Assembly (NCBI RefSeq): GCF_026151205.1 | Contig: NC_087073.1 | Location: 8,161,411 to 8,225,410, forward strand | Direction of reading: 5' to 3' | DNA: 64,000 bases | From: Bolinopsis microptera | Lineage: Eukaryota > Ctenophora > Tentaculata > Lobata > Bolinopsidae | Shown here: in pieces, positions 1-64,000 of the stretch | Numbering within the stretch: position 1 is the first letter of the stretch | Layout: every line of letters begins with the position of its first letter | Position numbers and translations under genes: made by a program | Notes under the pieces: generated by a model | Database searches by the model: none | What the model was told of the DNA's origin: nothing | Seen by the model: the letters and a program-made list of their open reading frames with translations, nothing else

Positions 1-1925
1 TTAAACCAGGTTAAAGCAATGCCACCAATTCCATAATATGCCAATTTTTGAAGTAATATTTCATGATTCACTGTGTCAAAGGCCTTCTTAAGATCAAGAA
101 AGATGATTCCTGGTTTATAAGACTTAGATTTACTCATATATATTTCGTCCATCAGATCGTACATCAGATAAGTTGTGGAGTGATTTTTCCGAAAGCCATA
201 TTGATGCCGGATGAAAAGTTTGTTCTCTTCCATGAAATCAGTGAGTTGCTTGCCGAAGTATTCTATAAGTTTTCCTATAAGTGGAAGGATGGATATTGGC
301 CTGTAATTATTAGGATCATCTTTCATTCCTGCCTTATGGATGGGAGTTACTCTAGCTTTTTTACAAAGGGTTGGTACAACACCTGTATTAAGGCTCAGAT
401 TGACAATGTGGGTCAGTGGCTCAACTATGTGTGGTACAGCTTGCTTAAGTAAAAATAGAGGCACATTGTCATATGAGGCCTTGTCATTCTTGAGCGTTTC
501 GACATACATTAGGATATCAGTTTCATTTATTTCTTGGAATCTATCAAATGAGATATTAGAAGTTCTAGGAGGTAAAAAATCAGTAAAACTAACTCTTTCA
601 ATATTGGGGGCCTGATTTTGTAATCTTGATCCAACATTTGCGAAATGAAAGTTAAATAGCTCAGGATCATTCTCATTGGTAGTTTGACAATTAGTTGTAC
701 CAGGGGTCATATTTGATGCCAGTTTGATAGTTTTCCATATCCCTTTAAGATCATTCTTGGCACTTTTAACTTGTAGATCATCGATTACATTAGCCTTTTT
801 GCAGGTTTTAGCTAATTTATTTCTAATATTTCTCTGAATCTTGTAGCAATCCCAGGCCTCATTACACTTTATACATTTGCTACATGTACCACATTCATTG
901 CAATTTCCATTGTCTCTCTTATCCTTCTTTTTACGGAATTTCTTTAGAAGAAAATGTGTATGATTAATGGCATTTAAAAGTTCAGTAGAAGGTTTATGTA
1001 TGAACTTTTCATGCCTTTCTATGGTCTTGCAAGGGAAGAAGGTTGCATATGCCTGTTCAATATGATGACAAAGGCCAGCAGTGATAGCTTCAACATCTGT
1101 ACTTTCCAATAGTGGACTGTAATCAGAACAGGTATCTAGATAGTCTAAGAATTGTTTAACATTACGTTTACAATGATTTCTAATTTCAACCTTCTCAAAT
1201 TTAGGAGCTATAGGTACTTTACAATCTATCTCACACATAATAGCTTGATGATCTCCTATACGTTCATCAAGAACAGAAGATTGGACAAAATCTGCATAAC
1301 AGTTAGTGAATATTACATCAATAGTAGTCTGGGTAAAATTGTCTCCACGTTTAGCAACTCTAGTTATCCCTTGAATGGTTTGAACTAAATTGTAACATCT
1401 CAAGGTCATATCTAATTTTTTGTACTGGGTGGATGAGATATTATTCTGGTCAATGTTTATATCCCCAATCCAGATAACCTTTTTCCCATTCAATTTTTTC
1501 ATGCAAAAATGAATGTATTCAATAAAGTTATCAACACTGCAATAATTTCCAGAGCGATAGAAGCAGCAAACATTGATCTTGCTATTCTTAAGCTTCACCC
1601 ATAATGCTTCAATGTTATCAAGCTTACTATCCATAACTAATTCTGTGTAAGCTAGTTTTTTGTTTATCATTAAGCCACAACCACCCCTAGAACTGTTTGG
1701 CCTGTCGCATCGCATAAGGTTGAAGGAGGAAGGAATATTTATGGTGTCTGTGTCAATAGTATCATTAAGATTCATCTCATTTAGGGAAAGTATGTCTAAT
1801 TTATGATCTCTAATAAGTTGGGAAAGTTCATTACTTTTAGCTAAATTGAGAAGCCCTCCTTGAATGTTACAATGACCAATGCAGAGGTTGTGAAACCTAT
1901 CAGCTGCATTATTAAAATTTGTCAT
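1..1925 (-). CDS. LINE ORF2: APE endonuclease plus reverse transcriptase (3' end outside window)
   Basis: Open for 641 codons from an ATG at 1925, with an in-frame TGA 18 nt upstream, to the window edge. Residues 10-235 are an APE-type endonuclease: catalytic Glu in LSLNEMN (E50), GDIN (D155, N157), TTIDVIF (D203) and GDH (D225-H226; the usual SDH serine is Gly). Residues 342-360 hold a cysteine ladder, CxxCxxCxxCxxC plus one more Cys. RT motifs follow: [21 protein letters not shown] and [11 protein letters not shown], the last carrying the first catalytic Asp. The YxDD box would lie past position 1. It nicks target DNA and copies the element RNA there. Confidence 0.88.
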
Positions 1926-2080
1926 CTTGTGAATCTTATTAATTCACAATGGAATGAATAAAAGTTGTAAAGTTGTGTTTAAACTAAAAAACAGAATAAA
2001 AGCAGGTTGTATTTGTCTGGATGTCGTACTGTAAAAATAAAACTGATGGTAGGAGTGTTATGTCAGTATTCAGCAGTATT

Positions 2081-3733
2081 CTAATGGTGTGCATGATACT
2101 TCAAGTGCCTTGCTAATTTAACTATGCCATAATCATTGAGATGGACATTATCCTCTCCATAACTACTAAAAAATGACGATTTTCTAAAGCCTTTCTTATC
2201 ACTAAACAAGAAACGATTTGTCTCGGTTGAGAGCAGTTTTACATAGGTGTATTTTCTTTGCAGATTTGATATACACTCATTGATATCAGTTATAACCTTG
2301 TTTCTGGAGAAACTCTCCCGAGGTAATAAGTTAACAATTTTAATATCAGCTCCAGGTGCCCACTTGTGAAGGAAAAGTACAAGTTTTTCAATACAATTGT
2401 TTGTAAAGTCAAGAGCTCTAGCATCACCAGAAAAACTATCAGGGCACAGAAGTTTAGTCCTCATGTTGCGAGGGCTGTTCAGGATAGAGTCCACGTCATT
2501 TGTACCACACATAAGTACAATGCTTTTCACATTATTGGTATTAAGAGTGTCTTTTCTTACATCTGATTGAAACCGTTCATTGATTGCATTGGCTGTGGCA
2601 CCAGGGTAGCTGAATACATGTGCCTCATGATGTTTGGACGATAGCTTTTCTCCCTCTAATTTGGAGAACATACTAGAGCTAATGTAGACACACAAAGATT
2701 TACCAGAATGTTCTATTGATCTAGTTTTAGGGACCGAGGGTTCAGTGTTCTTAACTTGACTGGAAACATCAGACAGAGTAGATAAGGTTGCGCTGCCATC
2801 AATTAGGCGCAGAGTAATGCTTATTCTCATGGTTTCAGACTTGTCCTGGATGAGGCTGTGTTCAAAGCTGGTCTGGGATTGTCTGGTCATATTCATTATG
2901 TCACCATGGGAGAGGGTGAGGTCAGCAATATGAGCTCTAAGTTTGGATCTGAAGCTTAGGACTCTAGTAGCCCCTAAAGAGATGGTGGAGATCATGGAGC
3001 CTGGTAAAATTGACCTCTCGTCATCCGAGTGAAAGGGAATTCCTTGCTGACCATTTCTATACTTGGTAATCATAGCACTATTGAATTTCAACTTTGGGAA
3101 CTGTGATCGTAAGCGTTCTAAAATAGACTTTAGGTATGGATTGTCTGCTACTGGCCTTGTGTTATGAAAGCCTCCATTGTAAGCGTAGGGAAAGTCCCCG
3201 TAATATGCAACTGCCCTATTCTCAAACTTATGAGTATAGTGGGTTTCTATATCTAACTTGGCAGTGTCAACAAACTGAAAAACTCCTCGACTCAAATCTT
3301 GGTATGGATTGATAGAGTTGGTCACATCATTGTCACCATTTACAGAGTGTTTGGGATTTTCCAAATTGATAATTTCTGCTGAATGTTCACTGTCTTCTGC
3401 TAATTTGGATAGCTCTTGGGTTAACTCAGAAACAAGATGCGAGGATGACCTATTACTGAGGGGAACATTGATAGAATGTTCACAGTGATCAGGTACCTGG
3501 GGCAACACAGGGATAAGTGAACCATCGCTGAGGGGAACTTTGAGTGCACTGTCACTTTCTGATAATTGTTTATAGAGAAAAGAAATTTGCCGACGAAGAC
3601 TATCATTCTCTCTTAATAGAGTTAAACAATTTGAACATTTATCAGTAGGACAAGAGCCGTTGCTGGGGAATTTAACAGAATTCCCTCGATATCTCAGATT
3701 GTAATGTCTTGAGCCAACTGGTATTCTAGACAT
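2081..3733 (-). CDS. LINE ORF1: AlkB-like 2OG-Fe(II) dioxygenase fused to SGNH esterase
   Basis: 550 aa. Residues 28-60 have a CxxC pair followed by a short helical stretch. Residues 150-312 match an AlkB fold: iron ligands H235 and D237 in FHSDDER, then PGSMISTISLGATR, the distal His H292 in FEHSL, and the 2-oxoglutarate Arg pair R303/R309 in RISITLR, so the catalytic set is complete. Residues 345-550 match an SGNH hydrolase: Ser near 352-354 (YISSSM), G378 (YPGAT), G410 and N412 (CGTND), and D528/H531 (DNVHLND). Esterase domains are known in CR1-like ORF1 proteins; AlkB-type enzymes remove alkyl groups from nucleic acids. What the dioxygenase does for the element is unknown: protecting element RNA or cDNA from methylation is one guess. 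Confidence 0.85.
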   Translation of the reverse strand: MSRIPVGSRHYNLRYRGNSVKFPSNGSCPTDKCSNCLTLLRENDSLRRQISFLYKQLSESDSALKVPLSDGSLIPVLPQVPDHCEHSINVPLSNRSSSHLVSELTQELSKLAEDSEHSAEIINLENPKHSVNGDNDVTNSINPYQDLSRGVFQFVDTAKLDIETHYTHKFENRAVAYYGDFPYAYNGGFHNTRPVADNPYLKSILERLRSQFPKLKFNSAMITKYRNGQQGIPFHSDDERSILPGSMISTISLGATRVLSFRSKLRAHIADLTLSHGDIMNMTRQSQTSFEHSLIQDKSETMRISITLRLIDGSATLSTLSDVSSQVKNTEPSVPKTRSIEHSGKSLCVYISSSMFSKLEGEKLSSKHHEAHVFSYPGATANAINERFQSDVRKDTLNTNNVKSIVLMCGTNDVDSILNSPRNMRTKLLCPDSFSGDARALDFTNNCIEKLVLFLHKWAPGADIKIVNLLPRESFSRNKVITDINECISNLQRKYTYVKLLSTETNRFLFSDKKGFRKSSFFSSYGEDNVHLNDYGIVKLARHLKYHAHH

Positions 3734-3988
3734 AGTTTATCACAAAAAGATGCTACTGTTCGAAATTTAGTTAATGATTACAGTACCTTTGTAGCACTCC
3801 GGAGGATAAGGATAAGTGATGTCTGATAATCTTTAGGTGATAGATGGGAGTAAACTGCTTTAAAAACCGATGTCTGATAGTCCTTAGGATGTCTTTAAGA
3901 TAAATTTATCGTGCAACAACCATTTACATTGACATACAACCTGTAATGGTCGTTACATTTACCGAGGCATTAGTTCCCACTGGGGGTC

Positions 3989-4030
3989 CTCAAATTATTT
4001 GTTATATAGTAGTGTTGAAAGTATTAAAAC
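3989..4030 (-). other. 42-nt spliced-leader-like tag, copy A (5' end of LINE)
   Basis: On the minus strand the tag runs from GTTTTAATAC to AAATAATTTGAG. The same 42 nt occur at 57851-57892 and 28898-28939, and a 44-nt variant at 30377-30420. Flanks differ on both sides in every copy. Here the tag is the first sequence of the LINE, about 255 nt before ORF1. Best reading: a trans-spliced leader that was reverse transcribed with the LINE RNA. Confidence 0.6.
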
Positions 4031-4268
4031 TTTTTGTTTTATTTGTCATTATACCCTTCCCATTGACATGACCGAAGACCAGTAATCAATATTAAGCACA
4101 TTGTAACGCATATTGTACTTTGTAATTAACACAGATGTGTGGATTGTGGACTAGACTAGATACACTGTGGACACAGAAGGCTGCTCATCGCGAGGAAGGT
4201 TTTTCAAACAGCTCAAAACCTTATCGCTAGATTATAGCTGTTTGAGTACAGTTAAGAATCCACTATTT
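4031..4268. other. gene-free stretch beside the LINE
   Basis: AT-rich unique-looking sequence between the 5' end of the LINE and the MITE. It may hold the end of the malectin-like gene, but I found no convincing exon here. Confidence 0.4.
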
Positions 4269-4793
4269 GGGGGAGGGGGGGCTGACCATATTTAAGTATA
4301 TTAAAATGTAGGTTTTTCCCGATTTAGGGGCGGGGATATACTTTAATATACTTTAACACATCCCTGTCTTTTTAGAGGCCTAGATCAAAAATCTGTCCAT
4401 AATAAGCTTGAAATGCAATTCTTAATCGATTCCAAAAGTTTCATGCAAAAATATTGAAAACTGATGGAGTTATTTCAATTTTAATGAAGTCATTTTGGCT
4501 AGTATCCCGAACCGGTATATTATATGCAATTTTGTTCGTGGAGGTCTTTTTACTTGGTATCCACTATTCAACAGATATTGAGCTATATAAAGTTAGCCTC
4601 ATTCAAACATATTGAAATTTGATCGAATTTTGGGCGAAAGCTTTCAAATTTGGTGCGTATGCCCAAATATGGGCATATGGTTTAAAGCTCATATTAAAGT
4701 ATATTAAAATATAGGTTTTCCCGATTTAGGGGAGGGGATTATATACTTTAATATGGTCAGCCATGGTAAGCCCCCCCCCCCCCCCCCCCTCCC
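4269..4793. mobile_element. foldback MITE with poly-G/poly-C ends
   Basis: The left end reads G-run then CTGACCATATT and the right end is AATATGGTCAG, a few bases, then a C-run of about 20 plus CTCCC. Each arm is also nearly palindromic: a TATATTAAAAT...CCCGATTTAGGGG module flanked by ATATACTTTAATAT occurs near 4300-4355 and again near 4690-4755. No ORF. It lies just inside the intron after the last visible exon of the malectin-like gene. No clear target duplication seen. Confidence 0.55.
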
Positions 4794-4813
4794 AATAATA
4801 ATGAATGGCTTAC

Positions 4814-7612
4814 CATTGAGTGTTCCCTCGTAAAGCACCAAAGCGTTTACTTTAGGATTATCGTATGGAGTCTGAAATGAAAATATGTGTAACATAATTG
4901 TGGACACCTGCTGAGTCTGTAGGTATTTAACTAAAATTTTCAAGGACATTCGCCGGAGAGATGATCTTCCCTTTTGTGGCAGTATCGTTATATATGGAGA
5001 GCAGGCACATGCTTCATATTCATGAACCTAACAAAATGGCAGCCTCAAAACGGTTTACACACCTTTACAAACTCTACATGAAGGTTACCGTCGAATGCGA
5101 GCTTGTAGTCTCCAATAAGTAAGGAACTTTCGTGTATTTTGAAGGGCACATATTCGTCGTGTGCAGTACCGAAACCAACCTGTCAAAATATTTAATGTGA
5201 GGAATTGTGAGGTTCACATATTACGCTGAGAGGGAGGGGTGGGGTTTCTAAATGATTACGCTAGTGTAAGTTTAACACAATAGCTATGTATAGAACTTAT
5301 TACTGAGGGGGGAGGGTTAAAAATATGCCCAAAAGTGATTACGTAAGTGATTACGTAAGTGTAAAACTATGGCTTAATAGTACACGCAAATGATGCGAAC
5401 ACTGACTATGTACAGCCGAAAACAGTATGATTAACTGATTACGATGGAAACGTTAAAACATTTCCAGGGAATGCACTGTCCATCTACTGATATATAGTTA
5501 TTGGATATATGGTTTTATCGCAAACTAGTGCACGCCTGAGCTTCCAAAACCAAAATATGTACTGTAATGGCCGCTCTAACGTAAGCTTGGGGCGTAAATT
5601 TTGGTTTAATAGAGAGTAGAGTCTAAAATAGAATTGCTTTTAAAAATAAAATTACGTACCTTGTTGAAGATATCTAGTCCCACTATGACAGGCTGATTGT
5701 TCATCTTTATATCAAACACCTGAAAACAACACATTTGAGTTGCTTACTTCAGGGCATAGGCATATTGGGTGTAGGAAGCGGTGGAAAGGGGATCCCTCCT
5801 AAGATGTCAGAGGGGGATAAATACCTTCCCCCACGCCCCTTGATTCAACATTGATTTTAATTTTCAGTTGAAGTTAAATGGTAAGAGCGGCACTTGCTGC
5901 CTGCACTGCCTATTAGTAAGCTAACACCAGAACCAACTCTCCTATGACTGTCTGTTTATCTAACTGTCTAACTTGCAGTCCAAATTTGCATTCCTCAGTG
6001 CTAAAATTCATTCCTCCTTAAAACAAATTGTCCAGGTTGTCCCTCCTTGCAGTTAGCATCCTATTTGAAATTGATTACTGTATATTGAATATGTAAGCAT
6101 ATTTCCTAAACGAAAATCGGTCGATTTATCAATTCACCATGCCAGATTTCAATTTTGAAATTTTCCGAGTGACAGCAATATGCATCCCTTTTTCAAACCA
6201 CACTTATTTCGCAAGAACTGCTGGCAGGTAATATATATATTATGCATTTAAATCCTCATTATTTGAATCGGTCTTGAGACTGTGCCTCAAAAAAGTTTTG
6301 CCTAAGGCGAACTGTTCACCATTGCTGTCCTTCTGCCTTCTGCCAGTAAATTTGACAGGATGCAGCTTTCATGAGCTTTAACTTTTTTACAAGCATGATT
6401 TGTCAAACATCATAGAAGCGCAAACTTTGCCAATCAAAATTTCTCAAAATATTCTCCTCCTCTCCTCACAATGTTATGTAGGCCTGTTACAAGGTTAGTA
6501 AGAGCAGTTGTTTTCTTACATCAATTTCGCAGGATGATCGGATGGGGACAGATTACGTCACTTCTTCTCGATATTATGCCCAGGTAGCAGATACATTTAC
6601 TACCTTGCCGTATGCAAAACATTTGTGCAACTTAAACAAAACCAAGGAAAATCTTACTAATTGCCAGGGTCAAGGAAACAAGTAAGACTTTCTTCTGTAA
6701 AAGGTCCCCTTAGATCTAAGATCTTCTCAGGAGAAAGGAATGTGTAAGATAATCTGTGGTAACAGGATATTGTGGTGTGTATTAATACACTACGCACTAT
6801 TATACAAGTTACACTCAAGTTACATACCTTCTGGTTGGGTGATCTGAAGTACACCTCGCTGAATTTGAGGTTGAGTACATAGTTGCCATTCTTTGAAATG
6901 GGAATATCATACCCAAAACTATCATGGTAGTACCTCTCTGTTTGGTACAATATTCTGTCCTGAAAGTAATTAAAGGATGTAACATGGAGAATGCAGCCCG
7001 ATGTATGAATGTACAGTACTGAGATTTTAGATTTCTGAGACAGACGAAAATTTTTGTGAATTTAATTAAGAATAGTAGCTTGAAAAAGGAATCGAAAGGC
7101 TATGTATCTTTCTAAAGATAGGCTTCCCTAGACCTAAGTTTCGACCATTAAGCTATAAATCTTGATAATGGCGGATATCAGATATGTGAACCATCATTTT
7201 ACTGATACGTGAAAACGATTACCTATCAGCTCCCAGTTATTGAATCCCAGAATCATTGTCACGTGTTTCAGAAAATATAATTTATGACTGAACCAGTATC
7301 CTGATCTCTAAATCGGTAATTTGTCTTCCCTAGACGTTTCGGCCAGTCCTCGCGGACTGAAACTAAGATAATTATCTAAATTTCAGACTTAATGGTTCAG
7401 AATGTTCTAAATACCTGAGGATGAACTCGGGCAAGTAGAGGAACATGTGTGACACCGTGATCAGACGCAACTCCTGGCATGTCAGAAATGTCTGGTTTAT
7501 ACATGACCCCATCCACTCCTCGGTGAGAACCTCCACCAGCGTTCAGTGCCCATATTGCTCGTGCTCCGTCACTGCCTCTTACTAACAGCCATGATAACAA
7601 CAAATATAACAT
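4814..7612 (-). CDS. malectin-like ER lectin, five exons, 3' end missing
   Basis: Minus-strand exons 7612-7415, 6959-6828, 5719-5660, 5179-5063 and 4871-4814, all with AG/GT borders and consistent phases. The first exon starts with a hydrophobic signal peptide (MLYLLLSWLLV) and then AIWALNAGGGSHRGVDGVMY. Exon 2 gives LYQTERYYHDSFGYDIPI and KFSEVYF, exon 3 VGLDIFNK, exon 4 VGFGTAHDEYVPF and LHVEFVK, exon 5 DNPKVNALVLYEGT. These follow vertebrate malectin through the whole carbohydrate-binding domain; malectin binds diglucosylated high-mannose N-glycans in the ER. The acidic linker and C-terminal membrane anchor are not found: exon 5 ends in a good donor (GGTAAG), directly followed by a MITE and then a LINE, so the last exon(s) probably lie left of position 1. 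Introns (for example 5220-5400) carry G-rich repeat debris. Confidence 0.85.
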
Positions 7613-7824
7613 CCTACAATTATTGTAAATTTATGCTGTGTTGGTTTCATTTACTTCGATTTAATCGCACATAATTCAGATCTTTAGATTTCGGCCGGAT
7701 GAAAAATTTGAAAGCTTTACACATCGGTTAATTTAGAATGAGATTTTTTAGCAATCTTTTCTTACAATTCATGAATACAGTTCAGTAAAACAATTTTTTC
7801 TAAAATAAATTAAAAAATTACATA

Positions 7825-8187
7825 TTACTCGTCGACATCAACATTCTGAGTTGTCAATCCTTTGAAATTTTCCACTCCTTCAACGACTGTGACCAAGGTG
7901 TATAACTTGTGGATTGAGTCTTCATCTTCGTTACGCTTCCTTGCGAGCCTTACTCGTACTCTGAAGGGAACATTCTTTACACCCTTGTGCCAGACGTGTT
8001 TGTTGAGACGAGTATCTATTCTGACATCGGGAGTTCCCATCATCTTCTCAGCAAACTTCTTGATCTCTTTTACTGCACGAGGTGCCCTGCGTTTGAAACC
8101 AATTCCATGGATTCTTTTGTGCAGGTTAATCGTGTATTCTCTGGTTACAACCTGGGAGATAGCTTGTCTTTTCTTGTCGTTGGCCAT
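7825..8187 (-). CDS. RPL31: 60S ribosomal protein eL31
   Basis: 120 aa in one exon, close to the usual ~125. Contains [48 protein letters not shown] and [14 protein letters not shown], the diagnostic run of eL31, a protein of the large ribosomal subunit near the exit tunnel. The start is the only ATG before the conserved region. A strong acceptor (TTCTCAG, AG at 8195-8194) lies 6 nt before the ATG, so the 5' UTR in the mature mRNA is either joined by cis-splicing or supplied by a trans-spliced leader. Lack of introns could mean a retrocopy, but the frame is intact and conserved. Confidence 0.95.
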
Positions 8188-8195
8188 GACCTACT

Positions 8196-8984
8196 GAGAA
8201 TAATATCGTTATTATTATTATTATCGAACTTAACACATATCTGAGGTAGAACATATTAAATGGAAATATCTTAAATACTTTAAAACGTAAAACTAAGACC
8301 GTTACAATATCACAAACATTAACACCCTTCAGATGAAGGTAGCTGGGACAGATGTTTAATTCGAAACCACCCCGAACATTTCATGCATCAGTGTAAATAC
8401 TAAATAAAGGTTTAATCCTGTGCCTGGGCCAAAATTATAACGATACAAGTAAGGTGTAGTCAAAATTATAACGATACAAGTTAGGACTTAGGTGTAGTCT
8501 CTTACTGTCAAGGAATCTAAATAAAAAATGTAGGTGTAGTTGCACCGACATTAGAAGTGACAGGAACCTGGAGATAATTCTGAGCAAAAAATATATGGTA
8601 AAAGCTGTCAATTTTAAAAACCCGAAATGATCAAGAAAAATAGAGGCGACTCATCACTTCACGATTAAAGTGAATCTCGACTTTGAAGAAAAGCTTACAA
8701 TCAGGGCAAAACCGTAAGGCCGGCAAATTTACATTAAAATTTCATCTTTTGATTAACATCTGACATAATCTGACAAATTCATTGAGCATCTTAAAAGACG
8801 ATTTAGATTTTACCTTGTGAGATTATACTTCTGCACCAGGTAGATGAAATTTCAAAAGGTAAGGTCGAGGAGGTTTAAAGAGGCTTCCTGCTTCAAGAAC
8901 AAAGAAAAGAACAAAGAAAGTTTTAATTGAGCCCTATTAAGGCAGGAAGGGATGAGCTCAGAAGAGCTCAAAAACGGAATAGAA
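8196..8984. other. gene-free stretch with a short tandem duplication
   Basis: No supported gene. AAAATTATAACGATACAAGT occurs twice in tandem (about 8434-8453 and 8463-8482), followed in each copy by a GGTGTAGTC block. Toward the right end the sequence grades into LINE remnants. Confidence 0.4.
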
Positions 8985-9656
8985 CTGCTTGTCTGGGATA
9001 CTAGGCCACGGCGACTACGTGGAGACCTCATAGAAGCTTTTAAAGAAACAAGTGGTTTGACTGATTGAAATAAATTTTCGTGCACATACAGAATGAATGA
9101 TTATGGATCGGGATGTTTAGAATTAGCAGATCCGGTCTTATTCTTGTTTCAAGCGACAGATGTAGTAGTAGAAGTTTAACTAAAATCAAGAATATCCAGA
9201 AGTCTTTTCTCCCAGAGCGAGTTATTCCATATTGGAACAAACGAAGAAGAAAAGAATATTCAAACAATATACACATAATATAGCAATGGCCAATTGGCTG
9301 AAGTGTCCTATAAGGTCATGGCCTGAACAAACAATTTTTTTTAAATAGTCAAGTGATGCTAAAGCAGAGCACAAATGTGTAATAAGTTAATAGATTGGAA
9401 CAAACTCCCTCCGGACGTCAAGAACTCTGTGACAGTTCTAGGCTTTAAAATTAAATTAGAAGGATTTAAGAAAGATATGATTTCTAAAAGTATTACAGAT
9501 GATTGCTTTTTTTGGAATGTTTCTAATGAAGTTTTAATAAGAATTGAGGGAGCCAGTTATGTTAGTAATAAAGAGAAACATAACGATAATCTTTGGTTTC
9601 ATCCTTATGTGGCGAAGAAGCGATTTATAAATCTTTATTCCGTTTTGGAAAATTAA
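8985..9656 (+). pseudogene. CR1-like LINE tail (RT C-terminus), split by an insertion
   Basis: Decayed 3' end of a LINE ORF2. RPRRLRGDLIEAFKETSGLTD is followed by a stop, then in another frame SLTKIKNIQKSFLPERVIPYW, and after a 151-bp insertion NKLPPDVKNSVTVLGFKIKL and HPYVAKKRFINLY up to a stop at 9656. The order 'RRxRGDxIE ... RVIxxWNxLP ... F...L' is the standard end of CR1/jockey-like RT proteins. A related remnant lies at 60110-60400. Confidence 0.7.
9243..9393. mobile_element. 151-bp short interspersed element with 12-bp target duplication, copy 1
   Basis: Splits the LINE frame exactly at the Trp-Asn-Lys codons. ATTGGAACAAAC occurs on both sides (9231-9242 and 9394-9405). The inserted sequence from 9252 to 9393 recurs inverted at 18459-18594. 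A 12-bp duplication of irregular sequence suggests insertion by LINE machinery. No tRNA-type boxes seen. Confidence 0.7.
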
Positions 9657-9779
9657 AAAAAAAATATTGTATTGGATAAATAATAATTGTTGGTGGGGCA
9701 ATATATATTATAGGGGGGGTGTCATGTCCGTCTATGTCCGCCTATGTCCTGTCCTTTTTGGATTCTATGAGACAACGGA

Positions 9780-9955
9780 CGTGTTTTTTGGGACATTGGC
9801 GGACACGGACGGACATTGGCGGACTCGGACGGACATTGGCGGACTCGGACGGACATTGGCGGACTCGGACAGACATTGGCGGACCCGTATGGACATTGGC
9901 GGACTTGGATGGACATTGGTGGACATTAGCGGACATTGGTGGACATTAGCGGACA
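9780..9955 (+). repeat. minisatellite with GGACATTGGCGGACTCGGAC units
   Basis: About eight near-identical ~20-bp units with scattered substitutions, running into shorter ATTGGTGGACATTAGC variants. Composed of GGAC blocks related to the terminal repeat of the surrounding element, in the orientation opposite to the GTCC arrays on its right side. Confidence 0.85.
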
Positions 9956-9959
9956 AACA

Positions 9960-11398
9960 TTTTGAGGACTGAAGAGTACTGAAGAGTACTGAAGAGTACT
10001 GAGGAGGATGGCTGAGAAGGATGGCTGAGGAGGATGGCTGAGGAGGATGACTGAGGAGGATGACTGAGAGGGAGGAGAAGGATCAGGAAAGACCAGGAGG
10101 AGGAGGACCCAGAAGGAGGACCTAGGAGGAGGAGGAGGAGAACTGAGGAGGATGACTCAGGAGGAGGAGGACTCAGGAGGAGGACTGAGGAGGACTGAGA
10201 AGGAGGAGGACTGAGGAGGATGGCTGAGGAGGATGGCTGAGGAGGATGACTGAGAGGGAGGAGGAGGAGGAAGAGGAGGAAGAGGACTGAGGAGGAGGAG
10301 GAGAAGGACTGAGGAGGAGAAGGAGGAGGAGGACCCAGGAGGAGGAGGACTCAGGAAAAGGCCCCAGGAGGAGGAGGAGGACTGGGGAGGAGGAGAACTG
10401 TTGAGGACTGATGAGGAGGACTGAGGACGAGGAGGAGGAGTAGGAGGAGGACTGAGGAGGGGAGGAGGAAGAGGACTGGGGAGGATCAGGAAGACCCAGG
10501 AGGACCCAGGAGGAGGAGGAGGAGGAGGAGGAGGAGGACCCAGGAGGAGGAGGAGGACTGAGGAGGACTGAGGAGGAGGACTGACGATGACTGAGAAGGA
10601 GGAGGACTGAGGAGTACTGAGGAGGATGGCTGAGGAGGATGGCTGGGGAGGATGGCTGAGGAGGATGACTGAGGAGGATGACTGAGAGGGAGGAGGAGGA
10701 GGACTCAGGAGGACTCAGAAGGAAGAGGAGGAGGACTCAGGAGGAGGACTTAGGAGAAATGAGAAGGAGGACTGAAGAGAACTGAGGAGGAGGAGGAGGA
10801 GGAGGACTGAATAGGAGGAGGAGAAGGAGGGGGACTGGGAGAGGACTGGGGAGGAGGAGGACTGATGAGAAGGATGAGGAGGAGGATCCAGGAGGAGGAG
10901 GACTGAGGACCGAGGAGGAAGAGGAGGAGGATGAAGAGGAGGAGGAGGACCCAGGAGGAGGAGGACTGAGGAGGAGGACTGAGGAGGATGGCTGAGGAGG
11001 ATGACTGAGAGGGAAGAGGAGGAGGAGGAGGAGGAGGACTCAGGAGGAGGAGGACTGAGGAGGACTGAGAAGGAGGAGGAGGACTGAATAGGAGGAGGAG
11101 GAGGGGGACTGGGGGAGGACTGAGGAGGAGGATGGAGGACTGAGGAGAAGGATGAGGAGGAGGACTGAGGAGGACTGAGGACTGAGGAGGAAGAGGAGGA
11201 GGATGAAGAGGAGGAGGACCCAGGAGGAGGACCCAGGAGGAGGACTCAGGAGGAGGAGGAGGACTGGGGAGGAGAAGGACTGTTGAGGACTGATGAGGAG
11301 GACTGAGGACGAGGAGGAGGAGTAGGAGGAGGAAGAGGACTGAGGAAGATCAGGAAGACCCAGGGGGAGGAGGAGGAAGAGTAGGAGGAGGAAGCATC
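9960..11398 (+). repeat. 1.4-kb imperfect GGA/GAG polypurine tract
   Basis: Plus strand is almost entirely A and G, built from GGAGGA, GACTGAGGA, GGATGGCTGA and GACCCAGGA blocks, with higher-order repetition of a block containing several GAGGATGGCTGAG units (near 10005, 10215, 10620 and 10985). The opposite strand gives a spurious 152-aa Ser/Leu-rich ORF. Such tracts can form triplex (H-DNA). Confidence 0.9.
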
Positions 11399-11401
11399 TA
11401 A

Positions 11402-11690
11402 ATGTTATTTCCATTTTTGTCCGTTTTTGTCCATTTTTGTCCGTTTTTGTCCGTTCTATTTTTGTCCGTTTTGAAAATATAGGGTACCGAACGGACAAAA
11501 AACATGATCCCCCTATAACAGCAAAAATTGAACATTTTATTTAGCAATTTAGGTGTCCATTAATGTCCGCCTATGTCCGCCTATGTCCGTCTATGTCCGC
11601 CTATGTCCGCCTATGTCCGCCTATGTCCGTCTATGTCCGTCTATGTCCGCCTATGTCCGCCTATGTCCGCCTATGTCCGCCTATGTCCTG
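11402..11690 (+). repeat. TTTTTGTCC array and GTCCGCCTAT array
   Basis: Between 11402 and 11472 there are about six TTTTTGTCC(G/A) units; between 11558 and 11685 about twelve 10-bp units of GTCCGCCTAT or GTCCGTCTAT. They are the pyrimidine-strand counterpart of the GGAC units at the left end of the same element. Confidence 0.85.
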
Positions 11691-11757
11691 TCCTTTTTGG
11701 ATTCTATGAGACAAGCGGACATAGACGGACGTGACACCCCCCCCCCCCCCCATTATA

Positions 11758-12289
11758 TATTTTTCCACATAGTGCGATGATATTTTGTAGACATGTGTGA
11801 TGATGTGATATCATAAATTTTACTTTACTTTACTTTTAACAGTCAGGTCATTTGCACTTCGATTAATATAACAAATGTACAGGTCATTTGCTGCGGAAGA
11901 GCTACAGATTGCAGCGGAACTGGAGGTAGAAAGATTTGAAGGGAAAAAAGTGTTGTTGGAATTTGTCCGAAGTTTAGTAGCACGCTTGAGTTCTACTCGT
12001 AACATCCAAGAGTTCTGCAATGAGTGATGGTCAAGTTCCCGATTGTTGGCTCTAACATGACATGTCTTCATTTTAATTATGCTAAACTTGTTTTCTACTT
12101 CAAAGAAAGAGGAATCACTTGGTTATGCTATTACAGGTAATACAACCGTTGAAGTAATCAAATCAAATCAAAGCCAAAATCGAAAGCCAGAAGTAAAATG
12201 TCAAGAAGATCTAGGGCCAAAGATCCGGGTTGAATTTGAGGGTTCTAAATCTCCAAGAGCCATCGTCAAGTCTTTTAAATTTTAAATCA

Positions 12290-12321
<32 letters not shown>

Positions 12322-13440
12322 GTCCACAATGTGGTGGAGCAATTTCCTTGCTAGTGGAAATCTGGCCCATGCGTGTAGATTACTACATTTGATTTAACAA
12401 CTGATGAACACAGTATGACACGGTCCGCATACTGTCCTAAAGTAAGGGAGACAAAGCGATGACACAGCTGACCTTCTGGTTGTTAATATTAATGAGAACC
12501 GCGGAATTTAAATATAAGAATGGAATTGAGATTTAAACCTGTCTGACCAAACTGTTTCGGATTGAAGCCATAGTAGAGACCGAGACTGTGCTGTACATCT
12601 CTACTCATGTGGATTGAGATCTACGTCGAAAATACATTATGTAAAACGAGTGTCTCGATCACGCTACAGTATATAATGTTCATGTGAAGCTGTGGATTAT
12701 GAGATATGTGTCAGGCCCCATGTAAATGGATCTCTATGCAATCGAGATCTATACATCGTAGGAAATCGAATTGAAGATCGATAAACGATTGTGAGGTTGT
12801 AGGAAGACTTATAAGTGAATCGTGGCACGAAATGATCTAATAATTCTGTATGGAAAATACATGTCAAAACTTGCTCCAGCGCTCGATTCACAAGAAATGA
12901 TTTAAACTGGAGAAAATGCGCGCGGCGTTCCTTAAATTTACCAATCGTATTTTCTTTTCAATTAAATCGAATGTTTTACATTAAACTACTTAGAAGATTT
13001 CCATAACATTTACTAATGATTTTTACTGAATTACTCATTATGTTATTATGTGTATATTGGTTGAATTTCTAAATGTTTTACATTTAATCAATCCTTTTTG
13101 CTTTCTGTAATATTTCATTATTAAAATTACCCAATGATCTCGGGTTTTTGTTTTCATAAAGACATAATTGAAAATAATGGGTGGAATGACATGCTAGCTG
13201 AGTGAGTGCCGCCCAGTAACATTAATGTTTTATAAATAATTCTGTACTTATAACAGTTATTAACTAAACTTGTGATTTGTAGCGCAATGCGTTACTGTGC
13301 ATGGGCCGCGCCGCGCACTCAATAAGGCTTCTCACAGCTAGATCAGCGAGATGCGCTACTGTGCCGCGCCGAGCTGCGATGAATTAATGCATCGTCAGTT
13401 AAACTTGTGATATAAACCAAATGTATCAAGTTGTAACTAT
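11758..13440. other. gene-free stretch with an ATCTT microsatellite
   Basis: No supported gene. (ATCTT)n at 12291-12319 follows a weak ORF that may be the tail of an old retroelement. 13280-13400 contains a CpG-rich piece (GCAATGCGTTACTGTGC, GCCGCGCCGAGCTG) shared with 51160-51245. Confidence 0.5.
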
Positions 13441-13455
13441 ATTATACTAAAACCA

Positions 13456-13779
13456 AACGGAAGACCGGGGTTCAAACCCCGTCTGAGGCAGGCAGGCCAG
13501 GTCACCAAGCTGTGATTGGTACAGGATTTATTCTGGTAATTATGCTCGGAGGATATCAGTGACGCGATTCCCACTACAGTGTAAGCTGCAGTGTAGCTGT
13601 AATAGTCTACCGCCATTCGGAATGAGTGTGAACTTGCTTACCAGGCAATCATGATTTCCGCTTGGTACTCATCAGGTCTCCAAGAAAGCCAACAGTGTGC
13701 TGATATGCACTGTCATATGTACTTCCTAGAAGCAGCATGCACGGCCCATTTCGGACTTGCACGAGTTATAATTATTATT
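13456..13779 (+). mobile_element. SINE with tRNA T-arm/B-box head and ATT tail
   Basis: Flanked by a perfect 15-bp target duplication ATTATACTAAAACCA (13441-13455 and 13780-13794). The head holds CGGGGTTCAAACCCCG, a perfect T-arm stem-loop containing the pol III B box (GGTTCAAAC); little lies 5' of it, so the tRNA part is truncated. The body is about 290 bp of non-coding sequence and the tail is (ATT)n. The combination of pol III box, simple tail and long duplication is diagnostic of a LINE-mobilised SINE. Confidence 0.8.
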
Positions 13780-13942
13780 ATTATACTAAAACCATACTGA
13801 TTTACAAAAAACTTGAAGGGGAACAATTTTTCAAAGAAAAATGTTGTAAATTTATTTTTATTGTTTATTGACAGTCAAATAATAAAACTATAAAATTTAC
13901 AACATTGGCAGTTTTAATATTTTAAAAAAATGTGATCACAAT

Positions 13943-14284
13943 ATTGACTTGATTCACGATGTCAATCCTTCGCATCTCGCCGATCTGTGGTTGCGAGAAG
14001 CATTATTGGATGCGCGCGCGCGACCCAGTAGTGCATCGCGCTACAAAATATTGACAATTTAATTTCATGTTCCACTTCACCTAGCGGCCTCGTTCCGCTG
14101 CGCACCAGTGCGCGGCTCCCCTGTATCGTAGAAACTCAACAAAGTGAAACGACCGTGGATAAAATACTTCTACCTTGTAACGCGCTACTTCGTAGCACGT
14201 GCCATCGGGCCAACATTTCGAGAAGAAAGCGGCGCGCGCTATTTAGAAAACCGAGCAGAAATGTAGACGAGTAACATCTGTCAA
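13943..14284. mobile_element. CpG-rich palindromic MITE, copy 1
   Basis: Begins near GATTCACGATGTCAATCC and ends AACATCTGTCAAG. It shares CTTCGCATCTCGCC, GAAGCATTATT and CGCGACCCAGTAGTGCATCG with 50735-51037, and its right end with 51549 inverted. It carries many CG dinucleotides in an AT-rich neighbourhood. Non-coding. Exact ends uncertain. Confidence 0.55.
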
Positions 14285-14700
14285 GAAATGACCTGTTTTT
14301 CGTCCTTTTTACACTCTTGCAATGCACAGGAGGCCCACATACAGCTCGACGTAATCGTGCTACACGGTGAATTTGCATTGCATTATTCATACTTAGAGGC
14401 AACTTTTGGTACCAAATTTATCAAAATCAGAGACAAATTCTGTGCTCGCGCTTGTCACTTATTACACTGACTATTAGATTAGATTCTACCGATTGACAAT
14501 GTCAATAGTATGTTCTGAAACTGTTCATCCATAATACATTAGAAAAAATAAGTAAATGTAGACAAATCTCTTTTATTAATTTATTATTATTATCTAACTT
14601 TAAAACAATCTCGAAATAGTAAAGAAACATCTTAAGAGACTGATAAGTGCCCAAAAAAACATAACAGTTCTCTGAAAAATAAAGGTTAATTATGAGGTAA
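14285..14700. other. gene-free stretch
   Basis: AT-rich, short overlapping ORFs only; nothing supported. The LINE coding frame to the right is open from about 14758 but has no ATG before 14864. Confidence 0.4.
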
Positions 14701-14863
14701 ATAGTTTTCTCCACAAAACTCTGTTAGAGGCAGTAGCTCTAAGATCATAATATAAAGATCATTAATATCACGTAATGGTAGGTTTCTTTTATTCAAATCA
14801 TTTATAATAAACTTTAAGAGATTACTTTGGTGTCGACCAACTTTTATTAAGGATAAGAATTTT

Positions 14864-17596
14864 ATGCGACTTCCACGTGGAAAGGCTGGCAAAGACTTCA
14901 TCTTTGAGCTAACCAGACTGTTCACTATGTTCACCCCAGACTCAGTGTGGGAGAAGGTTTCACTTTCCCTTGTACAGATATTTATCCCTCTGATCCTCCA
15001 GAAACCATCAGCAAGATCCAAAGCTCGTGAGAACAACAAATATCTGATCTCAAGGCTTCAGAAATGGGATACCGGAAACATAGAGGAACTCTTAAACGAA
15101 TGTAAAGTGATACAGAGCCGCCTTCAGAAGATAAACGTCACTAAAGAGTTCAATGAAAAGAAAGCTTTCTGCCGGAGAATGCTTCAGGGTAAAGTAAAGG
15201 AAGCCACACGACTAATAGACAATGAGAAGAGAACTGGGATTCTTCCTATAGATGACGACACAATCAGACAGCTGCGGGACAAACACCCACCTGCAACAAA
15301 GCGTAAGGGGCCAGAAAAACTGCCAACAATCGATATCCAACCTGTATTGTTTGAAGAAATCGATGGTGAAGCTATAAAAGCTGCAGCCAAGAACACCCAT
15401 GGTTCAGGAGGCCCTACCCTCATAGATGCTGATGGTTGGAAACATATATTATGCTCAAAGAGCTATGGAAAATCCAATGATATCCTAGCTCATGCCATAG
15501 CCGATGTCACCAAAAGATTATGCACAGAAACTATCGATCCATCCATACTCAGAGACCTTCTTGCAAGTAGATTGATTCCTTTGGACAAGCGACCAGGAGT
15601 CAGACCCATCGGAATCGGTGAAGTTTTGCGACGTATCATGACAAAAACCGTAACAAAAACCATCAAAGAACACATAAAGGAAGCAAGTGGGTCTCTTCAA
15701 ACCTGTAGTGGCATTGAGTCAGGCATAGAGGCTGCAGTTCACTCAATGGCCGAGAACTTTGCCAACGACAACAGCCAAGGCCTTCTCCTAGTTGATGCAT
15801 CAAATGCATTCAATAGTTTACACCGAGAGCAGGCCCTTGATACTGTTGCAACAACTTGCCCTGTGTTTCACCAATTCCTTAAAAACACCTATCAAACAAG
15901 GACAAAACTCTACATTTCGGGGTCAAAGTCAGGGGAGTTCATCTGGGGCGAAGAAGGAAACACTCAAGGAGACGTTGCAGCAATGCAATTTTACTCCATA
16001 GCCACTAGACCTATAATAGATGATCTCAGAGCTTATGCAGAAGCAACCATGGTGTGGTACGCCGATGACAGCTCTGCATGTGGAAGCCTCATCCAACTTC
16101 TTCAGTGGTGGAATAGACTTTGTGACATCGGTCCGGGATATGGGTATTATCCCAACGCTAAAAAGACCATTCTAATTGTCAAGAATCCTAAAGACCAGGC
16201 TGTAGCAGAGACACTATTTGGGCATCTTGGAGTTAAGATCACGACATCTGGAGAACGTCACCTTGGTGCAGTGGTAGGATCAAAGAAATACAGGGAAGAT
16301 TACATCAAAGAAAAAGTTGAGAAATGGATAACAGATATTGAACAACTTGCTGATATCGCTTCTGAAGAACCACAGCTGGCTTATTCAGCCTTCACCAAAG
16401 GAATATGCCACCGATGGAGGTTCTTCATGAGAACAATACCTGACATTGCAGAGTACTTTGCCCCACTGGAGAGCAAGATCATGCATGTGCTCATTCCAGC
16501 CCTCCTCGGTCGTCCAGTCAACCAGCACGAGAGAGATATCCTCGAACTTCCTGTTCGTTGTGGCGGGCTAGGCATCATCAATCCTGTCAGAATAACATCC
16601 CGTGAATATGCTTACTCAGTAGCGGTAACTAAAGACCACGTGAGTTTGATCAACCAACAAGACCCGGATATCACCAAGCTGGACATGGGCAAGATAAAAG
16701 AAAAGAAAGAAGAACTGAGGAAACAGAAAGAGGAGTTTCTCTCTCAAAGGTTCAAGGTGCTCCACAAAGAATCAGATCATCAACTAAAGAACCACTTAGA
16801 CCAAGCAAGAGAGAAGGGAGCCTCAACATGGCTTTCGACACTACCACTGAAAGACCTCAACTATGTTCTGAACAGGCAGGAGTTCCAAGACAGCATACGC
16901 TTAAGGTATGGTTGGAAGATCCAAGGAGTGCCCTCTAAATGTGCTTGTGGAAATGTTAACAGTATCTACCACGCCCTTGACTGTAAACTAGGCGGATACG
17001 TTAGCATGCGCCACAACGCTATTAGAGATACTGCTGCTTTCTTCCTCCGAGAAGCAAAGTGTAAAGATGTAAGGATAGAACCAGCACTCCTGACAGTCCA
17101 ACCAAGCTCCTTCTCAAGAAAGACCAACACCCAGGATGAAGCCCGTCTTGATGTTGCAGCTGTCGGATTGTATGCACCCTTTGAAAGAACATTCTTTGAC
17201 ATTAGGGTCACACATCCTAACTGTGACACAAACACATTTAAGACGCTAGATAAGATCTATAAAGATCACGAGAAAGAAAAGAAAGATTTGTATGAAGAGA
17301 GAGTACTTCAGTCAGAGAAAGGATCCTTTGTCCCTCTAGTCTTCACAACCTCTGGAGGTATGGGACCCCTATGCACTGTATTTGTAGATCGTGTCTCTGA
17401 GATGATAGCTGACCATAAAAAAGAAGCCAAGAGCCAAGTCAAAAATCATATCAGAACACGATTCAGATTTGATCTGTTAAGAAGTACACTCATTGCACTA
17501 AGAGGAATCAGAGGAAGATCAACGGCCCAGCATCTTGAACTGCATGACATCTCCTTCAACCTCATCCCCCAGAAGACGAGCTTTGAGGTCTCCTAG
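14864..17596 (+). CDS. Retrotransposon polyprotein: reverse transcriptase plus endonuclease-like C-terminus
   Basis: 910 aa from the ATG. The frame is open for about 35 more codons upstream and may have continued there. Residues 230-440 are RT: IPLDKRPGVRPIGIG, LLLVDASNAFNSLH (D311), GNTQGD (367-370) and VWYADDSS (YADD 399-402). Residues 693-707 form a CxCx7Hx3C finger, followed by GGYVSMRHNAIRD, IEPALL (E739), RLDVAAVG (D763) and FFDIRVTHP (D779), a layout typical of the restriction-like endonuclease end of early-branching (R2/NeSL-type) non-LTR elements; clade uncertain. No upstream APE endonuclease is seen. Base composition is less AT-rich than the flanks. The frame is intact, so possibly a recent copy lacking its 5' end. 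Confidence 0.85.
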   Translation: MRLPRGKAGKDFIFELTRLFTMFTPDSVWEKVSLSLVQIFIPLILQKPSARSKARENNKYLISRLQKWDTGNIEELLNECKVIQSRLQKINVTKEFNEKKAFCRRMLQGKVKEATRLIDNEKRTGILPIDDDTIRQLRDKHPPATKRKGPEKLPTIDIQPVLFEEIDGEAIKAAAKNTHGSGGPTLIDADGWKHILCSKSYGKSNDILAHAIADVTKRLCTETIDPSILRDLLASRLIPLDKRPGVRPIGIGEVLRRIMTKTVTKTIKEHIKEASGSLQTCSGIESGIEAAVHSMAENFANDNSQGLLLVDASNAFNSLHREQALDTVATTCPVFHQFLKNTYQTRTKLYISGSKSGEFIWGEEGNTQGDVAAMQFYSIATRPIIDDLRAYAEATMVWYADDSSACGSLIQLLQWWNRLCDIGPGYGYYPNAKKTILIVKNPKDQAVAETLFGHLGVKITTSGERHLGAVVGSKKYREDYIKEKVEKWITDIEQLADIASEEPQLAYSAFTKGICHRWRFFMRTIPDIAEYFAPLESKIMHVLIPALLGRPVNQHERDILELPVRCGGLGIINPVRITSREYAYSVAVTKDHVSLINQQDPDITKLDMGKIKEKKEELRKQKEEFLSQRFKVLHKESDHQLKNHLDQAREKGASTWLSTLPLKDLNYVLNRQEFQDSIRLRYGWKIQGVPSKCACGNVNSIYHALDCKLGGYVSMRHNAIRDTAAFFLREAKCKDVRIEPALLTVQPSSFSRKTNTQDEARLDVAAVGLYAPFERTFFDIRVTHPNCDTNTFKTLDKIYKDHEKEKKDLYEERVLQSEKGSFVPLVFTTSGGMGPLCTVFVDRVSEMIADHKKEAKSQVKNHIRTRFRFDLLRSTLIALRGIRGRSTAQHLELHDISFNLIPQKTSFEVS

Positions 17597-17671
17597 ATTT
17601 TTTTAATGTAAATTTTGATATTTTACTGTACTATTTTATGTTGTATATAATTTTACGGACGAAATGATCCC

Positions 17672-17784
17672 AGGGGGGACTCCCAACCCACCGCTTCGGC
17701 GGGTAGTTGACGCACCTTTCACAAGCAAGAGCCACTTTGGTCTACTTGCTGTGAGGTGTCTCAGCTACATGGGTTGGGGGTCCC

Positions 17785-17787
<3 letters not shown>
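17672..17787 (+). ncRNA. multibranched RNA structure in LINE 3' tail, copy 1
   Basis: A closing stem pairs GGGGGGACTCCCAACCCA with TGGGTTGGGGGTCCCCCC. Inside it are hairpin ACCCACCG-CTT-CGGCGGGT and a longer hairpin CACCT..CA..AAGCAAG pairing with CTTGCTGTGAGGTG. Copy 2 at 59977-60085 keeps the small hairpin with a pair-restoring change (GGTGGGT). It ends in a T-run. The likely role is the signal recognised by the element's own RT, as the 3' UTR is in R2; a stand-alone pol III RNA is the alternative. Confidence 0.55.
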
Positions 17788-17821
<34 letters not shown>

Positions 17822-17825
<4 letters not shown>

Positions 17826-17846
17826 TAGTAGTGTTGAAAGTATTAA
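17822..17846 (-). other. partial 42-nt tag, copy E
   Basis: TATATAGTAGTGTTGAAAG followed by TATTAA (plus strand) matches about 25 nt of the tag. It follows directly on the T-run that ends the LINE and lacks the TTTGAG end. Confidence 0.45.
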
Positions 17847-18039
17847 TATAAAATATGTATTGATTGATTAAATTAGATTAGATTAGATTAAGAATAATGA
17901 CATAAACATCATCACTAGTTTTAAACATTCTTTCTGATTTCCTCATTATCACAACTGTGAACATTTCACAGCCTTCGTCATTAAAAAAATAATGAATAAT
18001 TGGTAATAAATTTAACTTTTGTTTTACTTTTATTAAGCT

Positions 18040-18293
18040 CATATCCAAATAAGCTGATTAAGCTGATTGCCACAAGATACCACAAGAGACTCGCTGAAAA
18101 ACTATCCCAGAAGAGAGGAGAAGACTATGCGGCTATTATGTGTTACATGCGCACCAGGATTAGATTCTCAATCCTCAGGAGCACCCTGATAGCGGTCAGG
18201 GGTGAGAGAGGGAGACGGCAATCGTATACATTGCCAGTCAGTGTAACTTCGTTTAACTTGATACCTGCCACCATGGACTATGAATGTTTCTAG
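18040..18293 (+). pseudogene. C-terminal fragment of a related RLE-type LINE
   Basis: Encodes MRTRIRFSILRSTLIAVRG and VSVTSFNLIP, paralleling IRTRFRFDLLRSTLIALRG and HDISFNLIP at the end of the element at 14864-17596 (about 70% identical over the best stretch). No upstream RT. Confidence 0.7.
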
Positions 18294-18458
18294 ACACTAT
18301 CCTTTTGATATTGAGATATTGGTATTTCAGATCACGTGTACATCGTTCCTTTTTTTACGACACAGTAATTTATTGACACTCACAGCTATAATTTTAATAA
18401 TTGAATCAGTATTTTTATCTGTGATCTGCGAATGCATCACATGAATCAGTTTTTTAAT

Positions 18459-18594
18459 CTATTAACTTATTACACATTTGTGCTCTGCTTTAGCATCACT
18501 TGACTATTTAAAAAAAATTGTTTGTTCAGGCCATGACCTTATAGTCAGCCAATTGGCCATTGCTATATTATGTGTATATTGTTTGAATATTCTT
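18459..18594. repeat. short interspersed element, inverted copy 2
   Basis: Reverse complement of 9252-9393 with a small deletion. Shared blocks include TTACACATTTGTGCTCTGCT, AGCATCACTTGACTATTTAA and ATGTGTATATTGTTTGAATA. Short pieces of the last block also occur near 13052 and 58414. Confidence 0.75.
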
Positions 18595-19151
18595 TTAATA
18601 AGCTGATTATTTTTATCATACTAGAAGACATTTGGGAATATTTCTTGGATTGGTTGGCACTTGGGAACGGGAGAGTCAAAACCACTAATATTTCCTTCAA
18701 ATTTCACTGTATTGTGACAGTATTTTCATTAATACATATCCTCAATGGCCACTCTGATACTTGGCTTTCCTGGCTTAGGTTTTTGTCTTCGCCGGTAGCT
18801 TCTCGAATCAACGTTACCGTTTTAGACTGGATATAATTGTATAAAGTTAGCTGATTATTGCAATAAACAAGATTTAGCATTAAATATCACGACAGCCTAT
18901 TCATACTATTCATGCAGAGTTGGTGAAAAAATTTGGCCGAAGTCAAACTACCAGGCAAAACTTTCCCATTTTGACTCTCTCTATCCGACTTAAAAGCTCC
19001 AAAAGTTATCCATTCTGTGCAGCTCCCAGAGCTGATTTGATACATATTTAGTTGATTGATTATAATTATTGATTGGTATTTGATAAGTTTCCAATTGTGT
19101 ATTTCCAGCAATTTCTTTTTATAACTAGTAAAGGTAATAATTTATTTTCAG
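18595..19151. other. gene-free stretch before LIN52
   Basis: No supported coding sequence; the LIN52 promoter or outron would be expected here. Ends in the acceptor TTTATTTTCAG at 19141-19151. Confidence 0.4.
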
Positions 19152-19157
19152 GAAGCT

Positions 19158-19439
19158 ATGTCAAACTTACGAAGTACTGAGTCACTTGACAGATCATCAC
19201 CAGAGCTCTGGTCAGACTGTGGTCCACCCTTACCTTTACACAACTCAACTATAAGTTCATGGGAAGCTGATATCGATAGAGAGGATATTGACATGCTGCA
19301 GGAATTGGCAAGTTTGACCTCAGGCCAGTTAAAAGAGAAAATTGACACTCTTTTGAAAATGAGCTATCAGCTTGGTGTACAAGAAACATATGAAATGACC
19401 AGGGGAAAATTTCTAAATGTGTTGCCAAAAGAACTTTGA
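19158..19439 (+). CDS. LIN52: LIN52 homologue, MuvB/DREAM core subunit
   Basis: 93 aa, single exon (human 116 aa). The N-terminus reads LRSTESLDRSSPELW: an LxSxE motif that in vertebrates docks the p107/p130 pocket protein, and RSSPE, the site phosphorylated by DYRK1A (here S14). The conserved core is DREDIDMLQELASLTSGQL, YQLGVQETYEMTRGKFLNVL. LIN52 works in the nucleus with LIN9, LIN37, LIN54 and RBBP4 to repress or activate cell-cycle genes. An acceptor AG ends 6 nt before the ATG (19150-19151), so the mRNA is spliced, in cis or trans, almost at its start codon. The human N-terminal extension before the LxSxE motif is absent. Confidence 0.93.
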   Translation: MSNLRSTESLDRSSPELWSDCGPPLPLHNSTISSWEADIDREDIDMLQELASLTSGQLKEKIDTLLKMSYQLGVQETYEMTRGKFLNVLPKEL

Positions 19440-19961
19440 TCATTATAAAGCTATCTGACTAAAAGTAAGTCAGAATTGTCTAAAATGTGTTTCAGAATTT
19501 GATCTTGAGTGAGAAAAGCAGTGGCAGTTCATTGAATAGGGAAAATGATAACATTATTGTTAATGCTGCGTGTTAAATATTATGAAGCATTTAACATAAT
19601 CACTAATTGACCCTGGAGATGGATAATGGGAATTCAATTTTTGGTTTTATACATTGGAGTGTGATTTGACTGATTTCTGCTTAATATTGCAAACTCTAAA
19701 CCAGCGATCCCTTCTTTCTGAAGAGAATGTTTGCATTTAAAGATCATCTTAATTGTATAATACGCAATACCAAAGTAAGTGTAACATTTCATCTAAATAA
19801 GTCGTTTAATTGCTTTTCACTCAAAAAGTTGTTCATTTTTCTAATGAATGTCAGAACATAAAGTTTTCAAAAATATTCTAAACTTTCTTATTTGAAATCA
19901 TTTTAGAGCAATTTTTACTGTAATCTAGCTAAAGTCACCCAGGCAGAATCAGAAAAATGTA
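19440..19961. other. gene-free spacer between LIN52 and the TM2 gene
   Basis: AT-rich, no supported feature except the presumed start signals of the downstream gene (CACCCAG 15 to 30 nt before its ATG). Confidence 0.4.
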
Positions 19962-21666
19962 ATGCAAATCAATGTGATTCACAGAAGCAGGTTTATCTAT
20001 GTGGTACTGTGTGTAACCTTGGGATGGTCAGGAGCTCACCATTTTTACTTAAAACGCAATTTATTCGGAGTTATATATCTTCTATCCTTTGGGCTGTTTG
20101 GCATAGGTTGGCTTTATGATCTATTTAGGATAAACAGTCTCCTTCTTGATTATGAGCTCAACTTCAGAGGGTAAGCTGATGTTATTGCATTGTTAACTTA
20201 CTGATTAATTCAAATAACGTTTGGTATTATGTTTTGTATATTTACTTTTGGTATTCATAATTAGACTGGCATGCCTATTATAAGTGTCCAATCAAGACTA
20301 AGAGGGATATGTATCTGATTCAAGTTGACCATAGAACGATATCTTCAGCTCAATCATATTACGATCTGTCACTTCAGGCAGGCCTTACTCAGACATGATG
20401 ACATGAAGCTGCTGACTTGGTGTTTAGGATTCACTGGTCTACAACATTTCATATTGAAGCGTTATGCTTGTGGTTTTTACTTTTTATTTACCTTCGGTGG
20501 ACTGGGAGTTGGCTGGCTAATGGACTTGTTCAGGATACACCTTCTAACAGAGAGTTACAACCTAAAGGTCGGTAAAGTTTAGATTTGTATTTGTTTAAAG
20601 AACTAAACTCCTTCAGAGTTTGTATCCAGTTATTATGTCAGCATCATTGACAGCACGATCAAAGCCTTTCCCACTGATCTTATATATTTCAGGGATATCA
20701 AAGGATGTCACGCATCACTGACCATCAGCTTACTGATGCGTACATATACTGCCTACCCTTTGGGTTCCTAGGGCTTCACCACTTCTACTTATCACGTCCA
20801 AAGTGGGGCATATTCTACCTAATGACACTGGGAAATTTTGGTGTAGGTTGGATCACAGATATTTTTAGACTAAAAGGTCTAGTTCAAAACAGTAATGAAC
20901 GCCCTAAATGGTCGCTGATTGATGCTTTTGTACTTTGGTTTCCATTGGGATTCTTTGGGGCCCATTGGTGGTACCTGAATCAGAGACCCCGTGCTATTGC
21001 ATATGCCTTTACTTTGGGGTGAGATTTAACTTCTTATATCATGTATTATAGTTTAACAGTTTCATTCCACAATTTTTCGGTTGTTTCATCTAATTTTTCT
21101 TTGACATTTATTTCAAATTCTAACTTTTTTATCCCGTTTTTTACACCTCGGTTTTCAGCTATCTCGGAATTGGCTGGCTGATCGACATCAGAAGAATTCC
21201 TGTTCATGTGCGCTCGCTCAACAGAAAGTGCATGTTAGCTGGGATAATTCATGCTGAAGATGCGGAATCTCTTCAAGTAAGATAATTTTTAAAGACCGAT
21301 CTATCTAAGTTTCAATCAGTTTCGAGCTGTATAATAATAAACTGGAGATGACACAGATTATCTTATGCTGCACATTATTGCACACAGTTATTTCTATAGT
21401 AAAAATAACGTGCTTTTCAGTGGGACGATAGTGACTTCAGCTCTGTGTTACTGCCTAATGATGGAGGAGGTTTGCTCAAAGTGTCTAAGAACAAAGTCCA
21501 CTTGTCTCGGATGACCTCGCGTACTGTTTGCTTGGAGTGCAGCGCGCCAGGAGTCTGTGTAATGCCATGTACTCACTTCTCGCTGTGTGTAGACTGTGTC
21601 CAGTCCAGTGAGCACTGCCCCCGCTGTATTACTCCAATCAATGGTTGGGCCACTGTTGATATCTGA
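19962..21666 (+). CDS. four TM2 units plus C-terminal RING-like finger, 5 exons
   Basis: Exons 19962-20170, 20378-20567, 20693-21018, 21159-21276 and 21421-21666; all introns GT-AG with matching phases; 362 aa. Each TM2 unit is two membrane helices around a GxxGxHxFYL...GxGWxxDxFR signature: GWSGAHHFYLKR/GIGWLYDLFR, GFTGLQHFILKR/GVGWLMDLFR, GFLGLHHFYLSR/GVGWITDIFR, and GFFGAHWWYLNQ/GIGWLIDIRR. So up to eight helices are predicted. The last exon has CLECSAPGVCVMPCTHFSLC and CVDCVQSSEHCPRC, a C3HC4-like RING typical of E3 ubiquitin ligases. TM2 proteins usually carry one unit. Inference: a membrane-anchored ubiquitin ligase or adaptor. Two separate genes are unlikely because phases join across every intron. 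Confidence 0.8.
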
Positions 21667-22620
21667 TTTGAAGACGTTCATTATTTTGGAATGGGAAGGT
21701 TTTTTATTTGTGGTTTTGCTTGTTTTTTATGTTTGGGGTGAAAAAAGGTGCGGCTGCATGAATGTGTTATTTAAATGTAAAGTGTGGAGTTGATATTTTG
21801 TGTACTAAGAGTTTTTATTTGTTTATTGTTTCCTGTAAAACCATTTTGCATTATTGTATTATTGTAGCAGCTGTAGAAGTGAATGTATACAAGTTTATAA
21901 ATTTTCCCTTTTTTTTAATGTTGTCAGAAATGGCTCATTTATCATACGTTTACCACGTTGTAGCCACGTCAATCTCATGCTGCAGTACGCCTGATCTCAG
22001 AGATCAAAAAAGGTATAATGTTCAATGTTCGTAAAGATTATAGAATTAAGAATTTTAGAATAAGGCCACAGCAAAAATATTAGCGGCACTAATATTTTGT
22101 AGAGAATTTCTCAAAAAATCAGAGTCAGAAGATAAGTGCACCAAAACTTTGGTATTTACATACTTTGGTTGCATGTCAAATTAGTTCTATTTTGCGAAAT
22201 TTTGATTATTTTTTGAAATTATTTTTTTAGCAGATAAAATTCAGCCGATATGGTTTACGGGGCCTCGAATAATTTGAAACTCTAAAAATGCTGTTATCTC
22301 AAGGCCATATTTTCAGAATCATTAAAACCCGTTACATTGATAAGGTATTAGTGGCTATGTTCTGTCAGCTGTACCACTATTCGTGTAAAATAATATGGCC
22401 TAGGCCCTTTACTGTTGGTTTACCGTCTAGACAATTAATTAAACCCGTCCCTTTCCTTGGACATTTGGCCGCATAAAGTAATCGTATGTCTCTTAAAGAG
22501 TGTTGGTATGCTTAACATAATATAATAATTCCTTTCTATACCCATTTCTACATAGTATGCATAATATTTTTGGTATTAAATTTGTTTAAATGTGTCGTTT
22601 TGTTTTGGTTTTATATATAA
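21667..22620. other. gene-free stretch
   Basis: 3' UTR of the TM2 gene, then AT-rich sequence. Nothing else recognised. Confidence 0.4.
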
Positions 22621-23237
22621 CTAGTGTAACCCGGCCTACGGCCGGGATTTCACTGCCGCAGTTAAAAAGGGTAGGAGTAATTACCCGCTGAGTCAAAACC
22701 CGGATTAGGCGAGCAATGCTATTCGGAGTGCCCTCACGTATCCAATAGTATGCTTAAAAGATAGTAATTCTTAATCAATAATCAATAGAAATTAACCCTT
22801 AACACCATGCACCACACCAGCCTATCATATTTGTGAACATGCATTACATTGTCGTATGAAAGTATGAACTCTCTCTACAGTCCAAACAGACCGTTTGAGC
22901 ACTCCCTCCCCTAATAAGTTTATAGTATTATATGACCATGTAATATATACGCCATGTAATATATACGCTACATATGCAGAGAGAGAGAGAGCTAGCCCCG
23001 TAACTCTTGCCGTTCTTCTCAAGCCATTTTATGTAACATATTTTGTGGTACAAAACCATCAATTAAACCACTTACCACCGGCCGATTTTTATAAAATTTG
23101 CTTATTGGCTTCGTCAGAGTTTTGTCGGCACTATACCGAAAAAACCAGTCCCGTAACTATTACCGTTTTTTTTGTATAACCGTTCGGAAATTACACACAG
23201 ACACACACACAGACACACACACAGACACACACACATT
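22621..23237. repeat. probable interspersed repeat with hairpin head and ACAC tail
   Basis: Starts with TAGTGTAACCCGGCCTACGG, a hairpin CCCGGCC-TAC-GGCCGGG, and ends in (ACACAG/ACAC)n at 23193-23234. Inside are several CCCGTAACT(C/A)TT(G/A)CCG motifs. This head-plus-microsatellite layout is common in non-autonomous repeats of invertebrates; class unknown. No ORF. Confidence 0.4.
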
Positions 23238-24189
23238 CTGGTGTTATTAAGTTGATTGTATGTGGGTTGAGGGGTCCCAACTATGGTTGCAACTTACGAA
23301 TTGCGCTTTTCGACCGTTAGTGATATTTTCATTTTAATACCTGTAAGTGTAACCCGTATTAATTGTAAGATTTTGTTCGCATATAATATATGCTACGTAT
23401 TAATTATTATATGAAGCTATTTACGGCCGTGCAACAAATCATTGTCTCGCATTGAATCTATAGCGTTATTTCTATCCGATAATATTTACAATTTCTCAGA
23501 ATTACTTGTTGGTTCCTAGAAATTTGATCAAATCTTGACATTTCCGTCAAATTTAGGTATTTTAAAGTAGCCAAATAAGCATGTGTTTATGGTTTCATGG
23601 AAAAATCTATCAAATGATAAAATGATGACTTTGACAGTCGACACTATATTCTATGCTATAGCTGCGCTTTGATATTTCTTTCCCATTCAAATATCAGACA
23701 TGAGACATTCCCAATCCTCTCTAAGTTTGTTAGGAACCCAATCTAATTGCTGCTGGTTTTGTCCTTAAAAGTCGTATGTTTGAGGAAGTGGTTTAATTTC
23801 TGAGTCACGGCTTAATGATAAACCCGCGCTAATATTTATTACTAATTTTTCGAGAAATATACCGCTAAATTATTGTCAATGTTGCGTTTTGTGATTATAA
23901 TTAAATTGTGTTTTGGTTTAATAAAATTGTTGATTGTACTATAACTATGTTTTGATTTTTTCATTGATGTTGGTAAAAGAACAATTATTGATTTAAAACG
24001 TCTATCAAATAGTAATTTAGACCTATGAATCCAAAATTATGTTCAGCGATTTTCAAAACACTATTATCAGATGACTCATTGGCTTTGGTAGATTCAAATC
24101 AGTTCCAATAAAAGTTATACGAGCAATGGATCATATAATTTGTCCATGATATAAAATAAAACTAAACTGGAATAATATTTTACAGCCCG
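23238..24189. other. gene-free stretch
   Basis: AT-rich; nothing supported except the acceptor TTTTACAG at 24178-24185 next to the following gene. Confidence 0.4.
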
Positions 24190-25859
24190 ATGGTCCAAAG
24201 TTTAGTTCAGAAACGAGTCCAGCATCTGATTGAAGGAGGTTTGAAAGTCCTTGCACTTGATTTCGACCTTACAATATGCTCAATTCATACGAGAGGGGTT
24301 TACATGGGCACAGAAGAGGACTTAAAGAGGTTTGTTTTATTGATTTTCATTTTGCTCGATAAAAAGTAATTTAGATGTTTTCATTGCGATGTCACTTAGT
24401 AATATAATTATACTTATTTGTGCTCACTTATTTGACTGATAATATTGATTCCAGGCGAATGACTTATTATTTTACAGTTTGCTGCATCCTGACATGATTG
24501 AGCTAATACAGGCTGCATCACCACGTCTCCAAGTTGCTGTTACCACTTTCTCAAGACAAACTCAACTTATTAGTAATCTTATGAAGCGGATATCTCCTAA
24601 AAACACTATTATTGTTCGGGGCGACTTCAGCTGTGAGACTAATAACAAAGGTTTTTGTTAACATTTTATTCCTCCTAATTAATATTAGTGGAGCACTTTT
24701 GTCTTTGTAAATTTATAAGAAGCGCATAAACAGCTCATATATAAAAGATAGATCAACTCATTTGTCTGTTTTGTCGCTATGTGTGTGATAGATCAACTCA
24801 TTTGTATGTTTTGTGACTATATTGTGTGAATGGTCCAAAAGTGCAGATCTGCAATGACACAGCCTGGAAATACACTTTTAAGGCCCCTGTTCTAGCCGGC
24901 ACCAGTCCCCGTGTCTTACTTGTGTCCCAGTCGTGTCCCAATACTCACTATTATCAGAAGTAATGGAAAGTTCAATGGCTATGATATTTCAAATCAAACT
25001 TTTGCGCAACCGGGATATATTATTCTTAAAACAAGAACCCCCTCCATTTCTTGTACGTTACGCAACACCACTCTTATAATGGATCAGACATCAAACAGTG
25101 CAGAATCAACAGAAACACTTCATCAACCCACTAATCTGACAGCTTGACTCAGACATCACTCAATCATAATATATAATCAACTCTTCACCCCATCATCCCT
25201 AATTGAAAATAAGATTTAATCACAGAACCTCACATCAGTTCTTAAGACAAGTTCCTGAGAACTCAGGCTCTATCACATCTCACAAATCATTGGCTCCTAT
25301 ACGGTGACAATAAGAGATTGTCTCTTCACCACGCTATATACTTAGTTCAGGAATTGTAGATCTATAATTGCAACAATTGTAACGATAACTACTTCACAGC
25401 AATTATAAACGAAGGTAAACAAACCCACCTTCACTCGGTACTAGAAGAGTTGGATGAGAGGGTTGGAGAGAGGTACCAGCTAGATCAGATACTACTTGTA
25501 GACGATCAGGGAGATAATGTCCGTACTGCCGTCAATAATGGTTCGTTATGCTACTTTTATTATCAATAAGTTCACGATAAATATGAATGTTTCGGATTTG
25601 GATTAATTTTCACTTGTTTCAAAAATGTTATAAATGATTTCGATGTTCTCACCATCTCTAAGCTTGTTTAGTGTAAATGAGAGTCGTAAGTATGGCATAG
25701 ATTTGATCGGAATGTATTAGATACTTCATTAAGTTTAATTCGCATATTATTTCAGGCAGTTATGGGCTTGTGTTTCACGGACCGGACTGCTTATCTGCTT
25801 TTGACAACCCCTTACCAAGTCGACCAAAGTTGCTGACATGCGAATGTCACGACATCTGA
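24190..25859 (+). CDS. HAD-superfamily hydrolase-like protein, 4 exons
   Basis: Exons 24190-24329, 24478-24650, 25400-25540 and 25756-25859; 185 aa. HAD motif I is ALDFDLTIC (nucleophile D24, general acid D26), motif II lies in VAVTTFSRQ, and motif IV is LLVDDQGDN, so the core Rossmann-type phosphatase fold is present without a large cap. Conserved-looking ends are HLIEGGLKVLALDFDLT and GSYGLVFHGPDCL. The substrate is not predictable; phosphotransfer or phosphate hydrolysis is expected from the fold. A splice acceptor (TTTTACAG) ends 4 nt before the ATG. I do not recognise a named vertebrate orthologue. Confidence 0.75.
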
Positions 25860-27266
25860 TCAAACTTTCTGGACACCCTTCAATCACTCTTTCTTTAGTT
25901 GAAGAACACAGCTCTAAAGTTCCAGCCAAACGTGAGCTCCCGGAGTTATAGATGAGAATAATTGGATGAGTTCATTCCTTGGTCCGCGCCCCCTTGGACA
26001 CTATTATATTTGTACTATTATATTTCTTATAGAGATTATTGATTTGTAGATAAGTAGACCATTATTATCCTAATACAAAAATCTCTTGACAATCGACAGC
26101 CTCTGCAGTCTGTAACTTATTTCTTGCAGAGTGAACAGTGGAATGGACTTCATTTCACTTATAACTAACCGTACATTTCGTTGCATCTAACTGTTCCCGA
26201 TACATCTAAAAACATTTTGCTAGTCTAAGCTGTACTCTGGTTGAACGTTAACTAAATACCATTTGTTTTTCCAGTTTTCTATTAAAAGCTCTTGCTGAGA
26301 CCTCCAATGGCCCGCTGTATAGTTAAATTATAGTTTTCAATTGAAGAGTCTGCCCTTTTACTGACGTTATTTGTTAGATTAAGTTATTTGCTTTGAAATA
26401 AATTTAGTGAATTACAAAAAGGCAATTTGTTGGGTTTGAGCGTCAACAAAACAAAAAACTATATTAATAATTAATAAAAGACGCAAAAACCGTTTTAGTT
26501 TTTTCTCCTGAACTGGAAATTCTACCTGCATGATTTTGTATATAAAATATACCTTAAATTGAAGTTCCCGAAAACTTAATACCGAACTTAGCTTAAGTAA
26601 GTCTTTGAAGAACAATCCTTCAATACAATTATAGTTATTGGAATACTGTTGGCAGTTATTTGGAAACTTAAACTCATTGTCTGATGTATTAGATACAATT
26701 GAGTAACGACTTATTGTGATTCAATGGTTTTTATCAATCATACAATAATTCTTTTAAATGTCTCCAATAATTCTCTTTCCTTTCGAAACGACAACAGGCT
26801 CTCCGCGTTAAAGTGCTGCGGTATATTTGGTTTATTTATTACACGTGTTACTGATGTCTAACAAGATTTATTTCATAATTTATGTTTAACTGTTGTGTAC
26901 AAGCCACATCTTTAATTGTGTATTAATTTATTGGAGGGTTTTAAGAACTTTTGTTTGAGCGTTTAGATGAAGGTGACTGTTTTTGTCCTGGTTCACTCGA
27001 GGAGTGTTGTTTGTTGGGCAGCCGTCATATATTGCGGATCTTACGGTTCTACGTTTTTTTGTTTTGAAAATGTTTTGTTCAATTCAGTCTTTAAATTATC
27101 ATAATTCAATTTAGTGCCGTTTCACTGTTACACGATCAATCAAAATTCTGTTTGATCTTAAAGTCTTGAAGTTTAAAAGTATGGGTGTATGAAAACTTGC
27201 ATAAAAATTACACAGACCTGTTTTGCCATTAATTTATAAAAAATTCCACTCTCAAGAATTTCACAG
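25860..27266. other. gene-free stretch between HAD gene and LTV1
   Basis: AT-rich. An AATAAA at 26397 could serve as a distal poly(A) signal for the HAD gene. The acceptor TTTCACAG (AG 27265-27266) marks the start of LTV1. Nothing else seen. Confidence 0.4.
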
Positions 27267-27270
27267 CAGG

Positions 27271-30200
27271 ATGGGTAGAAAAAAGAAGCCGTTTATAGAC
27301 AAGAAGCACTCTACGACTACAAGCTAGTACACAGGTCGCAACATGACCCGCTTGTCGCCGACCAGGATGCCAGTCAGATGGTCCTTGCTGAGATACCAGG
27401 TATGTTGAAGTGTCCGGGACAATATTTTCCTATTCATTTCCTGGAGACTTGAACCGATGTTATTCACCCAGGAAAAGTGCAGAGAGAAATCCTGATGAAT
27501 GGAATGTTATTTTTCCTTGGTTAAAATTTCCTGGTCCAAAAACTTTAACGTGTCTAAATTATTTGTTGCGTCGTAGAGCGTGGACGGTCACTAAGTTTGA
27601 TAGCGAAGTCGTACACGGACGTAACACTGATTGAAAGCTAAATTTCTGGAAATCCTATCAAAATTAAAAATGATATAGACTTCCGTTTTAATAATATCAA
27701 ACAGAATTAAAAGTTGGACATTATTATTGAACAATGAACATTAAACATTACCTTGCCTCAGCTTTTCCTCATTACTATATCATCACTATCAGTAGACAAG
27801 TTCGGGACCTTTCACAGAATTACAGACATTAGATGGCTTGGAGGAATAGTTCCTGGGCATACCTATAATTCTCGGGAATGTTGGTCGGCGTAGCTAACTA
27901 ATAGTTTGAGTAATAGCAAAATTCGGCCTATAAAGTTTTAGTTTCCGGAATATTTAAATTCATGGCTGGATTTGGGAATACTTTGTTTTGCCACATATAA
28001 TTTGTAGAATTTATAGATTACATGCTAAACATCACGACTTCTCCCATGTTTCTACCACGTGTTCACCAGGAGTTGGTGATGAGCCAAGTAGCGCCCCACG
28101 TGTGAGTGCCTCTGCGCGCCGGAAAACACAGCAAGAATTTGGAATCTACTACGAGGATGACTACGACTACATGCAGCATGTTAAGGAGAGGGAAGAGGGA
28201 GGCACCGTATGGGAGGCAGTTAATCCTACACGACCAGGTAAATAGATATTGGAATATTGCCAATAACAGAAAGGGTTACAGTTAAGATTTAATAGCTTCA
28301 TTACTTCTGTCTCTATCTCGTAATATAGAGTATATATAATACACTATTTACTATTTAGTCGGGTTGCAATTAGATATAATTAGAAGGGAGTCTACCCACA
28401 ACGTAGTGGCACTTTTATATTTGAAAGAACTTCGAGTGTGTCATCTATCTAAATATAGCCCCCCTTACAACTCACACGAACTCTGCCAGGTCAAGTAGTG
28501 CTGCCAACATGTGTGCTGCCCTCTGCTACTGAGGAACCTGTTGGAATGCTGAACCTAGCTGCCCCTCGTGGTCTAGACCTGTCTCTTGACCCTGATATTG
28601 TGGCGGCCCTTGACGACGACTTTGACTTTGAGAATCCAGAGCTGGAACTTGAGGACGATTTCATTGGAATGGTAAGTTGCTTCGCGCGTGCTCCTCTTAA
28701 CTAAACTTTATGAAGGATTATACAGCATTATGAGGCATTACTAACTATTTAATTTAATATTATTAAATATTTACTAGTTATATTCAAACCATCTTATATT
28801 TGATCCTTCGAACAGCTGTTGAGCAATGAAACGCAAACATAATCTTAGCAAAATGAATATATTTCTTTTATCTTCAGCATTTAATCAGTCACATAATCTC
28901 AAATTATTTGTTATATAGTAGTGTTGAAAGTATTAAAACTATTCAAACCATTGCTCAGTAATGCATCTCTGAAGAATCTTAATATCGCATATTAATACTG
29001 TCAACACTGCTGTACACAATGTATATTATACAACAAATAATTTGAGCTCACTATGCAATCAGGGTGACAAGCTTGATACTGGCTAGAGGGTTTTGTAGTC
29101 CCCCAGTGCAGCATAGCAAACCTGTGCTTCATTTGTTAATATCTAAGAAATCCTATATTTATCTCTAATGCAGTCTCATGAGTACTTGCTCTCTTCGACT
29201 TAACATTATAAGTTATTGACTACCATTATCTCTCGGATAATGTAATATATTTATTTCTGTACCTTATCTTGATACTTTTGTAATAGTCCCAATAATATTT
29301 CTCTTAGGAATAATGATATACATAGCAATATTACAATATATATATATCACTAATGCAGTTTTTGCTCAAGTTGTATCTAAATTTAGCTCGACCAGGAACT
29401 GGCAATACTCCTTTATAAATAAAAGACAACAAGATAACAACCACTTTATTGTTTCAGGCTGAGGGAGCAATATTAGAGGAGTACGGAGCTGAAGAGGGTG
29501 CGGGGCACTCTGGAGGTTATATTGGTAGTGATAACGAGCAGTATGGAAGTGAGGATGAAGATGATGTGAACAGTCTCTTCTCCGGTGGAGCTCTTTCAGA
29601 TGATCAGACTTGTAGGTTTACAGAGTACAGTGTCTCCTCTTCTGTCTTGCCTAGAAATGAGGGCCTCACCATGCTGGATAACCGGTTTGAGGAGGTGAGT
29701 TTTAAATCTTCGATTTTTGAAATAGTTAACGATTTTGTGAGAGTATTTTATATGGGAAAAGGAGTTGCAACTCCTGAGTCCAATTTGTAAATGGGGAGGG
29801 GAAGGATCAAAGGAGTGGTCAAGGTTATCTGTTATGTTCGGTATCTTTGAGATGAGTATCGTCTTTCGTTAAAATGGAAATTTCGTAATTTTGATGGAGC
29901 GACAAATGATCAACTTTTTAACTGCTCTATTTTTCTTGGCCCGTGGACCTCAAAATCATTTAGGATAAAGACTCTCGAGTAAATACTAAGAATGATTATA
30001 TTTATAGGGATTCTGGGTATAACTTTTTCTAAATATTCGCATAATATTCGTATAATATTACTAAGTCGGTACACTATACACACTGTATATTTAATAGTTC
30101 AGAACGCAACTCTGGGAGGGGGGAGGGGGCGCCCGGGCGGGGAAACTCTTTTCTGCTCATTTAAACGATAAAACGCAACCATTACAGGACCAGGTCTCTA

Positions 30201-31156
30201 GATCAACACTAATTTGCAATCCACCATTCTTTGCGTCTCATACGGTGACGATAGTGCCACCAGTCCATCATAATATGCTGTTTAACTAATATATTATATA
30301 TTGTTAGTCAGCCACAACTGTCAGTAAAACAACGCCTTGACTTCAAATGTCGGTAAAATATACCTTTACAGTCATCCTCAAATTATTTGTTATATAGTAG
30401 TGACTTGAAAGTATTAAAACTTTATATATATATATTATATAACTATAAGCTAATATAACTATAAGCTTTTAAAAGATCTTGGTTCCAATATAATGGTTAA
30501 ATAACGCTCATACCTACCTAGTACCTCTCCGTCAATGCAGTCTGTATGCAACTATACCTTTATACCTGCTGAGGATACCACCTTTCAGGGACCTACTCTC
30601 ACTTTGATCTCGCACAAAAGCTACCAGATGGATCAATGAGTCTCCAAAGGTCACCTGCATAAATCAGAGAACTGTGTATAATATAAATGTGTATTATGTG
30701 TGAGAGGGATTACTAGGGCTCGACTGGAGGCAACGTTTAAACGCAATTACATAACCAATTGTTAAAAATGCATGCACTCTGTGAAATTTGCCACTTTATT
30801 ATAAAAGTTGATCTATCTATACCAATAATCTAGTTCTAGTGAGAATGTTGCAGGTTTGTGAAGACTGAACAGAAAGGGTTGAGGTGTGTGTTGACAAGAT
30901 CCTTGCCAATAATTACGACTTTCGTTTAAGGATGATTGTTGAACCTTAAATTATGGATTTTTTGTCTTAATGAATGTTTGGCAACTTGACTGTTTATAAT
31001 TTCAGCCCCGATTTACCGCGCCCCGATATATCATTACCGCAAACCCCGATTTACCGCGGCTGTTTCCTTTCCCCCAAACTCCGCGGTAAATCGAGATTTC
31101 ACTGTATTAAAGTTCCAATGAAAAGAGAGGCTGTAGAGTGTAGACCTAGTACAATA

Positions 31157-31189
<33 letters not shown>

Positions 31190-34100
31190 ATAGACCTGCT
31201 CTATTTTCTTGGCAACTTTTCTAAATAATAGTACTAACTCAATTAATTGGGACGCTTGTTCACTTACGTTCACTTATCTAAAATCTAAATAAGTGAAAAA
31301 GTACCTTGAAGCATTTCTCAAGTATCGCTAACATTGGACAATAACCCTAAACGGTCTCTATATCTACTGCTGGCTTATTTCGTAATGTGATTGCTTGGGT
31401 CGCGTTAACCATATTTGGCAAAAGTAATTTTAAGTTGTGTGATATTTTATTGCAAACGTTATATCATGTAGTCAGAACTTAAGCCCAATTTAGCTAGAAT
31501 TAGAATTATTGGTGTCATCCCTGCAGACAAATTGATCATAATTGGAATAATGAGTTTCTACAAATTGCTTTTTTATCTATTTCTCAGTAAGAGCGTAGTT
31601 TTCTGGTTCCCGGTATTTCTCTCCAGTGAAATAAATGTACAAAATCAGATTTCTGCTTGGTCCTTTTAACTGTTAAGTGCAATATCAAAGCCAAGATATT
31701 AAAACTGTATCAGTCAGACATAGTTTAATGTGCAATATCTGCTTGGGTTGACTCTCACAATATGACGCTTTCTTGACACACAAGTGACAGTTTAATATAA
31801 TTATAGTATTTGGGCACGCAGCACAGTTACCTAATATATGTGTACAAGCAATGACACAGTCACACAGTGCATTTATATATTATTGTCACTGAATTATCAA
31901 ATACGTTTTCTGAGGAAACTGTTGTGGCTTCATTACAATCGAAGCTGGCTAACATTCCAGTGCTTCCGACAAATAAGAAGAACAAAATGTGTCATGTTGT
32001 ATCACCCTTCGATTAATTGTAGCCGTTTAACAGACGGTTGCTGCTGAAAACTTATAGTTCACCAATTGACCAGATATGTATCTGAATGGTTATAGGCCAA
32101 AATTGCTAGACCAAAAAAGAACAAGATTTGCATTTATAATGTGTATCCTATCCTTCAGTCATATCTGTGATAATATTCTACAATTGGGGAGATGGAAAAA
32201 CCGGCACTGTACCAACTGAAAAATAAAACCGACATCGGTATTAACAATATGTTAATTGGGAAAAACTTTCACTCCCCACCCCTTTAATATCATTAAAAGC
32301 GGGAAGCGAGGGTGATATCTTACTCTACAATACCTTTAAAGCTCTATCAATTCCACCAGATAATACACCAATTAATCACCATCAAATTATAACTTATTGG
32401 CTCGTTGCCCTCAGATGTACAAAGAGTACGACGTATTGGGAGCGGGAGAGGAAGATCTGCCCGCTGTTGACGAGCTCGGCGTGGAGACTGAGCCTACCAT
32501 GGTGCTGGAACAGCTCTGTGATGAGTTTGAGAGACAGGATCTGGACGATGAGGTAATTTTAACTTTGTTTGGTTTGGGTGCCGTTATTATGGGGTAATTT
32601 GGGGAACTTATGGTTTGTAATTGTGTTTCATTGGTGTTTCATGATCCGTACTAATTAAAAGTATGTGCTATTTCCCATTCTGCACCCGTGAGACAATCTG
32701 AGAACTAAAAATCGCCGACTTTCCCATCCGAATCTAACTCTCAAATTTTTTGATACATTATGTTACAGTGGCTTCAACAGTAGAAAGTATTAAAATGACA
32801 TCTTCTTATTTATACAGCATATAATATATGTGATGAGGTAATGTTGCTATGCCGGGACCTGGCCCTGCTAAATATCCGGTGTTATGAGGGACTGTATTGG
32901 GTGACTACAGATCTGAAACGTGCACTGTTCTCTCCTATTATCCGGGATTATTGCAATATTATAATCACGTGTCAGAAGCCTGACAAGCCCTGAAAAGTTC
33001 ACATTTTATGAAATACTTGTGAGCGATTGTAAGTTATAAGCAGATAATTGGATGTATTGTGTGGACTGTGTGCAGTGTATAAGTGTGTGACGTAATCTCT
33101 CAAACTGTGAGAGAGGCTGCAGAGTGATAAAGTAATAATAACTGCTTTCCTCCGTAATTTGCGAAATAGCACAAATAAAGAGTGAGCTACGTCATACCTA
33201 TATAATATATAATATGTGTGAGAGACGACTCAATATTCAAATTGACTCTGAATATTTTATTGGTGATTTATACTCTGCCTATGTAGATTTGACGAGCTTA
33301 CGTAATGATCAGCTTCGTGCGTGGTATATTGTGTAGTGTTGAGGTAGCACTATCTGGGTGCTGTGTGGCTAATTACTAATTACTAATTATTGATTATTAC
33401 TAATTACTAATTATTACTAATTACTAATTACACTGGCTATTACCGAGCATCCATTCTTGATTGTACTCTGCTCTCTGTCATGATGTGTTAGAGTGAAGCA
33501 GTCGTTGAGATACACCTGGATATGATATGAAGTTATAATATCAAGTATGTTTAATTATATAAGATATTGTGCGAGTTCTAATCGCTCAGCAGTCATATCA
33601 CATATAATGATGTTTATTTAAATATTTTGGCAATACGTAATCACTTTTTAAACTTTTCCGGAGAATTACAATTTTCTGCAGAATCACTAAGGTTGACTGT
33701 AATGTGGCCCAGAATAGACCGACCGCCAGCTGCTGTGTACACTATACGTCATATTACAATTTTAAGTGGAGGCTAGCAATATGTACCTATTACAATCTAC
33801 AAGTTTAGACATTTTGTAAGTACTGTCTAATGTCCCCTGCACACTATACACAATCCCGCTGCTCAGAGCAGGCTACATGTGACACAATGTGTGTGTGCAG
33901 TGTGTGTAGCGGGCTTTGTGACAAAACAATATATCTAGAGTGGGCCTCCTTCAGGCCATTTGTCCGGCACTGCAGCATGAGTGAAATGAGAGGCTGACGT
34001 ATGCGTATTGACAACTTCAATTATTCCATACATGGGCAATCAGATTCTTGAGCTTAAATTCATGAATCGTGTAGGCTGGATTCTATGGAGATGGCCTCCT

Positions 34101-34688
34101 TAAGACGTCAATTATATTATTTCAATGAATGCCGAGAAAAATGTCTTGAATGTTTAATCATTGTGTCATTATTTTACGGAAACTAAATTTCAGGAAACGC
34201 TGACAATAACAAAAGCTAAGACACTAGCTCTCGCTCAAGAACATGCGGAAAGGCCGGAAAAGAAGGAAAAGGTAGTGGAGGAAATGGATCACCGAATTGC
34301 GATACAGTGGGACTGTGAAACCATATTGTCAACTTACTCCAACATCTACAACCACCCAAAAGTTATCGAGATACCGTTAAAAATTAAACTTGATAAGAGA
34401 GGAATAGCGATTAACGAAGTGCCGGAAGACAAAGACATGATCGATGAGGAAGAAGAGGATGGGTACGTGAGTCAGTCTGATGAAGAAGAAGAAAAAGTTG
34501 TCATATCAAATTATAGGACAAAATCAGAAACAGCCGAGGAGAAAAAGGCAAGGAAGGCCGCTGTAAAAGAGGGCCAGAGGATGAGGAGGCAGATCAAGAA
34601 GGCAACAAAGGAAGTTTTCAAAGAGGAAAGTACCAGAGAAGGGAAATTCGCCGCCAGCAAGGTCAAGGGGAGGGTTATAAAGCTGTAA
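27271..34688 (+). CDS. LTV1: LTV1, 40S ribosomal subunit assembly/export factor; 6 exons, one frameshift in exon 1
   Basis: Exons 27271-27399, 28070-28237, 28490-28671, 29458-29694, 32415-32552 and 34194-34688, about 449 aa (human 475). The start MGRKKKPFIDKK, then LVHRSQHDPL, FGIYYEDDYDYMQHVKE, LDPDIVAALDDDFDFENPEL, LEDDF, LDNRFEE and the basic end KKARKAAVKEGQRMRRQIKK follow LTV1 throughout. LTV1 binds pre-40S particles and helps place uS3 and release the subunit. The frame breaks between FIDKK and the next conserved block (27300-27315). One base missing in the AAGAAGC run would explain it: all later exons are open and in phase, so a sequencing or assembly error is likelier than a dead gene. 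The acceptor lies 4 nt before the ATG. Introns carry tags and MITEs. Confidence 0.9.
28898..28939 (-). other. 42-nt spliced-leader-like tag, copy B
   Basis: Perfect 42-nt copy in an LTV1 intron, on the strand opposite to LTV1. TTTGAG is followed by ATTATGTGACTG, unlike other copies. Faces copy B' at 28991-29046. Confidence 0.55.
28991..29046 (+). other. diverged tag, copy B', opposite orientation
   Basis: TTAATACTGTCAACACTGCT, a 13-nt insertion, then AACAAATAATTTGAG. Together with copy B it forms an imperfect inverted pair about 150 bp long, so a small MITE with these ends is an alternative to two leader copies. Confidence 0.45.
30377..30420 (-). other. 44-nt tag variant, copy C
   Basis: Same ends as the 42-nt tag but with two extra bases (GTGACTTGAAAG instead of GTGTTGAAAG on the plus strand). 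Followed on the minus strand by GATGACTGTAAAGG. In the long LTV1 intron 4. Confidence 0.5.
30995..31106. mobile_element. small pogo/Tigger-type MITE
   Basis: The right end reads GGTAAATCGAGATTTCACTG followed by TA; the left end contains CCCCGATTTACCGCG. CAGTGAAATCTCGATTTA termini with TA duplication are typical of pogo-like MITEs. The left terminus is degraded. Confidence 0.4.
31160..31190 (+). repeat. poly-G run of about 30 nt
   Basis: Uninterrupted G run in LTV1 intron 4, flanked by two TAGACCT copies (31141 and 31191). Length is probably unstable in assembly. Confidence 0.7.
33373..33431 (+). repeat. ATTACTAATT tandem repeat
   Basis: About six imperfect ATTACTAATTA units in LTV1 intron 5. 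Confidence 0.75.
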
Positions 34689-37600
34689 GGCCGGCTTGCT
34701 GGATGGCGATTGGTCGATTAATTTATTTAACTTTTAAATTATTGTTTTACATGACATGACCTTGGAGCTGCAGGGCAGCTTTTTCGATAGTTTAACATCA
34801 AATTGTATTCGGTTTTATTTCCTCGGAGTTCATGTTTGAGTTATCAGGTGTAGATTGTATATTCAGCGAATCTACCGATTGTATTTCAACAGTCAACTTC
34901 CCTGAATGTGTCAAGTGGCTCAAAATCATGGTTTCACCTGCAGTAGCAGGCAAACGCAACGACACAGGTTCATACAAATATTTTATATTTTCGCGCGCAC
35001 GACATAACATAGTGCAATTCAATGCCATGTGTGAATGACGTGCCTGATAATTTATCTGGGTGAGAATATTTGAGCACGAAAGCACTGCGCACGTGTAGCT
35101 CGTCTCAGTTGCAATCGTGAGTTTCGTCACTGTTACAATTTGTCTCGCTGGTGAACATTGAACTGAGTTAATGCTTCCATCCTTTTATCCTCGTCGTGGT
35201 CACTTGATCACTTATTGGTATTTATCTGGAAGTATTTTATTGTGCGAGTTTAAGATCTTTTATTTATCATCTACAATTTGTCAATTTCTCTTCGACTGCC
35301 TCGCTAAAATTTTCGTCGGAAGAATCTTAACTTACAACCGAACTATGACTATTTATAAAAATGCACTTAATCACTGATAACTATTCCCATATTCACCACT
35401 TATGTCGTTAGTAATTACTGATCCGTGTTCCTACAATATAGAGATTTTCCGTCAGCAATCACAAACTGTACTAAGTTGCTGTTCTTCTATCACAAAAAAT
35501 TGGGTTCAGCGTAGTTTTCCGATGGGGATTATGAGAAATACCATCTGTTATGGCTAGTTAAGGTGTCTAGTTTTGAGTATTTTATGGTGACTTTCTTATG
35601 GGGCTAGTGACGTTTTGGACTTAGTTTTTAGGTTGCTACGGGTAATGAACATAGTCTCTTAGATTTACTTATCATTGAATTTAGTTTTCCGAATACATTC
35701 ATCGTTACCACCTATGTTACGTCAGCATCTTTCTTCTAGCAAGACGGTGTTTCGAGATTTGCCAAGAAGTTTATGCTAATGTACATATATCTTTCAAAAA
35801 CGACGTGAAAATGGCAAAATACTGCTGATGTAATATACGAACAGCCCCGCACCTGGTCCACAGTGACGTATACAATGTAGACAGTAAATATCCAGTATTA
35901 TATCAAGTTACGCGTACTTGTAGAGTGCATATTATGTTGCATAATAACTTTATGAGATGTCCGATTCTGAGTATATGATATTAGGGCTCTCGTGCACGCG
36001 AATTACAGATTCCACCACGATTTTTTCATCGCTGAACCGCTATCATTAGTGCTTTCCTTTAATTTCCAAAATGATACTAATTTTCTAGACATGCAAAGAA
36101 ATATTTTGCGGGCAGTATTGCTAATAACATGACAGAAACCTCAAGAAATCAACCACGGCACACAGAGCAGAACATCATCCAGGACTGACAGAGCTTTAAT
36201 CTTAATAGATAATTGACGGATGTTACTCGTCTAAATTTCTTCGAAGTAGCGCGCCCGGGGCCAGACCATTAACATTAACAATGGTCAAAATAGATAACCA
36301 TCAGAATTAGTAACTTGACAACTTTTGTATCAAATCCACTAATATCTCTAACCGTATCGTTCCGTTTGGGATCAGAGGCTGGTTTTAGCCTACAGCTAAC
36401 TGTGGGCCGGGGTTGTTGGTTTCTGTCGGCCTTGATATAAAACCAAAATCAAGGAGGGAACTCTCCAGTCTTTTATCGTATGATGTTCTCAAATTATGAC
36501 GTTATATATTCAATATTCCAAATACCAAAGCTCAGACTAATAGCTCGCAGATTTTGAAGTCAAGTTTCAATTTAAACGCATGACGATTGCGAATCTTTAT
36601 TGCTTCAAGTTCCCCACAATACGGAGACACCAGCGTAATTTAAACTATTTAACGCGACCAACTAAATGCCAGCTAATCAAACTAGATTTAAGCTCGTTAT
36701 ATGAATGTTCCATTAAAATCTAGAAAACTGCCGAGTTTGCCCACATCAAATGTTAAATAACCACATCAAAAGCTAAATGGACAACAACTGAACAATATCA
36801 AGAAGCTAAATAAAGACATTTATCAACGGAATTGCCGCTAACAACACTACTAGAAATCAGAAATAGAAGAAAAGAAATAGAACCGTGAATAGATGGAGCT
36901 CCTTAGTGACAGTAGTCAGTACGGCTTACTACTATAATACGTATTTTCACTCTTTCACATCTCATATCAGCTGATGATGCGACTACAGACTAATTTATAT
37001 ATAACAAGAAATTTTTAAATGGATTTACTAGAGAAATTTATGACATCTAAAAGTGTCTAAATATCTAGAATCTAGATGATAGTGCTCCCATGCTAGACCC
37101 TGTATTTTCCTCCAAGAGTTCATGATCCTATTTACGTTAACATTAGGCTAAAGTTTTAAGACCCCAGTATGAAACTACCCATTACCATATCCGCCCCTAT
37201 GATACACCTCGACACCCCCTTTAAAACATACAACTTCTTAATTAACCTAATTTCCTTATCGTAATCATGCTCCGTGTTTAGGTTCAATTATGTGGAGTAA
37301 TGAGAGACGAAACGAGATGAAACGAAGATTTCACGGAAAACCACAGGTTTGCGAAAACATTGAAGTTGGACTTCCTGCCAAACCGCACAATCAAGACTGA
37401 AGAGGTATAAAACGTCCCGCAAGGCGCAACTTTCACAGCTTTGTACTAAATTTTAACGTTAATACCACCCCGCATGTGAAAATCATATTCGTAAACGCGA
37501 GTTCAAATAGAGGAGGGACGGAGGAGCAGCCTAACTTTGTGTTTTATGTGTAATTTTTGGCTAGACTAAAATTATTAAAAATGTCGATTATGTAATGGAA

Positions 37601-38290
37601 CGTGATTTATGGTTAAATTAATATGAAATGTTCGCCACACTGAGTACTGACATTGTCAAATGTGGTCGTTGAATTGACCGTTGTATGAAACTAATAGAAC
37701 GAACATTTATGGTAATTTATATTTCCCCCCATTGCAAATATCACCTTCTATATATCACCAACACTCAACAGCCTGTGCTCCCTCTATCAGACCACCTACA
37801 CTTACAGAGTTTAAATCGTCTAATATTACTATTTTCCATACGAATTTGTGCCAGAACTGGGGAGGTCGTTCGCTTCCGGTCTGTCTGGAACTAAAGTACA
37901 GCACCATATTAAATTTAATACTCAGTAATTTATAAGCCAGAACAAATTATTGCAAGAGCGTCTGCAAGATCGGATTCAAGGTTCTCTCCCTAAAGGGCTG
38001 AACACAACACCGTACCTAATCACATTTCTAATCCGATAGCTGAGAGTCCAATAAATGACTATTCTGGTCACATGCGCCGGATCTGCCCCCTGATTGGCGG
38101 ATGTAACAGGGGACTCTGTCTCTAGTGGTGAGTGAGGACCCGGCCTCCTCCCTCTCCTCCTCAGCTGGTCGTTAGTCAGTCCCAGGAACGTGATCATGTG
38201 TGCACTGCTGGAAAAGTAACGAGCACTCCAGCTCAGCTAGCTAACTAATTGAAAGTGTGAAAGAGAACATGCACGGCAGATAATATCAGA
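34689..38290. other. gene-free stretch between LTV1 and the TGF-beta gene
   Basis: 3.6 kb with only short random ORFs. 36213-36290 is a partial copy of the CpG-rich MITE family: TTGACGGATGTTACTCGTCT, then TTCTTCGAAGTAGCGCG, then a short palindromic AACATTAACAATGG region. Nothing else recognised. Confidence 0.45.
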
Positions 38291-38490
38291 CCCGCGTGTC
38301 CAGCCGTAGCAGTAGGCCGGTGACACGCAGACACTACGTCTGGCTGCTCGGTCTCCAGTTCTCACGGTGCCCGGCCGCCACGTGACACTCCCCACCAATC
38401 ACAGAGCTCGCTGCCTCCCCACGTGGGCGGATCGTCAGACTGGTGGACTATGTGGAGGCGCCGGCAAGTCTGCTCACTCGCTCGTTTGTC
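38291..38490 (+). promoter_or_regulatory. GC-rich presumed promoter of the TGF-beta gene
   Basis: A sharp GC-rich island in an AT-rich region, directly before the signal-peptide ATG. It contains two CACGTG E-boxes (38379-38384 and 38420-38425) and a CCAAT box (38395-38399). No close splice acceptor precedes the ATG, unlike several neighbouring genes. Confidence 0.4.
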
Positions 38491-41400
38491 ATGCTGCTAC
38501 TCTCAGTACTTGTTCTGGTGCCCGGTTGTCTGGCAACACTGCGCGGAGGCCGCTTATCTCCCGACACTATGAGAGATCTTCTCTCCCGTGCTGCGCCTGG
38601 CATCGGTCTCCACGAACAGATACCATATGTGTACCAACAACTTGTTAAGATATACGCATACCCCGACAGTATTACTTCCAGTGGCAACACTGCTAGACCC
38701 TATCTGCTAAACCCAAAAACTGGTAAGATAACGAACAAATGTTTAAAGTAACTGCTCGTGATTTTTTACAAACATTTATTTCATAAATGTTACTGGCATA
38801 CATTTAATTAATCATAACCATGTTATAACTCACATATCCATATATGATATCGATATGGTCAAATTCATTGCAATGGTCCTGGAGAATTCCATAATTCGTA
38901 CTCAAGTCACTAGTCACCTTAATGTATTTGTTCCAGAAACCCTAAAATACCTTGAAATATTTGTACCAGCCTTTTTTCTAATGAAGCGCCCTAAATATTC
39001 GACAAATAATAGCAAATAATAATATTTTCATAAGGATTCGACTATAAATAGAAGAGGAGAAGAATAGTGCATTGATGAATTAACTTTCTAGTCTGTAAAT
39101 AAAATACCATACCTTTCGTCGGTGGTAAACTTAATCGCAATATCTATAACATAAATATCTATGCTTCATTTCATATTTAAACATAATGTAAAAGTACGTG
39201 CGACTAACTGCTACCAATGATATAACTGATTTCAAATGATTTTGAGAACCCTTTCATTCTTCGCCCTCTTGAGTGGGTCCATCATATTTGATAACTGAGG
39301 TCGAATTGGGAATATCCAATCTCTACATATTAGTGTAGTAGTCTCTCTCAAATTCAATTAATTTCAAGAACCGGTAAAAATTAATCACAATACGATGATA
39401 TATGTAATTTCCTGGCATTATTTACTGCCAGTGCCAATGATTGCAAATAATTGGGGAATTGGTTTATAAATAATATTAAGTTAAAGAAGATGATTCTTCC
39501 TACGTGAGTACGTGTCTTTTATTGCGTTGAGACTCTACGTTAACTCCAAAGCATGGAAGTTAATATTTATATAAATATTATACCTACAAACACCTAACTT
39601 GAATTGGCTCAGTAAGAGAAAATATTTTCTTCTCCATCGATGTGTTGTTCCTTCTTCCTTGATAATCCAAGTACAAGTAAAAAAGGTCGCACAAAGATTT
39701 ACCCAAATCTTTGTTTTGTCATATTTCATAGATGAAGTGGTATCGACTTTCATTTCTCTGTTCTGCCACTGAAGCTTTTACTCATTTCTTTCTCAGTAAA
39801 ATAACACTTCTCAAAATTTGGAATGATTGTGGTTTTGTTAATTCCATTTCACTTCGATTATTCCTTTGCGGTGATAGCTAAAGAAACTTCTCATATGTTC
39901 GATTAAGTGCGGTTTTATAAAATCTTTTTGATCTTTAATTATTCCTCTGCAGCTATTTCTAAAGTAATTCAACTACTCAATACCCATCACCGACTTTATT
40001 TTAAGACCACATTCCTCATCGACCTCAAAATCTCATCTTCTTCATCACAAAGTTCTAAAAAACTAGACTTCCTTTGTCGGTAACCGGCTGCTTTTCATTG
40101 GATACCCCCACGCATACCGCTATTTGAGTGAATTTATTTATTTATAATATCTATCTTGATAATTTAACGGTCATGAGTGGTTCGCATATTTTCATATCCC
40201 AGAATTCTGATTTACAAAACTCATCGGTCATACGTTTAGCCGCTATAGACAGAGTTCATTGCGTAATATTCCCATACCAGCCAGTTCCTTGATTCCCAAG
40301 CATGTAAAAGCTAACACTTCACACCTCGTGACTGCTTCCCCACGATTACTAACAGTGAAGTTTTTGTGAGCTGCGTTTAAATCTCACAAGCTCGTGCACG
40401 GAGCACGCCACTTGGCAGGGGCTAACTAGCAATGAGCCGTCATTTTTAACATGTAGCTACTTAACTGTTTTCAATCTTCATACTCAAATTCCAACGAGGA
40501 CTCAAGTATGTGTCATATTTATTTGCTGTCAAATCGCACGCACGCGATTTAAACGCGGAACTTGAGCTCCGAGCATGCGAACTGGCCCACCAACGTTCAG
40601 TTAGAGATAATGGTGACCACCATTCATGCAGGCAGTTGCGTTGCTATTGACTACTAACTTTATCTTTTGACTATTAACTGAGAAAAACCACTCCTCCGTT
40701 GAAAATTAAATGCCCACGTGTTCATTGCATCGCACGTGCGAAATCCGATACTAACGATATTGCACGTGTTGCATCTTTTGACGAAATTGGGGCGGTTTTT
40801 GAACGCATCTGACGATAATGCTTTAAACTGTTAACATTCCCGTTTTTTCGATGACCATGTTAATTTTTTAGCGTCCGATGATCTCAGTAGATTCTGGAAC
40901 TTATCACCTTGTGATTGGATACTGATATAAATAGTTGACGCGGAATATTTTCAGATGATCGGACAGATTGCCTGGTGTTACATAGCACACCTTACAATAA
41001 GCTGGTAAGCGTGCAGGAGGCCGAACTTCACCTATATCTTCCTAGCCTCGTCAATGGGAATCCTGGAGATGCAACTTCTATTCTGGTTGGTTCTATTTAA
41101 AGATTAACAAATCGGTTTTATGTCATCGATATTTTTTGAACGTGGAGGAGTTAAGTTTTTCAACTTAAAGAACCAGAGGGGCGAGGGCATTGTTTAAATA
41201 TTGAATTTGATCACGCATATTGCTTGATCCGCGTAAAACTCCTACTTTTGCATCTGAAAAGATTGTCCTATGTTAACGCCTGCGCCCTGCACCGAATTTT
41301 ATATTTTACTAAACTCTCCCTTTCATAAACTATACATATTAATTTTTAATCATTAAATTAATTCTGCAGATTAAAAGAAAGTTACCGTATGGTATACGAG

Positions 41401-44400
41401 AGGATCAATTCGTTCTAAAGTGGTCTGAATCGTGGATTCAACTGAATATCACCCAAAGTATAGAGGACATTGATTTCTGGCTCAGAGACGGGCTGTGTGT
41501 GTCAGCCATTAACGATGAGATCAAGTCTGTTCCAGAACCCTGGAGATTTAGTGAAAATAACACAGGTTCCTAATTTCAATGATGTGTGACGACAATTTTT
41601 ATGATTATCACCATAACTTTTCATTTTGGAAACATTATGCTCTATTTTCTTTTTATAAACTGCCATCATACTACTATGTTCATAATATACAGATATTGAA
41701 TTGAAGCAATTTTACAGATGATTTAGCGTTCGTTGTGGCCTGGTCTAAAGAGATGATGTCAGTTCCCCTGAACATGAAGACCAAGAGATCACACCGGTCC
41801 AGAGACCGGTCCAGGGACCGGTTTAGGGAAACCGCCTTCAATCACTCACCGTTCGGGAAAAATGTTGGGCGAGCAGTAAGTACGAACTTCGTAGTACGAA
41901 TTTTTATCTCGTTTGACAAGTAAATACTCTTTTTTTCTAGTTAAACACATATAAGCATTGTTGTGTATATATTGTAAAGTAGCATATATAAATAATATGC
42001 ATTATACAATTCCTATTATCAGAATAAGTTTGGAGCAGAGCGGTGTGCGTTAGAACCACTATACATCGACTTCAGAGACCTTGGTTGGGAATCCTGGATC
42101 ATAGCTCCGCCAGGGTGAGTCATTCATGAGAAACTTATTGTATAATGTTTATGCGATAATTGAGTTATTGTATGATTTTTATGCGATAATTCAGTTTGAA
42201 ATTTTCTGAGGAACCATGTGATTCAATTATTACTCACTAGTCACATTCTGTATTCACATCACCCGTTTTTTATTTCACTTAGAAAGGGCTTCAAACAAGT
42301 TTCACTGAGATTGCTGTAAAACAGTTCCCTAATAATACTTGTTGATGGAAATTAATGGGGCCTTATCTTTAAAAATAAAGATACTAAAGATGAAGCAGGA
42401 ATATTTTAAGAGTTCATTTGGACAAATCACTGGTAAACCGGCAATGTATCGCTGGATAATGTCTAAAATCTAAAGTCTAATACCATAATTTATCGGATTA
42501 AGTTATTTTGTAAGTTTTAAAATGGCAAAAGCACACCAAAACTTTACCAAAACAATCCCTTAATTGGGCTGAGGTTTAACTTTGTCTCCTCTGACGCATC
42601 CCAAACATAACGTAGCCTTGCCACCTCTGATATCTTTAGCTAGCTCCTTCATACCATGAACAACTCCGTGATACCACACCGGTTCTGAGTTCATGTGATG
42701 ATCATTATTTAACTGAGACACTGGATCACCCCTTCTCAGATGTGTTTCGAACTGCACTCCCTCCCAGTAGCGTCTGTCCTGGTTTAAAAACGAAGTCTCG
42801 GTAACGAGCCCCACTGGACCTGGACAGTTGAAGGAGAAGCCTGGTATCCTGGTGTAGGACGACACTGACTCTGCTATCAGTCCGCCTAGGGAGTGTCCTG
42901 TAAGGTAGTCCGGGTTGAGAGATTCTGCAGCCTGCATTCCTGAATTAATGGCACCTCTCACCTTCTCCCAGCCATCTTCAATTTTCTCTAGACCTTGAAA
43001 CTGATCTGGCATGAGGTGAGCTAATATTTGGTCCGGATCAATCAGATCTAGATTCTGTTGGATGGTTCTGACTGAAGCTGTTCCACGGAAAGCCAGGATA
43101 GTTTTGTTTTTGAATTGTCCAGGTTTTATGACTCTGTAAAGAGCGTACTGAAGGTTCGTGTCTGTCGTAAGGTTCTCCTCGACTCTATGCTGCTTCAACT
43201 CTCGTACATATTTACGGAATCCCACCTTTTTGTCAAAGAAATAGCAATCGTTAGCACATATGGCAGAAGCGAGGAGAATTACCCTCTTCCCCTTCTGAGA
43301 AAAGTTTACTGCCATCGATTGTATCTCCTTTTTACAAGTATAACACTGTGCGCAGCAGAGCGATAATTCGTCTGCTCTTATTGGGGGTTTCTGAGTCTCC
43401 TATAGTCAGGACAACTTCCGAAAAGTTTTCTTTACTCCCTTGTCTGAAAGATAAGATATTATCCATATAAATGAAGAATGAAGAATGAAGAATGGCTAAG
43501 TAATGATTGAAATCTACAGACGACTAAAGCAACTGACAAGTGACAAAACTCGTGGAAATAACTTTTATGAATATTAAGAGCGATTCGCTTTCGATGTACT
43601 AAGTACTTAGTTAGCCCACCAAAAATGCTATGCTCGCATCAACTTTCAATGAGACAGAAAAGTATCAGACATAAATTTAGAATGTGCATGTATGATGCAT
43701 ATAATATGCAATGAATAATTATGTATGTACTATGTATTCACTGATAGTATTACTAAGAATAGCTCATTTCAGCATAATCGAGAGTCATGAAAAGGCTGCG
43801 AGCGATTAATTATTGACGCTGATGGACCTGGCCAAGGTGTCCGGCCCTCAACTCGTGCAGCACGGATATTTGAGTCGTAAGAGAAATCAGAGTTAGGCAA
43901 CTTAAGAATAAACGATAAGAAAGTGAAGATTAAGACATGCCATTAGAAAGTGAACTGGACGTCAAAAAGTCTTTTATTCGATGTCGAAGAAAACTGAACA
44001 ACATATAAATACTAATAGGTAAATAGGCAATATAAAGAGGAAAAACATACATGATACTGCAGGTATAATATACATTATACATGTATCTTGTATGTTGCAT
44101 AACGTTAAACGAGTGCCGTCCATAAAACCCTGCTACACCAATATGTCACTCAAGGCAAGGTACAGAAAATAACATCTTGCTCAAGACTGGCACTATGTTT
44201 AATTATACTAGTATTAGTATTATATGAAGTGCTATCCTAGGATTTCCTTCAAATTCCTGCTCTAATAGAATAATGCGCTGCATGTTGAATGTATTTGAGG
44301 TACTGTGTATGGCATTTCTTAGATTGTTTCGCATCCTCCTGTGGATGTTTTTGCATTTGGCATGATTCCGGATGATGGTCAAGATATTTTGTTTAAGATG

Positions 44401-47400
44401 GAATTCAATAAATATCATACGTTATTAATTATTATATATCATCATTAGCGCGCACTTAGTTCACGTTGGTACGGTGGAAAAATAAGATTGAGAATTGTTA
44501 GTCACTTATTGTTAGTAGACGTATTGATTTGTTGAACAGTAAAGCTTAATGCTGCTAAAAATAAAATATACATTCAACATTCAATATATTCCATGCGGCT
44601 ACTAAACAAACTGATGAGGTATTGGCAAAATATTTCTAGAGATATTCGTCAAGACGATTTTCTCCTAAATAAGAATTTGAGTATCTGCTTCCTCTGTGAA
44701 TTTCGTGACTCCCTGTGGTTCAATCCCAATAACGGTGAGCTGATCATACTGAACGCATCTTTGTCCATTACGGTCGAGAAATCCCTCTGGATATCATCCG
44801 CCATATCGTCCATATGATGTGATGTACCAGGATGCCAGAATGGCTCTGAGTTTAAATGAAGTTCATAGTTAACCTGACTAACTGGATCATTTTCTCTGAG
44901 GTGAACCTCGAACTTCAGTCCCCGATAATGTTCAACATCAGGGTTGAGAAAGGAAGTTTCGTTCACCAGACCCACAGGTCCGGGACAATTAAAAGAGAAG
45001 CCAGGTATCCTGGAGAAGGAGCTGACCACCTCAGACATCAGCCCACCCAGAGAATGGCCGGTTATAAAATCAGGTTTTATCCTATCTGCTGCTTCCTGGG
45101 CTATATTGCAAATCTCCCTAATGGTATCCCATCCGTCCGTCTCATCCAACTGTCCGAACACACTTGGCAGGTACTCCCGCAGAACTTGGCCCGGGTCCAA
45201 CATGCTGATGTCTTGGAGGATGGTGCGCGTAGTTTTAGTGCCGCGTATGGCGAGGACTCGTTTGTTGGAGTGTTCTGGAATGCCTGTTAGTTGGTACACT
45301 GCATACTGGACCTTGTTACTCGACCTCATGTTCTCTTCTACTCTGGGAAAACATAAATAAGCAGAACAAAGCAAGTTATCCATGTCAATACTCACAACTT
45401 TGATAAATCAAAAGCAGCAATGAAACTAAAATGTACAAATTATTAGGATTATTCAAACCTATATTCAGTTAACTCAGTTGCGAATTTGTCCAAACTGTGT
45501 TTTCGCTCGAAGAAGTAGCAGTCTTTAGCACAAGCTGCCAATGCCGGAAGTAGTACTTCCCGCTCTTCATTGGTGAAGTTCACCGCCATTCTGTTGATAA
45601 GCTGTTAACTAGGAGATAACAGAAAATAGAAGAATATACCTTAAGGGAGATTTTTGGACTTTTGCTTCTACTTACAATAGTTGAGTGTGTCCCATATCCT
45701 AGCCTAAAAGTCCGGTTATATATCGTGATCCTGGACCAATATATATGGCAAGTTTGTTAAATATGGCAAATCATAGTTAAATAATATTATAGCTTGCAGG
45801 AGTTTTGGCTTATGCACATTGCACAAAATGTGCCTCAATTATGCTCATCACCAGCTCAACTTGACCCACTACCCAGTTATCCTGCCCATCTAATTGTAAA
45901 CCTTTCAATGAGAGTAATTATAACTTTGTACATCATTTGTTGTGTTAAACTCAGCAATGTTGTACAAGGCAACTTTATATACTACGCTGTTGAATAATTC
46001 AACCTGAGACTGCCTAAAGGCTGCAAATTTGGCGAATTTTTCAGCTTAATTGCGTTTTTTTCTTCCAAGTTTGCCGTACATAAACAAATTTAGGCAGAAT
46101 CGCACTATTTGCAAAATATTACCGCACCTACATGTTGCCTCTGGTAAGAACAAACTCAATGTGAACGGCAGATTTGAGAATAGCGTATCTTACCGGAGTC
46201 AGTAACTTAATCATCGGCCACGACCCACCTGCAGCCAGTATAGTGTATATTTCATAACTAATTGCAAGTTACAAATTAATATGATCATAATATATGATAA
46301 TATTTGAATAATACAATATACAATGATTCATGGCTTCAATGGCGTAACGTTGTTACGTTGCCCCCCCCCCCCCCCCCCCGCTGAAAAAACGCCCTCCTTT
46401 TGGCGCCCCCTCCCCTTTTGGCGCCCCTCCCTAAATTTGAACAAATTAGGTGATTATAGGGGATACGCCAGTAAAATCTCTAAAAAAGTGTGTTTCTAAA
46501 GCAAAACGCGCAGTTTTGCTAGTACCGTAGTTAAGTTTTTCCAAATTGTCCCACATTCAAACGACGATTTGCCCCCCCCCCCTTCAGGGTCGGCGGGGCC
46601 CTTCGTTTCGCCACTGCATGGCTTGATCAGGTTCAATGCAGCTAGTTAAATATCCTTGTATAATGATAATTATCCGACTAGTTTAAAAAGAAGAGGCCAC
46701 ACCAAAATAATGCTAAAATGTATACGTATTACTTATGCGATACATATCCCGTAGCGGAATTTATTACATTAGTTTAAATTAACTCCAAGCGTACCAGTAG
46801 GTAAACTATTAAGAAGGTATCCTGTGCGGGAGCAAAGGGTCTTAAATCTTCATTCAGTAGAGCTTGTTGAACTGTACACAGGTAAAAACATTGTACATTG
46901 TACAGGATGCAGTCATTAAAATTAAGACAAAAGTAAGGCGATGTTGCCAACTATGCAAAACAAGTTGATATGTAGTACAAATGTACTGTATGTATACTGC
47001 TGGTATAGATTATTATATAGACTAGTATAGATTATAGACTACTACCATAGAGTGTAGGTGTTAGCCTTTATGCCGAAAGTGCATGACGTGTGCTCTGATA
47101 ATTGTGGGAGAAGTCTGGGAGTAATATATTATCAGGTCTTTAGACAGTAGTGCCAGCATAATGGTATCAGTTATCATAGCAAAATAACCATGTTTATGTT
47201 GATTAATACAACTGACGTACACTGCAGCACGATGACCGATCGACCTCATTGAAGCAAAGCGGACCGAAATAAAGTGCAATCAAGTGTTCCTGAGTCGTAT
47301 ATGTTTCTACTGAGAAGCTGATAGTGAGAGAGTTATACATTATTCTTCGTAGAAAATACAATGTACAAATTCCATGTGTTGTCCAGCACGTAACTGTTGC

Positions 47401-49440
47401 GTAAATTTGTCTGATGAAATGAAAGCGGCAAGCCTAGAACAAAAAGAAAAGCCTAGAGTTAAAAGTGAATAATTTGAAAGCTGCTGAAGTGCGATCAGCC
47501 TTACGTTTCTCTTCGTGACCGTTCACATAAAACGTCATTATTGTTGCGCAATCTCACACCTCTTCCGTCATCACTCCAATAGAAGGGCCTCTAAGGTCTT
47601 TATGTCGAAATTACCTAATTAGTAAATATAGGTTCGTATGTATATATCTTCCAAGTTGCCCATCGGGTAGACTCCAACATACCAAGTGGCAAGTACCAGC
47701 TTCGATCAGAATTAGAAATCTGATATTAGAAATCAAGCTAACATAATCACATAAATTATAATTCAAAGTGAGACAATTCAAATGAATAAGATGAGCTAAG
47801 AACCTGAAAGACGCATCCATGTGCGGATCAATTTAGGATGACTTCATTGATCACGATTAGTCGTAAGAGGTACTACTTTAAATTATCTTTTCGTAGTGTG
47901 CGTAGCACTCATCTACTCAACTACTCAACGCCCTTTAAATCATTTAATCCAAATAGACTCATAATCATTCTTCTGTGGCTTGGAAATTGGAAAGCCCTTA
48001 ATTTTCGATACAATTTCAATGTTAAAGTGTTTACGAGATGTTAAATAATAATGTGTGAACCGATTTAGTTCACACATCTAAGGTTTCTACACAAGAAAAG
48101 TCAACGAAATAAGTAATAAAGTTAAAAATAATATTTTAGCTGGGTCCAAGTTCCAACATATCAGGACTGCAAATAAACTACGCTGTAACGGCTTTGATTG
48201 AAGCGCAATACACCACTGTCATTTTCCATCAGCATAATATGGTGTCGAATTATTATCATTGATAATCCACGTTTACTACAAACTTATCACCTAATGTTCC
48301 TGGCGACTCAAAAAGAAGTACATATTAGGTTACAATCGTTAACATGTCATGCATTCAGTGTGTACGCAGTAATAAACAGTAATCGACGTCTTGCTACATT
48401 TATCACGATTAAATTGGTGTAATTATATACTAGTTTGCGGATAATTACATAATATGTTATCTAATTTGAAATTTGTTGATAAACATATGCCGAGATAATC
48501 AGGCTGAGTGCACATGAATTGAGTTACTGCTTAAAAGCTTTTAACACAGATTTCACGATTCAACAAAATGGGGAGTTCTCAAATCCAAAAGTAGATGTAG
48601 AAGATAAAACGAAAACACAGAGAATAACCTCTGCAATCCAATCCGTTTACAAAAAAAGCGAGCATTATTTCACTGTTTTCAAAGTAAGTAGAACTACTGT
48701 ACGATCGTTTATAGGCAGCAGTGATTGTGATTAGTCTTCTTCCACTAAGTAACTGGATGAATGACTAACCATTTCAAGGAGCGATGTTTATTTTCAAATA
48801 TCTCGACTTCTTCTGATGTCGGATAGTGATCTAAATTTCAGTATTTCATTGGTAAACATTTAACGATTTAAAACTGTTTAACTCTAGCATTTGGCATAAT
48901 TAGCCAAGTTTTCATTCAACATTTCACTCACAAATATCTATCTTTGAGTCAATTAAATCCTAATTGATAATTAATTGATTGTTTCAGACTAGAGGTTGGC
49001 TCATGTAGTGGGACGTGTATGAGGGACGATGTCTCCAGTAACTACAACCTTATCATCAGCAATATATCCAGGTACAGTCACACTTACATCATAATGTCAA
49101 TTTATTCGTATGTTTTAATTTTAAATAACTCATGTCCATTGTCCCCGTCGTTTTTGTTCGCGTTTTCTGTTCGTCGTGAGGGTGAACCTAGAGTAAGGCT
49201 TTATCTAATTTAAGAAGTTTAATCAATTTTCGTCGACCAAAGTTTGAAGTTGCTAAAATGAACTTTAATTTCAGAGACCCGGACTTGTACCGGCTATACA
49301 GTCTTGCTGGGATCCGAACTGAAACGACGTGTGTCCCAACATCACTTCTCCCAACTGTCCTCATGTTCATTGGTGAGGACCAGGACATCGTGGTGCAGTT
49401 GGTGGAGAACATTTTGGTGGGAGGGTGTGGGTGTGTTTGA
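38491..49440 (+). CDS. TGF-beta superfamily ligand precursor, 7 exons
   Basis: Exons 38491-38722, 40955-41085, 41370-41565, 41718-41875, 42023-42114, 48988-49071 and 49275-49440, all GT-AG and phase-consistent; 352 aa. [15 protein letters not shown] is a clear signal peptide. The propeptide includes [13 protein letters not shown]. Basic sites KTKR and RSRDR, RDRFR precede the mature part and fit furin cleavage. The mature domain reads [43 protein letters not shown] and GGCGCV. Six of seven canonical cysteines are present: the one making the inter-chain bond (usually CCVP) is Thr, as in GDF9, BMP15 and GDF3. It should be a secreted signal for type I/II receptor kinases. Intron 5 hosts two lipase genes on the other strand. 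The subfamily is unresolved. Confidence 0.92.
42560..43315 (-). CDS. class-3-type lipase, intronless, nested in the TGF-beta intron
   Basis: 251 aa. GHSLGG at 140-145 gives the nucleophile S142 and FRGTA near 77 is the lid/oxyanion-side motif of lipase_3. D197 (RRGDPVSQ) and H220 (WYHGVVHG region) complete a plausible triad. No signal peptide, so likely intracellular. About 60% similar to the neighbour at 44649-45589, with the same MAVNF start and the same [12 protein letters not shown] and NSEP blocks, but it lacks that gene's intron. Antisense to, and wholly inside, intron 5 of the TGF-beta gene. Lipid substrate unknown. Confidence 0.8.
   Translation of the reverse strand: MAVNFSQKGKRVILLASAICANDCYFFDKKVGFRKYVRELKQHRVEENLTTDTNLQYALYRVIKPGQFKNKTILAFRGTASVRTIQQNLDLIDPDQILAHLMPDQFQGLEKIEDGWEKVRGAINSGMQAAESLNPDYLTGHSLGGLIAESVSSYTRIPGFSFNCPGPVGLVTETSFLNQDRRYWEGVQFETHLRRGDPVSQLNNDHHMNSEPVWYHGVVHGMKELAKDIRGGKATLCLGCVRGDKVKPQPN
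44649..45589 (-). CDS. class-3-type lipase paralogue, 2 exons, nested in the TGF-beta intron
   Basis: Exons 45589-45459 and 45342-44649 (minus), phase 2 intron of 116 bp; 274 aa. Exon 1 begins [18 protein letters not shown] and contains [17 protein letters not shown]. Exon 2 contains [27 protein letters not shown] (nucleophile Ser), [27 protein letters not shown] (Asp) and [13 protein letters not shown] (His). Tandem duplicate of the gene at 42560-43315, with a longer C-terminus. Upstream, TTCTGTTATCTCCTAG gives a possible acceptor before the ATG. Confidence 0.82.
46337..46616. mobile_element. hAT-type MITE, copy 1
   Basis: 280 bp with ends CAATGGCGTAACG and TTTCGCCACTG, flanked by the perfect 8-bp duplication CATGGCTT (46329-46336 and 46617-46624). 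Same family as 58567-58856: both share GGATACGCCAGTAAAATCTC and AAACGACGATTTG. A C-run replaces part of the left arm. Lies in intron 5 of the TGF-beta gene. Confidence 0.88.
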
Positions 49441-50734
49441 TGAAATTCAGAGGTTCACAGATTTTATCAGCCCGAGATCGCCGTCGATGATGAAGCATTA
49501 AAATGGTGATGACCAACCATTACCTATAAGAGGACTAAGGAAGACGCTAGTCACTGAAATACTGAAATATACCAAGACTCCGAAGAGGTTGATCCTCTTA
49601 ACCAATCAGAGCCGCTTAAATATCACGTAACTGGAAATACTTTAATGCCAGCGATTATGTATTTTCCGGTTGAAGGTAAACACTACTGACAGTGACTAAT
49701 GTTTTTAGAAAAGAAAGACTGTAAACATACAACTAATTCTCATTTCTCGGGCCGCTTGTAAAATTGAGATTTATTGGTATATTGATACGGTTGTTGATTG
49801 CTATAATTTGGCTGATTTCAGTGGTAGTGTTTTCGTCGCTACGCGATTACGTAAAAACTTACCGTTAAGTTTTTATACATAAATACGAACCCCTGCCTGC
49901 TACTGCTAGCTTATCGTGTGCTTAATTATAATAACGTATTATATTCCCTTGCGAGAACGAAAGAGAATCATTCGCTAAATGATTGTTTATACTAATCGGT
50001 TGTAAGTTTTTCAAAATTTGGATTTGATAGCTGATTTCGCGAGCGAAACCCACAACCCAGGTTCAAAATATGTAAATATGTTTTGCATTTTGGTTAACTT
50101 CCCTTATTAATAAAATTATAATCAGAATCTAAAACAAAATTTATCATTGATTATATGTATTCGCATTGTTTAGATATATATTGATTACTAAATACTACAA
50201 CTACAAATGCATGTATTAACAATTAACTTACTCTCGTAGTTCTAAATATAAATCGAGATTAACCATTTGACAGATCCGGTACCTGATTTTATATGTATAG
50301 TGCTCAAATTCTTGACATGATTCACCGAAACAATGCTGGAAATTTTATTTCGTATATCTTTCCTTAACCTAGCTTGCCACTGCCTGTCTTTTGTTCAAAT
50401 CGGTCGCGGTGCATAGGGATTGGTGTGCCGCAGGTACGAGGTAAATACTTTTCAAGCAATTTCAAATACTGTATTTACAGTTACAAGTTAGCTGTACCAA
50501 ATGGCCTGGTATTGTATATACTTGCCGACTTGCGCCGTCCAATGGAAATGTCATATTTCCACACCTGTCACGAGGCTTACTGCGGGATAAACAAACATCT
50601 TTTCCATTTTCTCCGAAATATTGATCTCATGTTTGGACAAAAGGCATGTGTTTAACACAAAGATTAAAAAACTGCATGCAATAATTGCAGTTTGAGAATT
50701 ACTTATAGGTTTATACGTTATAACCTAACATTGA
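49441..50734. other. gene-free stretch after the TGF-beta gene
   Basis: AT-rich 3' flank. A 93-aa ORF at 50374-50655 has no recognisable features and I do not support it. Confidence 0.4.
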
Positions 50735-51037
50735 TTGACGATGTCAATTCTTCGCATCTCGCCTATCTGCTTAAGAAGAAGAGAAGCATTATTTGATGCG
50801 CGCGCGACCCAGTAGTGCATCGCGCTACATGTAGCGCGATGCAAAACCTAACAAGACGAGGCGCGCGCCAAGTTAGACTCGTCGACGGTAGTATAAAAAT
50901 AGTTGAAATATTGACCATTGTTAATGTTCTGGCCCGGCGCGCGTTACTTCGTTCATGTTCGTAGCACTTGCCATTTCGAGAAGAAAGCGACGCGCGCTAA
51001 GCTACTTCGAAGTATTTAGACTAGTAACATCCGTCAA
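50735..51037. mobile_element. CpG-rich palindromic MITE, copy 2
   Basis: 303 bp. Inverted ends TTGACGATGT (left) and ACATCCGTCAA (right). The interior is rich in GCGCGC and CATCGCGCTACATGTAGCGCGATG, itself a palindrome. Shares both arms with 13943-14284. Confidence 0.6.
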
Positions 51038-51548
51038 ATAGTTGAAACAAATATTTTGCAAGTATCACCCGTTTTACAATTCACAATTATGAATTAACAA
51101 TAAATACATTTTTGCTTTGGAACCGACTTGTATCACGTCGTGACCCCCACTGTCTTTTCATTGTAGCGCGATGCGTTACTGTGCCGCGCCGCGCACTCAA
51201 TGAGGCTTCTCACAGCGCCGAGCTGAGATGAATTGACATCGTCAATTAATCTTTTCACTATAGTGGAGTTTCACCCCTGTAGAGTTTTACCCCTGAAGAG
51301 TTTCAACGATACAGGGGGAGCCGCGTAATTGTAATCGTGCGCGGCGGGTCGATCATACAATGTATGACAAGAACAGACGACATAGACTATAATATATATA
51401 TATGATATAAAACATTTAAAATTTGTTTCAAGCTTATTTCAAGTGTAAAAAAGAGTAAATATTTTTTAGGCGTGCCTATCCTGGCCTGAGTGCGCGGCAA
51501 ATGGATGATGGAAAATGAAGAAGTAAGCAATAAACTAGCAAACGCAAG
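51038..51548. repeat. partial CpG-rich repeat pieces
   Basis: 51160-51245 repeats GCGCACTCAATGAGGCTTCT and the GCCGAGCTG block seen at 13280-13400. 51300-51375 repeats ATACAGGGGGAGCCGCG and GCGCGGCGGGTC, found again at 51962-51990. Confidence 0.55.
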
Positions 51549-52112
51549 TTGACGGATGTTACTCGTCTAAATTTCTTCGAAATAGCGCGCGCCGCTTTTT
51601 TCTCGAAATGACCCGAGGCAAGTGCTACGCGACGAAGTGAATAGTAAATTTTTTGCTCTAACCAGAGCCCTCTCGCGTCACGCAGTACGCGTAGACTTGT
51701 AAGTTTACAACTTACCAGGACGCACGCCGAGTTGGACTCGTCGACGGTCCAATATATGGAACAGATATTTTACGAGTATCACCCGTTAAGCGTAGACACA
51801 TGGCTATGTGAAGTAAATTTTAACAAGCACGAGTGCGCGGCTGTATCGTAGTCATGAGTCACGATACATACATTGTCATTTAGTGAAACGATAATGGGGC
51901 CGGGATCACTTGTATCACGTGGTGACCCCCACGGTCGCTTCACTATAGCGTCTTCGACGCTACAGGGGGAGCCGCGCACTTCGTGCGCGGCGGGTCATAC
52001 AACGTATGACAAGGGATCACGACGTGATACAACTCGCAATCACTTCAGTAGATCGGTAAAATGCACCATTGGGCCTCGCCGAGCTGCGAAGGATTGACAT
52101 ATCGTGAATCAA
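51549..52112. mobile_element. CpG-rich palindromic MITE, inverted longer copy 3
   Basis: Begins TTGACGGATGTTACTCGTCT and ends GGATTGACATATCGTGAATC, the reverse complement of the ends of copy 1. At about 560 bp it has extra internal sequence including GTATCACGTGGTGACCCCCA and CCGCGCACTTCGTGCGCGG. Confidence 0.55.
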
Positions 52113-52641
52113 ATTTGTTCTAAGTATCAAAATTGTCGATCAAGAGTCCAACTCTGAACTCGGCGCGCGTCTTGATAGGTTATAATTATAATATAAATGT
52201 ATAAACCGTTCCGGGTCAGTTCATTATATATATATATATATATAACTCTAAAACTCTGGTCACAAGAGCAACTGCCTAAACGTGCAGAAGTGAAAACAAA
52301 TAAATAAAATATACTAGCAGTCCTTAATACTCGTAATAAATAGATTCATTTAATGTCATAAAACTCTTAACCATACACGTGACCAGTAAAATAATTTAAT
52401 TGGTCTATAGACTACTGTATAAAATTCTCAATATATAAACTTTATTAACAATAATAAATTAGTTAAAATAACACCAACCTTTGGTGTATAAATGAGTAAA
52501 CAACCTATTTGTCGTAAAATATCTTTCGTAATATTATAGTATATGCTATAATATCAAAACTGTTTATTAGAGTTCAGGTAACAGAACTTAACTGTAATGG
52601 CACCTCTGTAGTATTATCCGTTGTTGAGATGTAACCATTTT
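52113..52641. other. gene-free stretch
   Basis: AT-rich with a (TA)n run at 52225-52241. The far 3' end of the LINE to the right may extend into it, but no poly(A) or target duplication is evident. Confidence 0.35.
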
Positions 52642-52714
52642 TTCGTCCGGTCTAACATTGACCCCGGCTCATGAAATATATGCTTCGTCCGGTCTAACAT
52701 TGAACCCGGCTCAC
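52642..52714 (-). repeat. 42-bp tandem repeat in LINE 3' UTR
   Basis: CGTCCGGTCTAACATTGA followed by (C/A)CCCGGCTCA occurs twice with a 42-bp period (from 52644 and 52686). Confidence 0.7.
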
Positions 52715-52756
52715 TAATCATAGGGATGGTGTAGTAGTTGGAATATGACACACTGT

Positions 52757-55700
52757 TTACAGTTTTATCTCTGTTCGAAGGAATTCTTCTGCATCCCTTG
52801 TTATTTCAACCGCTAAATCAAAGAACTCGCGAAGTCTGCTCCATGATATTAACATTGAATTTCCACCATAGCCCTGGTTAAAGATGTTGTGGAATGGGTG
52901 TCTTTTGAGAAGCTCACTCATGCTGTTCCTTTTATTTAGTTTTATATCATGACAGAAGATAAGCAGGTGAAGTGAGTTTTGCTCCCCTCGTCCACATTCA
53001 CACAGTGGAGAATCAAATTTGCTGCTGTTGAACCGGTGAAGAAATTCATTCATGATGTTGTTGGGGTAGAACAGACTTAGGAATAGGGTTTCAAGTTGCC
53101 TTGTTGTTTTGGGCGGAAACTTAAGCTTTGTGGTGCTCACTGTAGGTGCCTCTGTATAACCTTCCAACTGATACTGGCTGTTTATGGAAGATTGCCAAAG
53201 CTGTTCACTGTAATGTTTCATAACCAATTTACTGTAGCTGCATCCTTTTGTTGATAAACTGGAGAATTTCTCAAGGTCATGGTTGTTTATGATGTTTTGA
53301 TCCTCCTTGGTGAAGTGTTCAGGGTGTATCGAAGATTTCCACAATAGAAACTGAAATACATCTTTTATCTTTCCAGTGAGTGGGCTATAACTGCCTGATT
53401 GGGTTTGGGCATCGATGAGTTTTTTCAGTGGATCCTCTATATCAGGAAATATATTTAGTTTTAGGAGGTGCTTCACCGAGTTCACTTTGTTTGATATGGT
53501 TAGTGGCAACACACCTAATATCATTTCAGCTGTGGACATTCTTACATTGAACACTGCACCCAAAGCTGCCTTAATAGTCCTATACCAAGCACTTTCGACT
53601 TCTTTGATACTTCGATTATTGATCCAGACAGTTCCAGCGTAATGAATTCGTGAATATATGAGAACTTCAATTAGCCTGACGATGACATGTTGTCTGAATC
53701 CCCAGTTGCGGTTTGTATATTTGCATATTGTAGCCCACCGGCCAAGTATCTTTCTGTTAATATCCTTTGCATGATCAATGTAAGTGAGCTTCCTATCCAT
53801 TATCAAGCCTAATACTTTGGTCTTTTCGACAAACAGGATCTTGTTGCTGCCAAGATGAAATGACACTGGAAGAAGCTTTGCATCGTTTTCTGCGGTACCA
53901 AATCCAATTAGTTCAGTCTTTCCAGGATCACAGTTTATTATCATTCTCCACGTTATACTCCATTTATAGATAGCATCGCATGTCATTTGTAGGTTCAGAA
54001 GACACTGGTGTGTGGTTTCACCTCTGACTCTTAATGTTCCATCATCTGCAAACTTGTAAACCCCTATATCTGGGTTGAGAGAAAGATCTTGTGCAAGGTC
54101 ATGTAAATAGAATTTAAAGAGAATTGGAGACAGTGCCGAACCTTGTGGTAGACCAAATTCTCTACATGCTCTAATGAACCCAGTATAGTTGTTGAATATA
54201 AGGCGAACTTTTCTGTTGAACAGAAAGCTGTTTATAAGTTTCCATAAACTTCCCGACACTCCAAAATCCGACAATTTTTTCATGAGACCTTTTTTCCAAA
54301 CACTATCAAAAGCCTTTTCAAAATCTATAAAGAGACAGATGACCGTGTATTTCTTCTGAAGATGACTACGAACATCATTATCTAGTCTGTTTAGATAGCG
54401 AACAGTGTTGCGCTTTTTAGTGAACCCTTCTTGATACTCATCACTAAGGCCCTTCATCTTGAAATGTTCTTCTAATCTGCTGGCAATTATTTGTTCAAAC
54501 ACCTTACCGATATAGGATGTTATAGAAATCGGTCGATATGATCCTGCTTTGCTGTAGTCAGTTTTACCGTCTTTCTTTAGAAATATTACGTCAGCAATAT
54601 CCCAAACCCAGTGGCCAGTCTTCAAGCATGAATTCAACAGTGTAAGAATACATTCACAGGCAGTTCCTCCCAATTTCTTTAACATTACAGGGTGAAATTC
54701 AACGTTATCAAAGCTTTTTCCTGCTGTTTGATAGTTTTTGAAGAAGTGTTGAAGTTCACCTTTTGTTATCTCACGATTTAGCATATAATTTTCATCGTTG
54801 GTTGTGTACGTAGAGTCTTGGAGATCATTTTCATTACATTCAAGACATTCCGTATAAATTCTATTGACATCTTCATAGAACTTTGCATCGAAGTCTGTTC
54901 CTTTCTCCAGCAAATGTTTACCTGCGAAGAAGCTATCAAATAGAATTTCTTCAATATCCTTAGAATCTGTAATGAGATCACCATCTGCTTTCTTGAAGGG
55001 CTCTACCTTATTGTCACGTTTTTTAGAAAACATCCGATTGAATTCTTTCCAAAACTTTGTGCACTGGGAAGCGTTAAGATTGTTGGTTTTTGTTAAAATG
55101 AACTTTTGACACTCTTTTTTCCTTGTTTCATCAAACATATCTTTGGCATGATCTAGGGCAGCTTTGTTTGACAAAGTGTTACGTTTCATGTATAATCTTT
55201 TTGCTTCTCTAAGTGCTTTAGACATTTGGGAAAGTCTATCTGTCCAGTAAGGCTTGCTATGTGGTGTGGATTTCTTGTGTGTTGCAAACTTAGATGTTGC
55301 TGCATGGATTGTTGTGTTGATGATGTTCCATTGAGATGTAGCATCACTGTTAAAGAAGTCAGTTTTCTTAGCTGCTAGATCATCCTCAATATAATCTGAC
55401 CATTTTGCCCAGTCGATTGAGCTTATGTCGATTTTCAGCTTGGGGGGCGCTGGTGAGTTTTCAGCACATACTGTTGATATTGATGATAAAATGGGCACAT
55501 GCCCACGTATTGGAGCACCTGAGAATAGTTCTGCATCAACATCTGTTTTCATATCAGTAAATAGATGTTCTGTTGCTGTAGATGTTATCATAAAGTCTAT
55601 CAAGCTATTTCCATTGTCCGATAGAAATGTTGGTTCTGCACTACTTATGATGGTGTAGTCTTGAAACTTCAGTTCAGTGGCAATCTGCTTTCCATAAGAG

Positions 55701-56251
55701 TTATCAGTATTATCACCCCATATCTGATGTCTTGCATTGTAGTCACCAAAAGCTATTACTCCCTTGGCGTTCAATTGGGCAGACAGCTTCTTTGCACTTT
55801 CAAGCATAGCCAGTAAGTCCTTCACAGCATCTTTATAGTTAAGCTTTAGATAAACTGAGCCCACAATGAATCGGAATGCCTTCCCAGTAACAATGCTCCA
55901 AGCTGCATCAATGTTTTTAGATAGTTTCGATATTTCGACTAATGGTGTTATGCTAAGTTTTCGTGTGTTGACATATATCATTGCACCTCTGTTAATGGAT
56001 GAATTGCAATCTGTTACATAATTCATGTACTTGAGATCTAGGTTGCTTTCATCAGAAGTGTATGATTCCTGGACAGCTAATATATCTATACTACTTTCAT
56101 AACAGTACTTGTCTAGTGCAAAGCGACTTCCGTCCGACATCCCACAAATATTGATAGAACATAGATTATAACCAAGCTTAGTAGATAGTGTGGGTCCACT
56201 GAGTTGAGGTGTAACCTTAGAATGCATATTGTGTTCGTTGTTTGATTTCAT
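52757..56251 (-). CDS. LINE ORF2: APE endonuclease plus reverse transcriptase
   Basis: 1164 aa, complete and open. The endonuclease occupies 25-255: AVQES (E62), FGDYNARH (D170, N172), SLIDFMI (D219) and RGHVP (H251, in place of SDH). RT occupies about 555-820: SYRPISITSYIGKVFEQ, EGFTKKRNTV, CLFIDFEKAFDSVW (D643), GLPQGSALSPILF and VYKFADDGTLRV (ADD 735-737). A C-terminal CECGRGEQNSLHLLIFC finger is typical of jockey/CR1/I-like proteins. The frame is intact, so this ORF2 could still be active even though the ORF1 upstream is shifted. Confidence 0.92.
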   Translation of the reverse strand: MKSNNEHNMHSKVTPQLSGPTLSTKLGYNLCSINICGMSDGSRFALDKYCYESSIDILAVQESYTSDESNLDLKYMNYVTDCNSSINRGAMIYVNTRKLSITPLVEISKLSKNIDAAWSIVTGKAFRFIVGSVYLKLNYKDAVKDLLAMLESAKKLSAQLNAKGVIAFGDYNARHQIWGDNTDNSYGKQIATELKFQDYTIISSAEPTFLSDNGNSLIDFMITSTATEHLFTDMKTDVDAELFSGAPIRGHVPILSSISTVCAENSPAPPKLKIDISSIDWAKWSDYIEDDLAAKKTDFFNSDATSQWNIINTTIHAATSKFATHKKSTPHSKPYWTDRLSQMSKALREAKRLYMKRNTLSNKAALDHAKDMFDETRKKECQKFILTKTNNLNASQCTKFWKEFNRMFSKKRDNKVEPFKKADGDLITDSKDIEEILFDSFFAGKHLLEKGTDFDAKFYEDVNRIYTECLECNENDLQDSTYTTNDENYMLNREITKGELQHFFKNYQTAGKSFDNVEFHPVMLKKLGGTACECILTLLNSCLKTGHWVWDIADVIFLKKDGKTDYSKAGSYRPISITSYIGKVFEQIIASRLEEHFKMKGLSDEYQEGFTKKRNTVRYLNRLDNDVRSHLQKKYTVICLFIDFEKAFDSVWKKGLMKKLSDFGVSGSLWKLINSFLFNRKVRLIFNNYTGFIRACREFGLPQGSALSPILFKFYLHDLAQDLSLNPDIGVYKFADDGTLRVRGETTHQCLLNLQMTCDAIYKWSITWRMIINCDPGKTELIGFGTAENDAKLLPVSFHLGSNKILFVEKTKVLGLIMDRKLTYIDHAKDINRKILGRWATICKYTNRNWGFRQHVIVRLIEVLIYSRIHYAGTVWINNRSIKEVESAWYRTIKAALGAVFNVRMSTAEMILGVLPLTISNKVNSVKHLLKLNIFPDIEDPLKKLIDAQTQSGSYSPLTGKIKDVFQFLLWKSSIHPEHFTKEDQNIINNHDLEKFSSLSTKGCSYSKLVMKHYSEQLWQSSINSQYQLEGYTEAPTVSTTKLKFPPKTTRQLETLFLSLFYPNNIMNEFLHRFNSSKFDSPLCECGRGEQNSLHLLIFCHDIKLNKRNSMSELLKRHPFHNIFNQGYGGNSMLISWSRLREFFDLAVEITRDAEEFLRTEIKL

Positions 56252-56756
56252 CCAGTTTCTGTTTCATCACTTCACAGGATTTGTCCCCAGTAATATGCCC
56301 ATCCTTTTTGCAGTGAACACATTTCTTTGATAAGCTTACACATGCATTGCTTTCATGTCCTTTTTCGCCACACTTTCCACATTGGCTAGTTTCACTGCGG
56401 CAGCGCCTTGCAATGTGTCCAAAGACTTGGCATCTATTGCATTTGATTACTCTTGGAACAGGCTTAAACTCCTCAATCATGAATCGTTGTTCAATGATCT
56501 TAATCCTACTAGAAATACTTTCCAAGAGGTCTTTTCTAGTATTGAATGTCACCTTCATAGTCCCACTAAACGTGCCATTTCTCTTGAAGAAGTCTACATC
56601 GGATACAGCATTATATTTATCCATGATTGATTTTTTTATATCCTCTTCTGATGCATCAAGATAAACATGTTTCACAATTCCGCTTGTGTTCAAGGAATCA
56701 GGAGACACGACCCCTTCGTTACCACCAAATAGCTCTCTCTTCCAATTATCTGACAC
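56217..56756 (-). pseudogene. LINE ORF1, C-terminal part: CCHC zinc knuckles (separated by frameshift)
   Basis: Open frame beginning without an ATG (first codon GTG), so it must continue the ORF1 frame upstream. Contains an RRM-like stretch followed by three knuckles: CNRCQVFGHIARRC, CGKCGEKGHESNAC and CVHCKKDGHITGDKSC. These bind RNA in gag-like ORF1 proteins. Overlaps the start of ORF2 by 35 nt. Confidence 0.8.
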
Positions 56757-57613
56757 CGTTTTAGTTTCCTCTGATTATCAAGTTCGATCTTGAAGGAACC
56801 CCCAGCAGTTACCCTGCAGTTCCTGATAATAACACCTGGATATTCCTTGTTGAATGCCTTCCTTATACCTTTACTGTCTCTGATGTCAGCATTCATGGGC
56901 TTCCGTACCAGTAGAGTTCTTTTGTTCCTTTCTTCTGTTTCCTCAACTTTCACAGCTTTGTTTTGTGTAGAGAGCTGTTTAACAAGTTGGTTTGTAGCCT
57001 TGTTAATATGCGACTTATTACCAGTAAGAGCAGAGGAATAGCTTTTTAAATCACCGATTTTGTCGATTTTGTCTGAGTGTTCTTCCACTTTGGTTGTCAT
57101 ACTTGTGACTTTTCGGTGAATACGCCTAAGCTGTGTAGCAACATCATTCATGGCATGGTTACAATTGGGACAAAATGTTTTGATATAGCTAGGGGAATCT
57201 TTGAGTTCATCATAAAGCTTAGCACTTATAGGGTGATCGTTGCAACTGTTATGAAAAAAGTTTTCACAGCCACTACAATGCAATCCAAACCCAGTATCAT
57301 TGCGGTCATCTGTAACTTCACCTGCGCATACAACACATGGGTATCGTAAAGTTTTTTTACCATCTGCATTGGGGAAAATACCACTAACCGCATCATCATC
57401 AGTTTCAAAGTCAATAAAGTTCCCATTTCTGTCAAACTTTCCCAATATTGCACCATTCTCATAACCTGACAGATGTCTGCCAAAGATAGCGCTGCAACGA
57501 AGGAGCTCGAGCCGTCCATCTTCGTCGTAGGCACTTGGTGCTTTCAGGTGCAGTTTCTTTAGTATCAGGTTAATCTGAGGGATAGATAAATCAGATAAAG
57601 GTGTTGAGCTCAT
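56690..57613 (-). CDS. LINE ORF1, N-terminal part: PHD finger, coiled coil, RRM-like
   Basis: 307 aa from the ATG; true coding ends near 56760, where the frame shifts (GAGGAAACTAAAAC). The PHD finger is complete: C93, C96, C113, C116, H121, C124, C148, C151 (C4HC3). A helical segment (155-185, heptad-like) and an RRM-like stretch (KRTLLVRKPMNADIRD ... GGSFKIEL, 232-285) follow. PHD domains in ORF1 of CR1-like elements are described and may tether the particle to chromatin. The shift is either a decay mutation, a sequence error or, less likely, programmed. Confidence 0.82.
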   Translation of the reverse strand: MSSTPLSDLSIPQINLILKKLHLKAPSAYDEDGRLELLRCSAIFGRHLSGYENGAILGKFDRNGNFIDFETDDDAVSGIFPNADGKKTLRYPCVVCAGEVTDDRNDTGFGLHCSGCENFFHNSCNDHPISAKLYDELKDSPSYIKTFCPNCNHAMNDVATQLRRIHRKVTSMTTKVEEHSDKIDKIGDLKSYSSALTGNKSHINKATNQLVKQLSTQNKAVKVEETEERNKRTLLVRKPMNADIRDSKGIRKAFNKEYPGVIIRNCRVTAGGSFKIELDNQRKLKRCQIIGRESYLVVTKGSCLLIP

Positions 57614-57850
57614 GATAGCTCAAAGCGAAGACTGGAACACGTCTGGAACAGGTTTGTTTCTATCAAAAAATCAAACTTAATCACCAACCGGAAAGGTTCA
57701 GAACTTGTGGGTCTGACTCCCTTAATAGATTTGTGAAGAGGGGAAGGAGAAGCAGGACTTCTCGGGTCTGGAGAGGAGAAGCAGGACTTCTCGGGTCTGT
57801 GCTATTTCACTTGTCACTTGTCGTCAGTTATCGTTCAACATTACACATAC

Positions 57851-57892
57851 CTCAAATTATTTGTTATATAGTAGTGTTGAAAGTATTAAAAC
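57851..57892 (-). other. 42-nt spliced-leader-like tag, copy D (5' end of LINE)
   Basis: Perfect copy, identical to copies A and B. TTTGAG is followed by GTATGTGTAATG. No Sm-type site (A-U4-6-G) follows within 100 nt, so it is not read as an SL RNA gene. Confidence 0.55.
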
Positions 57893-58084
57893 ATTATTCA
57901 TTAAGAATGGACACCATTTTTTACAGTGTTGAATTGATCTCAGGATTACTGATTACATATATTACATTGTCAGGACTTTTAAAAAGACTTAGACTATTTA
58001 AATATTCCGATTTAGACATTTCCAGTTCAATTATTGGAATGACTATAAACTTCGAAATTGTTTTATAATCAAAGGGCCCCTGAC

Positions 58085-58198
58085 AGTTGAAACTATAGCC
58101 AAGTGTACTTAAATCAATTTATTTTTGAACGCTGATTCAGAATCAGCGTTCAAAAATAAATTGATTCAAGTACAGTTGGCTATATAGTAGTTTCAACT
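58085..58198. mobile_element. 114-bp foldback (near-perfect hairpin)
   Basis: Two arms of about 55 nt pair almost throughout, from GTTGAAACTA at the outside to GAACGCTGATTC at the tip with no spacer. The right arm has four extra bases (TATATAGTAG). Non-coding; a foldback MITE or a recent inverted duplication. Confidence 0.75.
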
Positions 58199-58566
58199 TT
58201 TCCACACTAGCATCCTACCGTCTTACTATATACTGTTATGCACTATAAACTTTTATGCACTAAGTCCTAGTTAGGTATCAGCACTACAATATATACCGGC
58301 CTACCATCTCCACACTCGTATTTTTGATCAAATTATTTGAGGCACTACTTAAAGGGTGTTAATTTAGTTTTCTATTGAATTTATATTGAATTTTTATATA
58401 GGGTTATTGTTATATTATGTGTATATTGTTTGAATAATTTTTATAATAATAGTAATAATTATTTGAGGCACAGTATATAACACTATAACTATAATTGGAA
58501 ATTCTGTTGGGCAAAAAGTGTATTCACTATAAAACTTGTCATATTGTTGGTGTGGCGCGGCGTCCG
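58199..58566. other. gene-free stretch
   Basis: AT-rich. 58405-58436 matches a short part of the interspersed element at 9252-9393 (TATTATGTGTATATTGTTTG). The hAT target duplication ends it. Confidence 0.4.
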
Positions 58567-58856
58567 CAGTGGCGTAACGTTGCCTGTTGGCGCCCCCCGC
58601 CGAAAAGGCGCCCCCCTGTTGGCGCCCCCTCCCCTTTTGGTGCCCCTCCCTAAAATTGAACAAATTAGGTGATTTTAGAGGATACGCCAGTAAAATCTCT
58701 AAAAAAGTGTGTATCTAGAGCTAAACGCGCAGTTTTGCTAGTACTTTAGTTAAGTTTTCGAAATTGTCCCACATTCAAACGACGATTTGGCGCCCCCCTA
58801 AGACGGCGCCCCCCTGCACAGCGGGGTCAGCGGCGGGGCCCTTTGTTACGCCACTG
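58567..58856. mobile_element. hAT-type MITE, copy 2
   Basis: 290 bp, ends CAGTGGCGTAACG and TTACGCCACTG, with perfect 8-bp duplication GGCGTCCG (58559-58566 and 58857-58864). GGCGCCCCCC blocks near both ends. The 8-bp duplication plus CAGTGGCG termini place it in the hAT superfamily. Inserted at the left side of a LINE remnant. Confidence 0.92.
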
Positions 58857-58864
58857 GGCGTCCG

Positions 58865-59160
58865 CAATATTATCCAGTCGCCCTTGAAAATCGACTACAG
58901 AAAAAAGAAGGCTGTCAAATAAGTTACGAAGCAGGAGATCAAAAATGGCGGGACACTGCATCAGACATCCTGAGCTACTTGCCATTTAGTGTTATGGGAA
59001 CCTGTGCATGGTAGAGCACAGCAAGGCCGACCAAGACAAAGCTACTTGTCTAATGTCTATGTTACTGAAGGAAGTTAGGACAAACTTTAAGGAGAAACTG
59101 CGAACCCTGATGCGGGACAGGGATAAATGGAGGGGGTTATCTAGCGTAGATCGAACTTAG
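58865..59160 (+). pseudogene. LINE ORF2 tail remnant
   Basis: Fragments MAGHCIRHPEL, EHSKADQDKAT, LLKEVRTNFKEKLRTLMRDR and DKWRGLSSVDRT up to a stop resemble the end of RT proteins of the type '...GHxxRHPEL...RGRPxxxYxDxLxxD...RDRxxWR'. Several stops and frameshifts. Confidence 0.6.
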
Positions 59161-59976
59161 TTCCGACATAGTAGTATTAGTGGTAGTTGTGATTCAGAAT
59201 CATTCCACATGACATCTAGGGTTAAAATGCTCCTCTGGTGAGATATCGGCGAAAAGCTGTCTCGCTCACGTAATATGACCATACACCATATACAAAGAAG
59301 TTGGTATAATTTCTCCCTTGGGTTACGGTTTTTATTTAGCATTATATGCTTCAGTTTAGTTAGTATAGGGATTAAATTAGGATTATATTAGGGTTTGCAT
59401 CATGCCTCAAGAGCAGATTGAAATATTATTTTTCTTAACGGATGACAATTGTAAAATTTTTGTTCCAAATATCCAAAACCGTGGACGAGTCTGCGTAGGT
59501 TATAAACCTACAATTACAAGTTATAAACCTAAAATATTTTTTCATGTTCCAAAGTTTTGATTTTTTTCAAAGGGATTTTTCATATTTTATAACTTTATTT
59601 TGATACGATTTTGAAATATATTTGGTATGCTCTTGACATAGTTGATGTGACGAAAAGATATATCTTAACAACTCCTACAAATTCCAAGCCTTCTGATACC
59701 CCTTCACTACATCGACATTATGCACTGTACATATTATACTATTGCACTATACACTACACTTGTGGTTGTGTACACATTTGCGACCTATCCCCATTTCGTA
59801 TAAGAAGATCATCCATCCCTATATGGATTATGAATGGCTATTATAATCCTAAATGCAAGTTCACAATATATCTCACAATTTTCGGTAAATTTTACACTCA
59901 AATAAAAATCGTGTGGAAATTCCCTGTGGAAATTCTAGATATCTATTGAAATGATTAATGATCCCAGTACATGGTA
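59161..59976. other. gene-free stretch
   Basis: AT-rich, nothing supported. Its right end (AATGATCCCAG) begins the sequence shared with the LINE tail at 17665. Confidence 0.4.
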
Positions 59977-60095
59977 CAGGGGGGACTCCCGACCCACCGC
60001 TTCGGTGGGTAGTCGATGTCCCTTTCACAAGCAAGAGCCACTTTGGAATACTTGCTGGTTGGTGTCTCAGCTACCTGGGGTCCTCTTTTTTTTTT
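59977..60095 (+). ncRNA. multibranched RNA structure, copy 2
   Basis: About 80% identical to 17672-17787 and in the same orientation. GGGGGGACTCCCGACCCACC, GCTTCGGTGGGT and TTTCACAAGCAAGAGCCACT are retained, and a T-run follows (60086-60095). No RT lies upstream, so either a severely 5'-truncated LINE copy or an independent structured element. Confidence 0.55.
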
Positions 60096-60109
60096 CTTTA
60101 ATTCCCAAG

Positions 60110-60400
60110 TGGAGAAAGAAATGATTTCTAAAAGTCTGTAAATGAGTTAGGAAAAGGTCATTCAAACAATATGTACATTCAATTAAAAAGTCTGTAAATG
60201 GTAAATGATAGTTATTTTTGAAATGTTTCGAATGGAGTTTTATAAAAAATTTAGGAAACCTATTATGTTATTAATTAAGAAAAGCATAATGAATATCTTA
60301 GGTTTAATATATATATTATATTCCCCATGTTGCTAAGAAAGGTTTTATTGACTTATTTAGTAGATTTAGCAAGTTTTCAATGTTTTGTTTTCAATCTTTC
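60110..60400 (+). pseudogene. CR1-like LINE tail remnant
   Basis: PHVAKKGFIDLFSRFSKFSM near 60327-60385 parallels HPYVAKKRFINLYSVLEN at 9600-9653, and FEMFRMEFYKKF near 60215-60250 parallels FWNVSNEVLIRI. Frames broken. Confidence 0.55.
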
Positions 60401-60814
60401 TAGAAAGCACATAATCTGGTTATATGAACGAGGAATAATTCAGATATCACCTAGGAGGGAGACTGGGAGAGGGTTTAGAATTTAAGCTATTATTTCTTCG
60501 CTGTAAATTATTTCTGGCTGTGGAGAGGGAGCTGGAGGGGTCTAAAATGGGCAAATGTGGAGAAACCATGTAACTGTATTTACTGTATTAATTTTCTTTC
60601 CCTAACTGTACGGAAAATTAGGGTTTAATTGTATCTGATTCATAAATTTGCAGCACTAATGAATATTAAATTACATTCATGTTATATTTGCTAAGTGGCT
60701 TATTCTTACATATAATGTGTATTTAGCAAAGTGATGGACGTTCATTAAAAAACCTAAAGAGGCTACAAGATAAAGCTTGAATTCTTCACGACTCTGCGTG
60801 CAAGATATGATAGT

Positions 60815-61432
60815 ATGGTAACAGTCATTCCTGATGTAAAGGTAATTATATTTATAAATATTGCATTTTTCTTATCACAATTAGTTTTAAGCAAATTGTT
60901 CCACTTAAAAGTGGCATTTGGACAGAATCAGTGGTATAACATAACCATTTCTTCTGTCTTCTGTGGGCTATGCACCTAGACATCTTATTAATGGGACCAA
61001 GTTGCTCACTGCATTTCGTCGCCACATGTAATCCTGTTTGAATAAAAAATATATATCCCTGGGACCCTGGTCTTAAAGTTTAGACTTAAAATATCTAGAA
61101 AATTACCCATCTTATAGAAATTATGTATGAAAATTGCTATATACATTGTATTGTTGTAAAATTCTGTATTGTGTAAACTTGGTCCTGTGACTGTTAATTG
61201 ATGATAATTTGTCACATTTGCCAGCTGGACGTGTAATACTATTTCTACATCAGGTTAAAGTGAACGAGTTCATAATCCAGTGGTTATCTCAAGACAAGGT
61301 ATTCGACCAGCTCAGCGATGACCTGAGCTGCATCCTTAATGGCAAAGTCCCTGATGTGGTGCCAACTAAACTCATAAATAACAGATCTCTTTCACCGCCC
61401 CATCACAAACACCCTGCGTCACCAAGAAGTTA
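60815..61432 (+). CDS. PP2A regulatory subunit B''-like, first two coding exons
   Basis: Exon 1 60815-60841 (MVTVIPDVK) and exon 2 61254-61432, with GT-AG borders. VKVNEFIIQWLSQDKVFDQL resembles the N-terminus of vertebrate PPP2R3-type subunits (KMKVDELFLYWLSE in PPP2R3B), followed as there by a Pro/Ser-rich linker (SLSPPHHKHPASPRS). The family scaffolds the PP2A A/C dimer and binds calcium through EF-hands. A stop (TAG) appears in frame at 61431, but GTAATG inside it is a usable donor, so the gene probably continues right of the window past the LINE at 62478. The EF-hand core is not visible. Confidence 0.55.
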
Positions 61433-62477
61433 GTAATGTGATAAATTTAAGTTTTATGAATTCATTGAAATGTTGTACTTAAAAAGGTGTTTTTGTAATC
61501 TGGGGTGCACTATGTTTCGAGGGGCAAATTTACTTACAGTCCAAAGCACGAAGTATGCTCTTGGAGATAAATAACAATATACCGAGTCATAAAAAAGCTA
61601 TAAATCTGTTAAGTTTATAATCTTACTAAATCAACGTGATAAGTTATTGATGATGCTGTGAATATATCAATGTAATGAGAGTGAGTTTAACCCTGTATGC
61701 GTTATTATATTATGTTTGATCGAATAATAAAATAAATAAGAACACGTTGTCTAGCCTAATAGCACATTACTGTACTACTCCTACCCCTAGAGATACTACG
61801 AAATAGTCTTCCTCCAGGGCTAATATAATAAAACTAATCGAGTAGTTTTATTATATTGATATGCTTGTGGAATGTGGGTTAAAGATGAGTAGTGGATTGA
61901 GTTTCTTGTTGTTCAGGTCTGGTCACAGTTTAACGATCCCACAGTGTATATCAGTTGACGATATGTCAATGTGGGTGTCCATATACAGTGTGTGCCGATG
62001 ACAGTGCGATGACAGAGTCTATTTACAGTGTAACTATTTCAAATATTCTGAAATAACAGTTTTTAAAATTTAAATGTTAGGTTTGAGTAATTAATTCTAG
62101 TAAGCCAAATTTTTGGACTTTTCCCAGCTCCCATGAAAAGCTAAGAGTTAAATTGACAGGACTTTTATCTCTTGTATGTGGACAGCCAGCCATTTCAGTG
62201 TTCAATTTTACATCTGACAGTTGATCTTGTAAAAGAAAAAGCTAATATTACAGACAGTAATTCTTATTTCTTGTTGGTTGTTTTAAAATTGTTAGTTTGG
62301 TACGACTTGTGTTTAGAGGTCCGATTATTACAAGATTAGTGAAATATTAACTCTTTCTCCTTTAGATATTAGTTCATAGTAGTAGTAGTAAATCTTACAA
62401 AGTACGAAATATCTCTTTAAAAGAGCATCCTAGGCACCTTATAGATATCAAAACGCATAAAAAAGAAAACAAAAACA
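61433..62477. other. probable intron, gene-free
   Basis: AT-rich. 61816-61858 holds an inverted pair CTAATATAATAAAACTA / TAGTTTTATTATATT around TCGAG. A TAGTAGTAGTA run at 62378 may be the 3' end of the LINE that follows. Confidence 0.4.
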
Positions 62478-63842
62478 TCAACCATCTTCCAACTTCTTCC
62501 ATTCCTCCCTATCTAAAGCCAAAAATCTAAGGTCTTCGAAATCAGTCAAATTCTTAAGTCTAATATCAAGATTTCTACTAGTCAAGTCTTTTCTAATAAC
62601 ATCTAATAAGTTTAAACATGGTCTACCCCGTCTCCCTTCCATAAAAATATCAGAATTTATAGCAAATAACATAGAGGTGTATGCTGGTGAGTCTTCCTGT
62701 CCTCTTAAGATATGTCCTAACATTCTCCATCGAAACTTAGAGACTCTCACAGACAAGGGAGTGACATAACAACGAGCATAGAGTGCCTCATTAGAAATAA
62801 CCCCAGTAGGCCATCTGATGTTGAGGATTCTTCGGAGGTGTTTGCGATGAGCAATATCAAGTTCATTCAACGAAGCTAGTGGTGCAGCCCAGGAGTTGCA
62901 GTTGTAGAGTAGAATAGAGACTACTTGTGCCTCGTAGATTTTGATCTTCCTTTGGACTGAAATCTTGCTCTTCATCCAAACTTTCTGAAATTTACTAAAG
63001 GCAACATTACCAAGGAATATTCGATTCTTGATATCCTTAACAGTGCACATCAACGATCCTAAAGTTTTGTTAGAGCGCCACTCTTCATCACCTCTATACA
63101 CTTTTCCAACAATCACCTTGCGTTTAACAGTGGGTTTAGGATCTGCTAAATAAAAATGGACAAATTCAGTCTTGGAAGAATTGATATGAAGGTCCCACTG
63201 CTGGAATATATCTTTAGCGATAGGAAGCATTTCTTTGAGTGGAGCAAGTTCAGTGTTATTAAAGTCAATATCTTTAGCGATAGGAAGCATTTCTTTGAGT
63301 GGAGCAAGTTCAGTGTTATTAAAGTCAATATCATCAGAGTATCCTGTTTCGAGTGGCATGAATTCTTCTGAGATAGGAGGATTAGGGATTGGATGATTCA
63401 CTGGGTAAGGTGTTGATGATACTTGGGAGAGTACGGATCTGAGGTGAATAAGTGCAGCGGCTTCAACAACAGTAAATAGATTACCTGATAGTGCATCTCC
63501 TTGAAATGCTCCAGTTGTGCTTTGGAACTCAATTGATACAGTATTATTGACTTTTACTTTCAACACTGTGTTTGATAGTAGGAGCCGTACCATCCTAATT
63601 TCATCACTAGTACAGCCAGCATCTTCAAGAACATTGAGTACTGTTTCTCTGCTGATGGTGTCAAAGGCACTTGACATGTCTATACTCATTCTGTGGTAGC
63701 TCCAATGCTTTCTAAGTACCACTGAGGTTAGCATACGTTGAGACCAAATTATATCGCCACAACTTCTACCTCTCTTGTAAGCACTTTGTGTAGGACCGGT
63801 GTACTGATCTAGCTTGCCTTGGATACGTTTTAGGGTAATCAT
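62478..63842 (-). CDS. LINE reverse transcriptase, 5'-truncated, with internal duplication
   Basis: 454 aa from an ATG that falls inside RT. In the same frame NIRPLTLSNCSRKLLS precedes it, back to a stop near 63890, so the copy is truncated or broken there. RT motifs are MSIDMSSAFDTIS (first Asp), GAFQGDALSG and GYSDD (168-171). Directly after YSDD a 20-residue block beginning IDFNNTELAP is present twice. The C-terminus has WAAPLASLNELDIAHRKHLR, RWRMLGHILR and RRGRPCLNLLDVIRKDL, the usual tail of RTE/craft-like proteins; clade not certain. No endonuclease is visible. Confidence 0.8.
   Translation of the reverse strand: MITLKRIQGKLDQYTGPTQSAYKRGRSCGDIIWSQRMLTSVVLRKHWSYHRMSIDMSSAFDTISRETVLNVLEDAGCTSDEIRMVRLLLSNTVLKVKVNNTVSIEFQSTTGAFQGDALSGNLFTVVEAAALIHLRSVLSQVSSTPYPVNHPIPNPPISEEFMPLETGYSDDIDFNNTELAPLKEMLPIAKDIDFNNTELAPLKEMLPIAKDIFQQWDLHINSSKTEFVHFYLADPKPTVKRKVIVGKVYRGDEEWRSNKTLGSLMCTVKDIKNRIFLGNVAFSKFQKVWMKSKISVQRKIKIYEAQVVSILLYNCNSWAAPLASLNELDIAHRKHLRRILNIRWPTGVISNEALYARCYVTPLSVRVSKFRWRMLGHILRGQEDSPAYTSMLFAINSDIFMEGRRGRPCLNLLDVIRKDLTSRNLDIRLKNLTDFEDLRFLALDREEWKKLEDG
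63207..63326 (-). repeat. exact 60-bp tandem duplication in RT
   Basis: Two identical 60-bp units (plus strand TCTTTAGCGATAGGAAGCAT ... TTAAAGTCAATA) keep the frame and add 20 residues after the catalytic YSDD. Confidence 0.9.
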
Positions 63843-64000
63843 TGACAGTAATTTTCTGGAGCAGTTTGAGAGGGTGAGAGGTCTGATGTTAGTTCATATA
63901 AATTAAAATTTAGAGGAGAAAAAGCTAATGTTACAATAACTATCATCTTAATTAGAATCGTCTGAAATGAATATCTAAACAATGAGAAGGGGTGACCTAA

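Follow-up and report, generated by a model that had tools for sequence, protein, structure and literature searches.

The first open reading frame (ORF1) of a LINE in the ctenophore Bolinopsis microptera encodes a protein in which a predicted coiled coil is followed by an ALKBH2/3-like AlkB domain and an SGNH esterase. Building on the observed domains, the match of the predicted model to known folds, the metal ligands and arginines kept among homologues, selection on the coding sequence and the intact copies, we propose that the protein (ORF1p) likely coats the element RNA and oxidatively removes methyl groups of the m1A/m3C type, at which the ORF2 reverse transcriptase would stall, a reading that we hold with about as much confidence as doubt. 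Esterase ORF1s are already known, and the pairing with AlkB is the unusual part.

The element occupies the first part of the window, which is the whole stretch of 64,000 nucleotides that was analysed (contig NC_087073.1, positions 8,161,411 to 8,225,410). Its features, in window coordinates, are the following:

1..4031, minus strand: 5' part of one LINE copy, delimited by aligning 11 other loci to the window copy (L021)
3734..4031, minus strand: 5' untranslated region, between the boundary of the copy and the ATG of ORF1
2081..3733, minus strand: ORF1, 550 aa, with predicted coiled coil, AlkB and SGNH in this order (open frame, profile matches, AlphaFold2 model)
3545..3634, minus strand: predicted long helix, aa 34-63, taken as coiled coil (AlphaFold2 model)
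2798..3307, minus strand: AlkB-type 2OG-Fe(II) dioxygenase domain, aa 143-312, with H235, D237, E239, H292, R303 and R309 (profile, fold match, alignment)
2084..2701, minus strand: SGNH hydrolase domain, aa 345-550, with S354, G378, N412, D528 and H531 (profile, model, copy comparison)
3..1925, minus strand: first 641 of the 990 aa of ORF2, with an APE-type endonuclease and the start of the reverse transcriptase (profiles; whole ORF2 in L021)
1795..1845, minus strand: junction zone between families A and B, downstream of which ORF2 is nearly identical to family B and upstream of which ORF1 is 66% identical

The full element is about 5.98 kb long. Its 5' end, at about window position 4031, is complete, as judged from 11 other loci that were picked among the best matches and aligned to the window copy; the element crosses window base 1, and the 3' end, about 1.95 kb beyond, was taken from the genome. 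Nine of these 11 loci match the window copy at 98.7-99.5% across nearly the whole length, a tenth is short of about 240 bases at the 5' end, and the last aligns over 2.3 kb only. Whole ORF2 contains APE endonuclease and reverse transcriptase domains, including the FADD box, and the element is thus an APE-type non-LTR retrotransposon (LINE). The 3' ends in the 12 loci are TCAA/AATAAA-like tails, which presumably fit the CR1 or L2 clade, and no clear or long target-site duplication was found at these loci, the longest word common to the flanks being 7 bases. The frames had been described as intact, and this holds beyond the window, as the 550-aa ORF1 and an ORF2 of 990-991 aa are kept in 10 of the 12 loci of this family (family A), while a related family B keeps an ORF1 of 536 aa and an ORF2 of 991 aa in 4 of 8 loci. 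Among the copies of family A (L021-L032), at least two distinct 5'-terminal stretches follow a common AGTTTTAA. Two other features of the window were observed, namely a MITE-like stretch of about 550 bp between inverted repeats with G and C runs (4258-4806), just upstream of the LINE 5' end, and an intronless open frame of 120 aa on the minus strand (7825-8187) that by eye resembles ribosomal protein L31e.

A preliminary description made from the letters had read ORF1 as an AlkB-SGNH fusion with H235, D237, H292 and R303/R309 as the AlkB catalytic set, and had pointed to profile search and structure prediction as the means to check it; both agree with it. PF13532 (2OG-FeII_Oxy_2) matches ORF1 residues 183-309 with an E value of 1.1e-18 and 68.6 bits, above the cut-off of 31.2. 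The best profile matches of the domain are ALKBH3 and ALKBH2, and the best fold matches of its AlphaFold2 model are ALKBH2 (dsDNA-bound structure) and ALKBH3 (ssDNA-bound structure). In the alignment with E. coli AlkB (L045), H131, D133, H187, R204, T208 and R210 fall on ORF1 H235, D237, H292, R303, T307 and R309, Y76, Y78 and Y122 fall on Y183, Y185 and Y225, and the position of D135 is also an acid (E239). The domain has the AlkB fold in the predicted model and, by the alignment, the metal ligands and both R204/R210 equivalents. AlkB N206 and N120, at positions which we take to be likely 2OG contacts, correspond to S305 and T223 in the window ORF1. The RxNxTxR signature is thus incomplete at S305, and we therefore call the domain AlkB-type by its fold and ligands, not an ALKBH2/3 orthologue; FTO also has Ser at the N206 position, yet is active.

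Conservation was followed in 281 homologues plus the window, a set that includes near-duplicates and is biased toward conserved motifs because the search went by common words and scored the best ~8,000 candidates per search. In this set, all 278 rows that have a letter there show H235 and D237, 277 of 278 show E239, and H292, R303 and R309 are present in 277 of 277 each, the remaining four to five rows being gapped at such positions. Position 305 is Ser in 274 of 277 rows, and position 223 is Thr in 139 and Asn in 111 of 278. Whole-length identity to the window goes down to about 18%. All 12 homologues with an organism on record are from Mnemiopsis leidyi, and the species range of the rest may be wider.

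The esterase half is matched by Lipase_GDSL_2 at ORF1 residues 366-536 (E 1.7e-4, 22.6 bits), under the cut-off of 32.9, and is supported by the fold model of ORF1 (AlphaFold2 and fold match), in which it is an SGNH fold with Ser, Asn, Asp and His. A profile of the ORF1 family also reaches the ZfL2-1 esterase 4c1b at E 0.0034. The full SGNH set claimed earlier was confirmed, with S354, G378, N412, D528 and H531 kept in all 27 open copies compared. The AlkB and SGNH catalytic sets are both complete in 206 of 229 rows (the first 229 rows, with one SGNH glycine also required), and the count of 209 in all 282 rows is unreliable because one clade aligns poorly in the SGNH part. Upstream of both domains, the AlphaFold2 model has a helix at residues 34-63, which we take as a predicted coiled coil.

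The 27 open copies, 19 of family A (window included; L010 was left out of the comparison due to an internal stop) and 8 of family B, all keep H235, D237, H292, R303 and R309. Thus, neither of the findings that had been named as speaking against the fusion, a missing AlkB profile match or copies without the catalytic residues, was made. Searching the assembly of 264.65 Mb returned at least 82 ORF1 matches (79 of 810 candidates scored). Selection, the other comparison proposed for further copies, was estimated between the families by Nei-Gojobori counts on 6 A and 5 B copies, which gave a pN of 0.097, a pS of 0.591 and a dN/dS of 0.089 (bootstrap 0.044-0.152, two by two sequences) for the AlkB part, a pN of 0.195 with saturated pS for the SGNH part, and a pN of 0.44 for the N-terminal part; dN/dS values of 0.000 are artefacts because synonymous sites are saturated. 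Within family A, where changes are few, the corresponding values are 0.18 for AlkB and 0.59 for SGNH.

The family B ORF1 is 66% identical to that of the window, whereas ORF2 is nearly identical between the families from about codon 45 (whole ORF2 pS 0.061 and pN 0.009 in 4 A and 4 B copies, against pS 0.70 and pN 0.22 for ORF1). The 5' untranslated parts are 78-82% identical. Therefore, two long-diverged AlkB-SGNH ORF1s now precede one recent ORF2, and families A and B, as read from their sequences, are a clear case of whole-ORF1 exchange between LINEs having one common ORF2. This fits the reticulate ORF1 evolution described in CR1/L2 (PMC4120745). Exchange of the AlkB part alone inside ORF1 is only suggested, by an AlkB tree that pairs the window with P0004 (97/93) and an SGNH tree that pairs it with P0003 (100/99), because the AlkB test is borderline (p 0.0545).

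The fusion belongs to a large family. At least 151 matches to PF13532 were counted in the genome, those in host genes and Helitrons among them (150 of 587 candidates scored), and many sit in repeated frames of about 590-780 aa. A PHD-like finger opens the protein in some relatives: P0126 passes the Pfam cut-off, P0124 just reaches that of a PHD variant, and P0128, P0172 and P0184 stay under the cut-off. P0221 has a SAP-like match under the cut-off. These relatives continue with AlkB and an SGNH match. In a third LINE (L043), AlkB and SGNH follow in the same order and ORF2 is 49% identical to that of the window element over 911 residues, and the Mnemiopsis gene models P0153 and P0155 have an APE or RT match together with AlkB. 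Many repeated SGNH frames of about 426-526 aa have no AlkB match among the matches listed (150 of 587 candidates scored); these are possibly esterase-only LINE ORF1s, or their AlkB matches lie outside those listed.

The two domains also occur together in Helitrons, which, like the family size and the ORF1 exchange, the window by itself could not reveal to the preliminary description. In L041 (2404-9000; G000:C10:16872000-16881000), one Helitron-type frame of 3388 aa carries SGNH (8.3e-6, under the cut-off), then AlkB, DUF6570 and Helitron_like_N, the reverse of the AlkB-SGNH order in LINEs. The other frames were judged from match tables by contig, strand and frame length. Six AlkB matches agree in this way with one of 41 Helitron_like_N matches (two on C9, one each on C3 and C10, two on C12), six likewise share a frame with an upstream SGNH match (C9, C3, C10, C1 and two on C12), and for two further AlkB matches the upstream SGNH lies in a different frame (C9, C7). 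All three matches lie in one frame in three cases besides L041 (C9, C3, C12); the SGNH-AlkB frames of 813 aa on C10 and 1012 aa on C1 have no Helitron_like_N among the matches listed. The Helitron AlkB has Ser at the N206 position, as in the LINE domain, and is matched by the LINE AlkB profile at 109 bits, while the LINE SGNH profile gave no match to the Helitron SGNH at E 10, and the esterase halves may therefore have been acquired separately. The AlkB halves may have one origin, with the Helitron AlkB derived from LINEs, or two: the tree joins two long branches, and phage AlkB scores nearly alike with the LINE profile (102 bits). We tentatively suggest, as a possibility that we consider doubtful, that ctenophore mobile elements assembled AlkB and SGNH twice, in LINE ORF1 and in a long Helitron frame, as a mobile, exchangeable module repairing the single-stranded nucleic acid of the element (RNA template or DNA) at membranes, in other words transposon self-repair.

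Two sources of the LINE AlkB domain were considered and rejected. Recent capture of the host ALKBH2 (L042) disagrees with the tree, although this tree is flagged for long branches and for the letter composition of two rows: the host gene, which matches human ALKBH2 at 3.9e-60 and pairs with it (99/97), groups apart from the LINE domains, and four cellular and phage AlkB sequences lie on one side of a 99/100 branch with the LINE domains on the other. As for an origin in viruses or phages, a tblastn search of phages returned three matches with 30-33% identity over about one quarter of the query, of which two carry an AlkB annotation, and 0 confirmed relatives were found among 127 stretches of viral contigs scanned with A1. 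In L044 (an Acinetobacter phage MD-2021a record), alkB adjoins an ada-like gene on a phage-labelled contig, which looks like a bacterial adaptive-response pair.

For the function of ORF1p, we propose that the protein would multimerise through the predicted coiled coil and bind and coat the element RNA, and that, ahead of target-primed reverse transcription or in its course, the AlkB domain would demethylate this RNA or the newly made cDNA strand. With m1A/m3C-type methyl groups gone, the ORF2 reverse transcriptase would no longer be stalled, and the esterase may tether the particle to membranes or lipids, by analogy with the proposal for ZfL2-1 ORF1p. AlkB would thus provide template repair and, at once, the structured nucleic-acid-binding domain reportedly missing from esterase ORF1ps. 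The preliminary description had suggested that the element strips either m1A/m3C-type or host defence methylation; the former is now the better supported, by the ALKBH2/3 profile and fold matches and E239, while no result supports the latter, and removal of host defence methylation by the ORF1 AlkB is possible but not favoured. Researchers have found that m1A impedes the R2 non-LTR reverse transcriptase (PMC12140624), that AlkB restores read-through of blocked templates, that AlkB D135 contacts N6 of m1A and that D135I yields m6A activity (PMC7968990), and that human L1 benefits from m6A and is suppressed by ALKBH5 (PMC7873242); because of these reports, template repair of the m1A/m3C kind is favoured over m6A erasure. 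Against it count S305 and T223 at the likely 2OG contacts, and the modest relief that AlkB gives the R2 enzyme on intact tRNAs; on 3' tRNA halves, the relief is clear (PMC12140624).

We infer that the substrate is RNA and not cDNA or another single-stranded DNA, but DNA stays an option in view of the Helitrons: they carry AlkB and need no reverse transcription, and the common target may therefore instead be single-stranded DNA or mRNA. Repair of DNA and not RNA, that is, of m3C/m1A lesions on newly made cDNA, at the opened target or elsewhere in single-stranded DNA, with m3C left by host cytosine methyltransferases among them, is rather unlikely in our estimate, although the closest folds are the dsDNA-bound ALKBH2 and ssDNA-bound ALKBH3 structures, and the domain also occurs in Helitrons, DNA elements with single-stranded intermediates. 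Against DNA repair, ORF1 seems by eye to lack a counterpart of the VFG motif with which human and host ALKBH2 probe duplex DNA. The grouping of alkB2 with the DNA methylation toolkit (PMC11294593) speaks for DNA, whereas ORF1 proteins are presumed to package element RNA (PMC3905857).

An m6A eraser or another epitranscriptomic counter-defence would have a precedent in an orchid Ty3/Gypsy element, whose AlkB protein demethylates m6A in vitro (PMC9289625), and we consider it improbable here. That the AlkB fold is retained merely as a non-catalytic RNA-binding scaffold could be argued from the differing likely 2OG contacts and from the reported lack of other structured RNA-binding domains in esterase ORF1ps (PMC3905857), but the metal ligands and both arginines are without any substitution in 277-278 rows each, which makes it very improbable. 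The domain adjoins SGNH in most relatives, as seen in the rows with both sets complete. 2OG oxygenases act on many substrates, and hydroxylation of some protein, of a lipid produced by the esterase domain, or of a different base would be conceivable; since the best profile and fold matches are enzymes which we take, partly from their entry titles, to act on nucleic acid bases, such hydroxylation appears the least probable of these readings.

The usual view of LINE ORF1 proteins is that they package RNA and serve as chaperones. A large family of ORF1s whose active site for oxidative demethylation is conserved would imply that some LINEs maintain the chemistry of their own template, and AlkB ORF1s make it possible to test directly if methylated bases in transposon RNA limit reverse transcription in vivo. 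The preliminary description knew of no standard account of the pairing, and we likewise found no account of an AlkB LINE ORF1 or an AlkB Helitron among the titles and abstract openings listed from the open-licence literature. Its statement that esterase domains occur in CR1-like ORF1 is correct.

The esterase-type (type IV) ORF1 of zebrafish ZfL2-1 and CR1-like elements has a coiled coil, a feature predicted for the window ORF1, and then, as here, an SGNH esterase upstream of an ORF2 with APE and RT, whereas the window ORF1 has AlkB between the predicted coiled coil and the esterase and thereby departs from type IV, which has no other structured nucleic-acid-type domain in ORF1. An L2/CR1 survey places esterase-type ORF1s in vertebrate subgroups only (PMC4120745), a distribution that those of Mnemiopsis leidyi extend, and the RTEX clade is another group for which esterases have been reported (PMC5408684). 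The PHD-like start of some relatives resembles the PHD-containing ORF1s of CR1/L2, but these relatives go on with AlkB and an SGNH match, a combination absent among the ORF1 types in the available excerpts of PMC4120745. The GDSL-esterase ORF3 of bdelloid rotifer LTR elements is also an esterase captured by a retroelement, and AlkB is unmentioned in that paper (PMC5408684). Human ALKBH2 and ALKBH3 share the fold, metal ligands, arginines and DDE/DNE motif with the LINE domain, but are stand-alone host repair enzymes, and the LINE family differs from them by a Ser at the N206 position. Within the open-licence literature, the nearest published case is the orchid Ty3/Gypsy element Gypsy_Pa_2799, a retrotransposon encoding an AlkB protein shown to be active, which, with no mention of an esterase in the paper, differs in being a plant LTR element with AlkB of the m6A type in a separate ORF (PMC9289625).
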